This document shows positions 1 through 64,000 of a DNA stretch of 64,000 nucleotides, piece by piece. The stretch covers positions 62,001-126,000 of the forward strand of contig CACJMB010000001.1 in NCBI GenBank assembly GCA_902594405.1, read 5' to 3'. Within the stretch, counting starts at the first letter, position 1, and each line of letters begins with the position of its first letter. The translations under genes were made by a program, and so were the position numbers. The notes under the pieces are model-generated. The model was not told the origin of the DNA. It saw only the letters and a program-made list of their open reading frames with translations, and ran no database searches. Source of the stretch: an uncultured Pelagibacteraceae bacterium (GTDB lineage: Bacteria > Pseudomonadota > Alphaproteobacteria > Pelagibacterales > Pelagibacteraceae).

Positions 1-1010
1 AGTTTTTCTATTTCTTCCAATCTTTTAGCGGTAGTTAAAGGTCCAAGATCTACACCTTCGTCCATACCGTTTCCAATTTTTAATTTTTTTGCCCTTTCAA
101 TAAAGGCATTAATAAAATCCTCTTTTCTGTTTTCTTGTATATAAAATCTATTTGGTGAAATACAGACCTGACCGTTATTCCTAAATTTACCAGTTATTGC
201 TATATCAGCTACTTTGTTCATATCTACATCTTCACATACAATAAAAGGAGAGTGTCCGCTAAGCTCCATAGTAACTCTTTGGACTTTATCAGCTGCTTTT
301 TTTAAAATAATTTTACCAACTCTAGTTGATCCAGTAACTGATACTTTTTTAATTATATCAGACTCCATTAATTCATTTGATATTTCAGCAGGATCACCTG
401 ACAAAAGACTTACAACACCATCCGGTACTCCAGCTTCTTTACAAATGTTTACTAATTCCATTACAGCACCAGGGGTAATTACGTCTGGCTTACAAATTAC
501 AGAACATCCTGCAGCTAGAGCAGTAGAAATTTTTCTAGATGCTAAAACTATTGGGAAATTCCAAGGAACTAAAGCTGCAACAACTCCTACGGGTTGATAA
601 TAAACATGAACTCTAGTATCTGGAAATCTACTTTGTTGTGTTTGACCATAAATTCTTTTTGTTTCTTCAGCATTCCACTCAAAAATATCAGCTCCACCAC
701 CAACTTCACCAACTGCTTCTGCAAGAGGTTTTCCAACTTCAAGAGTTAACCATTTTGCTATAACATCTTTTTTTTCTCTCATCATGTCCGCAATTTTTCT
801 AAGCACGTAAGCTCTTTGCCATGGTGCAGTGTTTTTCCAAACTTCCAAACCTTTTTCTGCAGACTTTAATGCTTTTTGTACTTCAATAGATGAAGCTTTC
901 GATGCTTTTCCAATCACTTCTTCTGTTGCAGGGTTGATTACGTCGTAAGTTTCTTTTTTTTCAGCTTGTTGCCATTTACCGTCAATGAATTGTCCAAATT
1001 TTTCGTACAT
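1..1010 (-). CDS. NAD(P)-dependent aldehyde dehydrogenase (succinate-semialdehyde dehydrogenase-like), partial
   Basis: Read on the minus strand from the ATG at 1008-1010 and running off the left edge, so the C-terminal part is missing. The protein begins MYEKFGQFIDGKW and shows the aldehyde dehydrogenase landmarks: the VPWNFPIVLA segment, CKPDVITPGAV (cofactor-binding Lys), SVTGSTRVG, the general-base Glu in MELSGHSP, and the catalytic Cys in NNGQVCISPNR. The overall pattern is closest to the GabD/succinate-semialdehyde branch, but the exact aldehyde cannot be read from sequence. It is divergent from the iolD-like gene across about 90 bp of AT-rich DNA, so it may serve the same catabolic block. 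I see no IolA (methylmalonate-semialdehyde dehydrogenase) signature, so linkage to inositol is inference only. Confidence 0.9.
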   Translation of the reverse strand, partial: MYEKFGQFIDGKWQQAEKKETYDVINPATEEVIGKASKASSIEVQKALKSAEKGLEVWKNTAPWQRAYVLRKIADMMREKKDVIAKWLTLEVGKPLAEAVGEVGGGADIFEWNAEETKRIYGQTQQSRFPDTRVHVYYQPVGVVAALVPWNFPIVLASRKISTALAAGCSVICKPDVITPGAVMELVNICKEAGVPDGVVSLLSGDPAEISNELMESDIIKKVSVTGSTRVGKIILKKAADKVQRVTMELSGHSPFIVCEDVDMNKVADIAITGKFRNNGQVCISPNRFYIQENRKEDFINAFIERAKKLKIGNGMDEGVDLGPLTTAKRLEEIEK

Positions 1011-1102
1011 AGAATTTATTTTTAAGTTTACTTAATTAGGTTTTTTAATTTATAAATAGAATTATATATAAACATTATACATATTAAAAGATAAACATAT
1101 TT

Positions 1103-2947
1103 ATGAAAAAAATTACCCTCACATGTGCTCATGCGATAGTTAAATATTTAATTGCTCAGAAAATATTAATTAACGGTAAAAAAGAACCTTTATTTCCAGG
1201 TGTCTTCGGAATTTTTGGACATGGAAATGTAGCTTGCTTAGGTCAAGCACTAGAGGAAAATCAAAAAGAACTTCCAACATATAGAGGTCATCACGAACAA
1301 AATATGGCACTTACAGGAATTGGCTATGCTAGAGCAAAAAGAAGACAACAAATTTTTGTAGCAACATCCTCTGTTGGACCCGGGGCAACAAATATGGTTA
1401 CAGCTGCTGCAGTTGCTATGAGTAATAGATTACCAATTTTATTTTTACCTGGAGACACTTATGCAAATAGAATGCCAGATCCAGTATTGCAACAAGTTGA
1501 GCATTTTAATAACCCAGGAATAACAGCTAACGATGCATTTAAACCAGTTACAAGATATTTTGATCGAATAACCAGACCAGAGCAGATTATTCAATCATTC
1601 CCGGCAGCAGTTCAAACAATGTTAGATCCTGCAGATTGTGGTCCTGCATGTATCGCTTTAAGTCAAGATATACAAGGTCAAACTTTTGATTACCCTGAAG
1701 AATTTTTTAAAGAAAGAGTTCACGCGATTAGAAGACCAAGACCGGATGAATTTCAAATTAAAGAGGCAGCAGAAAAAATTAAGTCATCTAAAAATCCAAT
1801 TATAATTTCAGGTGGTGGAGTTTTTTACTCAGATGCAATGGATGAGTTAAGTCAATTTGCAATTAAACACAACATACCAGTTACTCAAACTGTAATGGGA
1901 TATTCTACAATGAAAAGAGATCATTCTCATTTTGCAGGCCAGATTGGCGGTTTAGGTGGAAAAAATACAAATTCATTAGCAAAAGAAACAGATTTAGCAA
2001 TTGCAGTTGGAACCAAACTTGCAGATTTTACAACTGGTTCATGGGCAAATTTTGAAAACGAAAATTTTAAACTAGTTTCAATAAATGTATCAAGATTTGA
2101 TGCTAACAAACATTTAGCGCAAGCGGTCATTGGAGATGCTAAAGTTTCATTAACAGAGCTATCCCAAGCATTAGGTAGTTGGAAAGCTGGAGAAGAATGG
2201 AATAAAAAATCTCAAACTGAACTGAAATCTTGGAATGAACATATAGATAAAGAGAGCGCGCCAACAAATCAAGAAGTTCCAAGTTATGTTCAGGTAATTG
2301 GTGCAATTTACAGAAACTCTGACCCAACAGATATTGCTGTTACTGCAGCAGGAGGTTTAGTTGGTGAAGTTGTTCAAGTTTGGAGACCCAGAGAACTAAA
2401 TACTCATGAAACAGAGTGGGGCTTTAGTTGTATGAGTTATGAAATTTCTGGAGCGCTTGGAATAAAAATGGCTAATCCAGATAAAGAAGTAATTTCTTTT
2501 GTAGGAGATGGCTCTTATCTTTTAAATAACACAGATATTTATTCATCAGTTATTACAAAAAATAAATTAATAATTATAGTTTGTGATAATGGTGGGTTTG
2601 CAGTTATCAATCGACTTCAATTATTTAAAGGTGGTAAAGAATATAACAACTTATTAAAGAGCTCTAATACTCCTGGACTAGTTGATGTTGATTTTGCAAA
2701 ACATGCAGAAAGTATGGGAGCTAAATCTGAACATGTTAATTCCATTTCAGATCTTGAAGCTGCATTTAAGAGAGCAAAAGCATCCGATGTAACATACGTT
2801 ATTTCAATTAAAACTCATGCTTATAAATGGGTTGAAGGATCAGCTTTTTGGGATAGCCCTACACTAGAAATTCCGACAACTAAAGAGAATGAAGAAGCTT
2901 TAAAACTTTATAAAGAAGGAAAAGGCAAACAAAGACAAGGTGTATAA
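1103..2947 (+). CDS. iolD: 3D-(3,5/4)-trihydroxycyclohexane-1,2-dione hydrolase-like (IolD), ThDP-dependent
   Basis: A 614-residue thiamine-diphosphate enzyme of the acetolactate synthase superfamily, near the usual IolD length (about 640). Order of domains: N-terminal pyrimidine-binding domain with the catalytic Glu in TYRGHHEQNMAL (about residue 65), central domain (about 210-370), and C-terminal ThDP/Mg domain with the GDGSYLLNNTD motif near residue 470. IolD opens the cyclic dione of the myo-inositol pathway to 5-deoxyglucuronate. Strikingly, iolB, iolC, iolE and iolJ are absent from the window, so the ring-opening step is here without its usual neighbours. It is first in a 12-gene co-directional block, with only 6 bp to the next gene. 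The IolD family call is strong; the physiological substrate is inferred. Confidence 0.88.
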   Translation: MKKITLTCAHAIVKYLIAQKILINGKKEPLFPGVFGIFGHGNVACLGQALEENQKELPTYRGHHEQNMALTGIGYARAKRRQQIFVATSSVGPGATNMVTAAAVAMSNRLPILFLPGDTYANRMPDPVLQQVEHFNNPGITANDAFKPVTRYFDRITRPEQIIQSFPAAVQTMLDPADCGPACIALSQDIQGQTFDYPEEFFKERVHAIRRPRPDEFQIKEAAEKIKSSKNPIIISGGGVFYSDAMDELSQFAIKHNIPVTQTVMGYSTMKRDHSHFAGQIGGLGGKNTNSLAKETDLAIAVGTKLADFTTGSWANFENENFKLVSINVSRFDANKHLAQAVIGDAKVSLTELSQALGSWKAGEEWNKKSQTELKSWNEHIDKESAPTNQEVPSYVQVIGAIYRNSDPTDIAVTAAGGLVGEVVQVWRPRELNTHETEWGFSCMSYEISGALGIKMANPDKEVISFVGDGSYLLNNTDIYSSVITKNKLIIIVCDNGGFAVINRLQLFKGGKEYNNLLKSSNTPGLVDVDFAKHAESMGAKSEHVNSISDLEAAFKRAKASDVTYVISIKTHAYKWVEGSAFWDSPTLEIPTTKENEEALKLYKEGKGKQRQGV

Positions 2948-2953
2948 ACCTTT

Positions 2954-4111
2954 ATGAACAAAATTTTCAAAGTCGGTCTTATTGGCTGTGGTCATATTTC
3001 AGAAACTTATTTTAGAGCTCAAGAATATTTTAATAATATTAGAATAGTTAAGTGTGCAGATATAAATATGGAAGCAGCTAAAAAGTGCGCAATTCATTAT
3101 AATATTGAAGCTTTAACAGTAGAGGAACTTTTAAAAGATAAAGAAATTGAAATAATTCTAAATCTGACGATCCCGGGAGCACATTACGAAGTTTCTAAAA
3201 TGGCTCTAGAAAATGGAAAACATTCATATGCCGAAAAACCAATGGCAGTTAATTTTGAGGATGGAAAAAAATTACTTGAACTAGCTAAAGAAAAAAATCT
3301 TTATATTGGAAATGCTCCAGATACATTTTTAGGTGGAGGAATTCAAAAAACTAGAGAGTTAATTGATAATGGTGTGATTGGTGATATTAAATTAGGAAAT
3401 GCTATATTTGCATTTCCAGGAGTTCAATCCTACCACCCAAATCCAGAAAGTTGGTTTGCAGAAAATGAAGGAGGACCTGTTATTGATATGGGTCCTTATT
3501 ATTTAACCGCGTTAGTAAATTTAATTGGACCAGCAAAACAAGTGCAAGGAAGATGTACAAAAGTTTTTGAAGAAAGAGAAATTGGTATTGGTCCAAAAAA
3601 AGGTCAAAAGTTTAAAGTTGAAACACCAACAACTTACTTGGCAACAATACAATTTGAAAATGATTGTATAATTCAAATAACTTTATCATTTGATGTTGTT
3701 GCTCATCAAAGAAATCATATTGAGCTTTATGGAAACAAAGGATCAATAATTGTTCCTGATCCAAACATGTTTGGTGGATCTGCTTTTGTCTCAGTTACAG
3801 CCGGAGGTAATTGGGGAGAGCACAAAACAGACATGATGCCTTTAGGTAAGATTAATATAAAGAGTCAAAGTTCTAGAGCAAATGAGTCACCCACTAATGC
3901 AAATTATAGAGGAGCTGGTTTATCAGAAATGGCTTATGCAATTGAAAATAATTTAGAGCATAGATGTAATGGAGAGTTATCTCTTCATGTTTTAGATATA
4001 ATAGATTCTACCATGAGAGCCTCTCAAACTGGAATTCCTCAAGAAATAAAGACAACCTGCAAAAAACCAAAACCTTTTACTTTAGAAGAAATTAAAAAAA
4101 TACTAAACTAA
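2954..4111 (+). CDS. Gfo/Idh/MocA family NAD(P)-dependent oxidoreductase
   Basis: A 385-residue two-domain oxidoreductase. The N-terminal Rossmann fold carries GLIGCGHISETYF (residues about 7-19), and the catalytic EKP motif is in HSYAEKPMAV. The C-terminal alpha/beta domain has GGPVIDMGPYYLTALV, where the family's usual D-x3-H reads D-x3-Y, a variant found in one subgroup of the family. Members oxidise or reduce hydroxyls of sugars, inositols and sugar acids. It follows the IolD-like gene by 6 bp and is clearly co-transcribed, so an inositol or inosose dehydrogenase role is attractive but unproven. The second Gfo/Idh gene at the far end of the block is shorter and only distantly similar. Confidence 0.85.
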   Translation: MNKIFKVGLIGCGHISETYFRAQEYFNNIRIVKCADINMEAAKKCAIHYNIEALTVEELLKDKEIEIILNLTIPGAHYEVSKMALENGKHSYAEKPMAVNFEDGKKLLELAKEKNLYIGNAPDTFLGGGIQKTRELIDNGVIGDIKLGNAIFAFPGVQSYHPNPESWFAENEGGPVIDMGPYYLTALVNLIGPAKQVQGRCTKVFEEREIGIGPKKGQKFKVETPTTYLATIQFENDCIIQITLSFDVVAHQRNHIELYGNKGSIIVPDPNMFGGSAFVSVTAGGNWGEHKTDMMPLGKINIKSQSSRANESPTNANYRGAGLSEMAYAIENNLEHRCNGELSLHVLDIIDSTMRASQTGIPQEIKTTCKKPKPFTLEEIKKILN

Positions 4112-4128
4112 ATTAAAGATTTATATTT

Positions 4129-4890
4129 ATGAAAGTTGAATATTTTGATTTAAGAGGAAAACGCGCATTAGTTTCCGGTGGAGCTTCGGGTATAGGAGCA
4201 TCAATTGTCGAACACCTTTGTGAGCAAGGAGTTGAAGTTTATTTTTTTGACATAAATAAAAATGAAGCAAAAAAAACTATTAACAAAATTAAAAAGAAAA
4301 AATTTAAAACCCCTTCATTTGTAGAATGTAACATTAAAAATATTAAAAAATATAAATCATCAATTTTAAATATTATAAAAAAACAGGGTCCTATTGATAT
4401 TTTAGTTAATAATGCTTCTAACGACCAAAGACATAGCTTAGAGAAAATTACAGAAAAATATTGGGATGATAGAATGGCGATTAATTTAAAGCATTATTTG
4501 TTTGCAATTCAGGCAGTAAAAAAAAGCATGATAAAAAACAAAGGAGGATCAATAATTAATTTAGGTTCAGTTAGTTGGGTTAGAGGTGCAGTGATGTTTC
4601 CAGCTTATAGCACTGCAAAGGCTGGTATTCACGGTTTAACAAGATCTTTAGCAAGGGATTTAGGGAAATATAATATAAGAATCAATTCAATTGCTCCTGG
4701 TTCTATTGCTACTGTAAGACAATCAAAGTTATGGCTTAATCTAAAATTTAAAAAAGAAATATTAAAAAACCAGGCCTTAAAAAAACAACTTTTACCTGAG
4801 GATGTTTCTAAAATGGTGCTATTCTTAGCTTCAGAAGTATCCTTGGGTTGTACAAAGCAAAATTTTACAGTAGACGCTGGTTTGATTTAA
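4129..4890 (+). CDS. Short-chain dehydrogenase/reductase (paralog A of a pair)
   Basis: A 253-residue classical SDR. The cofactor motif is SGGASGIGAS (residues about 16-25), the NNAS motif is near residue 93, the catalytic Ser lies in NLGSVSW, and Tyr/Lys in AYSTAKAG. All catalytic residues are intact. It has exactly the same length as, and aligns by eye without gaps to, the SDR at 10951-11712 in the same block; both start MKV-Y-DL and end with a CTKQ-F-VD motif. This points to a duplication followed by divergence on a related substrate, probably sugar or cyclitol hydroxyls. It starts at an ATG 17 bp after the Gfo/Idh gene. The substrate cannot be assigned from sequence. Confidence 0.87.
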   Translation: MKVEYFDLRGKRALVSGGASGIGASIVEHLCEQGVEVYFFDINKNEAKKTINKIKKKKFKTPSFVECNIKNIKKYKSSILNIIKKQGPIDILVNNASNDQRHSLEKITEKYWDDRMAINLKHYLFAIQAVKKSMIKNKGGSIINLGSVSWVRGAVMFPAYSTAKAGIHGLTRSLARDLGKYNIRINSIAPGSIATVRQSKLWLNLKFKKEILKNQALKKQLLPEDVSKMVLFLASEVSLGCTKQNFTVDAGLI

Positions 4891-4907
4891 AATCAGTTTT
4901 TAAAAAT

Positions 4908-5657
4908 ATGATTAAATTTGATCTAAACAATAGAGTAGCAGTTGTTACAGGTGGAGCTCAAGGATTTGGTTTAGCAATAACCGAAAGATTTATCGAAGCA
5001 GGTGCAAAAGTTGTAATTTGGGATATTGATGAAGGTGCAGCTAAAGAAGCTATAGATAAAGTAAAATCAGAAAATCTAAGTCATCAGATAGTAGACGTAA
5101 CAAATTTTGAAATAGTAAATAAAAATTTAGAAGAAATAGAAAAAAAACATGGAAAAATAGATATTTTTGTTAATAACGCAGGTATTGCCGGTATGAATAC
5201 TACAGTGGCTGAATATCCTTTAGATGAATGGAAAAAAGTAATGAATTTAAATTTAAATTCTGTTTTTTATTGTTGTAAAGCGGTTGTTCCTTTTATGTTA
5301 AAGAATGACTATGGAAGAATAGTAAACATAGCATCAATTGCTGGAAAAGAAGGCAATCCAAATGCAAGTGCATACAGCACATCTAAGGCAGGAGTTATTG
5401 GTTTAACAAAATCTCTGGGTAAAGAGCTTGCGCAAAAAAATATAGCTGTAAATTGTGTAACACCAGCAGCAGCTAAAACAAGAATTTTTGATCAAATGAC
5501 TGAGGAACATATCAATTATATGTTATCAAAAATTCCTAGAAACAAATTTGCAAAGGTTGAAGAATTAGCATCATTAGTAACTTGGTTAGCTAGTGAAGAA
5601 AATTCTTTCTCAACTGCAGCAGTTTTTGATTTAAGTGGTGGGAGGGCTACATATTAG
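4908..5657 (+). CDS. Short-chain dehydrogenase/reductase (3-oxoacyl-ACP reductase/FabG-like sugar dehydrogenase)
   Basis: A 249-residue classical SDR from the ATG at 4908; an in-frame start at 4848 would add 20 poorly conserved residues overlapping the previous gene and is rejected. Motifs: VTGGAQGFG cofactor loop, NNAGIAG, catalytic Ser in NIASIAGKEG, and YSTSKAG for the Tyr/Lys pair. It differs clearly from the 253-residue SDR pair that flanks it, so it is a separate enzyme rather than a third copy. SDRs of this type in sugar operons often oxidise an aldose to a lactone or reduce a keto sugar acid. The position between paralog A and the ROK kinase suggests a step in the same pathway; the exact reaction is unknown. 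Confidence 0.87.
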   Translation: MIKFDLNNRVAVVTGGAQGFGLAITERFIEAGAKVVIWDIDEGAAKEAIDKVKSENLSHQIVDVTNFEIVNKNLEEIEKKHGKIDIFVNNAGIAGMNTTVAEYPLDEWKKVMNLNLNSVFYCCKAVVPFMLKNDYGRIVNIASIAGKEGNPNASAYSTSKAGVIGLTKSLGKELAQKNIAVNCVTPAAAKTRIFDQMTEEHINYMLSKIPRNKFAKVEELASLVTWLASEENSFSTAAVFDLSGGRATY

Positions 5658-5659
5658 TT

Positions 5660-6562
5660 ATGCAAGTAGGTTTTGATGTAGGTGCAACAAAAATAGAGAG
5701 TGTTGTACTTGAAAAAGATGGTCAAGAAAGACATAGGTCTAGAATACCATGTCCAAAAGATTATACCCAAATTATTACTGCTATTAGAGATATTCACAGA
5801 CAATTAGAACAAGAGTTTAAACAAGAACTTCCAATTGGAGTTTGTCATCCAGGAGTTCATTCTCCTCAAACAGGATTAGTAAAAAATGCTCCTAACATTA
5901 CATGGTTAGAAAAAAAACCTTTTCAAAATGATTTACGTAAAGCACTTGGAAAAGAAGTGTTTTGTGAAAATGATGCTAATTGTTTTGCTTTATCAGAAGC
6001 TATAGATGGATCAGGCAAACACTACAAGATTGTTTATGGTATTATCTTAGGATCTGGAGTTGGTGGTGGTTTAGTTATTGATAAAAAAATAGTAAGTGGA
6101 CCAAATGGTGTTGCGGGAGAATGGGGTCATAATCAAATTCCTTATTTTGCTGCAAAAAAAGAAAATTTTGACTCAAGCAATGCCAGAGAAGCAGAGATTG
6201 AGAGTTTTTTATCTGGCTTAGGTTTGGCCAAAAGATTTAATAAACTTTATGGAAAAAACTTAAAAACAAATGAAATTTTCGAATTAAATCGAAAACATGA
6301 TTTAGATGCAGAAAGATTTATAGATGATTTCAAGGTAAATTTAGCCATGTCTCTTTCAAGTATCATTAATATTTTGGATCCTGATGCTTTTGTTTTTGGA
6401 GGTGGAGTTTCAAACGAAATAGATTTTTTACATGAAATAGATTCACTAGTTAGAAAATTTGTGATCGGTAGAGAATACGAAGGTGTATTTTTAAAACCTA
6501 GATATGGAGACGCTAGTGGAGTTAGAGGAGCTGCAAGACTAGGAAGAAGCGCGACATATTAG
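5660..6562 (+). CDS. ROK-family sugar kinase (fructokinase/N-acetylglucosamine kinase-like), zinc cysteines absent
   Basis: A 300-residue ROK protein: the N-terminal phosphate loop is GFDVGATKIE, the catalytic Asp is in CENDANCFAL (D105), the second ATP motif is ILGSGVGGGLV, and the substrate Glu/His are in GEWGHNQIPYF (E164-H167). ROK kinases normally carry a CxCGxxGCxE zinc motif about 10-15 residues after that His. Here the aligned stretch (about residues 171-183) is NFDSSNAREAEIE with no Cys, although the following FLSG box is kept. The enzyme is otherwise complete, so I infer an active kinase with an altered structural loop. It starts 2 bp after the SDR and would phosphorylate an imported sugar or keto acid. 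Confidence 0.85.
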   Translation: MQVGFDVGATKIESVVLEKDGQERHRSRIPCPKDYTQIITAIRDIHRQLEQEFKQELPIGVCHPGVHSPQTGLVKNAPNITWLEKKPFQNDLRKALGKEVFCENDANCFALSEAIDGSGKHYKIVYGIILGSGVGGGLVIDKKIVSGPNGVAGEWGHNQIPYFAAKKENFDSSNAREAEIESFLSGLGLAKRFNKLYGKNLKTNEIFELNRKHDLDAERFIDDFKVNLAMSLSSIINILDPDAFVFGGGVSNEIDFLHEIDSLVRKFVIGREYEGVFLKPRYGDASGVRGAARLGRSATY

Positions 6563-6752
6563 AATTTCAACTCTTAATTGAATTTAAAAAAAAAATTTTT
6601 TTTATAATTCAAAATAACCAGCAAAATAAAAGTAAAAAAATTAAATCAATTCCAAGTTGTAATAAGTTTTTTTAGTTATCAATTGTTCTTCATTCTTCTT
6701 ATAGTTTGTTTTTTTAAAAAATAGTTAACTAAATATAAGAGGAAGAGAAGAT

Positions 6753-8009
6753 ATGAAAAAACTAATGATCGCTTTAATTACATTAGCTTTCACATCTACT
6801 TCATCAATTGCAGGACCTAAGATCGAGGTATTGCACTGGTGGACGTCTGGTGGTGAAGCTGCTGCGCTTAAAGTTTTAAAAGATGATTTCGCTGCGAACG
6901 GCGGTGAATGGATGGACATGCCCGTAACAGGTGGTGGTGGAGACGCTGCTAACGTTGCACTTAAAGCAAGAATCGTTGCTGGAGATCCTCCATCAGCATC
7001 ACAAATTAAAGGGCCTACAATTCAAGAGTATGACCAAGAAGGTGTTGTAGCTCCATATAACATTGACTCAATTGCTAAATCAGAAGGTTGGGATAACTTA
7101 TTAGATCCAATGATTGCAGCTATTCACAAGTGTGAAAATAACAGCGGACCTTATTGTGCTGCTCCAGTAAACATTCACAGAATTGACTGGATGTGGGCAA
7201 ACAAAGCTGTATTTGATGCAAATGGTATTTCAGTTCCAACTACTTGGGATGAGTTAAATGCTGCTGCTGAAAAATTACAAGCTGCTGGTATCATTCCATT
7301 TGCGCACGGTGGACAAGCTTGGCAAGATGCTACTGTATTTGAAGCAGTTGCTATGGGTCTTGGTGGAAATAACTATTACAAAAACTGTTACGTAGATCTT
7401 AAAGAAAGTTGTTTAAGAAGCGAAACAACAGTTAAAGTATTTGACCAAATGAGAAAGCTTAAAGGCTTTACTGACGAAGGTAGCCCAGGAAGAGATTGGA
7501 ACGTTGCTACTGGTATGGTTATTGAAGGAAAAGCTGGTTTCCAAATTATGGGTGACTGGGCAAAAGGTGAATTTACAGCTGCTGGAAAAGTTCCAGGTGT
7601 AGATTACTACTGTGCTGCTACTCCTTCAAACAATGGATACTTATATAACGTAGATAGTTTTATCTTTTACAAATCTGATGATCCAGACAAACAAGCTGGC
7701 CAACAGCTATTAGCTAAACTTATGATGGGTAAAAACTTCCAAAAAGTTTTCAACCTTTATAAAGGTTCTATCCCAGCTCGTTTAGACGTATCAATGGATG
7801 AATTTGACAAATGTGCAAAAACATCTAATGCAGATATCAAAACTGCTGGTGCAAGTGGTGGATTAGTTCCAAGCTTTGCACACGGTATGGCTCAAGGTAA
7901 TACTATGAAAGCTGCACTGCAAGATATCATCACAGAGCACTTTAACTCTGACATGTCATCTGTAGACGCTGCTAACGCTTTAGCTGACTCAGTTTTAGCT
8001 AATATGTAG
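6753..8009 (+). CDS. Sugar ABC transporter periplasmic substrate-binding protein (extracellular family 1)
   Basis: A 418-residue binding protein with an N-terminal signal peptide ending near STSSIAGPKIE. The opening EVLHWWTSGGEAAALKVL and the later DWNVATGMVIEGKAGFQIMGDWAKG segments are typical of the glucose/mannose-type (GtsA-like) family 1 proteins. A strong purine-rich ribosome-binding site (AGAGGAAGAGAAG) sits just before the ATG. Codon choice is visibly richer in C-ending codons (AAC, GAC, TTC) than in neighbouring genes, as expected for a highly expressed protein. Four Cys residues in the middle could form disulfides. It is followed by a terminator-like hairpin before the permease genes, which would give more binding protein than membrane components. 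Confidence 0.92.
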   Translation: MKKLMIALITLAFTSTSSIAGPKIEVLHWWTSGGEAAALKVLKDDFAANGGEWMDMPVTGGGGDAANVALKARIVAGDPPSASQIKGPTIQEYDQEGVVAPYNIDSIAKSEGWDNLLDPMIAAIHKCENNSGPYCAAPVNIHRIDWMWANKAVFDANGISVPTTWDELNAAAEKLQAAGIIPFAHGGQAWQDATVFEAVAMGLGGNNYYKNCYVDLKESCLRSETTVKVFDQMRKLKGFTDEGSPGRDWNVATGMVIEGKAGFQIMGDWAKGEFTAAGKVPGVDYYCAATPSNNGYLYNVDSFIFYKSDDPDKQAGQQLLAKLMMGKNFQKVFNLYKGSIPARLDVSMDEFDKCAKTSNADIKTAGASGGLVPSFAHGMAQGNTMKAALQDIITEHFNSDMSSVDAANALADSVLANM

Positions 8010-8021
8010 TATATAAAAATT

Positions 8022-8055
8022 AAAAGGCCACTTATGATTAAGTGGCCTTTTTTTT
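8022..8055 (+). terminator. Intra-operon intrinsic terminator/attenuator after the binding-protein gene
   Basis: A perfect 13-bp stem (8022-8034 with 8039-8051), TGAT loop, and a run of T residues to 8055: a textbook intrinsic terminator. It lies 12 bp after the binding-protein stop and 25 bp before the first permease ATG. Partial termination here would set a high ratio of binding protein to permease transcript. Confidence 0.88.
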
Positions 8056-8080
8056 AAATCCAAAATAAAAAATATTTATA

Positions 8081-8956
8081 ATGTTCAAGTGGTTAGAAAA
8101 AAATTTACCTAAAATTGTAATGGCTCCTGCTGTTGGGTTAATAGGTTGGTTTGTATATGGCTTTGTACTTTGGACTTTATATATATCTTTTACTAATTCA
8201 AAAATTTTACCGAAATACGAATTATGGGGATTTGGTCAGTATGAAAAGTTATGGGCATCTCGAAAATGGCTTATATCAGTAGATAATTTGCTTGTTTTTA
8301 CGGCTTTATTTTTAATTTTTTGTATTGCGATTGGGATAATTTTAGCGATCTTTCTTGACCAAAAAATAAGGGCAGAAGGGGTTTTAAGAACCATCTATTT
8401 ATACCCAATGGCTTTATCATTTATTGTAACTGGTACTGCCTGGAAATGGATTTTAAACCCAACTCTAGGAATTCAAAAAATGTTTATAGATTGGGGTTTT
8501 GAAAATTTTACTTTTGATTGGCTGGTTAATAGGGAAATGGCAATTTACACCATAGTCATTGCAGGTGTTTGGCAATCTGCAGGATTTGTTATGGCATTAT
8601 TTTTAGCAGGATTAAGATCTGTTGAGGATGAAATTGTTAAAGCTGCAAAAATTGACGGTGCTGGTTTGTTTACAGTTTATTGGAGAATATTGTTACCAAT
8701 GATGAGACCAGTATTTTTTACAAGTTTTGTAATTTTAGTTCATATCTCAATTAAAAGTTATGATTTGATTGTTGCATTAACTCAAGGTGGCCCAGGTATC
8801 TCTACAACCATGCCAGCTTTATTTATGACACAAACCGCATTTCATAAAAGTCAAGTTGGGTTATCTGCAGCAAGTGCGATGATGATGTTTATGGCAGTAG
8901 CTGCAGTCATTATTCCATATCTATATTCAGAATTAAGGAGAGAAAATGCAAGATAA
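8081..8956 (+). CDS. Sugar ABC transporter permease (MalF/UgpA type)
   Basis: A 291-residue inner-membrane permease with about six hydrophobic segments and the EAA loop VKAAKIDGAGLFTVYWRILLP (about residues 187-207), which docks the ATPase. The family partner is the permease encoded next, with which it overlaps by 11 nt. With the binding protein and the MalK-type ATPase it makes a full CUT1-class carbohydrate importer. The terminator hairpin just upstream suggests its expression depends on read-through. Substrate specificity is not readable from the permease. Confidence 0.9.
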   Translation: MFKWLEKNLPKIVMAPAVGLIGWFVYGFVLWTLYISFTNSKILPKYELWGFGQYEKLWASRKWLISVDNLLVFTALFLIFCIAIGIILAIFLDQKIRAEGVLRTIYLYPMALSFIVTGTAWKWILNPTLGIQKMFIDWGFENFTFDWLVNREMAIYTIVIAGVWQSAGFVMALFLAGLRSVEDEIVKAAKIDGAGLFTVYWRILLPMMRPVFFTSFVILVHISIKSYDLIVALTQGGPGISTTMPALFMTQTAFHKSQVGLSAASAMMMFMAVAAVIIPYLYSELRRENAR

Positions 8957-9851
8957 TACACAATCATCTTCTTACCAACAGCTTGAACAAAAATCAAAAT
9001 ACACAAATATGTTTTTAAGATGGTTTTTGTATTTTGTTTTAATTCTATTTGCTTCTTATTTTATTTTTCCTTTATATGTAATGGTTGTTACCTCATTAAA
9101 AACGATGGAAGAAATACGTCAAGGAACACTTTTATCTTGGCCAAGTGGATTAAATTTTGAGTCTTGGGCAGTTGCATGGGGTGGAAGAGGATATGGAGCA
9201 GGAGATACTTTTTTAAGACCTTATTTTTGGAATTCAATTAAGATGGTTGTGCCTGCTGTATTTTTTTCTACCTTTATTGGAGCAATGACGGGATATGTTT
9301 TAACTAAATGGAGATTTAAAGGTGATAGTTGGGTATTCTTATTTTTATTATTTGGATGTTTCATACCTTTTCAAGCAATACTACTTCCAATGGCTAGAAC
9401 TTTAGGAGTATTAGGTATATCAAATTCTATAGTTGGATTGGTTTTGGTTCATACCGTTTATGGTATTCCATTTACCACTTTATTTTTTAGAAATTACTAT
9501 GTGTCAGTTCCAACAGAATTAGTAAAAGCTGCAAGAATTGACGGAGCAGGTTTCTTTAAAATATTTTTCAAAATTTTACTTCCAATATCAGCACCGATAA
9601 TTGTGGTAACAGTTATTTGGCAGTTTACTCAAATTTGGAATGACTTTTTATTTGGATCAACTTTTTCATTTGGTGAGGCAGCACCAATTCAAGTTGCTTT
9701 AAATAACATGGTTTTATCTAGCACAAGTGTTAAAGAATATAATGTTGACATGGCATCAGCAATCATAGCAGGAGTGCCAACACTTATTGTGTATGTTTTA
9801 GCAGGTAAATATTTTATTAGAGGATTAACTTCAGGAGCAGTGAAAGGATAA
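8946..9851 (+). CDS. Sugar ABC transporter permease (MalG/UgpE type)
   Basis: A 301-residue second permease with six predicted membrane helices and the EAA loop VKAARIDGAGFFKIFFKILLP near residues 194-214. The start overlaps the end of the first permease by 11 nt, a translational-coupling arrangement. A long hydrophilic N-terminus of about 20 residues precedes the first helix. It forms the heterodimeric channel with the upstream permease and is followed after 2 bp by the ATPase gene. Confidence 0.9.
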   Translation: MQDNTQSSSYQQLEQKSKYTNMFLRWFLYFVLILFASYFIFPLYVMVVTSLKTMEEIRQGTLLSWPSGLNFESWAVAWGGRGYGAGDTFLRPYFWNSIKMVVPAVFFSTFIGAMTGYVLTKWRFKGDSWVFLFLLFGCFIPFQAILLPMARTLGVLGISNSIVGLVLVHTVYGIPFTTLFFRNYYVSVPTELVKAARIDGAGFFKIFFKILLPISAPIIVVTVIWQFTQIWNDFLFGSTFSFGEAAPIQVALNNMVLSSTSVKEYNVDMASAIIAGVPTLIVYVLAGKYFIRGLTSGAVKG

Positions 9852-9853
9852 CA

Positions 9854-10948
9854 ATGAAAACATTAAAAATTGAAGATCTATCAAAAAATTTTGGGTCTAC
9901 AGAAGTATTAAGAAAAATTAATTTAGAGATAGATGAGGGAAATTTTTTAGTTTTATTAGGTCCTTCAGGATGTGGAAAATCTACATTACTAAATATTATT
10001 GCAGGTTTAGAGACAATCAACGAAGGTAACGTTTTTATTGATGATTATAATGTCAGTAAAGTAGAGCCAAAAGATAGAAATATTGCAATGGTTTTCCAAT
10101 CATACGCTTTATACCCTTCAATGAATGTAAGAGAGAATATGATTTTTGGTCTTAAACAAGCAAAGACTTCAAAAGAAAAAATTGAACAACAGTTAGAGAA
10201 GGTATCTAAATTTTTACAAGTTGATCAATTGTTAGAAAGAAAACCATCTCAATTGTCTGGAGGACAAAGACAAAGGGTTGCTATTGGAAGAGCATTAGTA
10301 AGAGAACCCAGAATATTTTTATTTGATGAACCTTTGTCTAACTTAGATGCAAAATTAAGAGTTGAGATGAGAAGAGAAATTAAAAAACTTCACCAACAAT
10401 TAAAAACAACAGTTGTATATGTAACTCATGATCAAACTGAAGCGATGAGTTTAGGGACAAGAATTGCAATTATGAATCATGGTGTTATCCAACAAAATGA
10501 TACACCTGAAAATATTTACAATAAACCAAGCAATACTTTTGTAGCTGACTTTATTGGATCACCATCTATGAATTTAATTAAAGGAAGTTTAAAAGAAAGC
10601 TCAGGTGGAATATCTTTTTCAGTAAGTGGTTCTAACGTTGAAATTCCAATTAAAGATTATGAATTTATAGATAAATCTAATTTAAATAATAAAGAAGTTT
10701 TCTTTGGTATAAGACCAGAGCATATTTACTTTAAAAAATCCAATGAAAGTGATTTTGAAATTAATTTAAGAGCGGATTTAAGTGAGTACATCGGCCACGA
10801 GCAGATAATGACTTTTGATTATGCTAATCAAGAAATCTTAGCTAAATTTCCTTCAACAATAAAAATTGAATTAGCAAAAGAAACAAAATTATATTTTGAT
10901 TTAACTCAAACATCATTATTTGATGCTCAAACTGAGGAGAGAATATAA
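9854..10948 (+). CDS. Sugar ABC transporter ATP-binding protein (MalK/UgpC type)
   Basis: A 364-residue ATPase: Walker A GPSGCGKST (about residues 36-44), Q loop in MVFQSYALYP, signature LSGGQRQRVA, Walker B IFLFDEPLSNLD, and the switch His in VTHDQTEAM. The C-terminal MOI/TOBE-type extension (residues about 240-364, including FFGIRPEHIYF) marks the MalK/UgpC branch used by CUT1 importers. The start is 2 bp after the permease stop and the gene ends 2 bp before the next SDR, showing that transporter and catabolic genes are one transcription unit. Confidence 0.92.
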   Translation: MKTLKIEDLSKNFGSTEVLRKINLEIDEGNFLVLLGPSGCGKSTLLNIIAGLETINEGNVFIDDYNVSKVEPKDRNIAMVFQSYALYPSMNVRENMIFGLKQAKTSKEKIEQQLEKVSKFLQVDQLLERKPSQLSGGQRQRVAIGRALVREPRIFLFDEPLSNLDAKLRVEMRREIKKLHQQLKTTVVYVTHDQTEAMSLGTRIAIMNHGVIQQNDTPENIYNKPSNTFVADFIGSPSMNLIKGSLKESSGGISFSVSGSNVEIPIKDYEFIDKSNLNNKEVFFGIRPEHIYFKKSNESDFEINLRADLSEYIGHEQIMTFDYANQEILAKFPSTIKIELAKETKLYFDLTQTSLFDAQTEERI

Positions 10949-10950
10949 AA

Positions 10951-11712
10951 ATGAAAGTTAAATATTCTGATTTAAAAAATAAAAGAGTGTTTATTACTGG
11001 TGGTGGTTCAGGCATTGGAGCTTCAATAGTCGAACATTTTTGTGAGCAAGGAAGTGAAGTTTATTTTGTAGATATTGATCTAAAAGAAACAAAAAAACTT
11101 TTAAATAAAATTAAAAAAAATAAATTTAGAACCCCAACATTCATTGAATGTAATTTGTTAGATATTAATAAATTAGAAAAAACAATTAAAAATATTATTG
11201 CAAAAAAAGGTCCAATACATGCTTTAATTAATAATGCAGCCAATGATGATAGACACACAACAGATCAGGTGGATGAAAAATATTGGGAAAATAGAATGGC
11301 AATCAACTTAAAACATTATTTTTTTGCAGCTAAAGCTGTCGTTAAATCTATGAAAAAAATGAAAGCTGGTTCGATTGTTAATTTAAGTTCAGTTTCTTGG
11401 ATGCTAGGCGAAGGTGATAAAGTTGTTTATGAAACCGCAAAATCTGCAGTAGTAGGTTTAACTAGATCTTTTGCACAAGAGTATGGGAAATATAATATCA
11501 GAACCAATTCAGTAGTCCCTGGATCTATAGCTACTGAAAGACAAATAAAACATTGGTTAACACCAAAGTACAAAAAGCTGATTTTAGACAGTCAGGCTTT
11601 AAAAAGACAATTAAAACCTAATGATGTTGCTCAAATGGTGATGTTTTTAGCATCAGATCAATCATCTGGATGCACAAAACAAAGCTTTATTGTTGATGGT
11701 GGTATAACTTGA
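10951..11712 (+). CDS. Short-chain dehydrogenase/reductase (paralog B of a pair)
   Basis: A 253-residue SDR with the cofactor loop TGGGSGIGAS, NNAAND, Ser in NLSSVSW, and the catalytic Tyr/Lys in VYETAKSAV. It is a full-length paralog of the SDR at 4129-4890: same length, same N- and C-terminal blocks (CEQG-EVYF, EKYW--RMAINLKHY, PGSIAT-RQ). The active-site neighbourhood differs (ETAKSA against STAKAG), suggesting the copies act on different but related compounds. It sits between the ATPase and the aldose 1-epimerase, consistent with oxidation of a cyclic sugar supplied by the importer. Confidence 0.87.
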   Translation: MKVKYSDLKNKRVFITGGGSGIGASIVEHFCEQGSEVYFVDIDLKETKKLLNKIKKNKFRTPTFIECNLLDINKLEKTIKNIIAKKGPIHALINNAANDDRHTTDQVDEKYWENRMAINLKHYFFAAKAVVKSMKKMKAGSIVNLSSVSWMLGEGDKVVYETAKSAVVGLTRSFAQEYGKYNIRTNSVVPGSIATERQIKHWLTPKYKKLILDSQALKRQLKPNDVAQMVMFLASDQSSGCTKQSFIVDGGIT

Positions 11713-11717
11713 TCTAG

Positions 11718-12686
11718 GTGAAAGTTGAAAGTTCTACAATTCAAAATAAATTTCTAAGAGTACAAACTCTTAATTATGGTGCCAGTCTTTTTGAAATTTA
11801 TCACAAAAAAAAGAAAATAAATTTAATTTTAAATTTAGGATCAAAACAAAATTATCGGTACAAACACCCAAGTGTTGGATCTACTTGTGGAAGATATGCA
11901 GGTAGAATTTCCAATGCAAAATTTAAGATAGGTAATAAAAAATTTAATTTAAATGCAAATGAGGGAAAAAATATACTGCATGGTGGTAAAGTTGGTTTCT
12001 CAATTCTCCCATGGAAAAAATTAAATCAAACAAAAGATAAAGTAGTATATCAACTTCATTCAGCAAATGACGATCAAGGCTTTCCGGGAGATCTTGTTGT
12101 CAATTGTACTTATCAATTAATAAATAAATATCTATTTATAAAATATGAATATAAATCCAATAAAAGCACTCATGTTAATTTAACTAATCATAGTTATTGG
12201 AACTTAGAAAAAAATAAAAAAAATATGATTTATAGTCATGAATTAAAATTGAACTCATATAAATATCTTCAAATAAATAAAAATTTAATTCCAACTGGTA
12301 GATTTAAAAATGTAAACAAATCTATTTACGATTTTTCAAATTTTCAAAACATTAGAAAAAAATTAGATTATTTTAAAAATAAAAAGCTTAATATTAAATT
12401 TAAAGGTTTTGATAACACTTTTGTTGTAAAGAAAAATATTAGAAATTATGTTGGAACTTTAAAAAATAATAATACCAATATTCAAGTTGATTTTTTTTCA
12501 AATTTACCTGGTGTTCAACTTTATTCAGCACAAAATCTAAATTACAAAAAAAAATTATTTCCTTATCAAGGTATTTGTTTAGAAACACAATATTTTCCTG
12601 ATGCCCCTAATAAAAAAAATTTTCCTAGCACTTTAATTAAACCTAATAAAAGGTATACATGCTTTACAAAAATTAAAATTAATTAA
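11718..12686 (+). CDS. galM: Aldose 1-epimerase (mutarotase), GTG start
   Basis: A 322-residue galactose-mutarotase-like protein. Family landmarks: GRYAGRISNAKF, the ENILHGG-like NILHGGKVGF, the catalytic His in NLTNHSYWNL (about residue 155), and the catalytic Glu in CLETQYFPDAPN near the C-terminus. The start is the GTG at 11718 (first residues MKVESSTIQN), 5 bp after the preceding SDR. It interconverts alpha and beta anomers of free hexoses, which supports an aldopyranose as transported substrate. It is very Lys/Asn-rich even for this genome. Confidence 0.86.
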   Translation: MKVESSTIQNKFLRVQTLNYGASLFEIYHKKKKINLILNLGSKQNYRYKHPSVGSTCGRYAGRISNAKFKIGNKKFNLNANEGKNILHGGKVGFSILPWKKLNQTKDKVVYQLHSANDDQGFPGDLVVNCTYQLINKYLFIKYEYKSNKSTHVNLTNHSYWNLEKNKKNMIYSHELKLNSYKYLQINKNLIPTGRFKNVNKSIYDFSNFQNIRKKLDYFKNKKLNIKFKGFDNTFVVKKNIRNYVGTLKNNNTNIQVDFFSNLPGVQLYSAQNLNYKKKLFPYQGICLETQYFPDAPNKKNFPSTLIKPNKRYTCFTKIKIN

Positions 12687-12689
12687 TTT

Positions 12690-13727
12690 ATGAGTAAAAA
12701 AATTAATATCTCTATAGTTGGAACAGGATTAATGGGTTTACAACATATTAAAGCAATTAAAAAATCAAAGAAAGCAAATCTTCATTCAATAGTAGATATT
12801 AGTAATAACGCTAAAAATTTATCAAAAAAATATAAAATCCCATTGTATTCGAATGTATCAGAGCTTTTAAATTCAAAAAAACTAGATGCTGTAATAGTTG
12901 CTACCCCCAATCAATTGCATGAAAAACATACTGTAAGTTTTTTAAAAAATAAAATACCTGTTCTTTTAGAAAAACCTATTTCAGACAACATTCACTCTGC
13001 AAAAAAAATTATAAGTAGTGCTAATAAGAATAAAACACCATTATTGATTGGATATCATCGTCGACACAATTCTATAGTCTCTAAAGTAAAAGACATTATT
13101 AACAAAGGTAAGTTGGGTAACATTGTTTCTGCAAATGTTTTGTGTTGGTTGTATAAACACAAAGCTTATTACAATGAAAAATGGAGAATTAGGAAAGGTG
13201 GGGGGCCTTTAGGAATTAATTTAGTGCATGACATTGATATGATTTGTTATTTATTGGGTTCAATCAAATATGTGCAAGCATTTACAACAAATAAAACTAG
13301 AAAATTCCAAGTAGAGGATACAGCCACAATAAGCTTGATCTTTGATTCAGGAGCGCTTTGTACACTGAATTTGTCAGATACAATTGTTGCACCGTGGAGT
13401 TATGAATTAACTGCAGGAGAAAATCCTGCATATCCAATTACCAACCAATCTGCTTACATGATTGGAGGCACTAAAGGTTCTTTGCAGTTTCCCAATCTTA
13501 AATATTGGTTTTATAAAAAAGAAAGAAGTTGGTGGAACAAAATTTTTGTTAATGAAGATAAAAATAAAAAAGATGACAATACATTAGTAAATCAAATTGA
13601 TCATTTTGCTGATGTTGTCACAAAAAAAGCTAAACCAAAAGTAAATGGAAATGATGGTTTAATCTCTCTTAAAATTTTTGCCGCTATAACTAAAAGTGCA
13701 AAAACTGGAAAAAAAATTAAAATTTAA
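12690..13727 (+). CDS. Gfo/Idh/MocA family oxidoreductase (second copy in the block)
   Basis: A 345-residue oxidoreductase: Rossmann motif VGTGLMGLQHIKA at the N-terminus, the EKP catalytic Lys in VLLEKPISDN (about residue 95), and the catalytic Asp/His in NLVHDIDMICYLLG (about 175-188). That last motif keeps a His near the Asp, unlike the Tyr version in the first Gfo/Idh gene. It starts 3 bp after galM and closes the block. Its stop codon overlaps by 4 nt the stop of the convergent dehydrogenase gene on the other strand. Substrate unknown; probably a sugar or inositol. Confidence 0.84.
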   Translation: MSKKINISIVGTGLMGLQHIKAIKKSKKANLHSIVDISNNAKNLSKKYKIPLYSNVSELLNSKKLDAVIVATPNQLHEKHTVSFLKNKIPVLLEKPISDNIHSAKKIISSANKNKTPLLIGYHRRHNSIVSKVKDIINKGKLGNIVSANVLCWLYKHKAYYNEKWRIRKGGGPLGINLVHDIDMICYLLGSIKYVQAFTTNKTRKFQVEDTATISLIFDSGALCTLNLSDTIVAPWSYELTAGENPAYPITNQSAYMIGGTKGSLQFPNLKYWFYKKERSWWNKIFVNEDKNKKDDNTLVNQIDHFADVVTKKAKPKVNGNDGLISLKIFAAITKSAKTGKKIKI

Positions 13728-14788
13728 AGATTAGCTAAAATCGAATTAGAAGATTTAATAGTATCAGCATCACCTCCTAAATCTTTAGTTCTGTTACTTT
13801 TGTCACTTAAAGATTTTTCAATTGCTTCAACTATTGAATTAGATGCTTCTTTTTCTCCTAAATAATCTAGCATCATTGCTCCAGACCAAATTTGTCCTAC
13901 AGGATTAGCAATTCCTTTTCCTGCAATATCAGGTGCAGAACCGTGAACTGGTTCAAACAAAGATGGAAATTTATTTTGTGGATTAATATTTCCAGAGGGA
14001 GCAATTCCAATTGTTCCTGTGCAAGCAGGTCCTAAATCTGAAAGAATATCTCCAAATAAATTCGATGCTACTACAACATCAAACCATTCAGGATTGAGTA
14101 CAAATCTAGCAACTAAAATATCAATATGAAATTGATCTGTTTCAATTTCAGGATAGTTTTTTTTCATTTCATTAAATCGTTCATCCCAAAAAGGCATAGT
14201 AATTGAAATTCCGTTTGATTTTGTTGCATTTGTTAATTTTTTTCTTTTTCGTTTTTTAGCTAATTCAAAAGCAAATTTCTGAACTCTGTCTATTCCATGT
14301 GCCGACATGATAGTTTCTTGAATTGCAATTTCTCTATCGGTATTTTTATACATTCTTCCGCCTACAGTAGAATATTCTCCCTCTGTATTCTCTCTAACAA
14401 TCAACATATCGATATCACCAGGTTTTTTGTTGGCTAGAGGAGGATTAATACCAGGGAAAAGTTTTACGGGTCTAAGATTTATGTATTGATCAAATTCTCT
14501 TCTAAACTGAAGTAAGGATCCCCATAAAGAAATATGATCTGGTACTCTATCTGGCATACCGACTGCTCCAAAAAATATAGCATCATGTTTTCCTAATTTT
14601 TCTTTCCAATCATCAGGAAGCATTTTTCCATGTTTCTCGTAATAATCACAGGAAGCAAAATCATATTCTGTAAAATTTATTTTAAATTGATGTTTTAAAG
14701 CAACATCTTTTAAAACTTTTAAGCCTTCAGGTAACACCTCTTTACCAATCCCGTCACCAGCTATTGAAGCAATGTTATATTCTTTCAT
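13724..14788 (-). CDS. Tartrate/D-malate dehydrogenase-type decarboxylating dehydrogenase
   Basis: A 354-residue member of the isocitrate/isopropylmalate dehydrogenase family. I chose the ATG at 14786-14788 (MKEYNIASIAGDGIG); the in-frame TTG at 14809 adds seven residues without a clear ribosome-binding site. Motifs: GDGIGKEVLPEG, the substrate loop with LWGSLLQFRREFDQYINLRP, RENTEGEYSTVGG, metal Asp residues in NLFGDILSDLGP, and NAD-loop EPVHGSAPDIAGKG. The LLQFRR segment and overall spacing fit the TtuC/DmlA (tartrate, D-malate) branch rather than LeuB. It would convert D-malate or tartrate oxidatively in the cytoplasm. The gene is monocistronic and convergent with the sugar block. Confidence 0.82.
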   Translation of the reverse strand: MKEYNIASIAGDGIGKEVLPEGLKVLKDVALKHQFKINFTEYDFASCDYYEKHGKMLPDDWKEKLGKHDAIFFGAVGMPDRVPDHISLWGSLLQFRREFDQYINLRPVKLFPGINPPLANKKPGDIDMLIVRENTEGEYSTVGGRMYKNTDREIAIQETIMSAHGIDRVQKFAFELAKKRKRKKLTNATKSNGISITMPFWDERFNEMKKNYPEIETDQFHIDILVARFVLNPEWFDVVVASNLFGDILSDLGPACTGTIGIAPSGNINPQNKFPSLFEPVHGSAPDIAGKGIANPVGQIWSGAMMLDYLGEKEASNSIVEAIEKSLSDKSNRTKDLGGDADTIKSSNSILANL

Positions 14789-14892
14789 TAGTTGATTTTT
14801 ATACTGCAAAATATCAATAAATTACATTGTTAAATTAATATTAAATTTTAAACCTTCATTGTTTTGACATATTTTTTTTGCTAACTTTGCTT

Positions 14893-15402
14893 ATGAAAAA
14901 AATAATCCTACTTGCTTTATTTAGTTTATTATTTTTCACAAATTCAAATGCTGCATGTGACGATCCTTTAACAGAAGGTGTTGATTATTCTAATTGTAGA
15001 TTTTCAGACTCACAAGATTTACAAGGAAGTTATCTTCCAAATTCAAATCTTTCTTTTGCAAGTTTCATTCAAGTAAATTTTGATAAAAGTATAATGATGA
15101 CTTCAAATCTATCGTTTGGAACTTTTCCAGAGTCTACCTTTGTAAGAGCCAACCTTTATGAATCTGTTTCTATAGGGGCAAATTTTGAAAAAACTAATTT
15201 TACTGGCGCTAACTTAACTCGAGTTGATTTTATGGGAGCAACCTTAATCGAAGCAAATTTTCAAAACTCTAATTTAATGGAAGCAAACTTTACCTCTTCT
15301 AACATCACTAATGCTAATTTTGATGGAGCTAATTTGACTGGAGCAACGTGGACTAATGGTCAAACTTGTGGTCCAGAATCTATTGGCACTTGTAAGCAAT
15401 AA
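14893..15402 (+). CDS. Secreted pentapeptide-repeat protein
   Basis: A 169-residue protein from the ATG at 14893; an in-frame TTG at 14878 would add five residues and is less likely. It has a clear signal peptide (MKKIILLALFSLLFF, cleavage near NSNAA). The mature part contains tandem A(N/D)Lxx pentapeptides, for example ANFEKTNFTGANLTRVDFMG, forming roughly two-thirds of the protein, and paired Cys near both ends. Such repeats fold as a right-handed quadrilateral beta helix. The function is unknown; a periplasmic or surface structural role is the most that can be inferred. It is followed after 3 bp by a small hypothetical gene. Confidence 0.8.
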   Translation: MKKIILLALFSLLFFTNSNAACDDPLTEGVDYSNCRFSDSQDLQGSYLPNSNLSFASFIQVNFDKSIMMTSNLSFGTFPESTFVRANLYESVSIGANFEKTNFTGANLTRVDFMGATLIEANFQNSNLMEANFTSSNITNANFDGANLTGATWTNGQTCGPESIGTCKQ

Positions 15403-15405
15403 TTA

Positions 15406-15699
15406 ATGAATACTTCAGTAAATACTGATGATGTTATTTTTAATTTTTTTAAACAAATTTGCGATGAAAAAGATGATCAAAAATGTGTTGAGCTTGGAAA
15501 CGAGTGGATAAAGGCAATGGAAACTAATTTATCTGAAATGGAGAAAAACCTAAACGGGGCTGATTATATTAAGCATAAAGATGACATTCAAAGTAATAGA
15601 AACCATCTTGATAGTTTAAAAAACAAAACTTCATCTGAATGGAGACAATACGCTACACAATGTATGATCGAAATAATGAATCATAAAGGCCAGAAATAA
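15406..15699 (+). CDS. Small hypothetical protein (97 aa)
   Basis: I do not recognise this protein. It is 97 residues, acidic at the N-terminus, predicted mostly helical, with three Cys (about residues 18, 27 and 85) and no signal peptide or membrane helix. The segment QICDEKDDQKCVELGNEW places two of the Cys nine residues apart. It starts 3 bp after the pentapeptide-repeat gene and its stop overlaps the ATG of a 29-codon ORF (TAATG), so the three are probably one transcript. Confidence 0.65.
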   Translation: MNTSVNTDDVIFNFFKQICDEKDDQKCVELGNEWIKAMETNLSEMEKNLNGADYIKHKDDIQSNRNHLDSLKNKTSSEWRQYATQCMIEIMNHKGQK

Positions 15700-15788
15700 T
15701 GAGTAATCAGGAAAGAGTTTTTTTAATCATTTGTGCTTCGTTGATCATCTTCACTTTGCACTATTTAATTGAAAAACATTTTTTTTAA
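15699..15788 (+). CDS. Possible 29-residue single-span membrane peptide
   Basis: A short ORF whose ATG overlaps the preceding stop (TAATG). It encodes a charged N-terminus (MSNQER), one hydrophobic span (VFLIICASLIIFTLHYLI) and a short EKHFF tail. Stop-start overlap and composition support translation, but no family is recognised. Confidence 0.45.
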   Translation: MSNQERVFLIICASLIIFTLHYLIEKHFF

Positions 15789-15826
15789 AAAGACTATCAA
15801 TAATTATAAAAATACATTAAATACTT

Positions 15827-15892
15827 AACAAGGGGTGTCTTAACAGACTGAGATCATACCCTAAGAACCTGTCCGGTAATTCAGAAAGGGAT
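15827..15892 (+). promoter_or_regulatory. TPP (thiamine pyrophosphate) riboswitch
   Basis: The THI-element landmarks appear in order: GGGGTGTC at 15832-15839, the near-invariant CTGAGATCATACCC at 15848-15861, GAACCTG followed by a shortened CCGGTAATTC arm, and AGGGA at 15887-15891. The AGGGA also serves as ribosome-binding site four bases before the ATG of the next gene at 15896, so ligand binding would directly block translation. This is a compact version, and matches the known SAR11 arrangement of a TPP riboswitch ahead of the pyrimidine (HMP) transporter gene thiV. Confidence 0.93.
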
Positions 15893-15895
15893 AAA

Positions 15896-17335
15896 ATGGA
15901 TAAAACATATTTTTTAAGTCAATCAACATCATTAATATTAGTTATCGCAATTAGTTTAATATTTGCCTTTTTTGGAATTTTTCATTCTAAAAAATATAAG
16001 GGCATAAATAATTATTTAACTGCAAATAGAAACATTGGTTTATTTTCACTCACGACAAGTCTTGTAGCATCAGCTTTAGGTGCTTGGATATTATTTGGTC
16101 CAGTAGCGGCTGCAACATGGGGTGGAGTAGGCGCTGTTATTGGTTATGCATTAGGCACAGCTTTTCCAATGATTTTCTTAATTTATTTTGGAAAAAAAAT
16201 TAGAAATGAGTTTCCAAAAGGATCTTCTTTAGTTGAGTTTATGAGAAAGAAATTTGGCAAAAGTCTATTTAAGTTAATTTTGTTAATGACGATCTTTTAC
16301 ATGTTCATTTTTCTTTGTGCAGAAGTAACGGCAGTTGCTGTATTAATTAATTATATATCTGGAACAGAATTGTGGATTACAGCATTAATAGTCTTGGTAG
16401 CTACCTTAAGCTACACCCTTTATGGTGGATTAAGAGCGTCAATATTTACTGATAATATTCAAATGATTGTAATAGGTGTTTTATTATTTATTTTGATTTC
16501 AATTATTGGTTCATCTTCAGGAGATAATTTTTCTTTTTCTTTAATTAATGAGAAAAACCCTCAACTAATAAGTTCAAATTATGTTCCAGGATATACTGCT
16601 GGATTAACTTTCTTTATAGCAGTTGCAGCAACTAATTTATTTCATCAAGGAAACTGGCAAAGAGTGTATGCAGCAAAAGATTATCAAACATTAAAAACAA
16701 GTTTGATAATTTCTTTCTTTATTATTATTCCAATAGTTTTTTTAATGGGTTTTATTGGAATGGTTTCATTTTCAATGGATCCATCTGTTAGACCTGATTT
16801 AGGTTTTTTTAGTTTATTATTAAAAGATCAAACTAAAATTTTATCCTTATTGATTATTATTCTTGGTCTTGCATTAACAGTTTCTACTGTTGATACTTTG
16901 GTTAATGCTATTTCTAGTTTATTTGTAGTTGATGGCAAAGCAACTTTTAATTTAGATAAAAAAACTGATTACTTAAAAATATCTAAATATTTCATTTTAA
17001 TCTTATCCGTAATTGCATTTGGTGTTGCTTCAAAAGGATTTGATATTTTATATTTATTCTTACTTGCAGATTTATTTTGTTGTGCGTTTGTAGTGACTGT
17101 TTTTTATAGCTTCTATAATAAAGTGGATGAAAAAACCGCTTATGTTTCAATTATAATTGGTTTAGTTGCTGGATTTTTAATGTTTCCATTTCCAGATTTT
17201 TCTAAAAGTTTATTAGTGGGAGTATTTTTGTCTAAAGACCTGTTTTCACCATTTATAGCTCAATCTTTATTATTTTTATCTTTTTTGATTGCAACATTCT
17301 TGCCTGCAATAATCTTAAAAACTAAATTTAGATAG
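15896..17335 (+). CDS. thiV: Sodium/solute symporter family transporter, probable thiamin-pyrimidine (HMP) transporter ThiV
   Basis: A 479-residue membrane protein with about 13 hydrophobic helices, of the SSS (sodium:solute symporter) family. Features include NYLTANRNIGLFSLTTSLVA near residue 40 and the GNWQRVYAAKD box around residue 255, both typical of this family. It is directly under a TPP riboswitch. In SAR11, which lacks de novo pyrimidine synthesis for thiamin, the riboswitch-controlled SSS gene was named thiV and proposed to import 4-amino-5-hydroxymethyl-2-methylpyrimidine. The transporter family and riboswitch are seen directly; the substrate follows from that established work. Its end overlaps the convergent thioredoxin-like gene by 8 nt. 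Confidence 0.88.
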   Translation: MDKTYFLSQSTSLILVIAISLIFAFFGIFHSKKYKGINNYLTANRNIGLFSLTTSLVASALGAWILFGPVAAATWGGVGAVIGYALGTAFPMIFLIYFGKKIRNEFPKGSSLVEFMRKKFGKSLFKLILLMTIFYMFIFLCAEVTAVAVLINYISGTELWITALIVLVATLSYTLYGGLRASIFTDNIQMIVIGVLLFILISIIGSSSGDNFSFSLINEKNPQLISSNYVPGYTAGLTFFIAVAATNLFHQGNWQRVYAAKDYQTLKTSLIISFFIIIPIVFLMGFIGMVSFSMDPSVRPDLGFFSLLLKDQTKILSLLIIILGLALTVSTVDTLVNAISSLFVVDGKATFNLDKKTDYLKISKYFILILSVIAFGVASKGFDILYLFLLADLFCCAFVVTVFYSFYNKVDEKTAYVSIIIGLVAGFLMFPFPDFSKSLLVGVFLSKDLFSPFIAQSLLFLSFLIATFLPAIILKTKFR

Positions 17336-17696
17336 AGGATTTTAAAGCATCATAAATAAGTTCTTTAGTGGTCTCACCAATGCTTCTGTAAACTTCTTTA
17401 TTATCTTTAAAAATTAAAAGTGTTGTTTGATATTGAACGTTAAAAAATTGAGCAATTTCTTTATTTGTTACATCAAAAGCAAAGTACTCCATATTATCAA
17501 AATCATTTTTTGCTTTTTCAAGAACTTTCATTTGGCTAGCACAAGAAGTACAATATTTAATCCAAGAACTAACTACCACAACCTTTCCCTCTGATAGAGC
17601 TTTATCAAACAACTCTTTACTATAAGTGGTTTCTTTTCCAATTGCCTTAGTGCTAAATGCTAATACAAAACAGATAAATACTAAAAATTTTTTCAT
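17328..17696 (-). CDS. Secreted thioredoxin-like protein
   Basis: A 122-residue protein with a signal peptide (MKKFLVFICFVLAFSTKAIG) and a thioredoxin fold. The redox pair is in KYCTSCASQM (C-T-S-C, about residues 49-52), and the cis-Pro position of thioredoxin is replaced within VQYQTTLLIF (Thr-Thr instead of x-Pro), which is unusual. It probably acts in the periplasm in disulfide reduction or cytochrome/metal-site maturation. It is small for DsbD-C or TlpA proteins. Convergent with thiV, sharing 8 nt. Confidence 0.75.
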   Translation of the reverse strand: MKKFLVFICFVLAFSTKAIGKETTYSKELFDKALSEGKVVVVSSWIKYCTSCASQMKVLEKAKNDFDNMEYFAFDVTNKEIAQFFNVQYQTTLLIFKDNKEVYRSIGETTKELIYDALKSSI

Positions 17697-17753
17697 TAAA
17701 CCAAAATTAAGGTAAATTTTAATTTATTGTAATACTATAAATTGTCTCTATAT

Positions 17754-18701
17754 ATGCCTAACCACATGTCAAACGAGCAAATAAGCATAAATAACCTGTC
17801 AAAAGTGTACGACAATGGTTTTGAGGCATTAAAAAAAATAAACCTAAATATTAAAAAGGGTGAAATTTTTGCAATGCTAGGACCAAATGGTGCAGGAAAA
17901 ACTACACTTATAAGTATTATCTGTGGGATAGTAAGACCATCTTCTGGGAAAGTTACAGTAGATGAATTTGATATTATTGATGATTATAGAGAAACAAGAT
18001 CTAGAATTGGATTAGTTCCTCAAGAGTTAACTTTAGAGCAATTTGAAACCGTATTTAATAACGTTTCATATTCTAGAGGTTTGTACGGAAAAAAACCTGA
18101 CCCTAAACATATAGAGAAAGTTTTAAAAGATCTAAGTCTATGGGATAAAAAAGATTTAAGGCTTAGACAATTATCTGGGGGAATGAAAAGAAGAGTTTTG
18201 ATTGCAAAAGCATTATCTCATGAACCAACCATTTTATTTTTAGATGAACCTACTGCTGGTGTTGATGTTGAGTTAAGGCAGGATATGTGGAAAGTTGTTG
18301 AGAGTTTAAGAAAAACTGGTGTTACAATAATTTTAACAACACACTACATAGAGGAAGCTGAAGCTATTGCAGATAGAGTAGGGGTAATCAATCAAGGAGA
18401 AATTATAGTGGTTGATGAAACAAAAGAATTATTAAAGAAAATGGGCCACAAGAAACTCACTGTGGACTTACAAGAAGAAGTTAAAGAATTACCAAGCAGT
18501 TTAGAAAAATATAATCTTGAAATTGGTAAAGATAAAATGTCAATTGATTACACTTATAATGTTCAAGCAAAACAAACAGGGATTACAAATTTACTTCAAG
18601 ATTTAAAAGATGCAGGTTTAAAATTAAAAGATTTAAAAACAGAACAAAGCACATTAGAAAAAATATTTGTCAGTTTAGTAAAGGAAAATAATGAAATTTA
18701 A
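17754..18701 (+). CDS. ABC-2 type exporter ATP-binding protein
   Basis: About 315 residues from the ATG at 17754 (MPNHMSNEQ); the ATG at 17766 is equally possible and a TTG at 17742 less so. Walker A is GPNGAGKTT, signature LSGGMKRRV, Walker [13 protein letters not shown], switch His in [10 protein letters not shown]. The C-terminal 80 residues are an accessory domain typical of CcmA/YadG-type exporters. It overlaps the permease gene downstream by 11 nt. The exported compound is unknown; relatives move drugs, lipids or polysaccharide parts. Confidence 0.88.
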
Positions 18702-19458
18702 TTATTATGCTTTTAAAGCAATTTATCTACATGAGATGGATAGATTTAAACGAACATTGATGCAATCGTTGTTATCGCCAGTTTTATCTACCTCTTTATA
18801 TTTTATTGTTTTTGGATCAGTAATTGGAGGCTATGTAGAAAATATTGATGGGATTAGTTATGGATCATACATTGTTCCAGGTTTATTGATGCTTACTCTT
18901 TTAACTCAATCAATCAGTAACACATCCTTTGGTATATTTTTTCCTAAATTTAATGGAACTATTTATGAAATCTTGGCAGCTCCCATATCAACTTTAGAAA
19001 TTGTTCTTGCTTTTGTTGGTGCTGGTGCAACAAAAACTTTAATTGTAGGTTTTGTAATTTTTATAACGGCAACATTTTTTGTAGAGGTAGATGTAAAATA
19101 TCCTTTATTAATGATATTTTTATTAGTTTTAGTTGCTTTTACTTTTGCCTTATTTGGTTTTTTAATCGGATTGATGAGTTCTAACTTTGAGCAAATGTCA
19201 ATTATACCAACCCTAGTTATTACTCCGATGGTATTTTTAGGTGGAAGTTTATATTCTTTAGATATGCTGCCAGAATTTTGGCAGATGGTTACATATTTTA
19301 ATCCAGTAGTTTATTTAATAAATGGATTAAGATTTTCATTTTATGGAGTATCAGATTTTAATATTTGGGTTAGTATCGTTTCTATGGTTGCTTTTTTATT
19401 AGGATGCATCACGATTGTTACTATCTTACTTAAAAAAGGGTACAATATTAAATCTTAG
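18691..19458 (+). CDS. ABC-2 type exporter permease (YadH-like)
   Basis: A 255-residue membrane protein with six hydrophobic segments and the ABC-2 family motif PLSTLE-like [16 protein letters not shown] and [16 protein letters not shown] near the end. It partners the ATPase encoded immediately upstream (11-nt overlap). Its stop overlaps by 4 nt the stop of the convergent dmdA gene. The pair resembles YadG/YadH of enterobacteria, whose substrate is also poorly defined. Confidence 0.87.
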
Positions 19459-20594
19459 CTACTAGCTATTTTCTTTTTAGGATCATAAAAAGGTTTTTCT
19501 ACAATGGTAGCAGAATATTTTCCTTCATGAGTTTGAACATCTAATTGAATTCCTAATCCTGAATAATTAATTTCTATCATTGCAAGTGCAATATTCTTTT
19601 TTAATCTAGGTGAATATGCAGCTGAAGTTACTTTACCAATTATTTTACCATCTTTTTCAATTGGCCAAAAAGTTGTGTTAGGTCCTGATAAAGGATCACA
19701 ATCAATGATAAGGCCAACCTGTTTTCTTTTTATTCCATTTTGCTTAATCTTTTTTAGAGCTTCTTTACCTATAAAGTCTATATCAGTTTCTAAATTTACT
19801 AATCTATCAAATCCTAATTCGTATGGATTTGTATGAATATCTGCGTCTGCATGATATGAAAGCATACCGCCTTCAATCCTTCTAATTGATGATGTATGAC
19901 CTGGTTGAATTCCATGTTCTTTACCAGCAGCCATAATTTTTTCATATAATTCATTTCCTTTTGAACCATCTCTTAAATATATTTCGTAACCAAGTTCACT
20001 TGACCAACCTGTTCTTGAAACAATTAATGGAATTCCATCAAGTTTATATTCTCTTAACCAATAATATTTAAGATCTCTGATATCTTCACCAAATAGTTTG
20101 ACCATTATTTCTTGTGAGGTAGGTCCTTGTAATTGTAGAGGGGACACATCTGGTTCAGATATTTTAACATCTAAACCTGAATTAATCGCAACACCTTGTG
20201 CCCATAACAAAACATCACTATCTGCCAAGGATAACCAAAAATGATTTTCTGCTAATCTTAGTAAAACTGGATCGTTTAATATGCCTCCATCGTTATTTAC
20301 GATTAATACATATTTACACTGTCCTATTGATAATTTTGAAAGGTCTCTAGGAGTTAATAATTGAATAAATTTGTATGCATCAGGACCAGTTATTTCAACC
20401 TGTCTCTCAACCGCCACATCACATAAAATTGATTTTTCAATAAGGTTCCAAAAGTTTTGCTCAGGACTTCCAAAGTCTCGTGGAATATACATATGATTAT
20501 ATACAGAAAAACCTGTAGCTCCCCATTTTACAGTAGAGTCAAAATATGGGGACTTTCTTATTTGTGTTCCAAAACCAAAGTTTTTATTAGACAT
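19455..20594 (-). CDS. dmdA: Dimethylsulfoniopropionate (DMSP) demethylase DmdA
   Basis: A 379-residue tetrahydrofolate-dependent methyltransferase of the GcvT family, close to the SAR11 DmdA (about 370). The N-terminus with GFGTQIRKSPYFDSTVKWG and YNHMYIPRDFG is the DmdA pattern rather than GcvT. Other landmarks: VERQVEITGPDA, NNDGGILNDPVLLRL (Asn-Asp where GcvT usually has Asp-Asp), SRTGWSSELGYEIYL and TSAAYSPRLKKNIALAM. DmdA moves a methyl group from DMSP to THF, giving methylmercaptopropionate, a main sulfur and carbon source for SAR11. It is downstream of aceA on the same strand, with a terminator between. Other GcvT relatives cannot be excluded without a tree, but the match is good. Confidence 0.85.
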   Translation of the reverse strand: MSNKNFGFGTQIRKSPYFDSTVKWGATGFSVYNHMYIPRDFGSPEQNFWNLIEKSILCDVAVERQVEITGPDAYKFIQLLTPRDLSKLSIGQCKYVLIVNNDGGILNDPVLLRLAENHFWLSLADSDVLLWAQGVAINSGLDVKISEPDVSPLQLQGPTSQEIMVKLFGEDIRDLKYYWLREYKLDGIPLIVSRTGWSSELGYEIYLRDGSKGNELYEKIMAAGKEHGIQPGHTSSIRRIEGGMLSYHADADIHTNPYELGFDRLVNLETDIDFIGKEALKKIKQNGIKRKQVGLIIDCDPLSGPNTTFWPIEKDGKIIGKVTSAAYSPRLKKNIALAMIEINYSGLGIQLDVQTHEGKYSATIVEKPFYDPKKKIASS

Positions 20595-20629
20595 TTGTGA
20601 CCCTTAGCAGTCTTAGTATGAATTACAAA

Positions 20630-20654
20630 CAAAAAATAGCCCTGTTAAGGGCTA
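20630..20654 (-). terminator. Intrinsic terminator downstream of aceA
   Basis: On the minus strand a 6-bp GC-rich stem (TAGCCC/GGGCTA, 20637-20654) is followed by six T residues (20631-20636 read in reverse). It lies 30 bp after the aceA stop and 36 bp before the dmdA start, so it would reduce aceA-to-dmdA read-through. Confidence 0.8.
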
Positions 20655-20683
20655 CTAAAAAAATGGAGAGGGAAGTTATTTTT

Positions 20684-21958
20684 TTAAAATTGTTCTGACT
20701 CAGTCGATCCAGCCATTGCTGTAGTTGAGCTTTGACCGCTACTGATAGTATTTGATACTGCATCAAAATAAGATGTACCAACTTCTCTTTGGTGTTTAAC
20801 GCTAGTATAACCATCTTTTTCTCGAGCAAATTCTTGTTGTTGAATTCTAGAGTATGCAGCCATACCTTCTTTTCTATATTTTTCAGCAAGCTCAAAGATT
20901 GCAATATTTTGAGTATGAAAACCAGCAAGAGTAATAAATTGAAATTTATAACCCATTTTTGCAATTTCTTGTTGGAATGAAGCAATTTCATCATCGCTTA
21001 GATGTTTTTTCCAATTAAAAGAAGGTGAACAATTATAAGCTAAAAGTTTTCCAGGAAATTTTTCATGTATTGCATCAGCAAACTTTTTAGCTTCTGCTAA
21101 ATTAGGCGTTGCTGTTTCACACCAAATTAAATCAGCATAAGGTGCATAAGCCAAACCTCTAGAGATAGCCTGTTCAATTCCATCTTTGACATAATGAAAA
21201 CCCTCAGGAGATCTTTCACCTGTTAAAAATGGTTTATCATTTTCATCAAAATCATTTGTAATTAGTTTTGCAGCATTCGCATCGGTTCTAGCTAAAATAA
21301 TTAATGGAACCTCTGCAATATCAGCAGCTAATCTTGCAGCTTTAAGATTTTTTACCATTGTTCCTGTTGGCACCAAAACCTTACCACCCATATGACCACA
21401 TTTTTTTTCACTAGCTAGCTGATCTTCAAAGTGTACACCTGCAGCACCTGCTCTTATAAATTTTTTAGTTAATTCAAATACATTTAATGGACCACCAAAT
21501 CCTGCTTCACCATCAGCAATAATAGGCAACATATAATCTGTTCTATCCTCTTTTTTCATATCACCATCTTGCATTTCCATATGTTGAATTTGATCAGCTC
21601 TAATTAAAGAATTATTCATAGATTCAACTAATTTTGGTGCACTGTCATATGGATATAGAGATTGATCCGGGTACATTTCACCAGCTGTATTAGCATCAGC
21701 AGCAACTTGCCATCCACTTAAATAAATTGCTTTTAAACCAGCTTTTGCATGTTGTACTGCTTGATTACCTGACAAAGAGCCAAGTGTGTTCACATATGGC
21801 TCAGAATTTAATAATTTCCAAAGTTTTTGAGATTGGTTTTTACACAAAGAATATTCAATTTTAATTGAGCCTCTTAATCTTTCAACTTCTTTCTCAGTAT
21901 AGTCTCTTTTTATTCCAGCAAATCTTTTTAAGTCGTATGAGATTTTTTCTGCACTCAT
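20684..21958 (-). CDS. aceA: Isocitrate lyase
   Basis: A 424-residue isocitrate lyase, matching the usual prokaryotic length. The catalytic loop [14 protein letters not shown] (Cys-Gly-His) lies near residue 193, with the metal/substrate region GEAGFGG and HFEDQL before it, [11 protein letters not shown] after it, and the YNCSPSFNW box around residue 320. It splits isocitrate into glyoxylate and succinate, the first step of the glyoxylate bypass. Just upstream is a 53-codon ORF, and beyond it the divergent ScfR/RamB-like regulator with an array of TTTACAAA boxes between them. In related bacteria this regulator family controls acetate and glyoxylate genes. Confidence 0.95.
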
Positions 21959-22009
21959 TTTTTAGTTTCCTTTGTGTTTTAATTTAGAAAATTGAATAAG
22001 AAGAATGAA

Positions 22010-22171
22010 TTAGTTGCTATCGTTCAAAGCTTTGATCAGCTCACTCATTCCACTTGAACCCCAATCACAATGATCATCTCTCAAATAGATTCCTCTATTA
22101 TTGTGCTGATCTAAATCCTCTTTTTTGATGATTTGAGCTTCATTTTCTGTGTTTTTTAAATTTTTATCCAT
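22010..22171 (-). CDS. Small hypothetical protein upstream of aceA (53 aa)
   Basis: An ORF of 53 codons on the minus strand starting at the ATG at 22169-22171. It encodes an acidic, soluble peptide with Asp/Asn-rich middle (GIYLRDDHCDWGSSGMSEL) and single Cys. It stands 51 bp upstream of aceA in the same direction and starts inside the operator array shared with the divergent regulator. I do not recognise a family. The composition, with a conserved-looking core rather than random AT-rich codons, favours a real gene. Confidence 0.55.
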   Translation of the reverse strand: MDKNLKNTENEAQIIKKEDLDQHNNRGIYLRDDHCDWGSSGMSELIKALNDSN

Positions 22172-22283
22172 GTAAATTATATATTTTACAGAATTTACAA
22201 AATCTATAAAAAACGTTAAAAAGCTTTGTAAATAGGGAAAAAATATTGTAAAAATAAATTTACAAAATTTACAATTAGTAAAT
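22170..22283. promoter_or_regulatory. Array of TTTACAAA-like operator boxes between aceA unit and ScfR/RamB-like regulator
   Basis: Within 114 bp there are exact TTTACAAA at 22194-22201 and 22259-22266, its inverse TTTGTAAA at 22225-22232, and near matches TTTACAAT at 22268-22275, ATTGTAAA at 22245-22252, TTTTACAG at 22183-22190 and ATGTAAAT around 22170. The last two plus-strand boxes are 9 bp apart, directly before the regulator ATG. RamB-type regulators are known to bind TTTGCAAA-type sequences at glyoxylate genes; here the motif reads TTTACAAA. I infer autoregulation plus control of aceA. Confidence 0.65.
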
Positions 22284-23717
22284 ATGAGTCAAATAGATTT
22301 AAAAATAGGGCCTAAAATCAAGTCTTTTAGAAGGCAGCTTGGTCTTCAAGCTAACAAGTTAGCAGAAGATTTAAACATTTCTCCAAGTTATTTAAATCTT
22401 ATTGAAAGCGGAAAAAGAAAAATTGATGGCGATTTATTATTAAACTTATGTGAAAGATTAAATATTCAATTATCAGATCTTACAACAAAAACAGATATTA
22501 ATCTTCAAAATACAATTTCTGAGATTTTAGATGATAGTTTGTTTGAGGATTTAGATATTTTAGGACCAGAAGTAAAAGATTTAGTTAGTACCAATCCAAA
22601 AATTGGAAAAGCAATTGTAAGACTTGGAGATATTTTAAAGAAAAAAGATCACGAATTAATTAATAAGATTGAAAAAATTTCTGGAAAAATTGTTGATAAT
22701 AGGAAAAATTCTTTTCCTGGTGAAGTTGTTGTCGATTTTTTTCAAGAAAATAAAAATTACTTTCCTAAACTAGAGGAATTTGCAAACAGAGTATTTGATA
22801 AAATTAAAAAAAATAATCGTACACGATATTTGGTGTTATGTGATTATTTAAAATCTGAATATTCAATTACAGTTAAAGATGTTATACCAGAGGAAAGTAA
22901 ACCTTTTTCAAAAATTTATAATAAAAATAAAAAAGAACTTTTATTGAGTGATTATAGTTCGATTGAAACAAAAAAATTACATGCTGCCTCTCAAATTGCT
23001 CAAGAAGGTGCAATTGAAGATGTTGAGTATTATTTATCAAAATTTAGTTTCCCAACTGAGGAGTCAAAAAAACTTACTAAAGTTGCTTTATTAAATTATT
23101 GTGGTGCTGCTATCTTAATGCCCTATAAATTATTTCATGCTGAATGTAAAAAATTAAAATATGATTTAGAATTACTTCAAAATACTTTTGCAACATCTTT
23201 TGAACAAGTAGCTCATAGAGTTACTTGTCTTCAAGATCCAAAACTACCTGGTATCCCATTTCATTTTTTAAGAGTTGATATGGCAGGTAATATTTCTAAA
23301 AGATTTTCTTTATCAGGTATAGATATTCCAAGATACGGTGGTGCTTGTCCAAGATGGAATGTCTATTCAGCATTTACAACACCAGGTGTTTTACACACTG
23401 CTGTAAGTAAAATGAACAACGGTCAAAAATATGTTTGTATTGCAAAAACTGTAGAAAAAGGAATTGGACGATTTGGTCAATCGAAAAACGTTTTATCGAT
23501 TGGTTTAGGTTGCGAAGCGAAGTATGCTAAAGATTTCGTTTATACTGAGAATATGAATATAAATGATAAATCGACTGAAATTCCAATTGGAGTTTCTTGC
23601 AGAACCTGTGACAGATTAGATTGTTCACAAAGAGCATTCCCCCCATTACATAAAAAATTTGATGTTGATTTAAATACAAGAGGTGTTTCGGTTTATGTCA
23701 GTGATGACAAAGCTTAA
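22284..23717 (+). CDS. ScfR/RamB-family transcriptional regulator (XRE HTH, IrrE-like, C-terminal Cys domain)
   Basis: A 477-residue regulator. The XRE helix-turn-helix is at residues about 8-65 (IKSFRRQLGLQANKLAEDLN). A central IrrE/ImmA-like region (about 180-320) has the LNYCGAAILMPYKLFHAEC and FATSFEQVAHRV blocks but no HExxH protease motif, as usual in this family. The C-terminal domain ends with the CRTCDRLDCSQRAFPP Cys motif. Relatives (RamB, PrpR, ScfR) sense acyl-CoAs and control acetate, propionate and glyoxylate genes. It is divergent from the aceA unit with repeated TTTACAAA boxes between, which strongly suggests aceA as its target. Confidence 0.87.
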   Translation: MSQIDLKIGPKIKSFRRQLGLQANKLAEDLNISPSYLNLIESGKRKIDGDLLLNLCERLNIQLSDLTTKTDINLQNTISEILDDSLFEDLDILGPEVKDLVSTNPKIGKAIVRLGDILKKKDHELINKIEKISGKIVDNRKNSFPGEVVVDFFQENKNYFPKLEEFANRVFDKIKKNNRTRYLVLCDYLKSEYSITVKDVIPEESKPFSKIYNKNKKELLLSDYSSIETKKLHAASQIAQEGAIEDVEYYLSKFSFPTEESKKLTKVALLNYCGAAILMPYKLFHAECKKLKYDLELLQNTFATSFEQVAHRVTCLQDPKLPGIPFHFLRVDMAGNISKRFSLSGIDIPRYGGACPRWNVYSAFTTPGVLHTAVSKMNNGQKYVCIAKTVEKGIGRFGQSKNVLSIGLGCEAKYAKDFVYTENMNINDKSTEIPIGVSCRTCDRLDCSQRAFPPLHKKFDVDLNTRGVSVYVSDDKA

Positions 23718-23719
23718 TT

Positions 23720-23884
23720 ATGATTAAATATATACTGCCAGCCATAATTATTTTTTTAATAGTATTATTCTGGGAAAAAATTACTGAGTTTGTAGAAAAA
23801 AAATTCAATATTAAGCTTAATTATATTGTTGTTAGCTCAATTATTGCTGCAATAGCAGTTATCCTTTTACTCCTAAATTACTAG
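23720..23884 (+). CDS. Small two-span membrane protein (54 aa)
   Basis: An ORF of 54 codons beginning 2 bp after the regulator stop and ending 5 bp before the next gene. It encodes two hydrophobic spans (about residues 4-18 and 35-53) around a short charged loop (EKITEFVEKKFNIK). The tight spacing on both sides supports translation as part of an operon. No family recognised. Confidence 0.55.
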   Translation: MIKYILPAIIIFLIVLFWEKITEFVEKKFNIKLNYIVVSSIIAAIAVILLLLNY

Positions 23885-23889
23885 GATTT

Positions 23890-24159
23890 ATGAACAATCT
23901 GGAAGTTTCAAATTTTAAAATTGAGGAAACTGAGGGAGTTTTTACCTTTAAAAACGAAAATACAACAATAGGCTTTGTTAGATTTAATGAAAAAGGTGAG
24001 GTAGAGTATATTTTTGTTAATCCAATTTTTAGAAAACAAGGGTTAGCAACTAAACTATTACAATTAGTAAAACAAAAAACTGGAAAAGAAATAATACTTC
24101 AGGAACCAATTAGCCCTTTAGGATTGAAATTATTAAAATCATTAAATAAATGGAAATAA
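23890..24159 (+). CDS. Small GNAT-family N-acetyltransferase
   Basis: An 89-residue protein, shorter than most GNATs (about 140) and resembling the minimal YjdJ-like type. The acetyl-CoA site is visible as VNPIFRKQGLATKLLQLVK (the R/Q-x-x-G-x-A loop) and is preceded by the paired strands VGFVRF-like TIGFVRFNEKGEVEYIFV. Substrate unknown. Its end overlaps the start of the TSUP permease gene by 10 nt. Confidence 0.75.
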   Translation: MNNLEVSNFKIEETEGVFTFKNENTTIGFVRFNEKGEVEYIFVNPIFRKQGLATKLLQLVKQKTGKEIILQEPISPLGLKLLKSLNKWK

Positions 24160-24896
24160 ATTTATTATTTTTTTTTACAGTTGTTCCAGCAATAATTTTA
24201 TACGGAATTGCAAAATCAGGCCTAGGTGGTTCCATGACTTTAATTTCAGTTCCCTTAATGACTATAGTGATGCCACTAAATCAAGCTTTAGGAATTATTT
24301 TACCAATTTTAATATTTTCAGATTTTATTGCTGTTTATAAATATAGAAAAGAATTTGATTTAGGAACTTTAAAATTAATGGTTCCATTTGCAGCTATTGG
24401 TATAATTATTGGATCTTTAACTTTTTCATATTTTTCAGAAGATTTGTTAAAATTTATAATTGGAGTAATGGGTTTCTTGTTTGCAGGTCATTATTTCTTT
24501 TTTAAAAAAGACAAAGAAAAAAAATCAGAGAAAAATTTTTTAAAAGGTGGAATATGTTCGGTGGTTGCAGGTTTTACAAGTTTTTGTGTCCATGCTGGAG
24601 GAACTCCAACCAGTCTTTACTTACTTCCACTTAGAATGAAAAAAGAAATCTATGTTGGAACAAGAATATTTTTTTTTACTTTTGTGAATTTAATTAAACT
24701 TCCTTTGTATATTAATTTGTCTATGACAAATTTAGAATCTTTTAAACATTCAGCAATATTATTTCCAGTTGCATTATTAGGAATATTGATTGGTTATAAA
24801 TTACTTAAAATTATTGAAGAAAAATTATTTTATAATTTTATATATGCTCTTATTTTCGTAACTAGCTCAAAGCTTTTATATGATTACCTAATATGA
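24150..24896 (+). CDS. TSUP (TauE/SafE) family membrane permease
   Basis: A 248-residue integral membrane protein with about eight hydrophobic helices and the duplicated Gly-rich TauE/SafE motif, seen as GIAKSGLGGSMTLISVPLM in the first half and CVHAGGTPTSLYLLPLR in the second. Family members export or import sulfite, sulfoacetate and other small sulfur/carbon anions. The neighbouring genes do not identify the anion. It overlaps the GNAT gene by 10 nt. Confidence 0.83.
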   Translation: MEINLLFFFTVVPAIILYGIAKSGLGGSMTLISVPLMTIVMPLNQALGIILPILIFSDFIAVYKYRKEFDLGTLKLMVPFAAIGIIIGSLTFSYFSEDLLKFIIGVMGFLFAGHYFFFKKDKEKKSEKNFLKGGICSVVAGFTSFCVHAGGTPTSLYLLPLRMKKEIYVGTRIFFFTFVNLIKLPLYINLSMTNLESFKHSAILFPVALLGILIGYKLLKIIEEKLFYNFIYALIFVTSSKLLYDYLI

Positions 24897-24916
24897 TTTT
24901 TTTACACATACTAAAT

Positions 24917-24944
24917 TTTAAATAAATGTTTAAATTTATTTAAA
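24917..24944. repeat. Perfect 11-bp inverted repeat before a start codon
   Basis: TTTAAATAAAT (24917-24927) and its exact complement ATTTATTTAAA (24934-24944) flank a 6-nt spacer and end 2 bp before the ATG at 24947. It may be an AT-rich terminator for the TSUP gene, an operator, or chance in AT-rich DNA. Confidence 0.4.
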
Positions 24945-24946
24945 TT

Positions 24947-25501
24947 ATGAAAAAAAAATTTAATCCAAGAATTAAAGCTAGATTAAGAAAAAATCGACAA
25001 GCCTTAAGTAAAAATATCGATAACTTTTTTAGTTGGGTTAAAGGTGCAAAACTTGTTGAGCTTAAAGAATGCAATACAGATGAAGATCCTGTAAGGCCAG
25101 AGTTAGATAATAAGTTTAGAACAGGATATGGAAGGAAAATTTTTGGAGTTGAATATAAAGGAGAAATTCATGCTGTTATGTGTTTTGCTTATACAAACGA
25201 AATTCCTAAAAGTGTTGAAGAGTTAGAAAAATTAAGCACTGATGCATTTCTACAAACAGCAATGAGAGATCAGGCTGGTGGTCAAATAGCAATTGCTTAT
25301 ACAGTATGGTCTAAAAAAAAGGGTGGAGGAAAGTTAATTGTAAAAGAAGTGTTCAAAAAAATCAAAAAATCTAATCATTTAAATAGATTAGTGACACTTT
25401 CACCTTTAACAGAAATGGCAACTAATTTTCATGAGAGAAATGGCGCTAAATTAATTCAAATTAATGAAACTACACAAAATTTTGAATATAAAGTTATGTA
25501 A
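24947..25501 (+). CDS. Hypothetical protein with GNAT-like C-terminal half
   Basis: A 184-residue protein with a very basic N-terminus (MKKKFNPRIKARLRKNRQ). The C-terminal half has a GNAT-like pattern: strands around AVMCFAYTNEIPKS, then QIAIAYTVWSKKKGGGKLIVKEVFKKI resembling an acetyl-CoA loop and helix, and a final NFHERNGAKLI segment like the typical N-x-x-G helix-strand. No exact family is recognised. It is 50 bp from the TSUP gene, after an 11-bp inverted repeat, and 2 bp before the SOUL gene, so it probably starts an operon. Confidence 0.65.
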   Translation: MKKKFNPRIKARLRKNRQALSKNIDNFFSWVKGAKLVELKECNTDEDPVRPELDNKFRTGYGRKIFGVEYKGEIHAVMCFAYTNEIPKSVEELEKLSTDAFLQTAMRDQAGGQIAIAYTVWSKKKGGGKLIVKEVFKKIKKSNHLNRLVTLSPLTEMATNFHERNGAKLIQINETTQNFEYKVM

Positions 25502-25503
25502 CA

Positions 25504-26070
25504 ATGAAAATTATTAAACTTTATCTTATAGTATTTTGTACTTTATTTGTTTTACCTTATTCTACAGTTATGGCTTACGAAGAAGCAAATTATGAAGTTA
25601 TCTCTAAAAATGAGGTTTATGAGATTAGAAAATATTCTGATCGTTTAGCGGTGGAAACAATGACATCTGGAATAGATAGTAATTTTAGAAAATTGTTTAA
25701 TTACATTTCAGGCAGAAACGATACTCAAGAGAAAATTAAAATGACTACTCCAGTTACCCAAGTTGAGAAAAATGGAAATATGAGTATGCAATTTTATTTA
25801 CCCTCTAAATTTAACTCAGAAAATGTACCAAATCCAAGTAGGGAAGATGTTAAAATAGTTAACATTGAAGGAGGATACTACGCAGTGCTTAGATATTCTG
25901 GACGAGCATCAGATGGAAATTTTATTAAGCATAAAGAAATTTTAGAAAAAGAGTTACAAAAAAACAATATATCAATTATAAGCCCACCAATTAGAGCAAC
26001 TTATGATAGCCCATTTACCCTTCCAATGAATAGAAGAAACGAGGCTATGTTTAAAGTTGAATTAAATTGA
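25504..26070 (+). CDS. Secreted SOUL/heme-binding family protein
   Basis: A 188-residue SOUL-domain protein after a signal peptide (cleavage near VMAYE). The family pattern is clear: YEVISKNEVYEIRKYSD, FRKLFNYISGRNDTQEKIKM, the hallmark KMTTPVTQ, and ESPFTLPMNRRNE-like SPFTLPMNRRNEAM at the end. Relatives bind heme or porphyrins weakly. In a bacterium it would be periplasmic. It starts 2 bp after the GNAT-like gene and shares one base with the next start (TGATG). Confidence 0.85.
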   Translation: MKIIKLYLIVFCTLFVLPYSTVMAYEEANYEVISKNEVYEIRKYSDRLAVETMTSGIDSNFRKLFNYISGRNDTQEKIKMTTPVTQVEKNGNMSMQFYLPSKFNSENVPNPSREDVKIVNIEGGYYAVLRYSGRASDGNFIKHKEILEKELQKNNISIISPPIRATYDSPFTLPMNRRNEAMFKVELN

Positions 26071-26483
26071 TGAAATCAAAATTTAAAGCAATGGTGTTAT
26101 CTTGTATGGATCCAAGATTTCAACATTTAGTACATAATCATTTAAAGAAAAAAAAATTAACAGGAAAATACAGTGCATTCACAATTGCAGGTGCAGCTGT
26201 TGGTGTTACACATAATAAATTCAAAAAATGGCATAAAACGTTTTATGACAATTTAGGAACCTCTATTCAATTACATAAAATAGAAAAATTAATTGTAATT
26301 AATCATAAAGATTGTGGTGCAGCTAAAATTGCTAATGGAAATAAAGAATTTAGTCCGGTAAATGAAAAAAAAATTCATAAAGAGTCGTTTTCTAAAATTA
26401 AAAAACAAATAAAAAAAAGATTTCCAAAATTGAAAGTAGAATTAAATTTAATTTCTTTGGATAGTAAAATTACTAAATTCTAA
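26070..26483 (+). CDS. Small beta-carbonic-anhydrase-like protein
   Basis: A 137-residue protein beginning at the ATG that shares its A with the preceding TGA (26070); a TTG at 26067 adds one residue. It keeps beta-carbonic-anhydrase zinc motifs: C-x-D-x-R in VLSCMDPRFQ near residue 13 and H-x2-C in INHKDCGAAK near residue 87. It is much shorter than the usual 200-220 residues and lacks a clear second half of the fold. It may be a minimal carbonic anhydrase or a related hydrolase. Confidence 0.7.
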   Translation: MKSKFKAMVLSCMDPRFQHLVHNHLKKKKLTGKYSAFTIAGAAVGVTHNKFKKWHKTFYDNLGTSIQLHKIEKLIVINHKDCGAAKIANGNKEFSPVNEKKIHKESFSKIKKQIKKRFPKLKVELNLISLDSKITKF

Positions 26484-29018
26484 TTATTGATTTCTTATAA
26501 GAGGATAAACTTTAGGATTTAGATATTTTAAGTTTGTTAGCAATATTAAAATTAAAGTAACAAAGCCAATTGAAAATCCTAAATAAATTAAAACTTTAAA
26601 GTCAAACATCCACACTAGCTCAAAAATATTTTCCATAATAAATTTTGAACCTATCACTGCAAAAAATATTGCAATTAAAATTACAGATTTAAAAATAATG
26701 ATGAACTCAATTAACGATGAAAAAACTATTTGTTTTTTTGAAAAACCTAAAATTTTAAAGACTAAATTTTGATATTCTTTTACTTTCCCTTGAACCATAA
26801 TTGCACTTGAAATTACTATTAACCCTATAACAATAGTAACCGCTGAGATTAAGGTAACTGCAATAAAAACTTTATTCAAAACAGCTGTAACTTTTGATAA
26901 ATAATCTGCAATTTTTATCATTGATAAACTCGGCATGATTTCAAGCATTTCAGTTTCATCAAATTTATTTGAATTAAATTTTGCAGTAGCCAAATATTCG
27001 TGTGGAATATTTTTTGCAAATTGAGGATTAAATAACATTGCAAAGTTGATGCTTAAATCTCGATAATCTACCTCTCTGAAATTAATTATTTTTCCTTCAA
27101 TTTCACGCCCATAAACATTTAAAGTAAAAATATCACCTAACTGGATATTTAAATCTTTAGCAACTTTTGCATCTAAAGATATTTGAAGTTGATCTGGGTT
27201 TGATAAATCCCACCATTCACCTTGTAAAATTGGATTGTCTTCAGGTACATTTTCTACCCATGATGATCTTCGTTCGCTACCAATTACCCAGTAACTATCA
27301 TTATCTGGTTTAATATAGGTGTTAGGATCTACACCATTAATTTTTACAATTCCAGAGGATACCATTGGCACAATTTCAATAGATGCATTTGGATCCATAT
27401 TTAAAATACCTTGCTCAAATTTTTCTCTTTCTCCTTTTTGAATACCGACGAAGAAATAATCAGGTGCAATATCAGGAATAGATTTAGCAATTTCTCTTTG
27501 AAAATTTGTACCAACTAAAGCCAATGTTAATAATAAAGTAACCCCTAAGCCAAGAGACATGACTGTAATGGGAGTTATACTTTTTGTTTGGGTAATATTT
27601 TTAATTGAAACTTTTAAAGAAATTATTGAACTAGATTTGAATTTTTTTAGGAAAAAAATGATTAATTTTGAAAGTAAGAAAAATACAATTAAACACACAA
27701 AAAAAGCAGCAAAGTAGCCCAAGCTATAAGAAGGCTGTTCAGATCCAACTGTGAATAATAAAATTAAGATAGATAATAAAATAAAGCTTAGAACAACTGA
27801 TCTTTTAGAATAATAAAATTGAAGATTTTGAAATACGTTTCTAAATAAATTAGACGCTTTTACTTGATCAATAGAACTGATTGTTGGGATAGAAAAAATT
27901 ACTAGAACCAATAATCCCACTAAAAATATTTTTAAAAAATTTAGCAAAGAAAACACTGGATAAACATTCAATCCTAATCCATCGGATAAATATTTATCTG
28001 CTATTGGAACAATTAAAAAACTCGATCCATAAGCAACAACAGTGATGATAAATAAAAGTATAAATAACTGCAGATAATATAGGGTTTTAATATTGCCCGA
28101 ATAAAAGCCAACTGCCTTTCTAACAGCTATTGACATGTTGTTTTGATTAATAAATGAAAGCAGAGTATTTGCTATTCCAATACCTGCTATCAACATTGCA
28201 CTGATAGATACGAGAGATAAAAATTGAGAAAAATTATTAATAATTCTCTTTATACCACTTGCAGAATTTTCAGGATATCTAAGTTTAACTTTTTGATCTT
28301 CTTTAAATATTTCTTCAATTCGTTTCTCAATTTCTTCAGGCTTTTCATTGTCATTAAATTTTACTTTATATTCATAGTTTAAAAAGCTTCCAATACCATT
28401 TAGTTTTAAAATTTCTAAAGTTTGTTTTCCTGCTAAAGCCCAATCGCCAAATGCAACAAATCCACTTACATCTGGTACTGATTTAATAATTCCAATTACT
28501 TTAAAATTTTGATCTTGAACTTTTACGATTTCATTAATTTTAATATTTAGTGTTTTTGATAAACTTTCATTGATCAGGATAGTGTTAGGTTCTTTTTGCA
28601 TTCTTTCATAAGCACCAATTGGCTCATACACAACATTTCCATATAAAGGATATTTTTCATCTACAGTTTTAATTCTAGTAAATAATGATTTATTTTTTTC
28701 TCTGCCAGTAGTTGAAAGCATAGTACTGAACTCAATCATTTGAGAAACAGTTGCAAACTCTTTTACTTTGTTAACAAGATCTAAATTTCCCTGATTACGA
28801 TTGTAATCAATTTCTAAATCTCCACCTAATAGAGCTTTAGCATTATCATTAAGTTCTTTTTTAAGACTATCTTCAATTGTGAAAATAGCACTTAAGATAA
28901 AAAGACTTATAAATAGCGTAACAATGATACTAGAAATTTTATGATAATTTCTACTTAAGTCTTTTAAAGCATATTTAAAAATCAAACTAAATTCTGAAGG
29001 ATTATTTAATTTTTCCAT
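26484..29018 (-). CDS. ybbP: ABC transporter permease of the YbbP/FtsX type
   Basis: An 844-residue membrane protein with an N-terminal helix, a large periplasmic domain, and two FtsX-type membrane modules (about residues 255-520 and 710-844), about ten helices in all. It matches the size and layout of enterobacterial YbbP. The start overlaps the ATPase gene by 17 nt, and divergent tesA lies beyond it, the same gene neighbourhood as in E. coli (tesA-ybbA-ybbP). The function of the complex is not firmly known; lipoprotein or lipid extraction is a family inference. Confidence 0.87.
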   Translation of the reverse strand: MEKLNNPSEFSLIFKYALKDLSRNYHKISSIIVTLFISLFILSAIFTIEDSLKKELNDNAKALLGGDLEIDYNRNQGNLDLVNKVKEFATVSQMIEFSTMLSTTGREKNKSLFTRIKTVDEKYPLYGNVVYEPIGAYERMQKEPNTILINESLSKTLNIKINEIVKVQDQNFKVIGIIKSVPDVSGFVAFGDWALAGKQTLEILKLNGIGSFLNYEYKVKFNDNEKPEEIEKRIEEIFKEDQKVKLRYPENSASGIKRIINNFSQFLSLVSISAMLIAGIGIANTLLSFINQNNMSIAVRKAVGFYSGNIKTLYYLQLFILLFIITVVAYGSSFLIVPIADKYLSDGLGLNVYPVFSLLNFLKIFLVGLLVLVIFSIPTISSIDQVKASNLFRNVFQNLQFYYSKRSVVLSFILLSILILLFTVGSEQPSYSLGYFAAFFVCLIVFFLLSKLIIFFLKKFKSSSIISLKVSIKNITQTKSITPITVMSLGLGVTLLLTLALVGTNFQREIAKSIPDIAPDYFFVGIQKGEREKFEQGILNMDPNASIEIVPMVSSGIVKINGVDPNTYIKPDNDSYWVIGSERRSSWVENVPEDNPILQGEWWDLSNPDQLQISLDAKVAKDLNIQLGDIFTLNVYGREIEGKIINFREVDYRDLSINFAMLFNPQFAKNIPHEYLATAKFNSNKFDETEMLEIMPSLSMIKIADYLSKVTAVLNKVFIAVTLISAVTIVIGLIVISSAIMVQGKVKEYQNLVFKILGFSKKQIVFSSLIEFIIIFKSVILIAIFFAVIGSKFIMENIFELVWMFDFKVLIYLGFSIGFVTLILILLTNLKYLNPKVYPLIRNQ

Positions 29019-29667
29019 CTTTTATTTTTATTTTTCTTTTAGCCTTGTCTGCTAGCTTAGGATCATGAGTTACCATAATTAAAGAAGAACCCTCTTCTTT
29101 AACGTACTTAAATAAAATATTTGCAATCATGATAGAATTTTCAGTATCTAAGTTCCCTGTTGGTTCATCTGCTAAGATTAGTTCTGGTTTCATCGCAATT
29201 GCTCTAGCGATGGCAACCCGTTGCTGTTCACCACCTGATAATTGACTTGGTAAATTATTAAAACGATGTTTCAAACCAAAACGATCTAATAAAATCTTTG
29301 CCTCTTTTTCTGGATTTTTAAAATTATTAAGTTCAAGCGTTAAAGCAACATTTTCAACTGCTGTGTAATTAGGAATTAAATAAAACGATTGAAATATTAT
29401 TCCAATATTTTTCTTTCTTACCTCAGATACTTCATCCTCACTAAGGCCTGTTATTTCTTGATCATTAAAAATTATTTTACCAGAGGTTGGTTTTTCTAAG
29501 CCTCCAATTAACATGATTAAACTTGTTTTACCTGAGCCACTTTCCCCAACTACTGAAACAGTTTCTTTTTTCTTAATATTTAAATCAATATTCTTTAAAA
29601 CACTGATACTATCTTTACCAGTTTGGTATTTGAGATTTATTTTTTTTAATTTAAGAAGAGCACTCAT
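29002..29667 (-). CDS. ybbA: ABC transporter ATP-binding protein of the YbbA/LolD type
   Basis: A 221-residue ATPase from the ATG at 29665-29667 ([15 protein letters not shown]); an upstream in-frame start at 29715 would extend into tesA. Walker [11 protein letters not shown] loop FQSFYLIPN, signature [14 protein letters not shown], Walker [13 protein letters not shown], switch His VTHDP. It pairs with the YbbP permease. Its start codon overlaps that of tesA on the other strand (the four bases CATG at 29665-29668), so both promoters must lie inside the opposite gene. Confidence 0.9.
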
Positions 29668-30277
29668 GAATAAAACTATATTTATTAAAATTTTGATATT
29701 CTTTCTAGTGCACATAAACGCAAGTGCAATAGAAAAGGTAGTTTTATTCGGCGATAGTTTGATGGCTGGTTATGGATTGCCTAAAGAACATCATTTATCA
29801 ATAGTTTTAGAAAACAATCTTAAGCAAGCTGGGTTTAATATTAAAGTCATTAATGGAAGTGTCTCAGGAAGTACATCGTCAGGTGGATTGAATAGAGCAG
29901 ATTGGAGTTTATCAGAGCCAGGTATTGATTTAATTATTTTAGGATTAGGAGCTAATGACATGTTAAGAGGAATTCAACCAGAGGAAACAGAAAGAAATTT
30001 AGAACAAATAATAAAAGTTGCTCAGAATAAAAAAATTAAAATTATTTTAGCTGGAATGGTAGCGCCAGATACTCATGGGGAAAAATATAAAAAAGAGTTT
30101 GATGCTATTTATCCAAAGTTATCAAAAAAGTATAATTTAGCATTAATCCCATTTCTTCTTGAAGGTGTGGCACTTAATCCAAGTTTAAATCAACAAGATG
30201 GTATACACCCCAATAAAGATGGAACAATTAAAGTAAGTGAAACAATAAAAAAAAGTATTATTAATATAATTAATTAA
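29666..30277 (+). CDS. tesA: Periplasmic GDSL esterase/lysophospholipase (TesA)
   Basis: A 203-residue secreted GDSL hydrolase from the ATG at 29666; a longer frame from 29513 runs antisense to ybbA and is rejected. It has a signal peptide ([21 protein letters not shown]). Catalytic blocks are all present: FGDSLMAGYGL (Ser), NGSVSGSTSSGG, LGANDMLRG (Asn) and DGIHPNKDG (Asp/His). TesA hydrolyses acyl esters and acyl-CoA in the periplasm. The shared start with ybbA and position beside ybbP repeat the E. coli order. Confidence 0.92.
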   Translation: MNKTIFIKILIFFLVHINASAIEKVVLFGDSLMAGYGLPKEHHLSIVLENNLKQAGFNIKVINGSVSGSTSSGGLNRADWSLSEPGIDLIILGLGANDMLRGIQPEETERNLEQIIKVAQNKKIKIILAGMVAPDTHGEKYKKEFDAIYPKLSKKYNLALIPFLLEGVALNPSLNQQDGIHPNKDGTIKVSETIKKSIINIIN

Positions 30278-30733
30278 ATGAAAATCTTTCTATCAATATT
30301 TAGCTTATTATGTTGTTTTAGTTTTGCTCAAGCTCAAAATACAAATATTACTTTAAATTCTGATTTAAACTTAAATTGTAAATTTGAAAAAGTAATTTTA
30401 AAAAATCCAGACCACAACTTTGAATCTTTCACAAAAGATCAAATTAAAAGAAAAGATATTAATAAGTTAATAATCGAGTCTAAAACACCAGATGTTCTAA
30501 ATGTTAAAAATTTATCAGAATTTTTTAATAAAATTGATTTAGAAGTTAAAATTTCAAATAAGGATATATTTTTAATTCAAGCATTCGATAAAGAGAGGAA
30601 TTATTCTGAGTCTGCAGTCTATACTAGAAAAACAGGCGAACTTATTCACGAAATCACAACCAACATAAAACAAGAGGAAAAAGAAAAAGATATTTCTTTT
30701 TATAGTTGTAAAAATAACAACAAAGACACTTAA
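30278..30733 (+). CDS. Secreted hypothetical protein (151 aa)
   Basis: I do not recognise this protein. It has a signal peptide (MKIFLSIFSLLCCFSFAQA) and a mature part rich in Lys and Asn with two Cys (one in LNLNCKFEKV, one in the YSCKNN tail) that could pair. The start codon directly follows the tesA stop, which suggests coupled translation. It is probably periplasmic. Confidence 0.65.
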   Translation: MKIFLSIFSLLCCFSFAQAQNTNITLNSDLNLNCKFEKVILKNPDHNFESFTKDQIKRKDINKLIIESKTPDVLNVKNLSEFFNKIDLEVKISNKDIFLIQAFDKERNYSESAVYTRKTGELIHEITTNIKQEEKEKDISFYSCKNNNKDT

Positions 30734-30773
30734 GACCAAAGACTCTAATTCTAATATTTGATAATATCTAAAT

Positions 30774-31322
30774 ATGAAGAGGTTATTGTTAGTAATTTTG
30801 GTTTATTTATTTTCACAGGTTAACACTTTTGCAAACGAAAGGGATACTAGACTGAACCAATTGTTTAATGAGTTAAAAGCAAATAAATCAAAAGTAGCTT
30901 TTATAATTGAACAAGAAATTTGGGCTTTATGGAGTACCCATCCAACAGATGAAAAACTTACTGCAAGACTAGAAGAGGGCTCTCAATTAGTGAGAGATCA
31001 AAACTACATAAAAGCAAAAGATATTTTTACTGAAGTTATCAATCTTGATCAAAGTTGGGCTGAAGCCTGGAATAAAAGAGCAACTGTGCTTTATATGCTA
31101 GGAGAATTTCAAAAATCTCAAGATGATATAGATCAAGTATTAGCCTTAGAACAAAGACACTTTGGTGCTTTAGCAGGGCAGGGATTAGTAAATATTCAAC
31201 TTAAAAATTATGAAAAGGCAATAAGAAGTTATGAGCAAGCACAAGAAATTTATCCTGCTATGAGATCACCAAAAATAATGATTAAGCAAATAGAAGAATT
31301 AATGAAACAACAAACAATATAA
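30774..31322 (+). CDS. Secreted TPR-repeat protein
   Basis: A 182-residue protein with a signal peptide (cleavage near NTFANE) and three tetratricopeptide-type repeats: YIKAKDIFTEVINLDQ, FQKSQDDIDQVLALEQ and YEKAIRSYEQAQEIYP. The conserved DQSWAEAWNKRATVLYML stretch is typical of a small alphaproteobacterial TPR family. It is likely a periplasmic protein-interaction module. Its stop overlaps the SRAP ATG (TAATG). Confidence 0.8.
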   Translation: MKRLLLVILVYLFSQVNTFANERDTRLNQLFNELKANKSKVAFIIEQEIWALWSTHPTDEKLTARLEEGSQLVRDQNYIKAKDIFTEVINLDQSWAEAWNKRATVLYMLGEFQKSQDDIDQVLALEQRHFGALAGQGLVNIQLKNYEKAIRSYEQAQEIYPAMRSPKIMIKQIEELMKQQTI

Positions 31323-31942
31323 TGTGTGGAAGATACGTAGTAAAAAACCCGGTAACAAAAACAAATAAATTAGTTAAATCTGCAATTCAGGTTGAGGATA
31401 CTGAAAACTATAATGCCCATCCGTATCAGAAACTACCTGTAATAAAAAAATATAAAAATGGAAATACTTTAGAAAATCTACAATGGGGTTTAGTTCCAGG
31501 ATGGGCTAAAGACAAAGATTTTAAAGCTTTAATTAATGCAAGGTTAGAGACTATTGATGAAAAAGTTTCTTTTAAAAAACTAATAAAAAACAACCGATGT
31601 GTTGCTGTGGCAGATGGTTTTTATGAATGGAAAAGAGAAGAGAAAGAAAAAACTCCCCATTATTTTACTCGTGAAGATACAAATCCTATTTATTTTGCTG
31701 GGATCTTTGAAAATGATCATTTTTGTTTAATTACAGAGGAAGCAAAAGAAAATATAAATGAAATTCATCATAGACAACCAGTTATTTTAAACCAAGCTGA
31801 TATTAATCGTTATTTAAATTTAGAATTACAAGGTTCAGCGTTTTTAAAAGAACGTAAAATTCCAAATTTAATTTTTCATGAAGTATCAAAAGATGTTAAT
31901 AAACCTACAAATAACAGCGCTTCTCTAATTCAAAAAGTATAA
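31322..31942 (+). CDS. SRAP-family protein (YedK/HMCES), abasic-site protection
   Basis: A 206-residue SOS-response-associated peptidase. The catalytic Cys is residue 2 (MCGRYV), as needed for its thiazolidine link to abasic DNA. Other active-site blocks: INARLETIDEKVSF (Asn), DGFYEWKRE (Glu) and IHHRQPVIL (His; usual form IHDRMPV). It protects abasic sites in single-stranded DNA. The gene is convergent with the helicase gene, 2 bp apart. Confidence 0.92.
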   Translation: MCGRYVVKNPVTKTNKLVKSAIQVEDTENYNAHPYQKLPVIKKYKNGNTLENLQWGLVPGWAKDKDFKALINARLETIDEKVSFKKLIKNNRCVAVADGFYEWKREEKEKTPHYFTREDTNPIYFAGIFENDHFCLITEEAKENINEIHHRQPVILNQADINRYLNLELQGSAFLKERKIPNLIFHEVSKDVNKPTNNSASLIQKV

Positions 31943-31944
31943 TT

Positions 31945-33237
31945 TTATTTACGTTTATTTTTCTTAAATCTAAAATTTTTAGGTCTTTTTCTATTTTTAA
32001 ATTTTCTTTTACTATTTTTATTTTCGAATTTTTTAAATTTCTTTTTACTTAATTTATTACTAGAAAATTTCTTTTTAAATTTATTTTTAAATTTATTTTT
32101 TTTATTAAATTTCTTTCCTTTTTGATTATTTAGTTTTGCTTCTTCTTTAATTTTAAAGTCTGGATCAATTAGTTTTTGAATTGATCTCCACATATTTCTG
32201 TCATTGTTAGTTAAAAAGGTTAAAGCCGAACCATCTTTTCCAGCTCTACCAGTTCTTCCTATTCGATGAATATAATCTTCTGGTACCTGTGGAAGATCAT
32301 AATTAATTACATGTTTTATAACTGGTATATCTAATCCACGTGCGGCTACATCAGTTGCAACTAAAATTCGACTGTTACCATTTCTAAAACCTCTAATTAC
32401 ACGATCTCTTTTACTTTGTCTTAGATTTCCGTGAATAGTATCAGCTTTATGTCCATCATATTTTAATCGCTTAACTATTTTATCAGCACTATGTTTAGTC
32501 TTTACAAAAACTAAAATAGAACCACTTCTTTCAACTAACTGATTTATCAGTTCATGATATTTTTTATCAGGTGTAATTTGAAAAGTTTCTTGTTTAATTT
32601 TTTCAATTGGTGTTGATAAAGATCCAACAGAAACTCTTTCAGGATCATTAAGATATTTTTGTGAAATTTTTAAAATATTTTCAGGTAAAGTAGCTGAAAA
32701 TAATAGTGTTTGATGTTTATTTGGTACAAATTTTAAAATCAATTCTATTTGAGGAGTAAAACCCATGTCTAACATTCGATCAGTTTCATCTAGAACTAGG
32801 TAATTTACTTTTGATAGGTTTAAACTTTTACGCTCAATGTGATCATTAATTCTTCCTGGCGTTCCAACTATAATTCTTGCTCTTTTATTCAATTGTCTTA
32901 GCTGTTTTTGCATACTCTCGCCACCAATTAAAAGTGCATTTCCAATTCCTATTTCTCTAATATTTAGCTTTAAAACTGTTTCCATCACTTGTGTTGCAAG
33001 TTCTCTTGTTGGACAAATAATTAGTGCCATCGCTTGCTTGTCTTTAAGAAGTTTATTAATCATAGGAATAGTAAATGCTAAAGTTTTACCCGTGCCTGTT
33101 TGTGCAGTACCTAGAACATCTTTTCCCTCCAAGCTAATCGGTATTGATTGACTTTGAATAGGTGTTGGAACTTTAAAATCAGCTAATTCAATTGATTTTT
33201 TTAGTTTGTTTTCGATATTGAGATCAGAGAAATTCAT
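31945..33237 (-). CDS. rhlE: DEAD-box RNA helicase (RhlE-like) with Lys-rich tail
   Basis: A 430-residue helicase. Q motif PTPIQSQSIP, motif I AQTGTGKT, PTRELA, motif II written DETD in VLDETDRMLDMGF (instead of DEAD), SAT, FVKTKHSAD, RGLDIP and HRIGRTGRAG are all present. The last 65 residues are almost only Lys, Asn, Phe and Arg, an RNA-binding tail. RhlE proteins help ribosome assembly and RNA turnover, especially in the cold. It is transcribed alone toward the SRAP gene. Confidence 0.9.
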   Translation of the reverse strand: MNFSDLNIENKLKKSIELADFKVPTPIQSQSIPISLEGKDVLGTAQTGTGKTLAFTIPMINKLLKDKQAMALIICPTRELATQVMETVLKLNIREIGIGNALLIGGESMQKQLRQLNKRARIIVGTPGRINDHIERKSLNLSKVNYLVLDETDRMLDMGFTPQIELILKFVPNKHQTLLFSATLPENILKISQKYLNDPERVSVGSLSTPIEKIKQETFQITPDKKYHELINQLVERSGSILVFVKTKHSADKIVKRLKYDGHKADTIHGNLRQSKRDRVIRGFRNGNSRILVATDVAARGLDIPVIKHVINYDLPQVPEDYIHRIGRTGRAGKDGSALTFLTNNDRNMWRSIQKLIDPDFKIKEEAKLNNQKGKKFNKKNKFKNKFKKKFSSNKLSKKKFKKFENKNSKRKFKNRKRPKNFRFKKNKRK

Positions 33238-33320
33238 TATGTAGGGAAAGATTTATATTTAAGTAATTAAGTGTCTGCTTATATCTTTTTGTACCAAATA
33301 CAACAAATAGTTTGAGAGGA

Positions 33321-33806
33321 TTAATCTCTAAAGTTTACAAAATCTATCGGTAGCCCAATATCAATTCCTTTGATTGCAGTGATAGCTTCTTGAAGATCAT
33401 CTTTCTTTTTGCCGTCTACTCTTAATTCATCGCCTTGAATTTTAATCTGAATTTTAAGTTTAAGTTTTTTTATATCAGCAATTACTTTTTTAGCATTTTC
33501 TTGGCTAATTCCTTCTTTTAATCCACTGACTTGTCTAATCGATCCTCCCGAAGCTCCTTCAGAGCTTTTAACCTCTAATACTCTAGGATCTACTTTTCTT
33601 CTTACTAAATGCGTTTGCAATAATTCGTTAACCTGCTTTAATTTTAATTCATCAGGTGCAATGGTAGTCACCGTTTTATCTTTTCGTTCAATTGAAATAT
33701 GAAGTCCCTTAAAATCATATCGATTGCTAATTTCTCTTAAACAATTTGCTAAAGCATTGTCAAATTCTTGGTAATTTATTTTACTGATAACATCAAAAGA
33801 AGGCAT
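33321..33806 (-). CDS. yajQ: YajQ-family nucleotide-binding protein
   Basis: A 161-residue YajQ protein, the usual length. Recognised from MPSFDVISKINYQEFDNALAN, NRYDFKGLHISIERKDKTVT, and the ends LKIQIKIQGDELRVDGKKKDDLQ and LPIDFVNFRD. Members bind nucleotides such as cyclic-di-GMP in some bacteria. It lies 19 bp from the end of the peptide-transporter genes, but whether it is transcribed with them is unclear. Confidence 0.93.
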   Translation of the reverse strand: MPSFDVISKINYQEFDNALANCLREISNRYDFKGLHISIERKDKTVTTIAPDELKLKQVNELLQTHLVRRKVDPRVLEVKSSEGASGGSIRQVSGLKEGISQENAKKVIADIKKLKLKIQIKIQGDELRVDGKKKDDLQEAITAIKGIDIGLPIDFVNFRD

Positions 33807-33825
33807 AAATTAATTGATATAATAA

Positions 33826-34788
33826 TTAATTATTTGGAAAAAAACATTTAAATTTTCTATTTTCTTTTATGGTTTCTTCAGGATTAAGGTCTTTACATTT
33901 TTCAGTTTTATTTTCACATCTAGAATAAAAAGAACATCCCTCAGGAGGATTAATTGGATCAGGCAACTCTGTTTCAATCAAATTTTGAATTTTGATTTTT
34001 TGATTGGTTTTAGGCACACTTTTTAAAAGTAAATTTGTGTATGGATGATAAGGTTTTTGAAATAATTCTGTAGCATCCGATTTTTCAACTATATCTCCAA
34101 AATACATAACCATTACTCTGTCACAAATGGCTTCTATTACTGCAAGATCGTGACTAATTACAATATAAGACAATTCAAATTTTTTCTGCAAATCATTTAA
34201 TAAATTTAAAATTTGTGACTGGACCGAAACGTCTAAGGCAGAAACTGGTTCGTCTAGAATTATAATTTTCGCTTTTGAGAGTAATACTCTTGCAATACCA
34301 ATTCTTTGAGCTTGGCCTCCTGAAAATTCGTGCGGGAAACGATTTAAAAATTCTTCTTTTAAACTAACTTCTTTAATTATGCTTTTAATCTCTTTTTCAA
34401 TTTCTTTTTCATCAAGATTTCTAAGATATTTTAAAGGTGCTGCTAAAGATTGATAGATTGTTTTTCTAGGATTGAGACTACTGATTGGGTCCTGGAACAT
34501 ATATTGAATATGATTTGGTAGTTCATACTTTTTATAATTATTTATATCTTTGTCTTGTATCTTTATTTCACCTGAAGAGGGCGTTATTAATCCTGCTAAC
34601 ATTTTTGCTAATGTTGATTTACCACAACCAGACTCACCAACTATTCCAAGTGACTCTTTTGCTTTTAAATTAATATTAATATTGTTTACAGCTCTTAAAT
34701 TTATTGATTGTTTGTTAAATAAACCTTTATTTTTTGAATAAAACTTTGAGAGATTATTTGCAGATAAAATGTCCATTGAATTATTCAT
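33826..34788 (-). CDS. Dipeptide/oligopeptide ABC transporter ATP-binding protein (DppF/OppF type)
   Basis: A 320-residue ATPase from the ATG at 34786-34788 (MNNSMDIL); a GTG at 34812 would extend it by eight residues inside the upstream gene. Walker A GESGCGKST, signature FSGGQAQRIGIAR, Walker B IILDEPVSALD, and switch His in ISHDLA. The C-terminal PPEGCSFYSRCENKTEKC box with its Cys cluster is the DppF/OppF hallmark that binds an Fe-S cluster in some members. It overlaps the fused permease-ATPase gene by 8 nt. Confidence 0.9.
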   Translation of the reverse strand: MNNSMDILSANNLSKFYSKNKGLFNKQSINLRAVNNININLKAKESLGIVGESGCGKSTLAKMLAGLITPSSGEIKIQDKDINNYKKYELPNHIQYMFQDPISSLNPRKTIYQSLAAPLKYLRNLDEKEIEKEIKSIIKEVSLKEEFLNRFPHEFSGGQAQRIGIARVLLSKAKIIILDEPVSALDVSVQSQILNLLNDLQKKFELSYIVISHDLAVIEAICDRVMVMYFGDIVEKSDATELFQKPYHPYTNLLLKSVPKTNQKIKIQNLIETELPDPINPPEGCSFYSRCENKTEKCKDLNPEETIKENRKFKCFFPNN

Positions 34789-36643
34789 GAGGATATAAAC
34801 ACCTAACCTCACTATCTCCTTTCCGAACTATTTTGATATCTTCATTTAGACAGTTATCTTTTTTAAATAAGCATCGACTTGCAAATGAACATCCAATTTC
34901 TTTCTTATATGTAATTGATGGGGGACTACCTAATATCGTTGGAAGTTTTCTTTTTCCAAATCCAATATGAGGAACACATTCCATCAACTGACTAGTATAT
35001 GGATGTCTTGGTTTGCTCATTATATTTTCTGTTTTACCTTCCTCAACAATTTGGCCTCCATACATTACAATCACACGATCACAAATTTGTGAAACAACTC
35101 CAAAGTCATGTGAAATAAATAAAACGGATAATCCTCTCTCTTTTCTTAAAGTATCTAGCAATGATAATATTTGAGCTTGAACTGTTACATCTAAAGCAGT
35201 TGTTGGTTCGTCTGCAATAATTAATTCTGGATCATTAGTTAATGCCATTGCAATAGAAACTCTTTGTCTCATCCCACCAGATAGTTCATGAGGATATGAA
35301 TTCCATACATTTTCAATATTAGGAATTTGAACTAACTTTAATAACTCTTTACCCTTTAATGTAGCTTCTTTATTTTTTTGATGATTGTGTTCAATAAATG
35401 CTTCTTCAAGCTGTTTTCCAATTTTAATCAAGGGATGTAGGGTAGAAAGAGGATCTTGGAAGATATATGAAATTTTATTTCCTCTTAACTCTCTAATTTG
35501 TTCATAATTCATTTTTAAAATATCATCACCTTGAAATTTTACTGATCCATCAACAATTACTCCTGGAGGAGAAGCAACAAGACAAGTAATTGATAAGGCT
35601 GTTACAGATTTTCCTGAACCACTTTCACCAATTAATCCTAAACATTCACCTTTTTTTATATCAAACGAAACATCCTTAGATGCTAGGTGTAATTTGTTAT
35701 CAAATTCAAAAGCTGTAGTTAAATTTTGTACTGATAAAAAAGAACTGCTGTTATTTTTCACATTTTTATTTAATTTAATTTGTGTAACAGGTTGAGGTTT
35801 AACTAATTCTCCTTTACTTAATCTTGGATCTAATGCATCTCTAATACCATCACCAAATAGATTAACTCCAATTACAATTAAGAAAATCATAGCTCCAGGT
35901 ACATATGAGGTATGAGGATTTACAATTAGTGAACTTCTTCCTTCTCCCAGCATTGAACCCAAATCAGCTTGTGGAGGTTGTGAACCTAAACCTAAAAATG
36001 ATAAACCAGCTGTTTCTAATATCATCCAGCCAACGGTCGTTGAAATTGTAACAACTATTACTGGAAGAATATTTGGAAAAATTTCATAAATAATAATTTT
36101 AAAATTACTCATCCCAGATAATCTTGCAGCATCAATGAATTCTTTATTTGCAATCGTGACAGTGACACCTCTGATATTTCTTGCAAAAAATGGAATGTTT
36201 ACTAAAGCAACTGCAATCATAGCATTGAAAAGACCTGGTCCTAAAACCGCAACTATTGCAAGTGCTAACAAAATATAAGGAAATGCCATTAACACATCTA
36301 TGATACGCATAATAACGTTGTCAGTTTTATTTCCATAAAACCCAGCAATAGTTCCAAGTATTGATCCAATGGTTGCTGAAATTAAAGCTGCTGATATTCC
36401 AACCAATAAACTTAATCTAGTTCCCCATAATAATCTTGATAACAAATCTCTACCTAAGTGGTCTGTACCTAGTAAATATCCTTCTGAAAAAGGTAAAAGA
36501 AATCTGTCACTGGTTTTAATGACATCAGGATCTTTTAATGGCAACAAAGGGCTTAAAAATGAAACTACAAAAATAATTACTAATAAAATCCCACCAAATA
36601 ATGCAAGTTTGTTTCTTGAAATTAATTTTAAAAAATTAATCAT
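34781..36643 (-). CDS. Fused dipeptide-type ABC permease and ATPase (DppC-DppD fusion)
   Basis: A 620-residue fusion in one continuous frame. Residues about 1-280 are a DppC-type permease (six helices, GTDHLGRDLLSRLLWGTR near the N-terminus, EAA loop in EFIDAARLSGMSNFKIIIYE). After a linker of about 20 residues rich in Lys and Asn, residues about 300-620 are a DppD-type ATPase: GLIGESGSGKS, LSGGMRQRVSIAMAL, LIIADEPTTALD, and the end box GCSFASRCLFKKDNC. Normally these are two genes. It overlaps dppB-type gene by 4 nt. The fusion is visible in the sequence with no stop or frameshift. Confidence 0.9.
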   Translation of the reverse strand: MINFLKLISRNKLALFGGILLVIIFVVSFLSPLLPLKDPDVIKTSDRFLLPFSEGYLLGTDHLGRDLLSRLLWGTRLSLLVGISAALISATIGSILGTIAGFYGNKTDNVIMRIIDVLMAFPYILLALAIVAVLGPGLFNAMIAVALVNIPFFARNIRGVTVTIANKEFIDAARLSGMSNFKIIIYEIFPNILPVIVVTISTTVGWMILETAGLSFLGLGSQPPQADLGSMLGEGRSSLIVNPHTSYVPGAMIFLIVIGVNLFGDGIRDALDPRLSKGELVKPQPVTQIKLNKNVKNNSSSFLSVQNLTTAFEFDNKLHLASKDVSFDIKKGECLGLIGESGSGKSVTALSITCLVASPPGVIVDGSVKFQGDDILKMNYEQIRELRGNKISYIFQDPLSTLHPLIKIGKQLEEAFIEHNHQKNKEATLKGKELLKLVQIPNIENVWNSYPHELSGGMRQRVSIAMALTNDPELIIADEPTTALDVTVQAQILSLLDTLRKERGLSVLFISHDFGVVSQICDRVIVMYGGQIVEEGKTENIMSKPRHPYTSQLMECVPHIGFGKRKLPTILGSPPSITYKKEIGCSFASRCLFKKDNCLNEDIKIVRKGDSEVRCLYPHE

Positions 36644-37581
36644 TTAATCCTTGGATCTAAGTATCTTTGTAACAAATCGACTGCGATATTGAATAATACA
36701 TAACAAGCAGCAACAAACATGACACCACCTTGAACAAGTAAAATATCTCTTTTTAAAATTGCATCGACCAACATCCTCCCAACACCTGGCCATTGAAAAA
36801 CAATTTCAATAAAAACAGATCCAGATAAAACAAATCCAGCTTGTAAACCTAAAATTGGAAGAATAGTGACGATTGCAATTCTTAAAACATGTTTGAAAAG
36901 TACATTTCCTTCTCTAACTCCTTTAGCTCTTGCTGTTCTAATATAGTCTTGTCTAAGTATTTCTAAAACAGAGTTTCTTGTTATTCTCGCAACTACCCCA
37001 GTTGCAACTAATGCAAGTGCTATTGCAGGCATGATTAAATGATGAATTAAATCTAAAAAATCACCCCCACCATATATTGCATACATCCCTGATACGGGTA
37101 GCCACTGAAGATTAACTGCAAACAATAAAATCATCATCATTCCTAAAAAAAATGATGGTAATGAAATTCCAGTTAAAACAGTAAAAGTGATTATTTTATC
37201 TGTAACAGTGTATTGTTTAAATGCTGAGATTGTCCCAATTAAAACTCCAACAACAGAACATAATATAAAAGCAGTTCCTGATAAAATTAATGTAGCATTA
37301 AATCTTTCTAAAATTTCATCTAATACTGGACGATTTAAAGCAAACGATCTTCCAAGATCACCTTGAACTAAATTACCAAGCCAAATGAAGTATCTTTGAA
37401 CTAACCCCTTATCTAAACCTAGCTGTTCATTAAGAAGTTTAACATTCTCAGGTGTTGCATAAGAACCAAGTATTGCTGTTGCTGGATCTCCTGGAATGAG
37501 TGAAATAATAAAAAAAACAATAATTGTAATCCCTAAAAGTACAGGAATTGCTGATAGTAATCTTTGAAGGAGATAATTCAT
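36640..37581 (-). CDS. Dipeptide-type ABC transporter permease (DppB type)
   Basis: A 313-residue permease with six helices, the N-terminal LLQRLLSAIPVLLGITIIVF signature, and the EAA loop YIRTARAKGVREGNVLFKH near residue 210. It overlaps the fused permease-ATPase gene by 4 nt (ATGA). A 10-bp hairpin ends only 7 nt before its start codon and covers the only plausible ribosome-binding purines, so its translation may be damped relative to the binding protein. Confidence 0.9.
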   Translation of the reverse strand: MNYLLQRLLSAIPVLLGITIIVFFIISLIPGDPATAILGSYATPENVKLLNEQLGLDKGLVQRYFIWLGNLVQGDLGRSFALNRPVLDEILERFNATLILSGTAFILCSVVGVLIGTISAFKQYTVTDKIITFTVLTGISLPSFFLGMMMILLFAVNLQWLPVSGMYAIYGGGDFLDLIHHLIMPAIALALVATGVVARITRNSVLEILRQDYIRTARAKGVREGNVLFKHVLRIAIVTILPILGLQAGFVLSGSVFIEIVFQWPGVGRMLVDAILKRDILLVQGGVMFVAACYVLFNIAVDLLQRYLDPRIK

Positions 37582-37588
37582 GATAATA

Positions 37589-37612
37589 CCCTAGGCTTTT
37601 TTAAGCCTAGGG
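37589..37612 (-). other. Hairpin between binding-protein and DppB-type permease genes
   Basis: A perfect 10-bp stem (CCCTAGGCTT with AAGCCTAGGG) and 4-nt loop in the 56-bp gap. There is no T run after it on the minus strand, so it is not a canonical terminator. The second arm includes the AGGG just before the permease ATG. It may protect the upstream transcript's 3' end or hide the ribosome-binding site. Confidence 0.7.
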
Positions 37613-37637
37613 CAACTATTATAATTCTTAACTTTTT

Positions 37638-39212
37638 TTAGTTTTTCTTAACGTCTTTTAATAAAAGTAAGAATGAAGGTTGAAGTGAGAAGTTACTCAC
37701 TTTGTTGCTAGTAACTGCATTTTGTTTCCAGTTAGCAACAAATACCCATGGAGCATCTTCTTGAACAATTTCTTGCATCTCTTGATACAATTTTGCTCTT
37801 TCTGCTTGGTCAGTAGACGATCTTGCTCTATTTAAAAGATCATCAACTTTAGGGTTTGAGTAATATCCAGAGTTAAATCCTCCTTTATCAGGCCAAGACT
37901 CTGTTCTTAGCGCTAAGAAAGGAAGCGTATCAGGATCGTTTGTCATCCATGCCATTTCAGCCATGTCTGCTTTTCCTTCTAAACCTGGGTTTACTTCACC
38001 TAGGAACGAGTTCCATTCAAAAGTTTTGATTTCAACATCAAAACCTACAGCTTTAAGATCTGCTTGTATTGCAGTTCCCATTGCAACAGGATCTAACATT
38101 CCAGAACCACCTTCAGTAACATAGAAAGTAAGTTTTGCACCTTCAACTCCAGCTTCTTTAATTAAAGCTTTAGCTTTAGCAGGGTCGTAAGGATAAGGTT
38201 GTAAACTATTGTTATACGCCCAAGCAAATGCAGGAGGTGTTGGTCCAGCAGCTATCGCAGCTGTACCTTCTAACACGTCATTTACTATTGCTTGTTTGTT
38301 AATTGCATAGTTAGCAGCTTGTCTTACTTTTTTATTAGCAAAAGGACCTTCTTTTGCATTTAAGATCAAGAACCAAACGTGAGGTCCTGCTTGTTCAACT
38401 ATGCTAAATTTACTTCCTCCAAATTTACTTAATGATGCAGGAGGAACTTCAACCATCATGTCAATTCCACCTGAAAGCATTTCAGCAACTCTAGTGTTAG
38501 CATCAGTTATAGGTCTAAAAACAACTGCATCTGTTCCAGCTTTTCCATCCCAATAACCAGAGTTTTTGTCTACAACAACTCTTTCATTTGATTTCCATTC
38601 TTTAAATTTGAATGCACCAGTACCAGATGGATTTCTTCCAAAATCCTTTCCGTGTTTTTTAACACCTGCTGGTGATACAATTAAACCTGTTGGATACGCT
38701 AAGTTAGATAAAAAAGGAGCATAAGGCTCATTCAATGTAAACTTAACTGTATTAGCATTTACTACATCAACAGATTTGATTGCTGAAAAGAAGAAAGATA
38801 GCGGGAAAGGTCCTGTATTATGATAAGGATGATCTTTATTTAACATTCTATCAAAATTAAACTTCACTGCTTCAGCATTAAAGCTTGATCCATCATGAAA
38901 TTTAATTCCAGATCTTAAGTTGAATGTATAAACTGTTCCGTCGCTACTTATGTCCCAACTTTTAGCTAAAGCTGGTTCAACTTCTAATTTTCCATCTGTA
39001 TATCTTACAAGTCCATCATAGATATTCATTACTATTCTAAAGTCATTTACAGCCGTAACTGTACTTGGATCTAAAGATTTTGGTTCAGCTATTTGACCTA
39101 CAACCAATACCTTAGCATTAGATGTTACAGCAAAACCAGTTATGAATATTAATGATAAAAGACTTACAAAAAGTTTTCTCAACTTTTTGATTTTTTCTCC
39201 ATGTCTAAACAT
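37638..39212 (-). CDS. Dipeptide/opine-type ABC transporter substrate-binding protein (family 5)
   Basis: A 524-residue family 5 binding protein from the ATG at 39210-39212, which has AGAGGG as ribosome-binding site; an in-frame TTG at 39257 is rejected. The signal peptide ends near VTSNAKVLV. Family blocks: EPKSLDPSTVTAVNDF, LRSGIKFHDGSSFNAEAVKFNFDR and the GFNSGYYSNPKVDDLL region. It binds peptides or peptide-like amides in the periplasm. Beside the M20 amidohydrolase and DUF1028 genes it probably supplies an N-substituted amino acid or similar compound. Confidence 0.9.
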   Translation of the reverse strand: MFRHGEKIKKLRKLFVSLLSLIFITGFAVTSNAKVLVVGQIAEPKSLDPSTVTAVNDFRIVMNIYDGLVRYTDGKLEVEPALAKSWDISSDGTVYTFNLRSGIKFHDGSSFNAEAVKFNFDRMLNKDHPYHNTGPFPLSFFFSAIKSVDVVNANTVKFTLNEPYAPFLSNLAYPTGLIVSPAGVKKHGKDFGRNPSGTGAFKFKEWKSNERVVVDKNSGYWDGKAGTDAVVFRPITDANTRVAEMLSGGIDMMVEVPPASLSKFGGSKFSIVEQAGPHVWFLILNAKEGPFANKKVRQAANYAINKQAIVNDVLEGTAAIAAGPTPPAFAWAYNNSLQPYPYDPAKAKALIKEAGVEGAKLTFYVTEGGSGMLDPVAMGTAIQADLKAVGFDVEIKTFEWNSFLGEVNPGLEGKADMAEMAWMTNDPDTLPFLALRTESWPDKGGFNSGYYSNPKVDDLLNRARSSTDQAERAKLYQEMQEIVQEDAPWVFVANWKQNAVTSNKVSNFSLQPSFLLLLKDVKKN

Positions 39213-39274
39213 TATTACCCTCTTAGTTAAATTATTATTATTAAGAAATGTTAACAATTCATAAATACTTGATC

Positions 39275-39305
39275 AATAAAACTGAGTGCTCAAATCAGTT
39301 TTATT
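39275..39305. promoter_or_regulatory. 11-bp inverted repeat between divergent transporter and amidohydrolase genes
   Basis: AATAAAACTGA (39275-39285) and TCAGTTTTATT (39295-39305) are exact complements around a 9-nt spacer; a TTGATCAA palindrome (39269-39276) abuts the left arm. Placed between divergent starts at 39212 and 39359, it is a candidate operator for both units. Confidence 0.5.
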
Positions 39306-39358
39306 TAATTTAAAAAAGTTAGTAAAATGAGTAGTATTTGTAGTAGGTTATTTATTTT

Positions 39359-39994
39359 ATGACATTTTCAATTTTAGCGAGAAATCCAAAAACAGGAGAA
39401 ATAGGTGGAGCTGCTGCAACAGGAAATCTTTGTGTAGGTGGATGGGTCTTAAGGGGAGATATAAAAAAAGGTGTTACAGCTTCACAAGGTTTTTATCCAA
39501 GTACTATTTGGGGAGAAAACATTTTAAATAACTTAAATAAATATTCACCAACAACAGCAACAAATAAAGTTATTAAAAATGATAAGCAAAAACATTACAG
39601 GCAAGTTGCTTGTTTAAATTTATCAGGCAAAGGTTTTTCATTTACAGGAAATAAAAATACAAAATACTTTAATCATATAGTTTTGCCAAATTTAGTTGTA
39701 AGTGGAAATATGTTATCCAACGATAAAGTTATCAATAAAATTGTATATAATTTTAAGTTTAAATATGAGCCGTTAGCAAAAACATTGCTAGAAGCTCTTA
39801 AAATAGGCAAAAAATTTGGTAGCGACAAAAGGGGATTGATGTCTGCTGCATTGTTAGTCTTTAAAAAAAATAATCCACCACTTAATATAAGAGTGGATTA
39901 TGATACAAATCCTTTAGCAAAATTAGAAAAAATTTTAAAAATGACTAATAAAATTAAATACAAAGAGTGGCTGAAAAAACTTCCATCTAAATAA
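39359..39994 (+). CDS. DUF1028 family protein
   Basis: A 211-residue DUF1028 protein, recognised from TFSILARNPKTGEIGGAAATGNL at the start and KFGSDKRGLMSAALLVFKK toward the end. The Thr2 and Ser4 at the extreme N-terminus resemble the Ntn-hydrolase style of self-exposed nucleophile, which is an inference. The catalytic function of DUF1028 is not established. It directly precedes, without any gap, an M20 amidohydrolase gene and is divergent from a peptide-type transporter, which supports an amide or peptide hydrolase role. Confidence 0.85.
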   Translation: MTFSILARNPKTGEIGGAAATGNLCVGGWVLRGDIKKGVTASQGFYPSTIWGENILNNLNKYSPTTATNKVIKNDKQKHYRQVACLNLSGKGFSFTGNKNTKYFNHIVLPNLVVSGNMLSNDKVINKIVYNFKFKYEPLAKTLLEALKIGKKFGSDKRGLMSAALLVFKKNNPPLNIRVDYDTNPLAKLEKILKMTNKIKYKEWLKKLPSK

Positions 39995-41194
39995 ATGATT
40001 ATACAAAATTACATAGAAAAAATTGCAAAGTGTTCAAAACCTGCAGAAGGAGTTACCAGATTACCTTTTACTAAAGAACATAAATCTGCAAATAATCTTT
40101 TAAAGCAATGGATGAATGATGCTGGATTAAAAATAAGTTTGGATGCAGCAGGAACTTTAATTGGTAAATACGTCAGTCCTAAAAAAAATGCTAAAACATT
40201 ATTGATAGGTTCACACCAAGATAGTGGGTACAACTCTGGAAGATATGACGGTATTATGGGAGTGATACTTCCAATTTTAGCTTTAAAAGAATTAAAGAAA
40301 AAAAAAATTATTTTACCTTACAATGTAGAAATTTTAGCTTTTGCAGATGAAGAAGGTGTTAGGTTTCCAACAGCTTTAATGGGACCAAGATCATTAGCTG
40401 GAACATTTAATAAAAAAGATTTAAAACTTAAAGATAAAAATAATATTTCAATTGAACAAGCTTTAAAAAGTTTTGGATGTAACCCATCAAAAATTAATTC
40501 ATTAAAAAGAAACAAAAAAGATCTATTAGGTTTCTTCGAGGTTCATATTGAACAAGGACCAGTTCTAGAAAGTAAAAATTTAGCAGTTGGAATAGTTAAT
40601 GGTATTTCTGGAATATCTAGATTTAAACTTGAAATTGAGGGTTATGCTTCTCATGCAGGAACTACACCAATGCATCTTAGAAAAGACTCATTAGCAGCCA
40701 CCGCAGAGGTTATAAATACTGTAGAAAATTTAGCTAAAAAAAATAAAAACTTTTTAGCAACGATGGCATCAATTGAAAATAAACCAAATAGCGTAAATGC
40801 TATTTCTGCAAAATCTCTATCGTTTGTAGAATGTAGAAGCGTCGATGATAAAAAAAGAAAAAAAATAGAAAAAGAAATTTCCAAAAAAATTAGTGTAATT
40901 TGCAAGAAAAGAGGTCTTAAATTTATTTTAAATAAAACTTACGATCAAAGTGCTGTTAGTTGTGATAAGAAAATGATGAGCAAACTTAAAAAATCATTTC
41001 AGAATTTAAAACTAAATCCATTTGTATTAATGTCAGGAGCAACACACGATGCATCAGCAATGTCTGATTTATGTCCTATTTCAATGCTTTTTGTAAGAAG
41101 TCAAAAAGGTTTAAGTCATAACCCAAAAGAATTTACTATAGAAAAGGATATGCAGATAGCTGTAAAAGTTATTGAAAAATTTTTATTAGCATAA
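39995..41194 (+). CDS. M20 family amidase/hydantoinase-type carbamoylase (N-carbamoyl-L-amino acid hydrolase/allantoate amidohydrolase-like)
   Basis: A 399-residue metal-dependent amidohydrolase. Metal ligands are visible: His in GSHQDSGYNSG, Asp in YDGIMGV, Glu-Glu in FADEEGVRFP, His in FEVHIEQGPVLE and the final His in QKGLSHNPKEF. The dimerisation domain has the Gly-rich EGYASHAGTTPM box with its conserved His/Arg set. The family hydrolyses N-carbamoyl amino acids, allantoate and beta-ureidopropionate. Starts at the base after the DUF1028 stop. The actual substrate is probably what the divergent ABC transporter imports. Confidence 0.88.
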   Translation: MIIQNYIEKIAKCSKPAEGVTRLPFTKEHKSANNLLKQWMNDAGLKISLDAAGTLIGKYVSPKKNAKTLLIGSHQDSGYNSGRYDGIMGVILPILALKELKKKKIILPYNVEILAFADEEGVRFPTALMGPRSLAGTFNKKDLKLKDKNNISIEQALKSFGCNPSKINSLKRNKKDLLGFFEVHIEQGPVLESKNLAVGIVNGISGISRFKLEIEGYASHAGTTPMHLRKDSLAATAEVINTVENLAKKNKNFLATMASIENKPNSVNAISAKSLSFVECRSVDDKKRKKIEKEISKKISVICKKRGLKFILNKTYDQSAVSCDKKMMSKLKKSFQNLKLNPFVLMSGATHDASAMSDLCPISMLFVRSQKGLSHNPKEFTIEKDMQIAVKVIEKFLLA

Positions 41195-41235
41195 TTTTGT
41201 TTACGACAGTTTTGAAATAGAATAACGTCTCTTTA

Positions 41236-41379
41236 ATGAATTTAAACTTATCTACGCACCATCACAGACTTGCGAGAGTAGGTTTAAGTTCAAGACTTTC
41301 TTCAAAATTATTTAGTTTATTACTTCAAAAAGTAGACTGTAAAAATCATATAAATTCTTCAACACCCACGAAATTATAA
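41236..41379 (+). CDS. Possible 47-residue leader peptide with three consecutive His codons
   Basis: An ORF of 47 codons 42 bp before the dioxygenase gene. It encodes MNLNLSTHHHRLARVGLSSR and then a hydrophobic/basic stretch. The three His codons (41257-41265) fall in a predicted hairpin at 41245-41290. No clear ribosome-binding site precedes its ATG, and a TAGAAT box at 41218-41223 could be a -10 element giving a near-leaderless transcript. I know no family. It could be an attenuator leader, a small protein, or a chance ORF over a structured RNA. Confidence 0.35.
   Translation: MNLNLSTHHHRLARVGLSSRLSSKLFSLLLQKVDCKNHINSSTPTKL
41245..41290 (+). other. Predicted hairpin in the dioxygenase-cluster leader
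   Basis: Bases 41245-41249 pair with 41286-41290, and 41250-41254 with 41279-41283 (one T-G pair, 2-nt bulge on the right side). An inner CGCA/TGCG stem (41255-41258 with 41271-41274) closes a 12-nt loop. It overlaps the start of the 47-codon ORF. No known riboswitch class was matched. Confidence 0.4.
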
Positions 41380-41421
41380 TCACTTCTTTTTTTAAAAATT
41401 AATTTTATTGAAAGGAGAATT

Positions 41422-42264
41422 ATGGAAATAAAAAATATTGTTAACTTAAAAGATTACCCAATACATCAAACAGAATCAAAAGAGTATCAAGATTTAATTG
41501 CTAAAAATAGAAAGCTACTTGATAAAGACGGATGCTGTGTACTTCCAAAATTTGTACTTAGCGAATCTTTGAAAAGAATGAAGGAAGAAGTTGAAAGAAA
41601 TCTTCCTAAAACTCATTGGACCAAAGATCATCACAATCCATATTTTTCAAAAGATGATGAAAATTTATCTAAAGATCATCCAAAGAGAGTATTTTCATTT
41701 AGAGAAAGTGGATATATCAATTCAGATGATTTAGAAGAACAATCTGATTTAAATAAAATTTACGAGTCTGAAGAAATGTTAAAATTTATTTCAGATAGTT
41801 TAGGAGTTTTTCCTCTTTATAGATGGTCAGATCCTTTAGGTAAAAATCCATACAGTATCATGCATAAAGATCATTACTTTCCTTGGCACTTTGATGGAAA
41901 TGAATTTACTTTAAGTATTTTAGTTCAAAAAGCTGAAAAGGGTGGATTGTTTGAATATTCACCTGATTTAAGAAGCACTGAAAATGAAAACTTTGATGAA
42001 GTAACGAAAGTTCTTCGTGGCTCAAGAGATAAAGTTAAATCACTAGACCTTCAGCCAGGTGATCTTCAAATATTTAAAGGAAGATTTTCTATGCATAGAG
42101 TAACAAAAATAGAAGGAAATACTTCTCGTTACATTGCATTACCAACATACGTAAAAGACAATTACAGAGTAAATAAACCAGAACACTCTAAACAAGTTTA
42201 CGGTAAAGCACTTCCAATTCATTATGAGCGAAATAATGTTGAAGTAGATGGATTAATGGATTGA
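41422..42264 (+). CDS. Phytanoyl-CoA dioxygenase-like Fe(II)/2-oxoglutarate oxygenase
   Basis: A 280-residue PhyH-type oxygenase after a good ribosome-binding site (AAAGGAG). The metal pair H-x-D is in FPWHFDGNEFTLSI (about residue 153), and the distal His with its 2-oxoglutarate Arg in SMHRVTKIEGNTSRYIAL. Such enzymes hydroxylate diverse small molecules. It is first of four tightly packed genes with a beta-hydroxyacid dehydrogenase, class II aldolase and Fe-S flavoprotein, suggesting hydroxylation as the entry step to catabolism of an unknown compound. Confidence 0.83.
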   Translation: MEIKNIVNLKDYPIHQTESKEYQDLIAKNRKLLDKDGCCVLPKFVLSESLKRMKEEVERNLPKTHWTKDHHNPYFSKDDENLSKDHPKRVFSFRESGYINSDDLEEQSDLNKIYESEEMLKFISDSLGVFPLYRWSDPLGKNPYSIMHKDHYFPWHFDGNEFTLSILVQKAEKGGLFEYSPDLRSTENENFDEVTKVLRGSRDKVKSLDLQPGDLQIFKGRFSMHRVTKIEGNTSRYIALPTYVKDNYRVNKPEHSKQVYGKALPIHYERNNVEVDGLMD

Positions 42265-42265
42265 T

Positions 42266-43162
42266 ATGAAAATAGGTTTTATTGGTTTAGGAAATATGGG
42301 GATGCCAATGGCATTAAACTTACATAAATCTAAAAAAATAGATTTATTAGGTTACGATGTAAGCGCTAAATCTTTAAAACAATTTAAATCTAAAAAAGGT
42401 AAAGCAACAAATTCATTAGAAGAATTAATAAAGTTTTCTGATGTAATTATTACCTGTGTTCCTGGACCAAAACAAATTAAAGCATTATCAATTGGTAAAG
42501 ATAAAATCATAGATCAATTAGGTAACAATAAAATTTGGATTGATTGTTCTACCAATTCCTTAACCTGCTTTAATTGTTTAAAACAAAAGTTAAGTAAAAA
42601 AATAAATCAATTTGTAGATGCAACAATATCAGGTGGGAACTTAAAGGCTCAATCAGGGGATTTATCAATATTTATTGGTGGTAATAAAAAGACAGTTAAT
42701 AAGCTTAAGTTTGTCTTTAATATATTAGGTAAAAACATTTATTATCTAAATAAACCAGGTGCTGGTTATGCTGCTAAAATTGCACAAGTTAGCCTTTGTT
42801 ATTTAAACTATTTATCACTCTCAGAATCGTTGATGCTAGGAGTAAAGTCAGGGATTAAACCAAAAACAATGTTAGAGATCATCGATAAAAGTGCAAGTGG
42901 CGGTTATACATCAACAAGATACGGACCAAACATGATTAATGGAGATTATGATCCATCTTTCTTTTTAGGTTTATCGATGAAAGATCTAAATCTTGCTAAT
43001 GAAATTATAAAACTTCAAAAATTAAAACTACCAATAATGAATTTAACCTCAAAAATATATAACAAGGCTATTAAAAAATATGGATCAAATTCTAATCACT
43101 TAAAAGTGATTAAACTTTTAGAACAAAATAATAAATTAACTTTTTCAAAGGAGGGAATATGA
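42266..43162 (+). CDS. Beta-hydroxyacid dehydrogenase (3-hydroxyisobutyrate dehydrogenase family)
   Basis: A 298-residue dehydrogenase. N-terminal NAD motif IGFIGLGNMGMPMALNL, substrate motif FVDATISGGNLKAQSGDLSIF (the usual DAPVSGG here DATISGG), and catalytic Lys in GAGYAAKIAQVSLCY (typically G-x-x-K-x-x-N, with the Asn replaced by Gln-Val). The C-terminal all-helical domain ends with KDLNLANEI. Relatives act on 3-hydroxyisobutyrate, tartronate semialdehyde and four-carbon sugar acids (LtnD). One bp gap from the oxygenase; overlaps the aldolase gene by 4 nt. Confidence 0.83.
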   Translation: MKIGFIGLGNMGMPMALNLHKSKKIDLLGYDVSAKSLKQFKSKKGKATNSLEELIKFSDVIITCVPGPKQIKALSIGKDKIIDQLGNNKIWIDCSTNSLTCFNCLKQKLSKKINQFVDATISGGNLKAQSGDLSIFIGGNKKTVNKLKFVFNILGKNIYYLNKPGAGYAAKIAQVSLCYLNYLSLSESLMLGVKSGIKPKTMLEIIDKSASGGYTSTRYGPNMINGDYDPSFFLGLSMKDLNLANEIIKLQKLKLPIMNLTSKIYNKAIKKYGSNSNHLKVIKLLEQNNKLTFSKEGI

Positions 43163-43890
43163 AGAATAATATTAGTGAAGCAGATTGGAAAGTAAGAGTA
43201 GATCTTGCAGCCATGTTTAGATTAACCAACATGATGGGTTGGGATGATACGGTTTGGAACCATATCACTGCAAGAGCACCTGGAACAGATCATACATTTT
43301 TTATGCATGAGATGGGGTTGTTATATGAAGAAGTAAAAGCATCAAACTTAATTAAAGTTGATGAGCATGGTAAAGTATTAGAAGGACCTGAAAAGGCTAA
43401 TACTGCAGGTTTTATTATTCATAGTGCTATTCATCTAAATCATCCAAATGCTAAATTTGTCTTTCATGCACACCCTCCATCAGCATTAGCTGCAACTGCA
43501 TTGAAAGATGGTATCCCTCATTTAGTACAAGATAGTTCAATGCTTTATGGAAAAGTTGGTTATCATGAGTGGGAAGGGCTATCGATTAATAAAGATGAGA
43601 GAGTTAGAATTGCTGAAAACATGGGGGACAATAAGGTTTTGATTATGAAAAACCACGGCCTTCTTACTGTTGGTGCAACGGCAGGGGAAGCATTTATGAA
43701 CATGTATTATGCAATTAGAATGTGTGAAGTTGCAGTACAAGCAACTGGTTCAGGATTACCTCTTGAAAGAGCAACAGAAGAGATGTGGAAATTATCTCAA
43801 AAGCAATATGATTTATTTTCACCAGGTTTAAATGAGTGGCCAGCATTACTTAGAAGATGTGATGCAAAAGACCCATCATATAAAGAGTAA
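43159..43890 (+). CDS. Class II aldolase/adducin-domain protein
   Basis: A 243-residue class II aldolase. Zinc ligands are visible in FVFHAHPPSALA (H-x-H) and MKNHGLLTVG (third His), and GWDDTVWNHITARAP is the family opening (usually N-H-x-S-x-R). It lacks a sugar-phosphate kinase neighbour, unlike the threonate/erythronate pathways that pair LtnD-type dehydrogenase with a DUF1537 kinase and this aldolase type. It may cleave or decarboxylate an unphosphorylated beta-keto intermediate. ATG overlaps previous stop by 4 nt, and its stop overlaps the next ATG by one base. Confidence 0.85.
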   Translation: MKNNISEADWKVRVDLAAMFRLTNMMGWDDTVWNHITARAPGTDHTFFMHEMGLLYEEVKASNLIKVDEHGKVLEGPEKANTAGFIIHSAIHLNHPNAKFVFHAHPPSALAATALKDGIPHLVQDSSMLYGKVGYHEWEGLSINKDERVRIAENMGDNKVLIMKNHGLLTVGATAGEAFMNMYYAIRMCEVAVQATGSGLPLERATEEMWKLSQKQYDLFSPGLNEWPALLRRCDAKDPSYKE

Positions 43891-45107
43891 TGACAAAAAT
43901 TAATTCTTTAGATGATATTGTAAAGAATGGCCTTTGTATTGGCTGTGGTATTTGCAAAAGTATTGAAGGAAATTCTCTAGAAATGGAGATGAGCAACAAA
44001 GGTAATTTAGAACCTAAAGAATTAACACCAATTACTAATGATACTTTAGAAGAAATTAAAAAAGTTTGTCCTGGTGTTATTGCAGAAGGCCCTGAAGATC
44101 ATAAAGAAAATGAAGGATCTAATAAAGATATAGTTTGGGGAAATTATTTTGATTTATATTATTCTTGGTCTACTGATCCAAAGATAAGATTTCAAAGCTC
44201 AACAGGAGGTTTGTTAAATGGATTGTCTTTATATTTATTAGAACAAAAGAAAGTAGATTTTATAATGCATACGTCAGGGGATAAAGATAACCCTATGCGA
44301 AACATTGTAAAATACAGTTTTAATAAAGAGGACTTAATTAACTGTGAAAGTAGATCAAGATACGGTCCATCCTCACCACTAAGTGAATTTCATAAAGCTT
44401 TAGACAAAAAACAAACTTTTGCTTTTGTTGGGAAACCTTGTGATGCAGGAGCCATAAGATTACTTGCTAAATCAGATGAAAGAGTTGATCAGTATTGTAA
44501 ATATATATTCACTCTTGTTTGTGGAGGTTTTCAAGAACTTACAAAATCACAAGAATTCATTGATAGCTTTAATGTTAAGGAACAAGAGTTAGAAGAATTT
44601 AGATACAGAGGATTTGGTAACCCTGGAAGAATGTATATCAAAACAAAAGATCAAAGAGAGTTTGATAAAGATTATAATTCTTTTTGGGGTGATGAAAGTA
44701 ATTGGAAAGTTCCATTTAGATGTAAAATATGCCCCGATGCAATTGGAGAAAGTTCAGATATTGCAGCTCTAGATACTTGGAGAGGGGGTTCTCCTAAAGG
44801 AGAAGATGAAGGGTTTAATGCTGCAGTAATGCGAACTAAAAAAGGAATTAAAGTATTTAATGAAGCTGTTAAAAGTGGATACCTTGTTAAAGGAGACAAG
44901 GTTACTATTGAAGACATTAAAGATTTTCAACCTCATCAAACGAGTAAAAAACAAGCTGTTTATGCAAGACATCTTGGGATGAAAAATAATAATGTTCCAA
45001 CAATTAAAACTAAAAACCTTAGAATAGAAGAATTATACAAATTAAATGATATTGAATATAACAAACAACAAGAAAAAGGGATTAGTCAAAGATTAAATAA
45101 AAAATGA
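43890..45107 (+). CDS. FrhB-type Fe-S flavoprotein (coenzyme F420 hydrogenase/dehydrogenase beta-subunit family)
   Basis: A 405-residue protein with an N-terminal ferredoxin-like site (CIGCGICKS, about residues 17-23, and a later KKVCPG), the FrhB N-terminal block (RFQSSTGGLLNGLSLYLLE, AFVGKPCDAGAIR) and the C-terminal cluster box FRCKICPDAIGESSDIAALD. Members bind FAD and two 4Fe-4S clusters and pass electrons to F420, ferredoxin or other carriers. Alphaproteobacteria generally do not make F420, so a ferredoxin-linked or direct substrate oxidoreduction is more likely. Shares one base with the aldolase stop. Confidence 0.85.
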   Translation: MTKINSLDDIVKNGLCIGCGICKSIEGNSLEMEMSNKGNLEPKELTPITNDTLEEIKKVCPGVIAEGPEDHKENEGSNKDIVWGNYFDLYYSWSTDPKIRFQSSTGGLLNGLSLYLLEQKKVDFIMHTSGDKDNPMRNIVKYSFNKEDLINCESRSRYGPSSPLSEFHKALDKKQTFAFVGKPCDAGAIRLLAKSDERVDQYCKYIFTLVCGGFQELTKSQEFIDSFNVKEQELEEFRYRGFGNPGRMYIKTKDQREFDKDYNSFWGDESNWKVPFRCKICPDAIGESSDIAALDTWRGGSPKGEDEGFNAAVMRTKKGIKVFNEAVKSGYLVKGDKVTIEDIKDFQPHQTSKKQAVYARHLGMKNNNVPTIKTKNLRIEELYKLNDIEYNKQQEKGISQRLNKK

Positions 45108-45217
45108 TTGAGTTAATAGATATATTTTTTAATCAATATTTGAGGATTTTCGTAGGTATTGTACTGATTGGTCTTATTTTGTTTTCTTTATATTACAAAT
45201 TTAAAGACAAAAAGTAA
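45104..45217 (+). CDS. Small single-span membrane peptide (37 aa)
   Basis: An ORF of 37 codons overlapping the preceding stop by 4 nt. It encodes one hydrophobic span (FVGIVLIGLILFSLYY) with a Lys-rich tail. Position and overlap suggest it is part of the dioxygenase operon. Function unknown. Confidence 0.5.
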   Translation: MIELIDIFFNQYLRIFVGIVLIGLILFSLYYKFKDKK

Positions 45218-45265
45218 CAGAATGCGGGGTTGTGAATAAATTAATAATCATTTAAAATTTAAAAT

Positions 45266-46378
45266 ATGCTTAGTTATATAATACCTTTTTTAATTTTAAT
45301 TCTTGTTGTTGTATTTATTCATGAATATGGACATTATTATTTTGCAAGAAAATATGGTGTAGGTGTAACTGATTTTTCAATTGGTTTTGGTAAAGAATTA
45401 TTTGGGTGGAACGATAAATTTGGAACAAGATGGAAAATTTGCGCAATTCCTTTAGGTGGATATGTAAAATTTTTTGGTGATAGAAATGTTTATTCACAAG
45501 CTGACCATCAAGAAATTTTAGAAAAATATAACGAAGAAGAACGAGAAAAATTATTTATTTTAAAACCTTTATACCAGAGAGTTTTAATTGTATTTGGTGG
45601 TCCTTTAGCTAATTTTTTACTAGCTTTAGTAATATTTTTTTCAATTTATACCTTTGTGGGTAAAGATTTTACTCCTGCAGTCATTAATGAAGTCCAAAAA
45701 GACAGTCCAGCAATGTTAGGAGGGTTAAAAGCTGAGGATATAATTTTAGAGATAGACGGTAATGAAGTTAAAAGCATTATGGAGGTTTCTAAATTTATCA
45801 CCATGTCTACTGGTGATTTTATAGATTTTAAAGTTAAGCGTTCTTATGATGAATTAATACTAAAAGTTAAACCCAATATAGTTGAAGGTGATGATGGATT
45901 GGGTAACAAAATTAATAAAAGAATGGTTGGCATTAAGCTTGGAGCTTATAACAATAAAGTTAACCATGTTAAATTAGGACCTGCTCAGGCTTTATATCAT
46001 GCAGGTTATGAAGTTTATTTTGTAAGCGTTTCCTCATTAAAATACATCGGAGGAATGATTTTAGGTAAAGCAGATACTTCTCAATTGGGAGGCCCAATCA
46101 GAATAGCTAAAATTTCTGGACAAGTTGCAACGTTTGGAGTGCTGGCTTTTATTAGTATGATGGCTTATATTTCAATAAGTTTAGGACTTATTAATCTATT
46201 TCCAATACCAATGTTAGATGGAGGACATTTGATGTTTTATGCATTTGAGAAAGTTTTAGGCCAGCCTTTATCTCAAAAAACTCAAGAAGGTTTTTTTCGA
46301 ATCGGATTGTTTTTGTTGTTATCATTGATGTTTTTCACCACATTTAATGATCTAAAAGACCTTGGTTTATTTAGATAA
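45266..46378 (+). CDS. rseP: Site-2 intramembrane metalloprotease RseP
   Basis: A 370-residue M50 protease. Zinc motif HEYGH (VVFIHEYGHYYFARK, about residue 20), one PDZ domain (about 120-210, with the NEVQKDSPAMLGGLKAEDII start), and the third metal site in PIPMLDGGHLMFYAFE near residue 317. RseP cleaves anti-sigma factors and cleared signal peptides in the membrane. In many proteobacteria bamA follows it; here the next gene is HU, an altered context. It ends 157 bp before hup with no gene between. Confidence 0.92.
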   Translation: MLSYIIPFLILILVVVFIHEYGHYYFARKYGVGVTDFSIGFGKELFGWNDKFGTRWKICAIPLGGYVKFFGDRNVYSQADHQEILEKYNEEEREKLFILKPLYQRVLIVFGGPLANFLLALVIFFSIYTFVGKDFTPAVINEVQKDSPAMLGGLKAEDIILEIDGNEVKSIMEVSKFITMSTGDFIDFKVKRSYDELILKVKPNIVEGDDGLGNKINKRMVGIKLGAYNNKVNHVKLGPAQALYHAGYEVYFVSVSSLKYIGGMILGKADTSQLGGPIRIAKISGQVATFGVLAFISMMAYISISLGLINLFPIPMLDGGHLMFYAFEKVLGQPLSQKTQEGFFRIGLFLLLSLMFFTTFNDLKDLGLFR

Positions 46379-46390
46379 TTCACATTCTAA

Positions 46391-46496
46391 AACGTTTAAA
46401 AAAGTCAATAAAACCAACGTTTATTTATGTTTTTACAAGATATTGTGTGTTTTAAAAAACTATACACTAAAAAAAAGCTTGATTTATCAACGTTTA
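46391..46496. promoter_or_regulatory. Three AACGTTTA repeats in the HU promoter region
   Basis: AACGTTTA occurs at 46391-46398, 46416-46423 and 46489-46496, the last two as CAACGTTTAT. A fourth AACGTTTT sits in the hairpin after hup (46832-46839). A TATAAA-like box follows the third copy at 46504-46509. They look like a repeated protein-binding site in the 157-bp gap, possibly for HU itself or another regulator. Confidence 0.45.
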
Positions 46497-46535
46497 TGAC
46501 AAGTATAAATATTAACCAACAAAACCGGAGCTAAA

Positions 46536-46811
46536 ATGAACAAAAAACAACTAATTGCTAAGCTTTCTGGCTCATTGAATTTGAGCAAAGCAGATGCTGA
46601 GCGAACTTTTGATACAATTACCAACACTATTTTAGACGCTCTAAAAGGTGATGACTCAGTAAAAATTGCTGGATTTGGTACGTATAAAGTAGCAAAAAGA
46701 AAAGCAAGAGTTGGAAGAAACCCAAGAACGGGTGAGCAGATTCAAATTGCTGCTTCTCAAAAGGTAAAATTCTTACCAGCTAAAGCTTTAAAAGAAGTAT
46801 TCAACAGATAA
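46536..46811 (+). CDS. hup: Nucleoid protein HU
   Basis: A 91-residue HU/IHF-family protein of normal length. MNKKQLIAKLSGSLNLSKADAE opens the dimer helix, GFGTYKVAKRKARVGRNPRTGEQIQI is the DNA-binding arm with its RNPRTG tip, and KFLPAKALKEVFN closes. The GRNPRTG form fits HU rather than IHF. It bends and packs DNA. Good ribosome-binding site (CCGGAG). Codon use is richer in GC than surroundings, in keeping with high expression. Confidence 0.95.
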   Translation: MNKKQLIAKLSGSLNLSKADAERTFDTITNTILDALKGDDSVKIAGFGTYKVAKRKARVGRNPRTGEQIQIAASQKVKFLPAKALKEVFNR

Positions 46812-46821
46812 TATTTTTTTT

Positions 46822-46861
46822 TAACAGCCCTAACGTTTTAAAAATACGTTCAGGGCTGTTA
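46822..46861 (+). other. Hairpin after hup
   Basis: TAACAGCCCTAACG (46822-46835) pairs with CGTTCAGGGCTGTTA (46847-46861), leaving one bulged C. No T run follows on the plus strand, so it may be a Rho-independent terminator lacking its U tract or a transcript-end stabiliser. A smaller TGCA/TGCA hairpin follows directly. Confidence 0.65.
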
Positions 46862-46933
46862 GTATATGCAAAAACTGCATACCCAATTTTCCTAATCAGC
46901 GTTAGTTTAAAAAATTAATAAAACTATAAGACA

Positions 46934-46952
46934 CCACTTAAACAAGTGGAGG
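46934..46952 (+). promoter_or_regulatory. Small hairpin overlapping the ribosome-binding site of the first Amt gene
   Basis: CCACTT (46934-46939) pairs with AAGTGG (46944-46949), with an AAAC loop. The GGAGG ribosome-binding site (46948-46952) begins in the right arm, 5 nt before the ATG. Opening of this stem could control translation of the ammonium transporter. Confidence 0.45.
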
Positions 46953-46956
46953 TCTA

Positions 46957-48258
46957 ATGACTAAAATAATAAAAAAAATATCAGCACCGCTTCTTAGTTT
47001 AATATTTTTATTAAACATGAGTAGTGCAGGTATGGCAGAGACAACTGTCTCTGGAGAAGTTCAAGCGATATTTAACTCGCTTCTATTTTTAATTTGTGGT
47101 TTCCTTGTCATGTTCATGGCAGCGGGTTTTGCGATGCTAGAATCTGGTATGGTAACTTCAAAAAGTGTATCAGTAATTTGTGCTAAAAATATAGGTCTAT
47201 ATTCAATTGCCGGAATTATGTTTTGGCTTTTTGGTTATAATTTAGCTTATGGAATTCCTGAAGGAGGATACATTGGAACATTTACACCTTGGTCAGATGC
47301 AAGTGCAGTTGATACAGGTTATGCTGATGGATCAGACTGGTTCTTCCAAATGGTATTCTGTGCAACAACAGTTTCAATTTGTTCAGGTGCTATGGCTGAA
47401 AGAATTAAGCTATGGCCGTTTTTCTTATTTGCAGCTATTTTAGCTGGAGTAATTTATCCAATCGTTATGGGTTGGCAATGGGGTGGAGGCTGGTTAGCAG
47501 AACTAGGCTTCTCTGATTTTGCTGGTTCAACTTTAGTACACTCAACAGGTGGTGCAGCTGCTTTAGCAGGTATCATGTTGTTAGGTGCTAGATATGGAAG
47601 ATTTGATAGCAAAGGTGAAGCGAAAGCAATTAAACCTTTTGCTGCTTCTTCAATTCCATTAGTAACTGTTGGAGTATTTATATTATGGTTAGGTTGGTTT
47701 GGATTCAACGGTGGATCTCAACTAGCTATTGGAACATTTGATGATGCAGTTGCTGTATCAAGTATATTTATTAATACTAATCTTGCTGCTTGTGGTGGTG
47801 TTATGGCTGCTGCAATAATCACAAGATTAATGTTTGGTAAAACAGATGTAATTCAAATGTTAAACGGAGCAATTGGTGGTCTTGTAGCTGTAACAGCTGA
47901 ACCATTAGCGCCATCACCTTTAGCAGCTATTTTCATCGGAGCTGTAGGTGGATTGATCGTAGTGTTCGGAACTAAGTTATTATTCAGTTTCAAACTTGAC
48001 GATGTTGTAGGTGCAATTCCAGCTCACATGTTTGCTGGTATTTGGGGAACATTAGCAGTGCCATTAACAAACGCTGATGCAACGTTTAGTGCACAATTAA
48101 TAGGTGTACTTTCAATTAACATTTTTGTGTTTGCTGTGTCCTATGTAATTTGGTCAATAATGAAAGCTACGTTTGGAATTAGATTAAGTAAAGAAGCTGA
48201 AACCAAAGGTACTGACGTTACAGAAACAGGAGTAATAGCATACGCAATACGTGACTAA
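46957..48258 (+). CDS. amt: Ammonium transporter Amt (first of tandem pair)
   Basis: A 433-residue Amt protein with a cleavable-looking N-terminus (ending SSAGMAET) and 11 hydrophobic helices. The pore twin His residues are in FAGSTLVHSTGGAA and VGAIPAHMFAGIWG, and the phenylalanine gate region in GFNGGSQLAIG-like segments is typical. It conducts ammonium or ammonia. It is about two-thirds identical to the second copy downstream. No glnK/PII gene is next to it. A hairpin hides part of its ribosome-binding site. Confidence 0.94.
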   Translation: MTKIIKKISAPLLSLIFLLNMSSAGMAETTVSGEVQAIFNSLLFLICGFLVMFMAAGFAMLESGMVTSKSVSVICAKNIGLYSIAGIMFWLFGYNLAYGIPEGGYIGTFTPWSDASAVDTGYADGSDWFFQMVFCATTVSICSGAMAERIKLWPFFLFAAILAGVIYPIVMGWQWGGGWLAELGFSDFAGSTLVHSTGGAAALAGIMLLGARYGRFDSKGEAKAIKPFAASSIPLVTVGVFILWLGWFGFNGGSQLAIGTFDDAVAVSSIFINTNLAACGGVMAAAIITRLMFGKTDVIQMLNGAIGGLVAVTAEPLAPSPLAAIFIGAVGGLIVVFGTKLLFSFKLDDVVGAIPAHMFAGIWGTLAVPLTNADATFSAQLIGVLSINIFVFAVSYVIWSIMKATFGIRLSKEAETKGTDVTETGVIAYAIRD

Positions 48259-48321
48259 TTGCATGCAATGCAATATAGAGGCTCTTCGATCTCCATGTCG
48301 TTATCTCATTGAAGGGCCTCT
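48259..48321 (+). other. Tandem hairpins after the first Amt gene
   Basis: TTGCAT/ATGCAA forms a small stem at 48259-48273 directly after the stop. Then AGAGGCTCTTC (48277-48287) pairs over 11 bp with GAAGGGCCTCT (48311-48321), one T-G pair included, with a 23-nt loop. There is no T run after it, only A residues. It may be a transcript-end stabiliser or a structured small RNA. Confidence 0.55.
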
Positions 48322-48370
48322 GTAAAAAAAAGAATTAACTACAATCTCTCTCTCTTTAGTTAGTTAAGTA

Positions 48371-48396
48371 AAGGCCCCAGAAATGGGGCCTTTTTA
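48371..48396 (+). terminator. Intrinsic terminator between the two Amt genes
   Basis: AAGGCCCC (48371-48378) pairs with GGGGCCTT (48385-48392) around AGAAAT, and T residues follow to 48395 and beyond. It lies 112 bp after the first Amt stop and 95 bp before the second start, so the two Amt genes probably have separate transcripts. Confidence 0.88.
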
Positions 48397-48491
48397 TTTT
48401 ACACATGCTTAAATAGCATAACTCTTTTGTCCTATGAGCAATTCATTATTTAAAAAACTTTTATAAAAGACCCTCATAACAAGGAGAGATA

Positions 48492-49784
48492 ATGACTCAT
48501 ATTTTAAAAACATTTATTATAGGTTTAATATCATTATTAAGCTTTTCTAACTTTGCTTCAGCAGAGACAACGATGTCAGCTGAAGGACAATATATTTTTA
48601 ATTCACTTGGATTTTATTTAGGTGGTGTATTAGTAGCTTTTATGGCCGCAGGTTTCTGTATGCTTGAAAGTGGATTAGTAACTACAAAAAGTGTATCAAC
48701 AATTGCAGCCAAAAATATTGGTAAATTTGCAATTTGTTCATTAATATTTTTTCTATGTGGCTATAATTTAGCTTACGGTATTCCAGAAGGTGGTTTTATA
48801 GGATCTTTCTCTATGTGGAGCGATTCTTCTGAACTAGCTACAGGTTACTCAGATTATTCAGACTGGTTCTTTCAAACGATGTTTGTTTGTGCAACTGCTT
48901 CTATTGTTTCTGGAGCTGTAGCTGAAAGAATTAAAATTTGGCCTTTCTTCATTTTTGCAGCAATCATGGCTGGAATTATTTATCCAATTTCAATGGGTTG
49001 GCAATGGGGTGGAGGTTGGTTAGCAACTTCAGGCTTTTCTGACTTTGCTGGTTCAACTTTAGTTCACGCATGTGGTGGAGCTGCTGCTCTGGCTGGAGTT
49101 ATTGTATTAGGGGCAAGAGAAGGAAGATTTACTAAATCTGGTGAAACTAAATCTTTAGTACCATTCGCTGCATCATCAATTCCACTAGTGACACTTGGAA
49201 CATTTTTACTTTGGTTTGGTTGGTTTGGTTTTAATGGTTTTAGCCAACTAGCTATGGGAACTTTTGATGATGTTAATGCAATTAGTAAAATTGCAGTTAA
49301 CACTCATTTAGCAGGTGCAGCCGGAACAGTTGCTGCTGCCGTGGTCACAAGATTACTTGGCGGAAAAACTGATATCGTTATGATGTTAAATGGTGCATTA
49401 GCTGGATTAGTAGCAATTACAGCTGAACCTTTAACTCCAAGTCCTGTATTAGCAATTGTAATTGGAGCTATTGGATCATTGATTATGTACTTTGGTACAA
49501 AATTTTTAGAAAGTAAAAAAATCGATGATGTAGTAGGTGCAATCCCTGTTCATATGTTTGCAGGAATATTTGGAACTTTAGTTGTTCCAATAAGTAATCC
49601 AGATACAAATTTTGGAACTCAGTTAACAGGTGTAATTGCAGTATGTCTATTTAGCTTCATACTTTCTTACATAACTTTTAGAGTTCTTAAACAAACTATT
49701 GGTCTTAGAATTAGTGCCCAGGCTGAAAAACTTGGAACTGATGTTGCAGAAGTAGGTGTTAAAGCTTACGCAATAAGAGACTAA
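48492..49784 (+). CDS. amt: Ammonium transporter Amt (second of tandem pair)
   Basis: A 430-residue Amt paralog with signal-like N-terminus (ending FASAET), 11 helices, and pore His residues in FAGSTLVHACGGAA and VGAIPVHMFAGIFG. It is clearly a duplicate of the upstream Amt with differences in loops, such as YSDYSDWFFQTMFVCAT. Two copies could differ in affinity or regulation. It has a normal ribosome-binding site (AAGGAGAG) without the hairpin seen in the first copy. A terminator follows. Confidence 0.94.
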   Translation: MTHILKTFIIGLISLLSFSNFASAETTMSAEGQYIFNSLGFYLGGVLVAFMAAGFCMLESGLVTTKSVSTIAAKNIGKFAICSLIFFLCGYNLAYGIPEGGFIGSFSMWSDSSELATGYSDYSDWFFQTMFVCATASIVSGAVAERIKIWPFFIFAAIMAGIIYPISMGWQWGGGWLATSGFSDFAGSTLVHACGGAAALAGVIVLGAREGRFTKSGETKSLVPFAASSIPLVTLGTFLLWFGWFGFNGFSQLAMGTFDDVNAISKIAVNTHLAGAAGTVAAAVVTRLLGGKTDIVMMLNGALAGLVAITAEPLTPSPVLAIVIGAIGSLIMYFGTKFLESKKIDDVVGAIPVHMFAGIFGTLVVPISNPDTNFGTQLTGVIAVCLFSFILSYITFRVLKQTIGLRISAQAEKLGTDVAEVGVKAYAIRD

Positions 49785-49805
49785 AAAATCTCTCTATAAT
49801 ATATT

Positions 49806-49836
49806 AAGGCTCCTTAGAAATAAGGGGCCTTTTTTA
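49806..49836. terminator. Terminator between Amt and convergent bcp
   Basis: AAGGCTCCTTA (49806-49816) pairs with TAAGGGGCCTT (49821-49831), one T-G pair, with GAAA loop and a T run. The stop of the minus-strand bcp gene is within the T run (49834), so it serves the Amt side mainly. Confidence 0.85.
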
Positions 49837-50307
49837 TTTTTTTACAATACTTTGAAGAGTTTCTAATACTTCTTTAGCATGGTCTTTAACTTTAACATTA
49901 TCCCAAACTTTAAGTATTTTACCTTTTTTATCTATTAAATAAGTCGTTCTGATTATTCCCATAAATTCACGACCCATAAATTTTTTCTTTCCCCAAACTT
50001 TATATTTTTTTAGAACTTCTATTTGTTCGTCAGCAAGTAAATCAAACTTAATTTTGTATTTATCTTTAAATTTGTCATGACTTTTTAAACTGTCCTTTGA
50101 TATCCCATATATTTCACAGTCTAATTTTTTAAATTTAGTGAGTAATTTATTAAAATCATTAGTTTCAATAGTACATCCTGGTGTATCGTCTTTTGGATAA
50201 AAATATAAAACCAGATATTTTCCAATAGAGTTTTTTAATGAATATTTACCAACAGAAGTTGCAGGAATTTCAAAACTTGGTGCTTTAGAATTTATTTTTA
50301 ATGTCAT
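49834..50307 (-). CDS. bcp: Peroxiredoxin Bcp/PrxQ
   Basis: A 157-residue PrxQ. The peroxidatic Cys is in YPKDDTPGCTIETNDF (about residue 45) and the partner Arg is in the conserved RTTYLIDKKGKI block. The usual resolving Cys five residues later is replaced (GCTIETND), so it may work by a one-Cys or other Cys mechanism; another Cys lies in KKLDCEIYGIS. It reduces peroxides using thioredoxin. It overlaps the upstream glycosyltransferase-like gene by 4 nt. Confidence 0.9.
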   Translation of the reverse strand: MTLKINSKAPSFEIPATSVGKYSLKNSIGKYLVLYFYPKDDTPGCTIETNDFNKLLTKFKKLDCEIYGISKDSLKSHDKFKDKYKIKFDLLADEQIEVLKKYKVWGKKKFMGREFMGIIRTTYLIDKKGKILKVWDNVKVKDHAKEVLETLQSIVKK

Positions 50308-51332
50308 ATTTTATTTTCTTTCCATAATTTTTCATAATCTATCATAGGAGATAAACCGTATATTGAATTTATGTTAGTAAAATGAACCGCTAAAGCAGGC
50401 ATTGGACTGATACATAATTCTTTTTTATATATATCATGAAATGGTTTTTCAAAAGGATAATGTTCAAACTCACAAGCACTAACAAATTTTTTAAAATATT
50501 TATTTATTATTTTTTTACTGGTTAAAAATGTGCACAAAGATTCTTCAACTGATCTCCAATGATAATTGTTACCTAGAATTACCTTTGAATTTTCAATTTT
50601 AGTATAAAGGTAAGGATAATCAGCTGGGCACATAATTAATTCTTTGCCAAGTTGTGATGATATACGCTCATAGGAAAGTATCATTTCTTCGATTGCATTT
50701 TTTTTATGGATGTAATCATCCTCAACAAAATAAATCAAATCCTCACAATTTTTTCCAATATGAAAAGATTGGTTTATATTACACATATTTGAAATCTGAT
50801 TGATTGTTACTTTTTCACCTTTTTGATTAAATTTTTTTATTTTTTTTTTATAAAAATTTATATCTAAATTTATTATTTCACTTTTAAAAAACTGCTGCTT
50901 TAAAAGTTTTTTAAATTTTTCAATAACCTTTTCATCAGAGTTGTGATCAATTATTGTTAATTTAACCTTTATTTTTTTAAATATTTTTTTGTTATTATTA
51001 ATTGAATTAATAAGGGATTTTAGAGTTTTTAAAGAATAAACATCTTTGTTAGATTTAAAAATTCTTTTCTTTGATTGAGTTAACATGTTCACGGAGGCGC
51101 ATGTTCTTAGAATTATATCCAGTGATCTAATTGGTCTTTTTATTTTAATTCTACCCATTGGTAGAACAAGAGACTGTATTCCTAAATTGGATAAGTTTTT
51201 AGAACCTTTTTTATTCGTTGTTGGAAAACTAAGATCACCTTGATCGACAATTTCATAATCGAAAAATCTACAAATTTTTATAAACAGTTTTTTAAAATAA
51301 CTAGATTTTCTTGTTTTATTTTGAACTTTCAT
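50304..51332 (-). CDS. Hypothetical protein, GT-A glycosyltransferase-like
   Basis: A 342-residue protein rich in Lys, Asn and Ile. The stretch LIYFVEDDYIHKKNAIEEM resembles the acidic D-x-D metal site of GT-A glycosyltransferases, and the N-terminal TIIDHNSDEKVIEKF region fits the nucleotide-sugar half. I cannot name a family with confidence. It shares 4 nt with bcp and lies 19 bp from divergent rhodanese gene. Composition is more AT-rich than bcp, which may hint at surface-polysaccharide genes of a variable type, but no other such genes are near. Confidence 0.55.
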   Translation of the reverse strand: MKVQNKTRKSSYFKKLFIKICRFFDYEIVDQGDLSFPTTNKKGSKNLSNLGIQSLVLPMGRIKIKRPIRSLDIILRTCASVNMLTQSKKRIFKSNKDVYSLKTLKSLINSINNNKKIFKKIKVKLTIIDHNSDEKVIEKFKKLLKQQFFKSEIINLDINFYKKKIKKFNQKGEKVTINQISNMCNINQSFHIGKNCEDLIYFVEDDYIHKKNAIEEMILSYERISSQLGKELIMCPADYPYLYTKIENSKVILGNNYHWRSVEESLCTFLTSKKIINKYFKKFVSACEFEHYPFEKPFHDIYKKELCISPMPALAVHFTNINSIYGLSPMIDYEKLWKENKI

Positions 51333-51351
51333 AAGTTAGAAATAATTAATT

Positions 51352-51735
51352 ATGACAGTTAAATCAATTCAAAGTTTAGTTAATTCAGCAATGCAGGAAA
51401 TAAAAACTATTACTGCAAATCAAGCTTATGAAATGCTTGAAGATAATAATTGTAATTTAATTGATATCCGAGAGATAAATGAATTAGATAATACTGGTAG
51501 AGTTGAGGGCGCAAATCATATTCCAAGAGGTATGCTAGAAGTTTATTTAGATCCTAATAGTCCAATCGTACAAAATGGACAGGTTGATAAAAATAAAGAA
51601 CTTATTTTATTTTGTGCAGGAGGCGTGAGATCTGCTTTGGCCGTAAAATCATTGAAAGAAATGGGCTATGAAAAAATTTCTCATATTGACGGTGGATTTG
51701 CTGCAATGAGCAGCAGTGGTTTTAAAATAATTTAA
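51352..51735 (+). CDS. Rhodanese-domain protein
   Basis: A 127-residue single-domain rhodanese. The active Cys loop is LILFCAGGVRSALA (CAGGVR, about residue 89), preceded by NLIDIREINELDNTGRVEGA. The six-residue loop fits sulfur transferases rather than phosphatases. It probably carries persulfide sulfur in the cytosol. Its end overlaps the convergent isomerase gene by 4 nt. Confidence 0.88.
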   Translation: MTVKSIQSLVNSAMQEIKTITANQAYEMLEDNNCNLIDIREINELDNTGRVEGANHIPRGMLEVYLDPNSPIVQNGQVDKNKELILFCAGGVRSALAVKSLKEMGYEKISHIDGGFAAMSSSGFKII

Positions 51736-52310
51736 TTATTAATTATTTCTTCTAAAGCATATTCAAGTCTATCTTGTCCCCAAAAAATTTTATTATTTAC
51801 TATGAAGGTAGGAGTTCCAAAAACTTCTTTTTGAAAAGCATCTGTAGTTAATTTAATTAATTTATCTTTAACTGCTTGTTCTTTTATAGATTGAAAAAAT
51901 TCTTTACTATCAATATTTAAATCTCTTATTAATTTAGAAATATTCTCAACATTTGATAAGTCATAATTATCTTTCCAATAAGCATCAAAAAAACAATTCA
52001 AGTAATCATTTTGCTTATCTTTACTAACACTAATATATCCCCTCATTATATTTAAAGAATTTATTGGAAAATTAGAATTCCATTTGAATTCAATATTATT
52101 TTTTTCAGACACTAAATTGCAATCGTTAATATTATTTCTTAATTTATATTTATTAAATGCAGGAGAATCAATTCCAGCTAACTTATGAAGACCGCCTAAA
52201 TAAATTGGTTTGTAATTAAATATGATATTTTTATATTTAAGAATTTTTTTGTGTGCGATGTATGCATATGGGCTAATTATATCGAAATAAAAATCTATAT
52301 GATTACTCAT
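51732..52310 (-). CDS. 2-hydroxychromene-2-carboxylate isomerase/DsbA-family oxidoreductase
   Basis: A 192-residue DsbA-like thioredoxin-fold protein of the kappa-GST/NahD type: FYFDIISPYAYIAHKKI carries the catalytic Ser in place of Cys (S-P-Y), and FGTPTFIVNNKIFWGQDRL holds the cis-Pro loop. Related enzymes isomerise hydroxychromene carboxylate in naphthalene breakdown or act as glutathione transferases. No aromatic pathway is nearby. It overlaps the ABA4-like gene by 8 nt, suggesting co-expression. Confidence 0.83.
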   Translation of the reverse strand: MSNHIDFYFDIISPYAYIAHKKILKYKNIIFNYKPIYLGGLHKLAGIDSPAFNKYKLRNNINDCNLVSEKNNIEFKWNSNFPINSLNIMRGYISVSKDKQNDYLNCFFDAYWKDNYDLSNVENISKLIRDLNIDSKEFFQSIKEQAVKDKLIKLTTDAFQKEVFGTPTFIVNNKIFWGQDRLEYALEEIINN

Positions 52311-52776
52311 ATAAACTAATTCTTTTTGCGTAAAAAATTCTAATTATCCAATATAAAAATAAACCTAAAGGACCAATTAAATAAGTCACAATTAATGGCA
52401 CAGCCATCAAAACTTTGTTTATAGAAAACTTTTGAGAATCTTTAACCATCCATCCACCAATAAATAAGTTTATTGCTATGAAATGAGTCCAAAAAATCAT
52501 TATGTATAAATGGTCTTCAAACAATCTAGATAATTCACTAAGACCGAGGTAAAGAGAGAAATTTCCATCAAAATCATAACCAATTAAATAAGATTTGTAT
52601 AAAATGAAGATATACACACCACTTAATATGAAAAATGGAAAAATTGATGTTACAAAAATTCTACTTAAATGTGATTGAGGAAACACTATTAAGATAAACC
52701 AAAAAGGTAGAACTCCAAGGTTGATCCACATGTAAAGTGTCTCAATAGTGAAATAAGTATAAATTTGTTCAATCAT
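52303..52776 (-). CDS. ABA4-like (DUF4281) membrane protein
   Basis: A 157-residue protein with about four hydrophobic helices. The MWINLGVLPFWFILIVFPQS opening and GPLGLFLYWIIR ending match the ABA4-like family, named from a plant carotenoid protein. Its bacterial function is unsettled. The gene overlaps the isomerase gene downstream by 8 nt. Confidence 0.7.
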   Translation of the reverse strand: MIEQIYTYFTIETLYMWINLGVLPFWFILIVFPQSHLSRIFVTSIFPFFILSGVYIFILYKSYLIGYDFDGNFSLYLGLSELSRLFEDHLYIMIFWTHFIAINLFIGGWMVKDSQKFSINKVLMAVPLIVTYLIGPLGLFLYWIIRIFYAKRISLYE

Positions 52777-52802
52777 TTAGATATATTATATTAAATCTAA
52801 CA

Positions 52803-53366
52803 ATGATTCCTATAAGAAATAGAAAAAAAACGCTTCAAGTAACTGTCGATGAGATGCGTAATTTCGCCTTTGCTTATGTTGAAAAGTATGCCCCTTCAAA
52901 ACAACAACTTAAAACTTATTTATTAAAAAAATACATGAAGCTATCAGTGTCTGATGTAAGAAAAAAAGATGTAAATAAACTGATTGATATTGTTTTGTCG
53001 GATTTAGAAAAAAATAGATTTATAAATGATCAATTTTATTCTGAAAGTAAAGCCAAAAGTATGATCCAAAGAGGAAACTCAATTAATAAGATTAGGAATT
53101 ATTTAATTGGAAAAGGCATTAACGAGACATTTATCAAAGATACAGTGGATAAAATAAAGGAAGATAATTCTGATCAAGATTTTTTTTCAGCAATAAAATT
53201 ATGTAAAAAGAAAAGAATTGGCCCAGCTAGAGCAGAGGATAATAGAACTTTATTTTATAAAAAAGATATATCGTTACTTGCTAGAAATGGATTTGATTTT
53301 GAAACATCAAAAAAAGTAATGGATATAGAAAAAGATGAATATCTAAAAATAATAAATCTACTTTAA
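52803..53366 (+). CDS. recX: RecX regulatory protein
   Basis: A 187-residue RecX-family protein of three-helix repeats. The recognisable blocks are AFAYVEKYAPSKQQLKTYLLKK, FINDQFYSESKAKSMIQRG, NKIRNYLIGKGI and LLARNGFDFETSKKVMD. It modulates RecA filament growth. It is not beside recA here. Its end overlaps the 47-codon minus-strand ORF by 9 nt. Confidence 0.85.
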   Translation: MIPIRNRKKTLQVTVDEMRNFAFAYVEKYAPSKQQLKTYLLKKYMKLSVSDVRKKDVNKLIDIVLSDLEKNRFINDQFYSESKAKSMIQRGNSINKIRNYLIGKGINETFIKDTVDKIKEDNSDQDFFSAIKLCKKKRIGPARAEDNRTLFYKKDISLLARNGFDFETSKKVMDIEKDEYLKIINLL

Positions 53367-53501
53367 CTTTTTATCTTTTTCTTCTTTTACAAGCTGATTT
53401 ATTTTATTTCTTATGTAATTTTTTACGAAAACGAAAACCAATAATCCAAAAATTGAAACAGATACAATAATTATTAGTATTATTCTTAATTGTTCATCCA
53501 T
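53358..53501 (-). CDS. Small single-span membrane peptide (47 aa)
   Basis: An ORF of 47 codons with an N-terminal hydrophobic span (LRIILIIIVSVSIFGLLVFV) and a basic tail. Its ATG shares one base with the stop of cysQ (TAATG), the coupling pattern common here. It is likely translated with cysQ. Function unknown. Confidence 0.55.
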   Translation of the reverse strand: MDEQLRIILIIIVSVSIFGLLVFVFVKNYIRNKINQLVKEEKDKKLK

Positions 53502-54271
53502 TATAAAATATTTTTATTTTTCAAAATTATACTTGGATTTTTTAAATCTTTTTTCCCATACAAAATTTCATTTCCTTCAAAATCAGTTACAGATCCACCT
53601 GCATGTTCTAAAATTGCATGACCAGCTGCTATATCCCATTCATATGCCCTCGGCTCAGCAACATAACCATCATATTCGCCAGCAGCAACGACACAGAATT
53701 TCAAAGAACTTTTCATTCTAGTATTTTCTTTTACTCCCAAATCATCATAAATTTTTTGAATTTCAGGCTTTATTTTAGATGAGTATGAAATAAATTTTAA
53801 ATTTTCTTTTTTCTTAGCAGGTAAATTGCTTAAGTTTGTTTTTTTACCCTTGCTAAGCTCAAAAGCATTACCTTTTTCATATGAATAAAACATTCTTTTT
53901 TTTGCAGGTGCATTTATTAATCCTGCTATAGGTTTTTTATTAATTATCAAACCAGCATTAATGGTAAATTCTTCTAAATTATTAATATAATCATAAGTTC
54001 CATCAATAGGGTCAACAAGCCAGAAATCTTTTAAATTTAGGTTATCTTTATTTTCAGAGGTCTCCTCTGAAATGATAGGTAAATTAGGAGTAACCTCAGA
54101 AATTTTTTTTGATATAAATTTGTTTACTTCCAGATCACCATTACTTACTGGTGTATTGTCTGATTTTATTTTTTTTACCAAACCTTTTTCTCTTAATTGA
54201 ATAGCTAAATCTCCAGCCTCTAAAAAATTATCAATTAAATTTTCAACAATCTCTTTTAAGTTCAACTTCAT
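53501..54271 (-). CDS. cysQ: 3'(2'),5'-bisphosphate nucleotidase (CysQ), inositol monophosphatase family
   Basis: A 256-residue member of the IMPase superfamily. Metal sites: SEETSE in PIISEETSENKDN, DPIDGTYDY, and the terminal AYEWDIAAGHAILEHAGG. The WDIAAGHAIL form and sulfur context fit CysQ, which removes phosphoadenosine phosphate from sulfate assimilation, but other IMPases share these motifs. It follows DUF3553 by a 4-nt overlap and precedes a small membrane-peptide gene. Confidence 0.85.
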   Translation of the reverse strand: MKLNLKEIVENLIDNFLEAGDLAIQLREKGLVKKIKSDNTPVSNGDLEVNKFISKKISEVTPNLPIISEETSENKDNLNLKDFWLVDPIDGTYDYINNLEEFTINAGLIINKKPIAGLINAPAKKRMFYSYEKGNAFELSKGKKTNLSNLPAKKKENLKFISYSSKIKPEIQKIYDDLGVKENTRMKSSLKFCVVAAGEYDGYVAEPRAYEWDIAAGHAILEHAGGSVTDFEGNEILYGKKDLKNPSIILKNKNIL

Positions 54272-54438
54272 TTTCCAAGTTTTTTTAACTCAACATTTTT
54301 TGCGTTAATTACTTTTTTTCCAGCATTTTCAAAATTAACTGTCACTTTATCGTTAATTATAGATTGCACTTGCCCAATTCCCCATTCTTTTTTCTGAGGA
54401 TTAGTGACTTTGTCACCTGGCTCATAATCTAAAATCAT
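54268..54438 (-). CDS. DUF3553 small protein (56 aa)
   Basis: An ORF of 56 codons with ATG at 54436-54438. Recognised as DUF3553 from [20 protein letters not shown] and the [13 protein letters not shown] ending, a small beta-sheet fold. The UvrD-tail-like KOW fold suggests nucleic-acid or protein binding, but the function is unknown. Its stop overlaps cysQ start (ATGA). Confidence 0.75.
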
Positions 54439-54479
54439 TTAATTTAACTTATATTGTAAATAAGTATAAATACCACCTT

Positions 54480-55598
54480 ATGAATAAAGATTTAAATTCT
54501 ATTGGTTTAGATAAAAAACCTTTAGATACTACCGTAGTTGTTGCAATGTCGGGTGGAGTAGATTCTTCCACTGTAGCAGGTATTATGAAAAAGGAAGGAT
54601 ATAATGTAATTGGAATAACTTTAAAACTTTATGACGATGGTAAAGAAGTAGCAGCATCAAAACAATGTTGTTCAGGTCAAGATATAATGGACGCCAAACG
54701 TGTTGCACACAAATTAGGTATAGAGCATAAAATTTTATATTATCAAGATAAGTTTAAACAAGGTGTTATAGATAATTTTGTTGAGAGCTATTTAAAAGGT
54801 GAAACTCCAATTCCATGTGTTCAGTGTAATCAAACTGTTAAATTTAAAGATTTATTTGAAGTTTCAAAAGAACTTAAGGCTGATGCTTTAGTTACTGGCC
54901 ACTATGTAAAAAGTATTACCGAAAACAAAACTACAAACATGTATAGAGCTATAGATGAGAATAGAGATCAAAGTTATTTTTTATTTAATACAACAAGAGA
55001 ACAACTAGATTATTTAAGATTTCCATTAGGTGGAATGTTAAAAGACAAAACAAGAGAAATTGCAAAAAATCTAGATTTAAATGTTGCTGACAAACCTGAT
55101 AGTCAAGACATCTGTTTTGTTCCAAATGGTGACTATGCTTCAGTAATTCAAAAGTTTAGACCAGACTCGTTTCAGAAAGGAAATATAAAAAATTTAGATG
55201 GTGATGTAATCGGCGTTCACGATGGAATTATTAATTTTACAATTGGACAACGTAAAGGGATTAAAGTCTCAGATAAGGAAGCCCTTTACGTGTTAAAGAT
55301 AAATCCTGATAAAAATGAAATAATAGTTGGACCTAAAGAAAAACTTGGAAAAAAAATAATTTCTTTAAAAGAAATAAATTTATTAACTGACAAAGAGGAT
55401 TTAGATCAAAATCTATTTGTTAAAGTTAGATCTACTGGAAGTCTTCTAGAGGCAAAAGTTGATCTTACAGACAACAATAATGCTAAAGTTAATTTAGTAC
55501 TTCCAGAAGATGGAATTTCACCTGGTCAGGCATGTGTCTTTTACCGTAAAGACCAGTTTGGCCATAAAGTTCTTGGTGGTGGTTGGATTAAAGAATAG
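54480..55598 (+). CDS. mnmA: tRNA-uridine 2-sulfurtransferase MnmA
   Basis: A 372-residue MnmA. ATP pyrophosphatase loop [15 protein letters not shown], first catalytic Cys in [16 protein letters not shown], second in [13 protein letters not shown], and the FTIGQRKGI block. It makes the 2-thio group of U34 in Lys, Glu and Gln tRNAs, using sulfur from a relay. The gene is alone on its strand and divergent from the DUF3553-cysQ unit. Confidence 0.95.
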
Positions 55599-55606
55599 CA
55601 GAAGAA

Positions 55607-55690
55607 TTATTTCTTCTTATTTTTTCTTTTAGCTCTTCTTTTTTTAGACCCTTGTTTTCTTCGGCCTCTATGTTTCTTTGGGTAACTCAT
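55607..55690 (-). CDS. 27-residue highly basic peptide
   Basis: An ORF of 27 codons (MSYPKKHRGRRKQGSKKRRA and six more residues) with over half Lys or Arg. It lies in the gap between mnmA and metC, antisense to neither. Its composition resembles small ribosome-associated peptides. A frame this rich in Arg/Gly codons is not expected by chance in such AT-rich DNA, so I think it is real, but I have no family name. Confidence 0.5.
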   Translation of the reverse strand: MSYPKKHRGRRKQGSKKRRAKRKNKKK

Positions 55691-55762
55691 TTAGTTTTAT
55701 TTTAATTTTATTGACGTTTTTAATGGGATATAGCATTGTCTTAATAACATATCAAATTTATT

Positions 55763-56938
55763 ATGGTTAATTCCTTCAAGACTTTCCTAAAACATACAGC
55801 TAAAGATTTTCACAATCAGTCAGTAAATCCTCCAGTAGTTAGAGCTTCTACAATTATCTTTAAGTCAATGAAAGATATTAGAAAAACTCAAGCTAAGGCA
55901 ATTAAAAATCCAACAGGAGGACACTATGATTACGGAAGACAAGGCACATCAACAACTTATATATTACAAAAAATTTTAACTAAGCTTGAAGAAAGTTATC
56001 ATGTTTTTACTACACCAACAGGTTTTGGTGCAGTTTTTTTAGCTATATTCAGTGTGACTAGACCAGGTGACGAAATTATTGCTGCAGATCCTGTTTATAG
56101 TCCAACAAGATTATTAACTGAAAATTTTTTAAAAGAATTTAATATCAAAACTTCCTTTTATAATCCACATGATTTAAAAACATTAGAAAAAAGTATTACA
56201 AAAAAAACAAAGTTAATTTTTGTTGAGAATCCAGGTAGCAACTCTTTTGATTTTCAAGATATTGGAAAAATTCTATCAATTGCAAAAAAACACAAAGTAT
56301 TAACAGCGATAGATAACACCTGGGGAACCCCTTACTTCTTAAAACCTATCAAATTAGGCTTTGATATGTCAATCGTGTCTGCAACAAAATATTATTCAGG
56401 TCATTCAGATGTAATGGGTGGTTCATTAGCTGTTAATAAAAAAGTATTTCCAAAAGTTAAAGCTGCTGAGAGGATTACAGGTTTAAGATTAGGACCTGAT
56501 GATGCTTATTTAATTACAAGAGGTCTAAGGACTTTAGATGTTAGACTAGATAGACACAGAGAAAACGCAAAAAAAGTTGCAGAGTTTTTATCTAAATTTA
56601 AAAATATAAAATTACTCTATCCATATAAAAAAGACTCTTACAATTTTAGAATGTGGAAAAAATATTACTCAGGAGCATCTGGGTTAATGGGTTTAAAGAT
56701 AAAATGCAAAAATATTAATTCTGTAAGAAAATTTGTTAATTCATTAAAATTATTTGGGTACGGTTACAGTTGGGGAGGTTTTGAAAGTTTAGCTTTACAT
56801 CAAGAATATAGAGAGACAGGTAATAGAAAATTTTTAAAATTAGCGAAAGATGAGCACTTAGTAAGATTACATATTGGTTTAGAAGATCCTAAAGATTTGA
56901 TTGCTGACTTAAAAAAAGCTCTAAAGTTTATTAAATGA
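55763..56938 (+). CDS. metC: Cystathionine beta-lyase-type PLP enzyme
   Basis: A 391-residue Cys/Met metabolism PLP enzyme. The PLP Lys is in SIVSATKYYSGHSDVMGG (about residue 209), the Asp that binds the pyridine N in TAIDNTWGTPYF, and the Tyr/Arg pair in HYDYGRQGT. The YSWGGFESL region fits the alphaproteobacterial MetC group rather than cystathionine gamma-synthases. It would form homocysteine from cystathionine. It overlaps the MFS gene by 4 nt. Confidence 0.87.
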   Translation: MVNSFKTFLKHTAKDFHNQSVNPPVVRASTIIFKSMKDIRKTQAKAIKNPTGGHYDYGRQGTSTTYILQKILTKLEESYHVFTTPTGFGAVFLAIFSVTRPGDEIIAADPVYSPTRLLTENFLKEFNIKTSFYNPHDLKTLEKSITKKTKLIFVENPGSNSFDFQDIGKILSIAKKHKVLTAIDNTWGTPYFLKPIKLGFDMSIVSATKYYSGHSDVMGGSLAVNKKVFPKVKAAERITGLRLGPDDAYLITRGLRTLDVRLDRHRENAKKVAEFLSKFKNIKLLYPYKKDSYNFRMWKKYYSGASGLMGLKIKCKNINSVRKFVNSLKLFGYGYSWGGFESLALHQEYRETGNRKFLKLAKDEHLVRLHIGLEDPKDLIADLKKALKFIK

Positions 56939-58155
56939 GTTCTGAAAAATTTTTTACAAGCAAAAAAGCACTGATAACTTTAATTGCAGCTTCTTTTGTT
57001 GTGATTATTTCTTTAGGTATAAGACAAACATTTGGTTTATTTTATTTTGATTTCAATACGGATTTAGATATTTCAATTTCACACTTTGGATTTGTAATGG
57101 GATTACAATTATTATTGTGGGGAGTATTTAGTCCTATTTTTGGATATATCACTGATAAATATGGTGGAGCAATTGCAATTATAATTGGTTTTTTATTTTA
57201 TCTTGCTGGAGTATTACTTTTTAACTCTGGTTTTAATTCTAATGCATACTTTACATTAACAATTGGAGTATTAATTGGAATTGGATTAGGATCTACTGCA
57301 ATTGGAATACCAGTATCAGTGGTTGCAAAACATTTTCCTGCCTCTAATAGAACTATAGCAACAGGAATAGTTACTTGTGCAGGCTCGTTCGGTTATTTTG
57401 TTTCACCATTACTGGTAAGATACTCTTTAATTGAAACAGGTTGGGAAAACACTCTATTTTATTTTTGTCTGTTGTTAGGGTTAGGTTTAATAGTTGCTCT
57501 ATTTGTAAGTACACCAAAAATTCCTCAAGGAGTTAATCAAGATAACAATCAAACAGCAAAAGAGGCTCTAATGGAAGCATTTTCAAATAAAAGTTATATT
57601 TATCTTACCTTGGGCTTTTTTGTTTGCGGTTGGCATATTGCTTTAGTTGCAACACATATTCCTACTTATATGGCTGACAAGGGTTTGCCTGATTGGACTC
57701 CTGCAATGGTATTAGCTTTAATTGGCGCTTTTAATATGGTGGGCACTATAACAAGCGGTTATTTAGCAACAAGATATAGTAAGAAAATTATTTTAAGTGC
57801 AATTTATCTTTTAAGAGGAGCTTCAATTATTTATTTTATTTTCTTACCACCAAGTGTTTTTAATTCAGTAGTTTTTGGGGTTACGTTTGGTTTCTTATGG
57901 TTATCAACGGTTCCACCAACCAATGGAATTGTCGCGCATATATTTGGAACCAAATACGTGGCACTTTTATATGGAATAGTATTTGTGAGTCATCAAATAG
58001 GATCTTTCTTGGGTGCGTATCTTGGTGGTGTATTTTATGAATTAACTGGAAATTTTGATTATGCATGGTACGGATCTATCGCATTATCAATTTTTGCAGG
58101 TTTGATACATTTACCTATAGTAGAGAAAGCAATTGAAAGAACTCAACCAGCATAA
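56935..58155 (+). CDS. MFS transporter
   Basis: A 406-residue major facilitator with 12 hydrophobic helices. The loop 2-3 motif is GYITDKYGGAIAI (G-x-x-x-D-x-x-G), repeated weakly as GYLATRYSKKI in the second half. The RQTFGLFYFDF opening resembles the monocarboxylate/oxalate OFA-type porters. It follows metC by a 4-nt overlap and could move a sulfur or carboxylate compound. Its end overlaps pabB by 23 nt. Confidence 0.87.
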   Translation: MSSEKFFTSKKALITLIAASFVVIISLGIRQTFGLFYFDFNTDLDISISHFGFVMGLQLLLWGVFSPIFGYITDKYGGAIAIIIGFLFYLAGVLLFNSGFNSNAYFTLTIGVLIGIGLGSTAIGIPVSVVAKHFPASNRTIATGIVTCAGSFGYFVSPLLVRYSLIETGWENTLFYFCLLLGLGLIVALFVSTPKIPQGVNQDNNQTAKEALMEAFSNKSYIYLTLGFFVCGWHIALVATHIPTYMADKGLPDWTPAMVLALIGAFNMVGTITSGYLATRYSKKIILSAIYLLRGASIIYFIFLPPSVFNSVVFGVTFGFLWLSTVPPTNGIVAHIFGTKYVALLYGIVFVSHQIGSFLGAYLGGVFYELTGNFDYAWYGSIALSIFAGLIHLPIVEKAIERTQPA

Positions 58156-59347
58156 ATTTAAATTTAACCCATATTTAGAGGATCTGTATCAATCAGATAA
58201 GCCTTTAATAATTTACAAAGTAGATGATGGATATAATATTTATACAGATTTTTCAAAAAAGATCATTTTAACAAAAAAAAATATACATAAATTTCTTAAT
58301 TCGTTAGAGAAAAAAAAATATAAAAAAGAAACAGATTTATATCTTGGATTTTTTGGTTATGAAATTTTATGTAATTTGATTGGTATTAATTTAAAAAATA
58401 AAAAGAGGATAAATTTTTATAAAGGAATTTTTTATAAACCTGAGACTATAATTAAAATTAGAAAAGATATTAAAGTTATATCTAATATAAAAAAGCATAC
58501 ATTTAATTATCAATTCAACAAAACTCAAATACTTAGCCCTTTTAAGATAAATATTTCTTATGCAAAATATAAAAAAATATTTGAATTATTTTCAAAAAAA
58601 ATAAGAGAAGGCGAGACTTATCAAATTAAAATTTGTACAAAATATAAGAATAAATCATTAATTAATCCTATTAATTTTTTTTGGAAATTAATGCGTGTTA
58701 ATTCATCTCCTGAGTCATTTATGATAAAAGATAAGGATTACTCTATAGTAAGTTGTTCTCCTGAAACATTAATTGATAAGAAAAAAAATAAAATTATAAC
58801 AAAACCAATAGCAGGAACATTTAAAAAAAAATTACTATCCAATAAAAATATAGCTCTAAAATATTTTAAAAATAACGAGAAGGAAACTAAAGAACACAAC
58901 ATGATAGTTGATATGGAAAGAAGCGATTTATCCAAAATTTGTAAACCTGGAAGTGTCAAAATACTCAAAAAAAAATATGTAGAGGAATACAAACACCTTT
59001 TTCATTTTGTGACTTCAATTGGTGGAATATTAAACAAAAATACAAAATTGATTGACATCATTAAGGCAATGATGCCGGGAGGATCTGTCATTGGCTGTCC
59101 CAAGATAAGAACATTAGAACTTTTAAATAACCAGGAAAAAGAAAGTAGAAATATTTTTACAGGAAGTTTTGGACTTATTAAATTTAATCAAGATATGAAG
59201 TTTAATATTATAATTAGATCTATATTAAATTATAAAAATCAATCAGAGATCTCTGCTGCGTCTGGAGTAGTATTAGATAGTTCCCCTAAGAAAGAATTTA
59301 ATGAAAATTATATTAAAGCAAAATCTTTATTGGAGTTATTTAAATGA
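58133..59347 (+). CDS. pabB: Aminodeoxychorismate/anthranilate synthase component I-like protein (PabB)
   Basis: A 404-residue chorismate-binding enzyme with TTG start inside the MFS gene, because no ATG precedes the conserved part. Signature blocks: GETYQIKICTKY, SCSPETLI, PIAGTFKKK (residues 225-232), VDMERSDLSKIC and PGGSVIGCPKIRTLELL. The position of the catalytic Lys in E. coli PabB (PIKGT) is Ala here (Ala227), as in TrpE; some PabB proteins also have this. The pabA and pabC-like genes next to it favour folate precursor synthesis. Confidence 0.82.
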   Translation: MKELNQHKFKFNPYLEDLYQSDKPLIIYKVDDGYNIYTDFSKKIILTKKNIHKFLNSLEKKKYKKETDLYLGFFGYEILCNLIGINLKNKKRINFYKGIFYKPETIIKIRKDIKVISNIKKHTFNYQFNKTQILSPFKINISYAKYKKIFELFSKKIREGETYQIKICTKYKNKSLINPINFFWKLMRVNSSPESFMIKDKDYSIVSCSPETLIDKKKNKIITKPIAGTFKKKLLSNKNIALKYFKNNEKETKEHNMIVDMERSDLSKICKPGSVKILKKKYVEEYKHLFHFVTSIGGILNKNTKLIDIIKAMMPGGSVIGCPKIRTLELLNNQEKESRNIFTGSFGLIKFNQDMKFNIIIRSILNYKNQSEISAASGVVLDSSPKKEFNENYIKAKSLLELFK

Positions 59348-59901
59348 TTTACATTATAGATCATCAAGATTCTTTTACTTGGAATGTTGTTCATCAATTT
59401 GCAAAATTTGATAAAGTTTTTTGTTCAAATTATTATGAGTTAAATAACAAATTACTTGATAAAAGTGATGTGATCGTTTTATCACCAGGACCTGGATCAC
59501 CAAAGGATTATCCTACTACTTCAAATATTTATAAAAAATACAAAGGAAGGAAAAAAATTATTGGCATTTGTCTTGGTTATCAAATGATTTTACATAATGA
59601 AGGAGGCAAAATAATACAGCAAAAAAAAATTTATCATGGTTTTCAATCCAAAATAAAAACAAATAATCAAAGTAAAATTTTTACAAACAATCAACAGTTT
59701 AAAGTTGGAAGATATCATTCATTAAAATTAATGGAGCCATTTAAATCGAATTCAATTAAAATAACTATGAGATGTAGTAAAACTAAAATACCAATGGGAC
59801 TTGAGGATAATCAAAATAAAATATATGGATTTCAATTTCATCCAGAATCTTTTTTAACAGAAAATGGCAACACTATTATTAAAAAAATCTTATCAGCTTA
59901 G
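59344..59901 (+). CDS. pabA: Glutamine amidotransferase component (PabA/TrpG)
   Basis: A 185-residue class I amidotransferase. The nucleophile Cys is in IIGICLGYQMILH (about residue 79), the oxyanion SPGPGSP block near residue 50, and the His-x-Glu in GFQFHPESFL near the end. It gives ammonia to PabB. The PabA and TrpG products are alike in sequence; neighbours with a lyase-like PabC favour PABA. It overlaps pabB by 4 nt and pabC by 38 nt. Confidence 0.88.
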   Translation: MIYIIDHQDSFTWNVVHQFAKFDKVFCSNYYELNNKLLDKSDVIVLSPGPGSPKDYPTTSNIYKKYKGRKKIIGICLGYQMILHNEGGKIIQQKKIYHGFQSKIKTNNQSKIFTNNQQFKVGRYHSLKLMEPFKSNSIKITMRCSKTKIPMGLEDNQNKIYGFQFHPESFLTENGNTIIKKILSA

Positions 59902-60607
59902 TAATCTTAAAGAAGTTACTTTTAAGGACCTTTGGGGATCTAGAGGTGTATTCACCACAATGCGAATGGTTGGAAAACCTTCTAAGCTGATACTTTTAAA
60001 ACCGCATTTAGAGAACTTAATAAAATCTACAAAAAAATATGGAATAAGAAAAAAAAATTTAAAAAACATAATTAAAGATTTAATTAACAAAAATACTTTA
60101 TACAAAGGTCCTGATAATTTATTTCGTATAGCATTAAATAAAAAACTGATATCAGTCTCAATTAGAAAAAGACCAAAACCAAAAAGTAATTTTAATCTCT
60201 TATTGTTTAAATATAAACGTGTAGAACCAAATTACAAAAATCTCTATTATAAAAAAATATTAGCAAAATTAAGCAAAGTTGATTCAACTAAATTTGATAT
60301 TGCTCTAGTAGAAAAGGATAAAATTTTAGAAACTGGTACTTCAAATATAGTTTTTGTGAAAAATGAAAAGATTTTTTCACCTAAAAAAAATTGTTATTTT
60401 GGAAACACAATTAAATTTATAAGCAAGAAAATTAAAATTAATTTTAAAGATATTTCTATTAAATCAATTAATGATTATGATGAAATAATACTTATCGGAT
60501 CCGGCAAAGGAGTAACATCAGTTTCAAAAATAAACGAACTTAAATGGAGGAGAAGAAAGAGTAATTGCTTCAATAAATTAAATAAAATATATAATTCTCT
60601 TTTTTAA
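59864..60607 (+). CDS. pabC: Aminodeoxychorismate lyase-like class IV PLP enzyme (PabC)
   Basis: A 247-residue class IV aminotransferase-fold protein. GSRGVFTTMRMVGKP (usual GDGLFETIR) opens the domain, the PLP Lys is in the YKKILAKLSKVDS region, and ILETGTSNIVFVKNEKIFSP is a family block. Its start is inside pabA, 38 nt before its stop. It releases pyruvate from aminodeoxychorismate to form p-aminobenzoate. The fold also covers D-amino acid and branched-chain transaminases, so context decides. Confidence 0.8.
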   Translation: MATLLLKKSYQLSNLKEVTFKDLWGSRGVFTTMRMVGKPSKLILLKPHLENLIKSTKKYGIRKKNLKNIIKDLINKNTLYKGPDNLFRIALNKKLISVSIRKRPKPKSNFNLLLFKYKRVEPNYKNLYYKKILAKLSKVDSTKFDIALVEKDKILETGTSNIVFVKNEKIFSPKKNCYFGNTIKFISKKIKINFKDISIKSINDYDEIILIGSGKGVTSVSKINELKWRRRKSNCFNKLNKIYNSLF

Positions 60608-60609
60608 AT

Positions 60610-61008
60610 ATGAAAGATCCAAATAACCCTTGTATATTTTGCAAAATCAGAAAAGAAGAGCTCCAGTTTGAAAACCAATTAGCTTATTCATCTACAGATA
60701 GCTATCCTGTCTCAGAACTTCATAGTCTTATAGTTCCTAAAAGACATGTAGAGACATATTTTGATCTTACCAAAGAGGAAATTCAGGCATGCAATGAGTT
60801 AATTTTAAAAACTAAAGAAAGAATTTTAAAACAAGATTCTAGTGTTAAAGGTTTTAATCTAGGTACAAATGCAGGAAAATCTGCAGGCCAATCAATTATG
60901 CATTGTCATATTCATTTAATTCCAAGAAGAGAAGGGGATGTAGACAATCCTCAGGGTGGTGTTAGGTCAGTGATTCCTAATAAACAACACTACAAACGTA
61001 AACCCTGA
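60610..61008 (+). CDS. HIT-family hydrolase
   Basis: A 132-residue histidine-triad protein. The active triad is in SIMHCHIHLIPRREGD (H-x-H-x-H), preceded by CIFCKIRKEELQFEN with a Cys pair that may bind zinc. Relatives cleave dinucleotide or phosphoramidate bonds. It starts 2 bp after pabC. Confidence 0.9.
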   Translation: MKDPNNPCIFCKIRKEELQFENQLAYSSTDSYPVSELHSLIVPKRHVETYFDLTKEEIQACNELILKTKERILKQDSSVKGFNLGTNAGKSAGQSIMHCHIHLIPRREGDVDNPQGGVRSVIPNKQHYKRKP

Positions 61009-61026
61009 GTTGTTATTAAAGACAAA

Positions 61027-61056
61027 TTGACCAATACTTTTGGTTGAACTCTATAA
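61027..61056 (+). promoter_or_regulatory. Possible promoter of aprMBA
   Basis: TTGACC (61027-61032) and CTATAA (61051-61056) are spaced by 18 bp, 58 bp before the aprM ATG. Both boxes are close to the sigma-70 consensus, but such AT-rich DNA contains many chance matches. Confidence 0.35.
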
Positions 61057-61113
61057 ATATCTAGAATAGAAAACCTTAAATTAATTCAATTTTATTTTAC
61101 AAGGGTATTCAAA

Positions 61114-61914
61114 ATGTTTGCAACAAATCCTTTTTCAATTTTAGCCGAGACAGTTCCATCTATAGTTATGCAAGGTTTTGTGGTGTTAATGATTTTATTG
61201 ATTGTTGCAGGTACTCTTTTAGACATAATTCATAAAAAGAATGTTAAGTATTTTTTTGAAAATGCTAAAAAAGCAAAAAAAAATGCAACTAAAGAATTAA
61301 CAACTGGTGAAAGAATAGCTGTTGTTTCAAAAACAATTGCATACGACATTGGTACAACATCAGAACTAGGTGCTGGTAAAAGAAGAGTAGCACACCTTCT
61401 AGGAATGTATGGAACTATATTGTTTTGGGTTGGGTCTGTTGTAATGATATTTTGTTATTCATCAGCAAATGCGGAAACGCCAACTATTTGGCCAATGATC
61501 TGGCATGTAGGTGCTTTAATGACTATCTTAGGTGGTTCGTGGTTTTGGTTCTTTTTAAGGGTTGATGTTTATTCTGAAGCTCAACCTTGGTACAGAATTA
61601 TTAAAGCAGATTTATTTGTATTAGCTCTGATTGCAACTTCCTTAACTGGATTTATTTGGTCATATCTTCAAAGTTTAAATTTAGAGGGAAGATGGGATGC
61701 AAATTTATTTTTAGTATTATTTATAGTTTCAAACCTAGTTTTATTCGGAGGAGTTTATTGGTCTAAGTTTGCACATATGTTTTACAAACCTGGTGCAGCA
61801 ATACAAAAAAATTTAGCAGAAGCGGATGGTTCTAGAGATAATTTACCTCCACCTGCAGATGCACCTGAACAATTTGGTTTAGGTATTAAAAGAGAACAAC
61901 CTAAACATTATTAA
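61114..61914 (+). CDS. aprM: AprM-type membrane anchor of APS reductase
   Basis: A 266-residue membrane protein with five to six hydrophobic helices (first at about 15-38). GKRRVAHLLGMYGTILFWVG and MIWHVGALMTILGGSWFWFF hold His residues that could bind heme, like NarI/DsrM-type anchors. Directly upstream of aprB and aprA, it is AprM, known in SAR11 and some sulfur oxidisers in place of QmoABC. It links the soluble AprBA to the quinone pool. The C-terminal tail is Pro-rich and soluble. Confidence 0.87.
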   Translation: MFATNPFSILAETVPSIVMQGFVVLMILLIVAGTLLDIIHKKNVKYFFENAKKAKKNATKELTTGERIAVVSKTIAYDIGTTSELGAGKRRVAHLLGMYGTILFWVGSVVMIFCYSSANAETPTIWPMIWHVGALMTILGGSWFWFFLRVDVYSEAQPWYRIIKADLFVLALIATSLTGFIWSYLQSLNLEGRWDANLFLVLFIVSNLVLFGGVYWSKFAHMFYKPGAAIQKNLAEADGSRDNLPPPADAPEQFGLGIKREQPKHY

Positions 61915-61947
61915 TTATGATAAAATTAAAAAAGGAGAGAGAATAAT

Positions 61948-62418
61948 ATGTCAACATTTGTTTATATGACTAGATGTGATGGCTGTGGTCATTGCGTAGA
62001 TATTTGCCCATCAGATATAATGCACATTGATGAAAATATTAGACGTGCAAAAAATATTGAACCTAACTTTTGTTGGGAATGTTATTCTTGTGTCAAAGCT
62101 TGTCCTAACCATGCTATTGATGTTAGAGGATATGCAGATTTTGCTCCAATGGGACATAGCGTTAGAGTAAGAAGGGAAGAAGAAAAAGGAACAATCTCTT
62201 GGAAAATTAAATTTAGAAATGGAACTGAAAAAAACTTTGTATCTCCAATCACAACTAAGCCTTGGGGAAAATTTATTCCTAAATTAGCTGATGGGGACAA
62301 ACCTAATCAAGGTGAGATAAATTCACAAAGATTATACACTGAACCAGAAGGGTTAAATATAGATGGAGAGCTTCCAACTGTACCCAAAGAGTCGTTCAAA
62401 AAAGGAGTTTACTATTAA
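61948..62418 (+). CDS. aprB: Adenylylsulfate reductase beta subunit AprB
   Basis: A 156-residue ferredoxin-like subunit. First Cys group CDGCGHCVDICPSD (about residues 10-23), second CWECYSCVKACPNHAID (about 47-63), giving two 4Fe-4S clusters. The C-terminal tail wraps AprA in known structures. Strong ribosome-binding site AAAGGAGAG. Its stop overlaps aprA ATG (TAATG). Confidence 0.95.
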   Translation: MSTFVYMTRCDGCGHCVDICPSDIMHIDENIRRAKNIEPNFCWECYSCVKACPNHAIDVRGYADFAPMGHSVRVRREEEKGTISWKIKFRNGTEKNFVSPITTKPWGKFIPKLADGDKPNQGEINSQRLYTEPEGLNIDGELPTVPKESFKKGVYY

Positions 62419-64000
62419 TGGCTAGTCATAAAACACATTACGAAGATTGCGATATATTAGTTGTAGGTGGAGGTATGGCTGGAACTGGTGCTACCTTTGA
62501 AGCAAGACACTGGGGTAGAGACATGAAAATTGTTTGTGTTGAAAAAGCTAACATTGATAGAAGTGGAGCTGTTGCTCAAGGACTTTATGCAATTAACTGC
62601 TACATGGGAATGCAATGGGGTGAAAACCAACCAGAGGATCACGTTAGATATGCAAGAAATGATTTGATGGGAATGGTAAGAGAGGATTTAGGTTATGACA
62701 TGGCTCGTCATGTAGACTCTACAGTTCATATGTTTGATGAATGGGGTCTGCCTATGATGAAGAATGAAGAAACTGGAAGATACTTAAGAGAAGGTAAATG
62801 GCAGATTATGATCCATGGTGAAAGTTACAAACCTATTGTTGCTGAGGCAGCAAAAAAATCTGCAGATAAAATTTATAACAGAATAATGATTACTCATCTT
62901 TTAATGGACGAGTCTCAAGACAACAGAATTGGCGGAGCAGTTGGCTTTAATATGAGAACTGGTGATTTCCATGTATTTAGAGCAAAAGCAGTAATTGTTG
63001 CTGCTGGTGGAGCTTCACACATCTTTAAACCAAGAGCAGTTGGAGAAGGAATGGGTAGAACTTGGTATGCTCCATGGAGTAACGGATCTGCATATGCATT
63101 ACCTATTGCAGCTGGTGCAAAGATGACTCAAATGGAAAACAGAATTGTATTATGTAGATTTAAAGATGGATATGGACCAGTTGGAGCATATTTCCTTCAT
63201 TTAAAGACATACACACAAAATGCAAATGGTGAAAACTATGAGAAAAAATGGTACGACCAAACTAAAGAATTAGTTGGTGAATACATTGATCATCATCCAA
63301 CACCAACTTGTTTGAGAAATCATGCATTTATTCAGGAAGTAGCTGCAGGCGGTGGACCAATACATATGGTAACTACTGAGGCTTTCCAAGATCCACATTT
63401 AGAAACAGTAGGCTGGGAAAATTTCTTAGGAATGACAGTTGGGCAAGCTGTTGTTTGGGCATCTCAAAACATTGATCCAAAATATACAAATCCAGAGTTA
63501 ACAACATCTGAACCTTATGTAATGGGTTCACATGCTACTTGTTCTGGTGCATGGGTTAGCGGCCCTGAGGATTTGTCGCCACCAGAATATTTCTGGGGTT
63601 ACAATAGAATGTTAACTATTGATGGTTTATTTGGTGCTGGAGATACAGTTGGTGGAAGTGCTCACAAGTTTTCATCTGGATCTTTTACAGAAGGTAGATT
63701 AGCTGCAAAAGCTGCTGTTAAATACATTGAAGACAAAAAAGCAGAAGGTGTTAAAGTTTCAGACAAACAGTGTGAGGATTTCAAAACTGCAGTTTATAAA
63801 CCACTAGAAAACTACACAGTTGCTAGAAATGAGATTACTGGTGGAACAGTTTCTCCTAGCTATATATCTCCAATCCAAGGTCTTCAAAGGTTGCAGAAAA
63901 TCATGGATGAATATGTGGGTGGAATTACCTCAAATTACATGACTAATGGTAATATGCTTAAGAGAGGACTTGAGTTGCTAGATTGGCTACAAGAGGACTT
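62418..64000 (+). CDS. aprA: Adenylylsulfate reductase alpha subunit AprA, partial
   Basis: A flavoprotein beginning MASHKTHYEDCDILVVGGGMAGTG and running off the right edge after about 527 codons of an expected 620-630. FAD motif VVGGGMAGTGATFEARHWG, flavin loop SGAVAQGLYAINCY, AAGGASHIFKPRAVGEG, and active-site FGAGDTVGGSAHKFSSGSFTEGR are visible. AprBA interconverts APS with sulfite plus AMP. With AprM it fits the SAR11 sulfite-handling set, such as detoxification of sulfite from organic sulfur breakdown. Confidence 0.95.
   Translation, partial: MASHKTHYEDCDILVVGGGMAGTGATFEARHWGRDMKIVCVEKANIDRSGAVAQGLYAINCYMGMQWGENQPEDHVRYARNDLMGMVREDLGYDMARHVDSTVHMFDEWGLPMMKNEETGRYLREGKWQIMIHGESYKPIVAEAAKKSADKIYNRIMITHLLMDESQDNRIGGAVGFNMRTGDFHVFRAKAVIVAAGGASHIFKPRAVGEGMGRTWYAPWSNGSAYALPIAAGAKMTQMENRIVLCRFKDGYGPVGAYFLHLKTYTQNANGENYEKKWYDQTKELVGEYIDHHPTPTCLRNHAFIQEVAAGGGPIHMVTTEAFQDPHLETVGWENFLGMTVGQAVVWASQNIDPKYTNPELTTSEPYVMGSHATCSGAWVSGPEDLSPPEYFWGYNRMLTIDGLFGAGDTVGGSAHKFSSGSFTEGRLAAKAAVKYIEDKKAEGVKVSDKQCEDFKTAVYKPLENYTVARNEITGGTVSPSYISPIQGLQRLQKIMDEYVGGITSNYMTNGNMLKRGLELLDWLQED

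Follow-up and report, generated by a model that had tools for sequence, protein, structure and literature searches.

What does a 47-codon open reading frame (ORF) with a run of histidine codons do immediately upstream of a SAR11 operon? The ORF lies in a 64-kb stretch of DNA (64,000 nt, hereafter the window) from an uncultured Pelagibacteraceae bacterium. A sequence-only reading of the window had described three consecutive His codons in this ORF, a distance of 42 bp to the first gene of an operon that does not serve histidine biosynthesis, and a possible -10 box 12 bp ahead. Coordinates and codons (codons 8-10, CAC CAT CAC) were exactly as described, the gap between the leader TAA and the dioxygenase ATG was again 42 bp when re-measured, TAGAAT was found at the position of the box, and the operon consists of dioxygenase, dehydrogenase-like, aldolase and FrhB-like genes (Table 1). 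The length of the leader ORF by itself means little, because 58 ORFs of 40 aa or longer fall at least partly in the 36-52 kb region of the window.

Table 1. Features of the leader and its operon, in window coordinates.
Feature	Coordinates	Strand	Basis
TTTAC element, 5' to the -10 box	41200-41204	+	sequence comparison
-10-like box TAGAAT, 12 nt ahead of the leader start codon	41218-41223	+	
Leader ORF, 47 codons, ATG to TAA, no Shine-Dalgarno (SD) motif within 18 nt	41236-41379	+	sequence, ORF list, homologues
N-terminal hairpin described by the sequence-only reading	41237-41292	+	folding prediction
Hairpin from 4 nt past the leader stop, formed by anti-SD CUUCUUUU (41383-41390) and GAAAGGAG (41410-41417); hides the dioxygenase SD	41383-41417	+	
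Dioxygenase SD, AAGGAG, 4 nt before the ATG	41412-41417	+	
280-aa HalD-like (PF23169) Fe/2OG oxygenase; first of the operon's main genes	41422-42264	+	
3-Hydroxyisobutyrate-dehydrogenase-like oxidoreductase	42266-43162	+	
Class II aldolase family protein	43159-43890	+	
FrhB/FdhB-like protein	43890-45107	+	

Coding conservation of the leader ORF

Intact leader homologues of 47-49 aa were identified in 13 SAR11 genomes. A DNA-level search covering 297 order genomes yielded clear homologues in four of them besides the window's own, a profile search of 397 order genomes yielded five full-length copies (including the window) and one remnant, a profile search of 399 genus genomes yielded eight copies (including the window), and a contig scan yielded seven leader loci, three of which were equated with G116, G184 and G989. 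The 13 distinct copies are those of the window, G020, G026, G184/L059, G116/L057, G989/L056, L053, L054, L055, L058, G848, G859 and G927, with L059, L057 and L056 taken as the copies of G184, G116 and G989. The sequence-only reading had named lack of conservation of either frame or stem as grounds for dismissing its proposal; the frame was intact in all of these copies.

Among eight aligned leader peptides, identity to the window peptide was 55-89%, and M1, N2, N4, L5, H8, R11, L12, R14, V15, G16, L28-30, K32, C35, K36, N37, H38 and P44 were invariant. The C-terminus is variable after P44 (PTKL, PTKLEN, PSTSI), and the CKNH block ends at least nine codons ahead of the leader stop. The dN/dS ratio was 0.09 (G020-G026), 0.08 (window-G020) and 0.07 (window-G026) for the best-spaced pairs and 0.18-0.35 for more distant computable pairs, which involve G848 or G859; it was not computable for G020-G848 and G020-G859 (saturated) or for G927-G859 (no synonymous changes).

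In 11 of 12 pairwise tests, the probability of so few amino acid changes without a stop was at most 0.0005; the twelfth pair, with a one-base difference, is uninformative for such a test. An alignment across SAR11 had been suggested, with synonymous changes speaking for a peptide and paired changes for an RNA. For the peptide, the outcome was a protein-type substitution pattern in these 11 pairs. Because of this conservation, the leader ORF is more than a chance frame, and, judged by its substitutions, ORF 41236-41379 is genuinely coding and under selection. A chance origin would fit the abundance of short ORFs in such AT-rich DNA; the coding-conservation statistics and 13 homologues at the same position refute that explanation, whose probability we regard as negligible.

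In the genomes and records searched, occurrence of the leader did not extend beyond SAR11. In a class-level search of 385 genomes, the only convincing match was the window's own genome; six weak matches (best E 5.7e-4) were also returned, two of which were inspected and did not adjoin a dioxygenase. At 14 inspected sites of weak order-level similarity, G373 was the only true relative and the other 13 looked like unrelated frames. No leader relatives were found in viral contigs or phage records. In addition, five loci with related dioxygenases outside the SAR11 genus (L149-L153), which were inspected at length out of many more listed, contained no leader-like ORF, with blastp matches at chance level (best E 0.35). 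A wider phylogenetic range was thus rejected. Assignment to a known protein family was rejected as well: NCBIfam gave no match at E up to 10, and Pfam gave only Antiterm, for one of five members at E 0.16, which is meaningless.

Organization and exchange of the leader cassette

The HalD-like dioxygenase gene was directly downstream of the leader in all 13 intact copies found. Its HFD sequence in the window presumably represents a hydroxylase-type HxD motif. In the window and its near relatives, the dioxygenase is followed by 3-hydroxyisobutyrate-dehydrogenase-like, class II aldolase and FrhB-like genes in this order; in G859 and G927 the aldolase comes directly after the dioxygenase. Genes upstream of the leader vary among copies, and we take them to be an M20 hydrolase (window), a YajQ-like gene (L053-L058), another dioxygenase (G848, G859 and G927) and others (G020, G026 and L059). 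These differing neighbours indicate that the leader heads a mobile cassette.

A leader remnant was detected in G373 (L119, 4437-4475), in which the promoter and 13 codons are kept. These codons are followed by sequence that in L053 and L057 lies beyond the cassette, and the remnant appears to result from cassette deletion. Seven further FrhB loci were also inspected. One, in G848, is the other part of the leader operon, and another, in G849, has dioxygenase and aldolase genes without a leader; the stretches examined around the remaining five contained neither a second dioxygenase-aldolase pair nor a leader.

Two HalD-like dioxygenase paralogues, 52% identical, were present in one SAR11 genome (window 41422-42264 and G000:C4:4980-5816). 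The second kind of dioxygenase in L036, L038, L039, G848 and G876 comes after what is presumably a ProV-like transporter gene, a neighbour that hints at a betaine-like substrate. In addition, a Pseudomonas sp. MPC6 plasmid (L149) carries a 60% identical dioxygenase beside Xaa-Pro-peptidase-like and FrhB-like genes; LysR and GntR regulators are nearby, and no leader-like ORF is present.

The window leader (41236-41379) is itself a mosaic of two joined alleles, with a recombination breakpoint near nucleotide 75. Nucleotides 1-75 are G026-like at 13 of the 19 sites where G026 and G020 differ, and nucleotides 76-144 are G020-like at 14 of 16 such sites. Window-G020 identity rises from 69% to 96% at the breakpoint and is then 89-98% through the operon. 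As read from these alleles, the leader reading frame has survived allele exchange.

Because the whole peptide is under selection, it probably does something, either as a pace-setting nascent chain or as a small protein. The latter would be a functional product, such as a helper that binds metal or a partner of an enzyme, in which H8, H10, C35 and H38 may serve as ligands; its translation would be coupled to that of the dioxygenase for stoichiometry, with any regulation incidental. We consider it a serious, if rather unlikely, alternative. Conservation extends along the full length, beyond a stalling site, C35 and H38 are invariant, and the leader always sits in the same operon. However, the peptide does not diverge together with the dioxygenase: between G026 and the window the dioxygenase is 56% identical and the leader peptide 85%, which weighs against the peptide being dedicated to this enzyme as a partner. 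In addition, H10 is replaced by N in G859 and G927, the predicted structure, uninformative as a fold, is a single low-confidence helix (mean pLDDT 64, pTM 0.30; weak evidence, from eight sequences), neither NCBIfam nor, in any meaningful way, Pfam offers a relative, and the operon occurs without a leader in G849.

Predicted hairpins and access to the dioxygenase start

The sequence-only reading had placed the ORF inside a compact hairpin. A strong hairpin is indeed predicted at the 5' end (nucleotides 1-56; -17.3 kcal/mol, z -4.6), with the His codons in its loop, but it spans only the first third of the ORF, which is therefore not inside it. None of 500 synonymous recodings of nucleotides 1-60 folded as stably in the window, and likewise none in G848. 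As stable recodings numbered 202 of 500 in G026, 277 of 500 in G859 and 9 to 54 of 500 in the G020 group; the 5'-end hairpin (window 41237-41292; L112 of G848) beats all 500 recodings in these two lineages and no others. Across 11 sequences, base pairs of the window fold were kept as often as in shuffles (72.7% vs 72.1%), and covariation was also the same (0.125 vs 0.123). The N-terminal hairpin was rejected as a conserved functional RNA, being strong in the window and G848 only and showing no covariation. Membership of a known RNA family was likewise rejected, with no Rfam match at the gathering score or at E up to 1.

A structured RNA with an incidental reading frame, be it a riboswitch or a riboregulator, would fit the exceptional stability of this fold in the window and G848, but the strong protein-type substitution pattern, the lack of an Rfam match and covariation not above shuffles make it extremely improbable. 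Thus, of the new leader or riboregulator that had been envisaged, the coding leader ORF holds and a riboregulatory role is plausible, but the N-terminal hairpin as a functional RNA does not hold, and the paired changes that might have supported it did not exceed shuffles.

The resemblance to amino acid attenuation leaders, which had also been pointed out, did not survive comparison. In classical attenuation by His (or Cys/Arg) codons, stalling at the His codons under histidine starvation would switch two RNA folds. Three adjacent His codons are present in the window, G026 and G848, and every peptide has at least three His within its first 47 residues. However, the motif is HHH in only 3 of 13 peptides (HCH in eight and HHN in two), so that the run is broken in 10; no terminator-like site was found in 41100-41500; the operon genes are not those of histidine biosynthesis; the N-terminal hairpin is unconserved; and a ribosome stalled at codons 8-10 would be unable to reach the hairpin at the dioxygenase SD. 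His attenuation was rejected on the unconserved run and the lack of a terminator and his genes, and we judge it very improbable.

A -10-like hexamer precedes the leader ATG by 5-12 nt in all 10 sequences tested; in the nine other than the window it is TATAAT, TAGAAT or TATGAT at 11 nt or TATTAT at 5 nt. Among the 2089 ATG triplets of the window, which serve as a control, 59 have such a hexamer 5-13 nt ahead. None of the 10 sequences has an SD-like motif within the 18 nt that precede the leader ATG. Because of this box position and the missing SD, the leader mRNA is probably near-leaderless. Further upstream, the TTTAC element is invariant in the window, G020, G184, G116 and G026 and missing from G848 and G859/G927; we regard it as part of a promoter or operator.

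A second predicted hairpin, which begins 3-5 nt past the leader stop and pairs the dioxygenase SD, fits better than the N-terminal one. In local folds, predicted at 37 C, which is warmer than the sea, the mean unpaired probability of the SD was 0.00-0.01 in the window, G020, L053, L056, L057, L059 and G026, 0.22 in G848 and 0.58 in G859 and G927. These are 10 of the 13 copies, L054, L055 and L058 being left out. When the sequence before the SD was shuffled 200 times, values as low or lower were obtained 0-7 times in the window clade, 10 times in G026, 44 in G848, 102 in G859 and 98 in G927. The stem of G026 has a different sequence and the same effect; by lineage, the hairpin recurs in a second with this other stem, is weak in a third and is absent from a fourth. 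The G848 leader ends two codons later, and its weaker stem again begins 5 nt past the stop, which implies that the hairpin tracks the stop and not a fixed peptide residue.

A ribosome at the leader stop would cover about 10 nt past that codon. With the first 10 nt masked, the SD was unpaired at 0.59-0.95 in the seven hidden-SD sequences and at 0.55 in G848. By prediction, then, the SD is paired in a ribosome-openable hairpin in 7 of 10 sequences, partially so in G848 and not in G859 or G927. Compared to other SAR11 genes, the SD was unpaired at less than 0.015 in five leader-preceded dioxygenase alleles vs at least 0.22 in 10 other strong-SD genes, two of which look like alleles of one gene. 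These 15 rows were filtered for an ATG start, at least 150 aa, a strong SD core and distinct first 25 residues, and do not include the alleles of G848 (contig end) and G859/G927 (GTG start, weaker SD). No other short ORF in the 64-kb window combined a -10 box, the position and a hidden SD.

We consider it moderately probable that the leader is a conserved regulatory uORF, translationally coupled to the dioxygenase and carried on a mobile catabolic cassette. The coding selection, fixed position and promoter-like box are seen in the sequences, and the SD hairpin is supported by prediction and comparison; from these features we infer the coupling itself. Transcription would begin a few bases before the leader ATG, and ribosomes would load straight on the 5' end. 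The dioxygenase SD would be held in the hairpin just past the leader stop until a ribosome arriving there covers the anti-SD strand and exposes the SD, allowing dioxygenase translation. Output of the first enzyme of the operon would then depend on ribosomes traversing the conserved peptide or pausing where it ends. Against this coupled uORF, the SD is exposed in G859/G927 and only partly hidden in G848, the dioxygenase-aldolase pair of G849 has no leader, and selection on the whole peptide exceeds what coupling alone requires.

More speculatively, the nascent peptide (H8, R11-L12, R14-V15-G16 and C35-K36-N37-H38) might modulate this passage in response to metabolite or charged-tRNA levels. In a specific form of this idea, which we think clearly unlikely, the peptide would be a SAR11-specific nascent-peptide sensor: still in the ribosome, it would bind a compound consumed or produced by the dioxygenase pathway, pause the ribosome at the leader end and thereby open the dioxygenase start.

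Relation to known leaders and implications

As a kind, the leader is known, since SAR11 uORFs have already been described. Stav et al. 2019 (PMC6429828) reported 11 uORFs in HIMB5, a strain of SAR11, each a presumed regulator of the gene that follows. Like the present leader, these are conserved short ORFs in SAR11 intergenic regions and predicted regulators of the adjacent downstream gene; unlike in the present case, dioxygenases and histidine do not come up in the main text of that report (PMC6429828). The window leader may already be among the 11 HIMB5 uORFs. Literature searches returned no report of this peptide, its association with the dioxygenase, the mosaic structure or the hidden-SD design.

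Several better-known leaders, as they are generally described, share parts of this arrangement. The systems ermC, secM and mifM likewise have a short ORF and a hairpin that hides the SD of the main gene and is opened by a ribosome near the leader end. However, the SAR11 leader has no signal sequence or drug-resistance context, its hairpin stays next to the stop codon in copies with an altered peptide end, and the likeness is one of predicted hairpin, not of arrest. TnaC (tryptophan) and SpeFL (ornithine) are also conserved leader peptides before catabolic operons, but the SAR11 leader shows no clearly conserved C-terminal arrest residues at the stop, and the comparison involves neither sequence relation nor ligand. 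With hisL-type attenuators, the SAR11 leader shares a short ORF containing neighbouring His codons, from which type it differs in its unconserved run and in having neither a terminator nor his genes. The leaderless Cys leader peptides of actinobacteria are similar as short, near-leaderless ORFs before metabolic genes, with a loose H..LARV resemblance; unlike these, the SAR11 leader has no Cys run and no NCBIfam match.

SAR11 bacteria dominate the surface oceans and have few transcription regulators. If the coupled uORF is real, a self-contained switch travelling together with a catabolic cassette would be a way in which such genomes can control newly acquired pathways, and it could point to the substrate of the HalD-like oxygenase operon. 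If the sensor reading were also true, a genome with few transcription factors would carry its own inducible switch on a mobile cassette.
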